Below are positions 1 through 12,037 of a stretch of 12,037 nt of DNA, piece after piece. Source of the DNA: Nitrosotalea sp. (lineage in GTDB: Archaea > Thermoproteota > Nitrososphaeria > Nitrososphaerales > Nitrosopumilaceae); contig JARLFW010000115.1 of NCBI GenBank assembly GCA_031296345.1, positions 1 to 12,037 on the forward strand, given 5' to 3'. Position 1 is the stretch's first letter, and every line of letters starts with the position of its first letter. The notes beneath the pieces were generated by a model that was given only the letters and a program-made list of their open reading frames with translations, searched no databases and was not told the DNA's origin. A program made the translations under genes and the position numbers.

Positions 1-1
1 A

Positions 2-523
2 TTCTTGCTCACCATAGCTGCCTTGGTAAATGCCGCAATCTTACTAATGGATGCGGTTGCATTCAATCCTCACAATTCTCAAATTGCATCAATTGCTGAA
101 GCTTACAAAACACTTGTGCCTTTGTTCGGAGCAACTGCCGGATTAGTTTTTGTGATTACTTTGCTCTCGTCAGGTATTGCCTCATCTGCTGCAGGAACAT
201 TAGCAGGTCAAATAATAATGGAGGGATTTTTGGGGAAAAAAGTCAATGTATGGTTACGAAGAATAATTACAAGATTTGTAAATGTAATTCCAACTACTAT
301 TGCAATACTACTTGGTTTTGATCCTTTGCACATACTGATCTACAGTCAATTCCTCCTCAGCATGATGATACCAATTGCAGTAATACCAGTTGTCATACTT
401 ACAATGAATAAAAAATTAATGGGAGTTTTTGTCAATAGAAAAATCACAACAATAATTGCATGCCTTTTTGTTGGAATAGTTTTGGTATTCAATATTCTGT
501 CACTTATCAGTCCATCATCATAG
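2..523 (+). CDS. NRAMP-family divalent metal transporter, C-terminal part (cut by left edge)
   Basis: This is the C-terminal 173 codons of an integral membrane transporter; the frame is open to the left edge, so the start lies outside the window. The visible part has about four to five hydrophobic helices. Between the second and third lies the loop with GQIIMEGFL and WLRRIITRFVNVIPT, which is typical of NRAMP/MntH proton-coupled Mn2+/Fe2+ importers (from family knowledge). The metal-binding helices 1 and 6 would lie upstream and are not visible, so metal specificity cannot be read. The TTG near base 5 is internal, not a start. The gene converges on ilvA with only 19 bp of A/T-rich sequence between the two stop codons. 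I am sure of the family and unsure of the metal. Confidence 0.85.
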   Translation, partial: FLLTIAALVNAAILLMDAVAFNPHNSQIASIAEAYKTLVPLFGATAGLVFVITLLSSGIASSAAGTLAGQIIMEGFLGKKVNVWLRRIITRFVNVIPTTIAILLGFDPLHILIYSQFLLSMMIPIAVIPVVILTMNKKLMGVFVNRKITTIIACLFVGIVLVFNILSLISPSS

Positions 524-542
524 AATAATTTTAAAAATAAAA

Positions 543-1763
543 TTATGTGACTACTTTAAACTGGATATTTTTCTTTTTGAGGAATGCAACGAGTTGCTCT
601 GCGTGTTCCTGGCCTTGCGTCTCCAAACTCAGTGTTACCCCAGCTGTTCCTGCAGGAATGCTTGAAGATAACCTATCATGGATTACATCTACAATATTTA
701 CACTAAGAGAAGATATCTGGTCTACAACTTCCTTTAGTGCCCCTGGTTTGTCTGTCAAAAGTATGAATATCTTGACCATTCTTCCCATCTCGGTGAGGCC
801 TTTAGCTACGATTTGGCCTAGCAGATACATATCCACGTTTCCTCCTGACAATATTGGAACAACTTTTTTGCCCTTGGAAGGTTTTTTGTCAAGCAGATAT
901 GCAAGCCCTACAGCACCAGCAGGTTCTACAACCATCTTGGCTCGTTCCATTAACAGAAACATTGCCTTTACAATTGCAGAATCATCTACTAGAACAATGT
1001 CGTCAATTAATTCATTTATGATTTTAAATGTAGATTGACCTGGTGTCTTGACAGATATGCCATCTGCGATTGTCCTATGACCTGAAACTGATTGTAATTT
1101 TCCTGTATCAAATGATTTTTTCATTGCAGGAAATCCAGATGATTGTACTCCTATCACTTTGACCTTTGGGTTTTTTGCTTTTACTGCGATTAGAACTCCT
1201 GCAGCAAGTCCACCTCCACCTATTGGAACATAAATTTCATCAACGTCGGGAAGATCTTGGATTATTTCTAGTCCGATTACTCCCTGAGCTGCAATTACAG
1301 TTTCATCATCAAATGCATGGACCATTGTTGCGCCAGTTTTTTTTGCAATCTCGGTTGCCTTGGCAGACGACTCGTCATATATGGCGCCCTCCAAGATTAC
1401 TTTAGCACCGTATGATCTGGTTGCTGAAACTTTGGCAGGTGATGCAGTTACAGGCATTACTATGGTGCATGGGATTTTTTCAAGTGCAGACGCATATGCA
1501 ACTCCTTGAGCATGATTTCCTGCGGAAGCCGCAATCACTCCTTTTTTCTTTTCTTCTTTTGATAAACTTGCAATCTTTGCATAAGCTCCTCTTACCTTAA
1601 ACGAACCAGTCTTTTGCAGACATTCAGATTTTAGATAAACCTTGGAACCTGTCATAATACTAAACGAGTACGAACTCTCAAGTGGAGTTCTACGAATTAC
1701 GTTTTTCTGAATTTTTTGTGATCGTAGTATATCATCAAAAGTGACGTTCAACAGAATTTTCAA
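543..1763 (-). CDS. ilvA: Threonine ammonia-lyase (threonine dehydratase) with C-terminal ACT domain
   Basis: This PLP enzyme deaminates L-threonine to 2-oxobutanoate, the first step towards isoleucine, or acts catabolically on Thr/Ser. The 406-residue frame carries the PLP-lysine motif KTGSFKVRG (Lys56), the AGNHAQG segment (about 81-87), the glycine loop GGGGL (182-186) that holds the PLP phosphate, and SGGN (307-310). Residues about 331-404 look like a single ACT domain, which usually binds an allosteric amino acid; catalytic-type TdcB proteins often lack it or have a shorter form. The start is doubtful. The listed one is TTG at 1763; another TTG lies at 1751, and the frame has no ATG before an upstream TAG. 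A separate 26-codon ATG frame (1735-1815) overlaps the start and may be a leader ORF. A serine racemase/dehydratase role cannot be excluded. Confidence 0.92.
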   Translation of the reverse strand: MKILLNVTFDDILRSQKIQKNVIRRTPLESSYSFSIMTGSKVYLKSECLQKTGSFKVRGAYAKIASLSKEEKKKGVIAASAGNHAQGVAYASALEKIPCTIVMPVTASPAKVSATRSYGAKVILEGAIYDESSAKATEIAKKTGATMVHAFDDETVIAAQGVIGLEIIQDLPDVDEIYVPIGGGGLAAGVLIAVKAKNPKVKVIGVQSSGFPAMKKSFDTGKLQSVSGHRTIADGISVKTPGQSTFKIINELIDDIVLVDDSAIVKAMFLLMERAKMVVEPAGAVGLAYLLDKKPSKGKKVVPILSGGNVDMYLLGQIVAKGLTEMGRMVKIFILLTDKPGALKEVVDQISSLSVNIVDVIHDRLSSSIPAGTAGVTLSLETQGQEHAEQLVAFLKKKNIQFKVVT

Positions 1764-1815
1764 CCAATCTCGGTATATTTGGCTTGTTGAATACTATTGC
1801 TCCAAAATGTGTCAT
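1735..1815 (-). other. Possible 26-codon leader ORF overlapping the ilvA start
   Basis: ATG at 1815 opens a frame of 26 residues that ends in TGA at 1735-1737, about 28 nt inside ilvA and in another frame. A TATA-like TTAAAATA (minus strand, 1837-1844) is centred about 25 nt before this ATG, so a leaderless transcript would begin right at this codon rather than at the ilvA TTG. The peptide begins MTHFGAIVFNKPNIPRL and holds several Ile/Val/Leu residues, as would suit translational coupling or attenuation of an isoleucine-pathway gene. It could equally be chance, or mark a frameshift in the 5' end of ilvA. Confidence 0.3.
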
Positions 1816-1824
1816 GTATTTTTG

Positions 1825-1844
1825 ATAACAAAATGTTATTTTAA
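1825..1844 (-). promoter_or_regulatory. ilvA promoter: TATA-like box overlapped by a 15-bp palindrome
   Basis: On the minus strand TTAAAATA (1837-1844) is a plausible archaeal TATA box. Immediately downstream and partly overlapping is the perfect inverted repeat ATAACA-AAA-TGTTAT (1825-1839). A palindrome between TATA box and expected start site is where an archaeal Lrp-type repressor would block the polymerase (inference). Two stand-alone Lrp-type ligand domains lie elsewhere in the window, but they have no DNA-binding part. Confidence 0.4.
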
Positions 1845-1902
1845 GCAAAAAATGCAAAATTTGTTCCTAGTTTAATAAGATTTTCAACGATCAGGAAAGG
1901 GC

Positions 1903-1912
1903 TAAATAATAT
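1903..1912 (+). promoter_or_regulatory. TATA-like box for the structured RNA
   Basis: TAAATAATAT is centred about 27 nt upstream of base 1934, exactly where the long hairpin begins. This is the normal archaeal TATA-to-start distance and supports independent plus-strand transcription of the RNA. Confidence 0.45.
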
Positions 1913-1933
1913 CAGGATTAGAACACAGATCTA

Positions 1934-2010
1934 AGTCAAGGGGTACACTGTGTCACCTGGCGTCAACTCCCCAAACTCTGGCGTCGATGATACAGTCCAG
2001 CCCCTTGGCT
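1934..2010 (+). ncRNA. Candidate structured small RNA (long three-segment hairpin)
   Basis: These 77 nt fold by hand into one long hairpin. The basal stem is 10 bp (1934-1943 with 2001-2010, AGTCAAGGGG/CCCCTTGGCT, one U-G). It is followed by a 3/4-nt internal loop, a 9-bp stem (1947-1955 with 1988-1996, one G-U), a small 2/1-nt loop, and an 8-bp apical stem (1958-1965 with 1979-1986, three wobble pairs). A 13-nt loop containing CCCC closes it. All five wobbles are G-U on the plus strand and would be A-C mismatches on the minus strand, so the RNA should be read on the plus strand. A TATA-like box sits about 27 nt upstream. T-runs at 2023-2026 and 2050-2064 could end the transcript. There is no tRNA T-loop, no box C/D pair and no recognised riboswitch core. 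An H/ACA-like guide or a thaumarchaeal-specific sRNA is possible. The rest of the 1764-2054 gap holds only the ilvA promoter region. Confidence 0.6.
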
Positions 2011-2054
2011 AAATTATGCTACTTTTAAAAAATACAACGATATAAACAATTTTT

Positions 2055-2915
2055 TTATTTTTTTAGAACTTTTACGGCGTTATCCATCAACACAAGCAAG
2101 TTTGTCTTGGTCTGCTCTGATATTCTGTACAAATTTATGTTTCCCTGTCGTATGTTGTTTTTTAGATACTCTAAATTAAAGTTGCAAAGACATCCTTCTT
2201 CTGCTGCGATCATTCTGTTCTCATCAATCATAACAGATGTGGTATGATATATTTCAATTAACATATTATCAAGCTCTCCAAATAATCTATCTCTGTTTGA
2301 AACAAGTTTTGTGTGTTCTGCATGTGATACTTCGATTGATTGAATAATATCCTGTGTTATGTCTTCGCGATTAAATAACACTTCAAATAATTTTTGGTCA
2401 TCCATTTCCTGATACCCTTTCTGTTTGAGTGTTTCCTCAATTATCTTGTCATTTTCAGGACCTACTTTTACCTGAAGCTTTGCAATCATGTCAGAAATAT
2501 CTGAGAGTTCTTTTTGGATCTCAATTACTCGGTGGTCAAGTTTATAGAACAACAATGCATGATATTGCAATGACATGTGTCCTGAAAGAAGATAGTTTCC
2601 CTCTTTTATCTCAAATTTTATAAAACTTCTTCGAAGATCTTTCTCTGCAGTTGCAGAAACGCCCTGATTGTCCCATCCTGGGAATTCATTGAGAAATTCA
2701 TCAAAGAACTTTCTAACTTGTGCAGGATCAAATGATTCTTGGTCTGTTACTGTACCATCCCCCAGCATTACCTTTAGAGGAACTTTTTTTGTAAGATTTG
2801 CAATATGTTCTTGAAATAAAGTACGCGCAGTTTCTGCCTTGTCACTCATTGATTTTATAAAAGGATCAGGATTGCTTGTGGGAATTTGCACTAATTGACT
2901 ATGAAAAACATCCAC
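2055..2915 (-). CDS. Conserved-looking protein of unknown function, helical
   Basis: A 286-residue soluble protein that I do not recognise. No signal peptide or membrane segment is visible. Residues about 125-150 (HRVIEIQKELSDISDMIAK) and 195-225 have the heptad-like, charged character of coiled coils. The last third carries a CxC pair (EEGCLCNF) and ends in a long helix. The listed start is GTG at 2915, close behind a TATA-like box; ATG at 2849 (MSDKAETARTL) is an equally good start and would give 264 residues. It is divergent from the zinc-ribbon/cyclase pair, and the palindromic box at 2931-2940 could serve both directions. Acidic and basic residues are mixed evenly, as in cytoplasmic helical scaffold proteins; that comparison is not a function call. 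Confidence 0.8.
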   Translation of the reverse strand: MDVFHSQLVQIPTSNPDPFIKSMSDKAETARTLFQEHIANLTKKVPLKVMLGDGTVTDQESFDPAQVRKFFDEFLNEFPGWDNQGVSATAEKDLRRSFIKFEIKEGNYLLSGHMSLQYHALLFYKLDHRVIEIQKELSDISDMIAKLQVKVGPENDKIIEETLKQKGYQEMDDQKLFEVLFNREDITQDIIQSIEVSHAEHTKLVSNRDRLFGELDNMLIEIYHTTSVMIDENRMIAAEEGCLCNFNLEYLKNNIRQGNINLYRISEQTKTNLLVLMDNAVKVLKK

Positions 2916-2930
2916 ATAAAATCGATAGGT

Positions 2931-2940
2931 AATTTAAATA
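2931..2940. promoter_or_regulatory. Shared palindromic TATA-like box between divergent genes
   Basis: AATTTAAATA contains the self-complementary core ATTTAAAT, so it reads as a TATA box on both strands. It lies about 20-26 bp from the minus-strand gene start and about 40 bp before the plus-strand zinc-ribbon ATG at 2976. A single box could serve both transcripts, or the plus transcript could have a short leader from about 2962. Confidence 0.4.
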
Positions 2941-2975
2941 TGCAATAAAGCCAGTTTCATCACGGTAGCAAGAAA

Positions 2976-3107
2976 ATGGCAAAACCCTCCTTTAAGAAGA
3001 TAGTATGCTGGAACTGCGATGTAGAAATCATACAATACTTTGATATAAAATACAAAGGAGAAAGAGGAGTATGTCCCGTATGCGGAGTCAATTTCCCATT
3101 AGAGTGA
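2976..3107 (+). CDS. Small zinc-ribbon protein (43 aa)
   Basis: ATG at 2976 opens a 43-residue frame ending in TGA at 3105. It has two Cys pairs, CWNC (residues 11-14) and CPVC (33-36), with 18 residues between, which is the layout of a rubredoxin-like or zinc-ribbon knuckle pair binding one Zn2+. The stop lies only 6 bp before the ATG of the cyclase gene, so the two are very likely co-transcribed and perhaps translationally coupled. The N-terminus is basic. Too small to assign; it may be a nucleic-acid-binding or protein-partner ribbon. Confidence 0.75.
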   Translation: MAKPSFKKIVCWNCDVEIIQYFDIKYKGERGVCPVCGVNFPLE

Positions 3108-3113
3108 GCAATA

Positions 3114-3905
3114 ATGAGTGAAAATACTGAAGATCCATCAAAAGATACTCCCACAAAGAGCTTTGTAGATATGATACTAGGTGGTGGCAAGTCTGGCACC
3201 TTGGATTCTGAGAGCCTCATCAAAGAGACACAGAAAAGAGTATGGAGTTCACTTAAGAAAGGATACGAGTATGACTATTCAGTAGACGAATCTGACACGT
3301 TTCTACGTAATCACGTATCACAGAAAATACACATGATAGTCATGTTCGTAGATCTTGTTGGTTCAACCGATATGGCGTTACAACTTCCACCAGAAAAACT
3401 TGGAATCATAATAAGTTCATTCTCACAAGAGATGCGTTCAGTCATACGTCACCATGGAGGTTATGTCTTAAAGTATGTGGGTGATGCAGTGATAGGATAT
3501 TTCGTTGCAGAGGAAGGCACTCTAGTGATGGCAGATAGCGCAGTAAACTGCGCAAAGACCATGATTGACGTAATTGAAAGAGGAATAAATCCAATTCTTA
3601 GTGAATATGATTATCCAGAATTGCGTGTAAAGATAGGGATGGACTTTGGAGAGAATGTAATAGTTAGATATGGTTCTGATGAAGCAAGATCGCATGTTGA
3701 TATTTTAGGTCCTTCAGTAAGTATTGCCGCAAAGATTACTGCTCTTTCAAAACCAAATCAAATTCTGGTTGGAAATGACATATATGAAAAACTTCATCCT
3801 AAATTGAAAAATCTCTTTGAATCAGTAGAGTGGCCAGATAATAGCTGGTCTTACCAAGACAAGAAGACTGGAAAGACATATCCCGTTTATGCATTACTCC
3901 ATTAG
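3114..3905 (+). CDS. Class III adenylate/guanylate cyclase-type protein
   Basis: This 263-residue protein has a class III cyclase homology domain at about 72-225, after a Ser/Thr/Lys-rich 60-residue N-terminus with no membrane segment. The two metal aspartates are present: Asp80 in FVDLVGST and Asp124 in VLKYVGDAV. So is the Lys120/Asp196 pair (LKYVGD and HVDILG) that normally selects adenine, so ATP to cAMP is the likely reaction. The transition-state Asn and Arg of the usual VNxAAR motif read as Ser203 and Lys207 here (VSIAAK), so activity may be weak or changed. Class III enzymes act as dimers with shared sites, so a partner could supply these residues. It follows the zinc ribbon by 6 bp and ends at a hairpin/T-run terminator. 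Family certain; catalysis unproven. Confidence 0.88.
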   Translation: MSENTEDPSKDTPTKSFVDMILGGGKSGTLDSESLIKETQKRVWSSLKKGYEYDYSVDESDTFLRNHVSQKIHMIVMFVDLVGSTDMALQLPPEKLGIIISSFSQEMRSVIRHHGGYVLKYVGDAVIGYFVAEEGTLVMADSAVNCAKTMIDVIERGINPILSEYDYPELRVKIGMDFGENVIVRYGSDEARSHVDILGPSVSIAAKITALSKPNQILVGNDIYEKLHPKLKNLFESVEWPDNSWSYQDKKTGKTYPVYALLH

Positions 3906-3962
3906 ACAGTAAATCTGTCAGGGCACTCTACATGTTCATAGTGATGATCTGTAAATTTTTGG

Positions 3963-4015
3963 TCTACAATATACATTATAATTTTGTATAAATCTGTAGA
4001 ATTAATATTTTTTTT
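3963..4015 (+). terminator. Hairpin plus T8 run after the cyclase gene
   Basis: TCTACA (3963-3968) pairs with TGTAGA (3995-4000) and TATACA (3970-3975) pairs with TGTATA (3985-3990), with a 9-nt loop between. A run of eight T follows at 4008-4015. A smaller hairpin, GACAG/CTGTC (3905-3919), lies right at the cyclase stop codon. The remaining sequence to 4194 holds a TATA-like CTATATCT near 4133-4140 and the short tandem repeat TGACACT-TGACACTT (about 4117-4131), but no gene I can support. Confidence 0.5.
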
Positions 4016-4194
4016 ACATTTTAAACAATGCATTGATATTGTTTTTGACATTAAACTGCTGTCGATCGGGGCATTCTATAAGGATCAGCGATCAACGGAA
4101 TTTGATAAAAAACGACTGACACTTGACACTTTTCTATATCTAACGCGTATTTTTGTGAGTAAACATGAAATAGAGGGCAGCAAGAATTCTACTC

Positions 4195-4563
4195 ATGTGG
4201 TATTTTGATGCAAGAAGAATCATGGAAACCTTTGGGCAACCATTTGATATGGTAAATTCGCCATTTGCATTTCCAAGACTGCCACCACGTGCAAACCCTC
4301 CATTAGGAATTGCCAATGCTGGAAGAATAAAAGACCAGATAGTGCATGATTCCGACATGATGATGGGCAAACTTACAGGTTATCATACAATGTTTCAGAG
4401 ATATGCAGCAGGCTTGTTTAACATGACACCCAATGCGTTCATGCCAGGACATCCAATGCATGCAAAGATGCAACCAGTTGATACACTAAAAGAAGAAAAT
4501 GAAAGATTGCGACAAGAAAATCTTTCGTTAAAAGCAGGCCTTGATAAAGAAAAGAAAAAGTAA
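4195..4563 (+). CDS. Small protein with C-terminal leucine zipper
   Basis: 122 residues, not recognised. The first 40 residues are rich in Phe, Pro and Asn; the middle is rich in Met and His (DMMMGK, NMTPNAFMPGHPMHAKM). The last 25 residues form a charged coiled coil with leucines at 98, 105 and 112 (LKEENERLRQENLSLKAGL), as used for self-association. No membrane segment. ATG at 4195 is taken as start; ATG at 4222 is possible. A TATA-like box at about 4133-4140 would give a leader of about 30 nt. PHA-granule proteins often end in similar zippers, but the PHA synthase lies about 5.6 kb away, so that link is only a guess. Confidence 0.75.
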   Translation: MWYFDARRIMETFGQPFDMVNSPFAFPRLPPRANPPLGIANAGRIKDQIVHDSDMMMGKLTGYHTMFQRYAAGLFNMTPNAFMPGHPMHAKMQPVDTLKEENERLRQENLSLKAGLDKEKKK

Positions 4564-4571
4564 CCTCTTAC

Positions 4572-4579
4572 TTTTTAAA
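4572..4579 (+). promoter_or_regulatory. TATA-like box for the 4602 gene
   Basis: TTTTTAAA is centred about 26 nt upstream of the ATG at 4602, which predicts a leaderless transcript beginning at the start codon. Confidence 0.5.
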
Positions 4580-4601
4580 GCCTAAATGTTCTACCATAAA
4601 C

Positions 4602-4994
4602 ATGCAAAAGACACCAGATCAAAAATGGAAAGAACAGATTATTCAATATAGGAAAAAGTGTCAGAGCATTTCAGAGATATCAAAATCAATAAGATATGTT
4701 GGGTTGGTAAATGAATACGGGACTACACTTACAGGAATTTTAAGGCCGGGACTTACTACATTGTTATCCAGAGAATCTGCAAGAAATGAATTCTTTCTTG
4801 TTTCGACTTTATTAACAATGCGAAACAAGGCAAGTTCAGCCCTTGGAAAGATGGACCACGTAGTTTTCAGACATGAAAAAATCACGGTAATTGCATTTCA
4901 AAGAAAAGAAGGAATTTACTACATCTCAATAAACAAGAATACATCTCCAGATATTGTAGTTAAAATAATGTTAAAAATTAAAAAAATTATTTAG
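4602..4994 (+). CDS. Small roadblock-like protein of unknown function
   Basis: 130 residues without signal peptide or membrane helices. The pattern is two helices, then the strand-turn-strand IRYVGLVNEYGTTLTGI, a helical middle, and paired strands (VVFRHEKITVIAF, EGIYYISI) before a basic C-terminal helix. This resembles the roadblock/LC7-like or profilin-like sensing folds of which thaumarchaea hold many paralogues (family resemblance, recalled and not searched). The last codons are very Lys/Ile-rich. Its stop codon overlaps the stop of the convergent VOC gene by 3 bp (4991-4994 TTAG serves both). The start is supported by the TATA-like box 26 nt upstream. Confidence 0.78.
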   Translation: MQKTPDQKWKEQIIQYRKKCQSISEISKSIRYVGLVNEYGTTLTGILRPGLTTLLSRESARNEFFLVSTLLTMRNKASSALGKMDHVVFRHEKITVIAFQRKEGIYYISINKNTSPDIVVKIMLKIKKII

Positions 4995-5401
4995 AGTGGA
5001 GCAAATCCGTGGAAACCACGTGCTTGTTTTGCACCATCATCAAATGAGGGCTCAAATAATGACACCATGTACTTGTCTGGGTCTAACACAATACAGTTTT
5101 TGCCCGCCTTGTGTGAAATAATGTCTCTGTAAATTGGGACATTTTTTGATTTGAGTTCTTTTACTGCAGAGTCTATATCGCCTACGACAAGTCCTACAAC
5201 TATACCATTTTCAATAGATGTTCCAGTGTTAATGGCCTTGATTGCAGGATGGAGTATTACCGTTGCACCCTCTTTTGCCAATTCTACCCAATTTTCTCGG
5301 GAATTCTTAATTGGCAATCCAATTACCTCATGGTAAAATTTCAGAGATTTTTCAAGGTCTGAAACTGCGATGATTACGCTGCCAAGGTGTCTGATATTCA
5401 T
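4991..5401 (-). CDS. VOC-superfamily (glyoxalase/bleomycin-resistance-like) protein
   Basis: 136 residues from ATG at 5401, with two beta-alpha-beta-beta-beta modules typical of the vicinal-oxygen-chelate fold. The first opens with HLGSVIIAVSDLEKSLKFYHEVIGLPI, the usual signature. The second begins IVVGLVVGDIDSAVKELKSK and ends in the VSLFEP strand, whose Glu is a common metal ligand. The His usually found at the start of the second module reads as Gly here, so the metal site is atypical and the substrate unknown. A GTG 15 bases upstream would add five residues, but the TATA-like CCTTTAAC at 5425-5432 sits 27 nt before the ATG, favouring a leaderless start there. Other candidates are epimerase, dioxygenase or lyase relatives. 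Confidence 0.85.
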   Translation of the reverse strand: MNIRHLGSVIIAVSDLEKSLKFYHEVIGLPIKNSRENWVELAKEGATVILHPAIKAINTGTSIENGIVVGLVVGDIDSAVKELKSKNVPIYRDIISHKAGKNCIVLDPDKYMVSLFEPSFDDGAKQARGFHGFAPL

Positions 5402-5424
5402 ACCCCAAGTAAACACATGGAGGT

Positions 5425-5432
5425 GTTAAAGG
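5425..5432 (-). promoter_or_regulatory. TATA-like box for the VOC gene
   Basis: CCTTTAAC (minus strand) is centred about 27 nt before the ATG at 5401. It separates this gene from the RAM-domain pair just upstream, whose stop is at 5443. Confidence 0.4.
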
Positions 5433-5442
5433 ATTTTGGTAC

Positions 5443-5661
5443 CTATACTACTTGCACAAGCGTCTCTGTACGCTCAACACCGTTGATATTCTGAATCTCG
5501 GTTGCTACGTCCTTTAACTGTGACAATTCCTTTACTTCTATTAGGGCTACTGCATCAAATTGACCACTTACTGGAAAAGAGTCATAGACTGATTTTACCA
5601 TGCGGAGTCGTGCCGCTATCAATTTTTTCGGAGATTTGACTAGAACTACGGCTTTGACCAA
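5443..5661 (-). CDS. Stand-alone Lrp/AsnC ligand-binding (RAM) domain protein, second of a pair
   Basis: 72 residues corresponding to the beta-alpha-beta-beta-alpha-beta effector domain of Lrp/AsnC regulators, with no helix-turn-helix. The recognisable parts are the first strand AVVLVK, the helix RLRMVKSVYDSFPVSGQFDAVALIEV, and the closing GVERTETLVQVV, which matches the family's usual VxxxxT ending. The start is TTG at 5661, overlapping the end of the upstream RAM gene by 16 nt. It is chosen because the strong Shine-Dalgarno GGAGGT (minus strand, 5671-5676) lies 9 nt upstream and there is no in-frame ATG before residue 21. Such domains form dimers and octamers and bind amino acids, and may tune full-length Lrp proteins or enzymes (known of the family; the target here is unknown). 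Confidence 0.85.
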   Translation of the reverse strand: MVKAVVLVKSPKKLIAARLRMVKSVYDSFPVSGQFDAVALIEVKELSQLKDVATEIQNINGVERTETLVQVV

Positions 5662-5894
5662 CCCATATCTACCTCCACTTCAATCAAAGTCTCTGTTGAG
5701 ACAATTTCTTTTATTTTCTTAAAGTCTATTACAACATTATTGATCTCTTCAATCGTTCCTTGTAGTACAACTGCAATGTCTGCCCTTCCTGTTACAACCA
5801 TTATTTCTTTGACAATCTTTCTTGCTTTCTTCAGAGATGCAATTACTATGTCAACTTTGCCAGGTTTTACAGAGATTAAACAAAGAGATCGCAT
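5646..5894 (-). CDS. Stand-alone Lrp/AsnC ligand-binding (RAM) domain protein, first of a pair
   Basis: 82 residues with the same fold as the next gene: first strand SLCLISVKPGKVD, helix, then GRADIAVVLQGTIEEINNVV, ending ETLIEVEVDMGWSKP. There is no DNA-binding domain. ATG at 5894 follows a TATA-like ATAATACTTA (minus strand, 5921-5930) by about 30 nt, so the leader is very short. The two RAM genes overlap by 16 nt, so they are one transcription unit and may form a heteromer. The two proteins have clearly diverged, so the duplication is old. Confidence 0.87.
   Translation of the reverse strand: MRSLCLISVKPGKVDIVIASLKKARKIVKEIMVVTGRADIAVVLQGTIEEINNVVIDFKKIKEIVSTETLIEVEVDMGWSKP
5671..5676 (-). 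promoter_or_regulatory. Shine-Dalgarno site for the internal RAM gene
   Basis: GGAGGT read on the minus strand, 9 nt before the TTG at 5661. It supports that unusual start and shows that internal genes of operons here use Shine-Dalgarno sites while first genes appear leaderless. Confidence 0.6.
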
Positions 5895-5953
5895 GTTTCC
5901 TGTAATAGAGTAATCACGGATAAGTATTATGTTGAAAAATTATGAAATAATGC

Positions 5954-6238
5954 CTAATCGTCGCTTGCTTCTTGTGAGCGTGCTTCTTCCAAGTATGCCT
6001 TTCTTGCTTCAAGCTCTGCTTCCTTGTCAAGACCAGTGTCGTCTTCAACTACTATAATACCATCATCTTCCTGAACTATGTCTTCTTTTAGTTTGGTCTT
6101 TTCTTTTACCTTGCCCTTTGGAGCTTCCTTCTTAGCTGGTTCCTTTTTTGGAGCTACTACCTTCTTAGCTGGTTCCTTTTTTGGAGATACTGCCTTCTTA
6201 GCAGGCTTTTTCGCTAGTTTTTTCTTGTCCTTTGTCAT
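5954..6238 (-). CDS. Lys/Pro/Ala-repeat protein with acidic C-terminal half
   Basis: 94 residues from ATG at 6238; a GTG at 6256 would add six. The N-terminal half is basic and repetitive, built from KKEPAKK and KKAVSPKK units like the tails of eukaryotic histone H1 and bacterial HU-like proteins. The C-terminal half turns strongly acidic (EDIVQEDDGIIVVEDD) and ends in a Glu-rich helix and ASDD. No folded domain is recognisable. The charge split suggests nucleic-acid or ribosome binding with a self-masking or partner-binding tail (inference). The TATA-like GTTTAAAAGG (minus strand, near 6267-6276) supports the ATG start with a short leader. I know of no named family for it. Confidence 0.78.
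   Translation of the reverse strand: MTKDKKKLAKKPAKKAVSPKKEPAKKVVAPKKEPAKKEAPKGKVKEKTKLKEDIVQEDDGIIVVEDDTGLDKEAELEARKAYLEEARSQEASDD
6127..6206. repeat. 33-bp tandem repeat in the Lys/Pro/Ala gene
   Basis: The unit at 6127-6159 is repeated at 6160-6192 with 31 of 33 bases the same, and a third partial copy begins at 6193 (CCTTCTTAGC). The period is 11 codons, so copy-number change stays in frame and adds or removes one PAKK unit. Confidence 0.85.
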
Positions 6239-6357
6239 AAGACGATTATCAAACACGTAACATCATCCTTTTAAACTTGTCTTATAATTGAGCCACCCGG
6301 CCTTTTTCTTAATTTACCAAAGGAAATACGCCGATATTCGCATGTGTTGTATAGATA

Positions 6358-6392
6358 GGGCTTGAGAGAGCCCGGATTTTTACAATCTCAAG
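6358..6392 (+). other. Two mutually exclusive hairpins in the gap before the 6513 gene
   Basis: GGGCT-TGAGAG-AGCCC (6358-6373) is a 5-bp hairpin followed by a T5 run. CTTGAGA (6361-6367) can instead pair with TCTCAAG (6386-6392), and the two structures share bases. This resembles an RNA switch or terminator layout, but no transcript or ligand motif is evident, and the region is short. The rest of 6239-6512 holds only promoter elements. Confidence 0.25.
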
Positions 6393-6512
6393 ACATGTCC
6401 AGTAGAGTTTTCAATGTTTCATAGATTCTATAACCCACATTTAGGACACTGGAATCTAGGCCAAGTTTTACAATTAATTTTATTAAGAATACCAATACAT
6501 TTCAAATCACAA

Positions 6513-6887
6513 ATGAACCATATTCAAAAGGGCGTAGTTTTAGTTCTGGTTGCAGTTTGCATAACAGGAGCATTTGGAATACCGTTAGGCGATCCTAAAT
6601 TTTTAGTCGAGGCATTTGCCCTTGAATTTTCATTTGTAGCACTTGCCATAGTCTCTGCAAAAAATTTCAGATATGCGTACATACCAAATTTCATCATTGC
6701 AATACTAGTAATTGTTGGCAATACTATCTCGCCCAAACATATTGAGATCATGTCTACATTACATCCATTGTATAATGGAATTGTGTTGATTGTTGGAGGA
6801 TACATTCTGCAAGGATTACTCTTGATTACCAATACTCTAGCATACAAAAAATACAAGCAAGTCACATCAAATAATAAAACTACCTAA
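6513..6887 (+). CDS. Small membrane protein with four predicted helices
   Basis: 124 residues from ATG at 6513. Four hydrophobic stretches are visible at about 5-24, 31-48, 55-70 and 86-106, with a basic tail (YKKYKQ). No metal or redox motif is seen and I do not recognise the family. The frame stays open to an ATG at 6414, but that extension is polar and odd, and a TATA-like run (TTAATTTTATTAAG, about 6474-6487) lies 26-35 nt before 6513, favouring a leaderless start there. It precedes the DoxX-like gene in the same direction, but that gene has its own TATA box. Confidence 0.75.
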   Translation: MNHIQKGVVLVLVAVCITGAFGIPLGDPKFLVEAFALEFSFVALAIVSAKNFRYAYIPNFIIAILVIVGNTISPKHIEIMSTLHPLYNGIVLIVGGYILQGLLLITNTLAYKKYKQVTSNNKTT

Positions 6888-6959
6888 AATTATGAATATA
6901 ACATTTCAAGACATTGAATATTTTTAGCTGAAAATTTAGAAAAGCAGTTTAACAACGAG

Positions 6960-6965
6960 TATATA
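6960..6965 (+). promoter_or_regulatory. TATA box for the DoxX-family gene
   Basis: TATATA lies about 29 nt upstream of the ATG at 6992 and predicts a leaderless mRNA. Confidence 0.5.
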
Positions 6966-6991
6966 CAACATTTACTAAAAAACAAAACAGA

Positions 6992-7405
6992 ATGGATGCC
7001 AACCTTAGAACACATAAAATACACGACCTGTCTCATTTTGGATTACGAATTGTAGTTGGCGTGTTCTTTATTGTTCACAGCCAGATGAAGTTTGGCAGTG
7101 GATTTGGTGGCTTTCTTCAGAGTAAGGGTCTTCCTCCAGAGATGGCAATACTCATAGGATTACTAGAATCAATAGGTGGTATTCTTTTGATAGTTGGAGT
7201 ACTGTCAAGAATAGCAAGTGCACTTATTGCAATAGACATGCTTGGAGCAATAATTTATGTTAAAAAAGCGCAATCATTTTCAGGCAAAAATGGCATAGAG
7301 CTTGAATTGTTGGCATTTATCATTTTGATAACTATAATGGTTTTAGGACCTGGGAGAATATCACTATCTCATTTAATCAAAAAGATACCCAGATTTTTAC
7401 AATAA
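6992..7405 (+). CDS. DoxX-family membrane protein
   Basis: 137 residues with four membrane helices (about 17-33, 49-69, 72-90, 105-122) and the family pattern FGLRIVVGVFFIVHSQMKFGSGFGGFL, then GLLESIGGILLIVGVLSRIAS. DoxX-like proteins are small membrane proteins. In Acidianus DoxD/DoxA act in sulfur oxidation as thiosulfate:quinone oxidoreductase, but most DoxX relatives have no assigned substrate and some act in redox stress, so I do not name a reaction. The start is the only ATG that includes the first helix, and a TATA box sits 29 nt upstream. Confidence 0.85.
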   Translation: MDANLRTHKIHDLSHFGLRIVVGVFFIVHSQMKFGSGFGGFLQSKGLPPEMAILIGLLESIGGILLIVGVLSRIASALIAIDMLGAIIYVKKAQSFSGKNGIELELLAFIILITIMVLGPGRISLSHLIKKIPRFLQ

Positions 7406-7536
7406 TTTTTGTAACTGATTTAGTCCACTTTGGCTGAATCCGTTTCTGATTCGAAATCCAGTACTACTGCTTTTAATGCAATCTTGACACCCCTTAGAAT
7501 TTTTGAGTTGGTTTTTGAGAGGAGATTAAAAATCAC

Positions 7537-7549
7537 ACATATGATATGT
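7537..7549. repeat. 13-bp perfect palindrome between convergent genes
   Basis: ACATAT-G-ATATGT sits in the 187-bp gap between two gene ends (7406-7592). It follows an A/T run and could be a transcript end structure or a protein-binding site. No gene is visible in this gap. Confidence 0.4.
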
Positions 7550-7592
7550 TTTCATCACATAAAAGTTAGATCAAAGAAATATTGATTGTTTA

Positions 7593-8132
7593 TTATTCTG
7601 AAAATCGTAGAGCAAACATGTTCTTGTCATATTTGACATCTACCTTTTTTTGAAACAGTTCCTCAAAAATTAGTTCCAAGATTATTTTATTGTATAATGA
7701 CCAATTTTTGCCAAGATCATGCTTCATAACAAAAGTATGGGTACCGTCATCAACCATGTGGCTGACATGAACCGAGGAGTTTAGCATTTGCATTTCAAAC
7801 CAGGTCATAAATGAGTTGACATCAGTCTCTCCCTTCATGAACATTACAACATCTCTCATCTCATCTTTGCCAAGAGTGCTTGCAATTTCTATTACCTCCT
7901 TTTCTTTTAAATTTTGGAAGATCTTGACAAACACTGGTTTGTTAAGACTGACCAGTCCAACTCGTGGCTGATAAATATCCCACTCTAGAAATCTCTTCAA
8001 GGCCTGAGTAGCAAGCGTGTTTGTAGTTACCTGATGGTGCTTGGCTTCTTTTTGAAGTTTGTCGATAAGTTCAGTATCAAATCGAAATGTGATAGTGGTT
8101 GTTTTTTTCTTGACATCAGTTGCGTCTTTCAT
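7593..8132 (-). CDS. Ribbon-helix-helix (CopG/Arc-like) protein with C-terminal sensor-like domain
   Basis: 179 residues from ATG at 8132; the frame is open 41 codons further upstream, but that stretch is Cys/His-rich and unlike the rest. Residues about 11-52 match a ribbon-helix-helix DNA-binding unit: strand TTTITFRFD, helix ELIDKLQKEAKHH, turn, then helix TTNTLATQALKRFLEWD. The remaining 125 residues form an alpha/beta domain of unknown type ending in VDVKYDKNMFALRFSE. It is divergent from the SRPBCC gene with 125 bp between the starts, so autoregulation or control of that gene is plausible. The TATA-like TTTCAAATAG (minus strand, about 8151-8160) fits a leaderless start. Confidence 0.8.
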   Translation of the reverse strand: MKDATDVKKKTTTITFRFDTELIDKLQKEAKHHQVTTNTLATQALKRFLEWDIYQPRVGLVSLNKPVFVKIFQNLKEKEVIEIASTLGKDEMRDVVMFMKGETDVNSFMTWFEMQMLNSSVHVSHMVDDGTHTFVMKHDLGKNWSLYNKIILELIFEELFQKKVDVKYDKNMFALRFSE

Positions 8133-8257
8133 TGTATATCCAAGCTTTTGTCTATTTGAAAATGATAAACTTGTCGCATGATTTACAATTCCATCAATAC
8201 ACTTTGTCTTACAATGTATACTGCCATGATTTATTCTAGTTTTGACTATATACATAC

Positions 8258-8728
8258 ATGGTAGAAATTAAAGTCAAGATACAGATTGACGCACCAATAG
8301 GAAAAGTCTGGAATGTCATCTCGCAAGTTGACAACGATTCCGAATTTTGGAATGTTACCAAAGTGGTAAGAAACATTTCAAAGAAGGAAAATGAAGTAGT
8401 GCGAGAGGTAGTACTAGACAAGGTCGACAAATGTAACCAGACAATAACTTTCTTGCCACAAGAAGCAGTACATGTGAAATGGACAAAAGGAACAATAACC
8501 GGCACAAAGGACATGTCTTTGACCGTGTTTGGAAGTGGAACGCTTCTTGAAGTCAAGATGAACTATAACATTTCAGGTCCATCTCGCTTCTTCCCAGGAA
8601 AGTTGACAGAAAGACTACAGATCGAGGCCGAATACGCGTTAGACCGTATCAAGGAAAAATCCGAGGGCAAGCCGCATGTAATCCCAATGGAGCCTAGAAA
8701 ATTCTGGGCCGACATGATAAGAGGATAG
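8258..8728 (+). CDS. SRPBCC (START/Bet v 1-like) ligand-binding protein
   Basis: 156 residues. The opening EIKVKIQIDAPIGKVWNVISQVDNDSEFW is the usual N-terminal strand and helix of the polyketide cyclase/START-like fold. Six further strands and the long C-terminal helix (RLQIEAEYALDRIKEKSEG) close a hydrophobic pocket. Members bind lipids, polyketides or other hydrophobic molecules, and this one shows no catalytic motif. ATG at 8258 lies about 26 nt after TTTATT, so the mRNA is probably leaderless. A hairpin/T-run terminator follows at 8755-8794. The divergent RHH gene is its likely regulator (inference). Confidence 0.82.
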   Translation: MVEIKVKIQIDAPIGKVWNVISQVDNDSEFWNVTKVVRNISKKENEVVREVVLDKVDKCNQTITFLPQEAVHVKWTKGTITGTKDMSLTVFGSGTLLEVKMNYNISGPSRFFPGKLTERLQIEAEYALDRIKEKSEGKPHVIPMEPRKFWADMIRG

Positions 8729-8754
8729 CGACAAACCTTGCAGAAAAAAGAGGG

Positions 8755-8794
8755 ATTTACGCCAGAGGGTGTAAATTAACTCTCCCAATTTTTT
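8755..8794 (+). terminator. Hairpin and T-run after the SRPBCC gene
   Basis: ATTTACGCC (8755-8763) pairs with GGTGTAAAT (8768-8776) around the loop AGAG, with one G-U pair, and six T follow at 8789-8794. Confidence 0.55.
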
Positions 8795-8806
8795 ACTCTT
8801 TAAATT

Positions 8807-8833
8807 GTGAAATTATCATTTGTGATAATTCAC
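8807..8833 (+). promoter_or_regulatory. Long palindrome upstream of the site-2 protease gene
   Basis: GTGAAATTATCA (8807-8818) and TGATAATTCAC (8823-8833) form an 11-bp inverted repeat with one extra A and a 4-nt centre. It lies about 24 bp upstream of the TATA-like CTAAAAGG (8841-8848), the place for an activator or repressor. The central 20 bp match a site before the other CBS gene (11571-11590) at 16 of 20 bases when this copy is reverse-complemented. Confidence 0.5.
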
Positions 8834-8880
8834 GGACAGACTAAAAGGATGACAGATGCCAACAGTATCAAGGAAATATC

Positions 8881-10047
8881 ATGTCTCTTCAGATAGGCCA
8901 CATCAAAGGAATCAGCATTCGTTTACATTTCACGCTAATTATCACTTTTGTTCTAATTGATTGGACTCTCTCCACATATTTTATGCCAGAATTCATCAAA
9001 GGTCTCATGCCAGTCAATTACTGGTTCATGGGTTCTGTGGGAGCTGTAATTTTGTTTTTTTCAATTTTGTTACACGAGTTGGCGCATTCAATGGTTGCAA
9101 GAAGGTATAGCATACCGGTAAAAAGTATCACATTATTTATTTTTGGAGGAGTATCAGATATTGCAAAAGAGCCCACTGATTTTCATCAAGAGTTCAAGAT
9201 GTCAATTGCAGGTCCGCTTGCAAGCTTTGGACTAGGGGCAATCTTTGCTCTCTTCTATTGGCTGGTTTCAAATGATATGAGTTCAGGCAATGTCATCTCA
9301 TATCTTGGGCAGATTAAAGGAATCATGTTCTATGCTGCAATTTCTAATATCATACTTGGTGCATTCAATCTAGTTCCTGCATTTCCTCTGGATGGCGGCA
9401 GAGTCTTACGGGCAGGACTGGTAAGATGGAAAAAAGATTATCATGATGCAACAAAGATTGCAACAACAATTGGTGTACTGATATCATACATGTTCATGGG
9501 ATTTGGATTTATGATACTACTTAGTGGTGATTTTATCGGCGGTTTGTGGATATTATTGATAGGTTGGTTTTTGCACAATGGCGCCCAGTCATACATGTCA
9601 CAATTTGAGCTAACATCTGCATTAAGAGGAGTGATTGTTGGAAATATCATGAATACAAAAATTATATCTGTTAAACGGGATGTATCTATTGATTTTGCAC
9701 TAAGGAATTTTTTTATGACAAGCATGAAAAGCGAATTGCCCGTAACGGATGAACAAGGCTATCTTTTAGGAATGATCACTCTAAAAGACATACTGGTTAT
9801 TCCGCAAAATAAAAGAGATGACGTCAAAGTCCAGGAGATAATGATTCAAACAGGATATCTTGCAATTATGCAACCTGACATGGAAGTTGAAAAAGCCTTC
9901 ATACAAATGGTTCAAAAACGTGTTGGGAAGATCTTTGTGTGTGACAAAGATGGCAAGCTCTTCGGAGTTGTAAGCAAAACAGACATTATTGATATAGCAA
10001 GTGAGCGACAAAAATATCTTCATGCAATAAAGAAAACAAGTTTGTAA
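8881..10047 (+). CDS. Site-2-type intramembrane metalloprotease with C-terminal CBS pair
   Basis: 388 residues. The membrane part (about 1-235) has six or so helices, with the zinc-binding HELAH (His65, Glu66, His69) in one and Asp171 of NLVPAFPLDGGR as third ligand, as in site-2 proteases of the SpoIVFB/Rip type with CBS domains. SIAGPLAS (108-115) is the conserved loop. Two CBS repeats follow (about 254-308 and 318-375), which in this family bind adenine nucleotides and gate the protease. It should cut a membrane-bound regulator within the bilayer; the substrate is not evident in the window. ATG at 8881 is preceded by AGGA at 8871-8874. A long palindrome lies at 8807-8833. Confidence 0.92.
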   Translation: MSLQIGHIKGISIRLHFTLIITFVLIDWTLSTYFMPEFIKGLMPVNYWFMGSVGAVILFFSILLHELAHSMVARRYSIPVKSITLFIFGGVSDIAKEPTDFHQEFKMSIAGPLASFGLGAIFALFYWLVSNDMSSGNVISYLGQIKGIMFYAAISNIILGAFNLVPAFPLDGGRVLRAGLVRWKKDYHDATKIATTIGVLISYMFMGFGFMILLSGDFIGGLWILLIGWFLHNGAQSYMSQFELTSALRGVIVGNIMNTKIISVKRDVSIDFALRNFFMTSMKSELPVTDEQGYLLGMITLKDILVIPQNKRDDVKVQEIMIQTGYLAIMQPDMEVEKAFIQMVQKRVGKIFVCDKDGKLFGVVSKTDIIDIASERQKYLHAIKKTSL

Positions 10048-10150
10048 AAGTTACAATCTGCAAGTTGTTGGAACACAACGGATTGAATTTGTGCAATAGC
10101 AAGTGATTTAGACTTTTATGTGTGAAATTAATCGCATAGTTTAAGACTCG

Positions 10151-10178
10151 AGAAGGGGTTCTTAGTGACATTGTCACT
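10151..10178 (+). promoter_or_regulatory. Shine-Dalgarno and palindrome over the phaC start
   Basis: GAAGGGG (10152-10158) lies 6 nt before GTG at 10165. The start codon sits inside the perfect 15-bp inverted repeat AGTGACA-T-TGTCACT (10164-10178), which could be an operator or could fold in the mRNA and hide the start. Confidence 0.4.
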
Positions 10179-11496
10179 TGTGTTTCAGAATACTGCATTG
10201 AATAAAATGCTAGAGTCCAATCCGTACTATGATTACATGTTAAAGGGGTTTGATTTTACAATAAAATACAATGCCGCACTTTTAGATGCAAGCTCAAAGG
10301 CATTTGAAACTTTTCTAAATGCAAATAAAGGGACGGCCCAGAACATCAGAAAAACTATTAGATCCTCTTTTGACACAACTCTGCGAGATGATCTAAATGA
10401 GGATTCATTGGCATCAAGCATTACAGACTATGTCGAAGCTTGGGCAAAACTGTGTGATCTTTTTGGATATACTCAATTTACTGCCAACGCCTATGACCTA
10501 TTCTCTTATGCAAGCGTGATGCTTGAACCGTTGAGAGATAACATCAACCGAACCCCATCCGAGGTCATCGATATGAAAGGTAGATTCAATCTGCTTCACT
10601 ACAAGTCAGAGCATCCCTCTGAACATAAAACCCCGCTTCTTGTAGTATACTCACTTATCAACAGACACTATATCATGGATCTCTTACCTGATGTCAGTGT
10701 CATAAAAAATCTCCAAAGACAAGGCTTTGATATCTATGCAACTGATTGGGGAACCCCCACATCATGTGACAAGGACTTGACACTTGAGACCTATGCAGAA
10801 GAATATGTAGAAAATGCAGTAGAAAAAATCAAGGAGATAACTGGCTCTGACAAAGTATCATTGTTTGGCTACTGTTGGGGAGGACTATTTGCACTCATTT
10901 ACACTGCAACACACCAAGAAAATGTCAAGAATTTGATTCTACATGCAACACCGGTGGACATTGATAAAAATAAGACAATAATAGAAAATTGGACTTCACA
11001 TCTTGATGCAGATAATCTGGCTAAAGTATTTGGCAACATACCTGGATGGCTTCTCAACCTTGCATTTCTTATTCGCAATCCCATAGAAGCAATGCTAAAG
11101 TATCCACGATATTTTAGCGAACCCCGAAGCCGTGATGAGGTTAGACAGTTTTTTGCAATTGAGACGTGGCTATACGACAGTACTCCGATAATAGGAGAAG
11201 TTTATCGCGAGATAATCGACCAAGTGTATAAAAAAAACCTTTTGATAAAAAACCAAATGAAGGTAGGTTCTGATATTATAAACTTGAAGAATATCACAGT
11301 ACCACTTTTAGACATAGTTGGTACTAGTGATGATCTTGTACCTCCATCAGCGAGCACTTCGATAATTAATGCAATAGGTAGCAAAGACAAAAAACTAATT
11401 GAATTTCCAACAGGTCATGTAGGTCTTTGCGTTAGCCAATTAGCTCATGAAAAACTCTGGCCAGAGGTTGGAGAGTGGATAGAACAAAGGTCATGA
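10165..11496 (+). CDS. phaC: Class III-type polyhydroxyalkanoate synthase catalytic subunit
   Basis: 443 residues, an alpha/beta hydrolase that polymerises (R)-3-hydroxyacyl-CoA into storage polyester at the granule surface. The nucleophile box is GYCWGG with Cys237 in place of the lipase Ser, as in all PHA synthases. The Asp is 389/390 in GTSDDLVPP and the His is 418 in TGHVGL. Two other conserved points are YATDWGTP (191-198) and the C-terminal WPEVGEWIEQRS. The length is closer to class III PhaC than to the roughly 560-600 residues of classes I/II, with a somewhat longer N-terminal region. Class III PhaC works with PhaE, and no clear phaE is seen in the window. The start is GTG at 10165 because of the Shine-Dalgarno site; ATG at 10207 is an alternative. 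It lies between two CBS-domain genes. Confidence 0.92.
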   Translation: MTLSLVFQNTALNKMLESNPYYDYMLKGFDFTIKYNAALLDASSKAFETFLNANKGTAQNIRKTIRSSFDTTLRDDLNEDSLASSITDYVEAWAKLCDLFGYTQFTANAYDLFSYASVMLEPLRDNINRTPSEVIDMKGRFNLLHYKSEHPSEHKTPLLVVYSLINRHYIMDLLPDVSVIKNLQRQGFDIYATDWGTPTSCDKDLTLETYAEEYVENAVEKIKEITGSDKVSLFGYCWGGLFALIYTATHQENVKNLILHATPVDIDKNKTIIENWTSHLDADNLAKVFGNIPGWLLNLAFLIRNPIEAMLKYPRYFSEPRSRDEVRQFFAIETWLYDSTPIIGEVYREIIDQVYKKNLLIKNQMKVGSDIINLKNITVPLLDIVGTSDDLVPPSASTSIINAIGSKDKKLIEFPTGHVGLCVSQLAHEKLWPEVGEWIEQRS

Positions 11497-11571
11497 TGAT
11501 TTTAAAATTTACAGAAGCAATGACGTAAAACCAATTACCATGCTAGAAAATCAAACAGCCATTTTATAATG

Positions 11572-11590
11572 ATTATCACATTTGATATTT
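11572..11590 (+). promoter_or_regulatory. Motif shared with the site-2 protease promoter
   Basis: ATTATCACATTTGATATTT is close to the reverse complement of the palindrome at 8811-8830 (ATTATCACAAATGATAATT). It sits about 24 bp upstream of the TATA-like CAAATACC (11603-11610) of the CBS gene, nearly the same spacing as in the other promoter. Confidence 0.45.
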
Positions 11591-11630
11591 AATCGCTCAA
11601 GTCAAATACCATGATTTGTAGATTATACAC

Positions 11631-12037
11631 ATGGGTTCAAAGATAGAGGAACTTTTAGTTGGCAATTACATGTCAGAGTATCCCATATCAGTCAAGCCAG
11701 AGATACCATTTGAGACTGTTGTTGAGTTTATGGATGAGAATAGATTTTCAACATTAATTGTCATGGATGAAACAAGCCTGATGCCTCTTGGAGTATTTAC
11801 AGAAAGAGGAATCATCAAGCATGTTGCATCTGGCAAAACCATGGACCAAAGCATCAAGCAAGAACTCATCCAGCAGTTTGTTTCAGTCACACCAGACACT
11901 ACCATTATTGAGGCTGCAAGATTGATGATATCTAAAAAATCAAGGGTTTTAGTATTTGCAGATATGGACAAACTGGTTGGAACAATCACCGCATCTGACA
12001 TGATAAGAGCATTTGGGGAAACAGACAAGGCTCCTAG
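11631..12037 (+). CDS. CBS-domain pair protein, cut by right edge
   Basis: 135 complete codons from ATG at 11631 to the edge with no stop. The frame holds two CBS repeats (about residues 8-67 and 75-130). The first has FSTLIVMDETSLMPLGVFTERGIIKHVA; the second has VSVTPDTTIIEAARLM, then KLVGTITASDMIRAF. Stand-alone CBS pairs bind adenosine nucleotides or S-adenosylmethionine and report energy state to partners; nothing here names the partner. TATA-like CAAATACC lies about 25 nt upstream, so the mRNA may be leaderless. The upstream motif at 11572-11590 is shared with the CBS-containing protease gene. Any further C-terminal domain lies outside the window. Confidence 0.87.
   Translation, partial: MGSKIEELLVGNYMSEYPISVKPEIPFETVVEFMDENRFSTLIVMDETSLMPLGVFTERGIIKHVASGKTMDQSIKQELIQQFVSVTPDTTIIEAARLMISKKSRVLVFADMDKLVGTITASDMIRAFGETDKAP

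Follow-up and report, generated by a model that had tools for sequence, protein, structure and literature searches.

Gene order and fold at the locus

The window, i.e., the whole stretch of 12,037 nt that was analysed, belongs to an incomplete genome (78% complete) of the genus Candidatus Nitrosotalea. Two minus-strand genes frame the locus, namely ilvA, encoding threonine ammonia-lyase (positions 543–1763; TIGR01127 at 488.8 bits, cut-off 378.75), and a gene for a protein of 286 aa (2055–2915, minus strand; henceforth called the neighbour gene). A hairpin is encoded on the plus strand in the gap between them, divergent from ilvA and convergent with the neighbour gene. The neighbour protein had no match in Pfam (threshold 0.001) or NCBIfam (threshold 0.01), and its structure model was poor (mean pLDDT 66, pTM 0.48; five sequences). 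Its relatives were found in 221 of 250 genomes of the family Nitrosopumilaceae and also, with identities of 28–29%, in four genomes from other families within the order. An adenylate/guanylate cyclase domain protein (PF00211) is encoded at 3114–3905 (plus strand) and adjoins the neighbour gene; PF00211-like open reading frames were also seen by eye beside the neighbour gene in loci L132 and L133, and probably in L134. At 5954–6256 (minus strand), a small open reading frame contains Lys-Pro-Ala-rich repeats, possibly a nucleic acid-binding tail.

At the ilvA end of the gap, positions 1764–1787 had an identity of 0.83–0.87 in 15 close relatives, and this block reads as the TATA box of ilvA on the minus strand. 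As ilvA would hence have a conserved start block of its own, the hairpin is probably not its leader.

Using RNAfold, the paired segment was placed at 1934–2010 of the plus strand (77 nt), with three stems: P1 of 11 bp (1934–1944 with 2000–2010), P2 of 9 bp in the long Nitrosotalea form (1947–1955 with 1988–1996), and P3 of 8 bp (1958–1965 with 1979–1986), topped by a 13-nt hairpin loop (1966–1978). The length of P2 differs among relatives. An earlier note on this DNA had described stems of 10, 9, and 8 bp within 77 nt; the extent of the segment and the two upper stems agree with this, and P1 comprises 11 bp rather than 10 bp in RNAfold. Of its five wobbles, all said to be G-U on the plus strand, the orientation was found throughout, and the count is six with the terminal U-G pair of P1 and five without it. 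On the plus strand, the hairpin reached −43.2 kcal/mol compared to −25.7 ± 3.7 kcal/mol for 200 shuffled sequences (z = −4.71, none of the 200 as low); on the minus strand, z was −1.27 and 27 of 200 shuffles were equally low.

Homologues in Nitrosopumilaceae and covariation of the stems

A DNA search of 151 genomes gave matches at E ≤ 0.1 in 36 genomes, the weakest of which were at chance level. An alignment of 36 sequences (A2; one row, L023 at G030:C44, is not from the ilvA locus) served to build covariance model R1, which matched 42 of 250 family genomes. Matches were strong in 39 of these (E ≤ 5.4e-4; genera g1 and g6) and weaker in three, i.e., G043 and G065 with the right neighbours and G073 away from its match to the second model (R2, see below). 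Among the 39 genomes, G023, G029, and G030 matched only outside the ilvA locus. In addition, 40 further gaps from ten genera were picked by hand from matches to the neighbour gene. All 40 gaps taken beside this gene contained ilvA, and 20 contained a recognisable RNA form as judged by eye and fold (an extra fold in L159, located elsewhere, was excluded from this count). These forms were present in 12 of 12 gaps of g11, 3 of 3 of g3, 2 of 2 of g22, 1 of 2 of g12, 1 of 1 of g9, and 1 of 4 of g4, and in none of the gaps of g14 (0/8), g18 (0/4), g20 (0/2), and g21 (0/2).

Nineteen of the 20 recognisable forms together with L134 constituted alignment A4, from which R2 was built. R2 matched 78 of 250 family genomes, 73 of them at E ≤ 3.3e-7 (g3, g4, g11, g12, g17, and g22). 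The position relative to the neighbour gene was compared for 69 of the 73 strong matches (all except G292, G295, G299, and G302), and all 69 adjoin this gene; among the five weak matches, those of G228 and G055 adjoin it. When 20 R2 matches were fetched, 16 were flanked by ilvA and the neighbour gene, with the RNA on the strand opposite to that of the neighbour gene, and the other four were weak; both genes were present at 30 of 30 R2 loci from the search of the family genomes. Strong matches to R1 or R2 were found in 112 of 250 family genomes (39 + 73) from eight genera, counts which overstate the number of independent events as many of the sequences are closely related. Weak or by-eye cases came from g8, g9, and g20. 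On contig C1 of G079, the R2 match spans 749138–749203 (plus strand), and on contig C1 of G035, the R1 match spans about 966810–966905 (plus strand).

Even g11 was not fully covered, with G205 having the neighbour gene and no R2 match. With laxer filters, R2 found nothing better than E = 0.00175 in 30 genomes, mostly of seemingly lacking genera. R2 missed the g9 form seen by eye (at least one by-eye form was missed; G044, L153); hence, a genome without a match may still carry the RNA, and loss and divergence are indistinguishable there. Judging from these searches, several genera lack the RNA or have a form too diverged for recognition, and it is therefore not required across the whole family. 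The covarying stems that had been anticipated for homologous ilvA–neighbour gaps were thus recovered by covariance-model search in many relatives, with several genera lacking a recognisable form. Among 400 genomes of the class, R1 matched 36, none outside Nitrosopumilaceae. R2 matched 27 of 300 genomes of the phylum; three lay outside the family and were taken as chance matches because they were weak (E 3.3e-4 to 0.0086) and had neither ilvA nor the neighbour gene.

For A2, pair counts covered P1 and P3, leaving out P2, a minimum free energy stem of the long form. Nine of 17 tested pairs changed on both sides, in 32 cells (shuffled means 3.7 and 11.1; reached in 0 of 500 shuffles), and 93.3% of the cells were paired, compared to 26.7–52.9% when the strands were slid by one to three columns. 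P1 contributed ten tested pairs (95.8% of cells paired), of which four showed two-sided changes and four never varied, and P3 contributed seven (89.7% of cells paired), five of them with two-sided changes. In A4, two-sided changes were seen for 12 of 18 pairs, in 31 cells (shuffled means 4.9 and 8.2; 0 of 500), and 92.9% of the cells were paired (36.7–57.2% when slid). Both structures were derived from the same sequences, which are moreover related, and both circumstances favour them in these controls. The g17 forms had not been used in building R1 or R2 and hence lend separate support to the structure: in the six genomes fetched, the whole upper stem is replaced (GAACUA with UAGUUC) and still paired, P1 pairs across 13–16 bp, and the loop motif CUCCCC is kept.

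Cells with G-U outnumbered those with A-C by 65:6 in A2 and 50:12 in A4. The median z of the homologues was −4.8 (36 sequences) and −4.4 (20 sequences) on the plus strand and −2.7 and −1.9, respectively, on the minus strand (60 shuffles each). The better fold was that of the plus strand in 34 of the 36 and 19 of the 20 sequences. The excess of G-U over A-C and the better plus-strand folds indicate that selection acts on the plus-strand RNA, and the strand specificity of the pairing, which had been proposed from the wobbles of the window, is borne out by these ratios and by the z values of the hairpin itself. Comparison among relatives shows both the structure and the strand under selection, and we are highly confident that the conserved entity is a plus-strand RNA. 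Hairpins are common in gaps between genes, and this one occurs in copies at several loci (see below), as a chance hairpin or a palindrome or repeat acting at the DNA level might. We nevertheless regard such an origin as negligibly probable given the covariation, the strand bias, and the promoter-like position, the controls being strongly contrary to it, barring an alignment artefact.

Promoter-like site, predicted RNA ends, and paralogous copies

The putative promoter at 1894–1908 (plus strand) consists of the purine-rich, BRE-like GGAAAGGG (1894–1901) and the TATA-like heptamer CTAAATA (1902–1908), which precedes G1935 by 33 nt; G1935 is the first base of P1 to be strictly conserved. A TATA-like box upstream of the hairpin had been noted before, and a TATA-like heptamer preceded P1 in 55 of 55 homologue rows; 51 of them had it at −31 to −36, and the other four, in which the anchor took an earlier TCA, had it at −27. 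Only three rows had a second TATA-like match within 60 nt. The block at 1896–1907 was 99% identical to the window among 15 relatives, and among 12-nt blocks of the gap, conservation in 15 close relatives was highest for the promoter-like block (0.99), the 5′ strand of P1 (0.97), and the loop (0.94). This comparison shows the conserved position of the site. The structured plus-strand RNA put forward in the earlier note, with a promoter-like site of its own, is supported by this nearly constant distance, by compensatory changes in both tested stems, and by the wobble bias.

In archaea, transcription is expected to start about 25 nt downstream of such a box. The predicted 5′ end (1926–1933, plus strand) contains AGATCTA (1927–1933), of whose GATC each base was retained in 31–32 of 35 rows. 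From the promoter-like site, the RNA would start at about 1926–1932, fold as one long hairpin, and end between 2010 and about 2064; we infer both its transcription and these ends. The T-run that had been noticed after the hairpin lies at 2050–2064 (plus strand), overlaps the 3′ end of the convergent gene, and may be a terminator. No T-run was found at the corresponding place in the paralogues of locus B (see below).

A conserved downstream element, GATATAAACAA (2039–2049, plus strand), is located at a nearly fixed distance from P1 in Nitrosotalea-type loci. A loose pattern for GATATAAACA, which also accepts ATTTAA, ATATTAA, and TTTAATA, located it in 34 of 35 A2 rows and in all 13 paralogues, 30–36 nt downstream of where the P1 3′ end begins. 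Read on the minus strand, GATATAAACAA resembles a TATA box directed back at the hairpin. GATATAAACA may act either as a signal for the 3′ end or as the TATA box of an antisense promoter in convergent orientation. According to the latter possibility, the locus would produce a convergent transcript pair, with GATATAAACA (TGTTTATATC on the minus strand) driving an antisense RNA over the same hairpin, and the near-fixed distance even in paralogues with different neighbours would fit such a pair. We consider it unlikely, as the element was not seen by eye in the g11 sequences inspected, the wobbles reflect selection on the plus-strand RNA, and a 3′-end signal would explain the element equally well.

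Matches at more than one locus occurred in several g1 genomes and in one or two g6 genomes (G090; G309, which is 9% contaminated and has two ilvA-locus copies), and G018 has four RNA copies. Locus B comprises eight copies (L123–L129 and L131), the RNA following a gene of the 3-dehydroquinate synthase II type in L123, L126, and L129, where the neighbours were listed (Pfam-tested in L126 only). Of the five copies at locus C (L117–L121), four lie near a T2SSE-type ATPase, for which L119 and L120 were tested with Pfam, and three near a VirB4/TraC-like ATPase, for which L119 was tested; the remaining assignments are by resemblance. This vicinity of secretion- or conjugation-type ATPases suggests that locus C may travel on an integrated element. 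The additional copy in G030 (L023/L136) has other neighbours. In the paralogues, few changes affect the basal stem, CUCCCC, or CAGUUCC, and a TATA-like site is retained. A diverged second R1 match in G011 (L122:897–985), with the loop AUCUCUCCUU and no clear TATA box, could be a decaying copy or a chance match and was excluded from the paralogue counts.

That the RNA also occurs next to unrelated genes argues against a role in cis for ilvA and favours action in trans. A cis element on the minus strand, i.e., a leader of ilvA or, for the convergent gene, a terminator or a hairpin in the 3′ UTR, would account for the synteny (ilvA in 40 of 40 gaps beside the neighbour gene), and the minus strand does fold somewhat (z < −2 in 28 of 36 and 8 of 20 homologues). 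Against this, the G-U/A-C bias and the better folds are on the plus strand, ilvA has its own conserved start block, and the paralogues lie beside other genes, so that we regard a cis element as very improbable. An ilvA leader or riboswitch in particular was rejected, since the structure is selected on the plus strand and ilvA lies on the minus strand with a conserved block at its start. We infer action in trans, and our preferred reading, held with some reservation, is a stand-alone noncoding RNA gene acting in trans through its C-rich motif. The variable stems would be a scaffold presenting single-stranded CUCCCC, which the RNA would offer to a partner.

A wider scenario goes well beyond this, and we put it forward as speculation: a small regulatory RNA of Nitrosopumilaceae that stayed at one locus while the genera diverged, spread to further loci in Nitrosotalea lineages, and was lost from others would address many targets via the fixed CUCCCC and possibly form one half of a convergent sense/antisense pair.

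Known RNA classes and possible partners of the CUCCCC motif

The earlier note had found no fit to tRNA, SRP RNA, RNase P, C/D RNA, or a riboswitch known to its author. In the catalogue searches, Rfam 15 gave no match at the gathering cut-off in the window and eight homologue loci, relaxed Rfam searches of the window stretch and six further loci gave matches far below the cut-offs only, and ARAGORN found no tRNA or tmRNA gene in the window. H/ACA guide RNAs have a two-sided guide pocket and an ACA box just 3′ of the lower stem. Archaeal representatives resemble the present RNA in being hairpins of similar length with an internal loop; they differ from it in that no two-sided pocket is present here (the 3′ side of the loop mostly comprises 0–3 nt in g11 folds) and no Rfam match was obtained. 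With a one-sided internal loop and no conserved ACA directly after P1 (by eye), this class was rejected. C/D box guide RNAs carry a C box (RUGAUGA) and a D box (CUGA), and no conserved boxes of this kind were seen by eye in A2 and A4.

Based on these comparisons, the RNA looks like an uncatalogued family of small structured RNAs common to many ammonia-oxidising archaea. Among the literature matches listed, no description of a structured RNA common to this archaeal family was found, and it may have been detected earlier as an anonymous transcript. Genetic manipulation of ammonia-oxidising archaea, which are abundant, is difficult; a candidate for which position, strand, promoter-like site, fold, and motif are known lends itself to immediate checking in the transcriptomes of cultured species and to testing by pulldown. 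Tan1 of marine group II Euryarchaeota, described as a noncoding RNA of high abundance (PMC5069720), is likewise an uncharacterised archaeal small RNA; it comes from another phylum, and the comparison covers its description. For the candidates of Weinberg et al. 2010 (PMC2864571), which are structured RNAs as well, the evidence is of the same kind, i.e., conserved structure without known function, and the main text of that publication contains no occurrence of Nitrosopumilus, Cenarchaeum, or crenarchae.

The apical loop contains the motif ACUCCCCA (1966–1973, plus strand), which was invariant in 36 of 36 A2 rows. Its core CUCCCC was present in 99 of 109 usable distinct sequences, which are related and not independent; one of 110 sequences (L193) had been cut wrongly, and four R2 matches without synteny (L223–L226) were left out of the motif and alternative-fold counts. 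The ten variants were UUCCCC or UUUCCCC (4), CCCCCC (2), CUCCCU (2), AUCCCC (1), and CUCCUCC (1). In Nitrosotalea, the site belongs to the apical loop; in Nitrosopumilus-type forms, it belongs to an internal loop that is one-sided. A near-invariant unpaired stretch, as shown by this comparison, amid changing stems implies a partner. The bases flanking CUCCCC differ between genera, and a pairing seed would hence span only about 6–8 nt.

One partner had been proposed within the RNA itself, the CCCC of the loop meeting GGGG of the basal stem in an alternative fold. A 4-nt partner of CCCC (GGGG, GGAG, GGGA etc.) occurred upstream in 87 of 110 sequences, so that pairing is possible on paper. Coevolution was not found, as 92 of 500 permutations reached the observed value among 59 N-type and 128 of 500 among 36 T-type sequences; true P1 partners, in contrast, exceeded all 300 permutations in both sets. 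As permuted bulges matched P1 roughly as well as those actually present, this fold was rejected.

As partner in trans, base pairing with G-rich sites in other RNAs is our first choice, tentatively and as a guess. The C-rich region is reportedly what the staphylococcal small RNA IsrR works through. Staphylococcal small RNAs with C-rich regions, IsrR among them (PMC9410917), may be comparable in that the present RNA, too, may work through an exposed C-rich stretch. They belong to another domain of life, no homology is expected, and no shared target was found here for an 11-mer complement. This complement had 53 matches in 31 of 37 genomes of the genus, 31 at the RNA loci and 22 elsewhere (six for a reversed-pattern control). 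Across the 20 of these 22 places examined (G002:C26 and G019:C50 were left out), no mRNA target shared across the genus was found. The genes concerned vary, TGGGGAGTTGA often encoding Trp-Gly-Val at the matching site, and genes in common link two to four genomes only.

As a close second choice, and with similar diffidence, the RNA could serve a protein as scaffold or decoy, with the C-rich strand and perhaps the 3′ AGUUC element as binding sites and without base pairing to RNA. The nearly constant motif with varying flanks, the lack of a conserved RNA target for the 11-mer complement, and CAGUUCC as a second conserved segment in the short forms of A2, aligning with the 3′ strand of P2 (1988–1996), would agree with this. 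No candidate protein is linked to the RNA, however, and the neighbour gene also occurs in genomes without detected RNA.

For base pairing, individual RNAs were also considered. Complementarity to the mRNAs of ilvA and the neighbour gene was unremarkable (0.255 and 0.17 of 200 shuffled seeds, respectively, as good), and one exact pattern had no match in viral contigs. Helix 27 of the 16S rRNA was dropped as a target, G035 reading GGGAAGU there. The 23S rRNA of G035 (Nitrosotalea) contains UUGGGGAGU, with which the loop could pair by complementarity (a fraction of 0.01 of 200 shuffled seeds did as well). In G064 (g11), the 23S rRNA retains the site and the RNA reads CUCCCCUU, with two pairs lost, which leaves the 23S match as a weak lead only.
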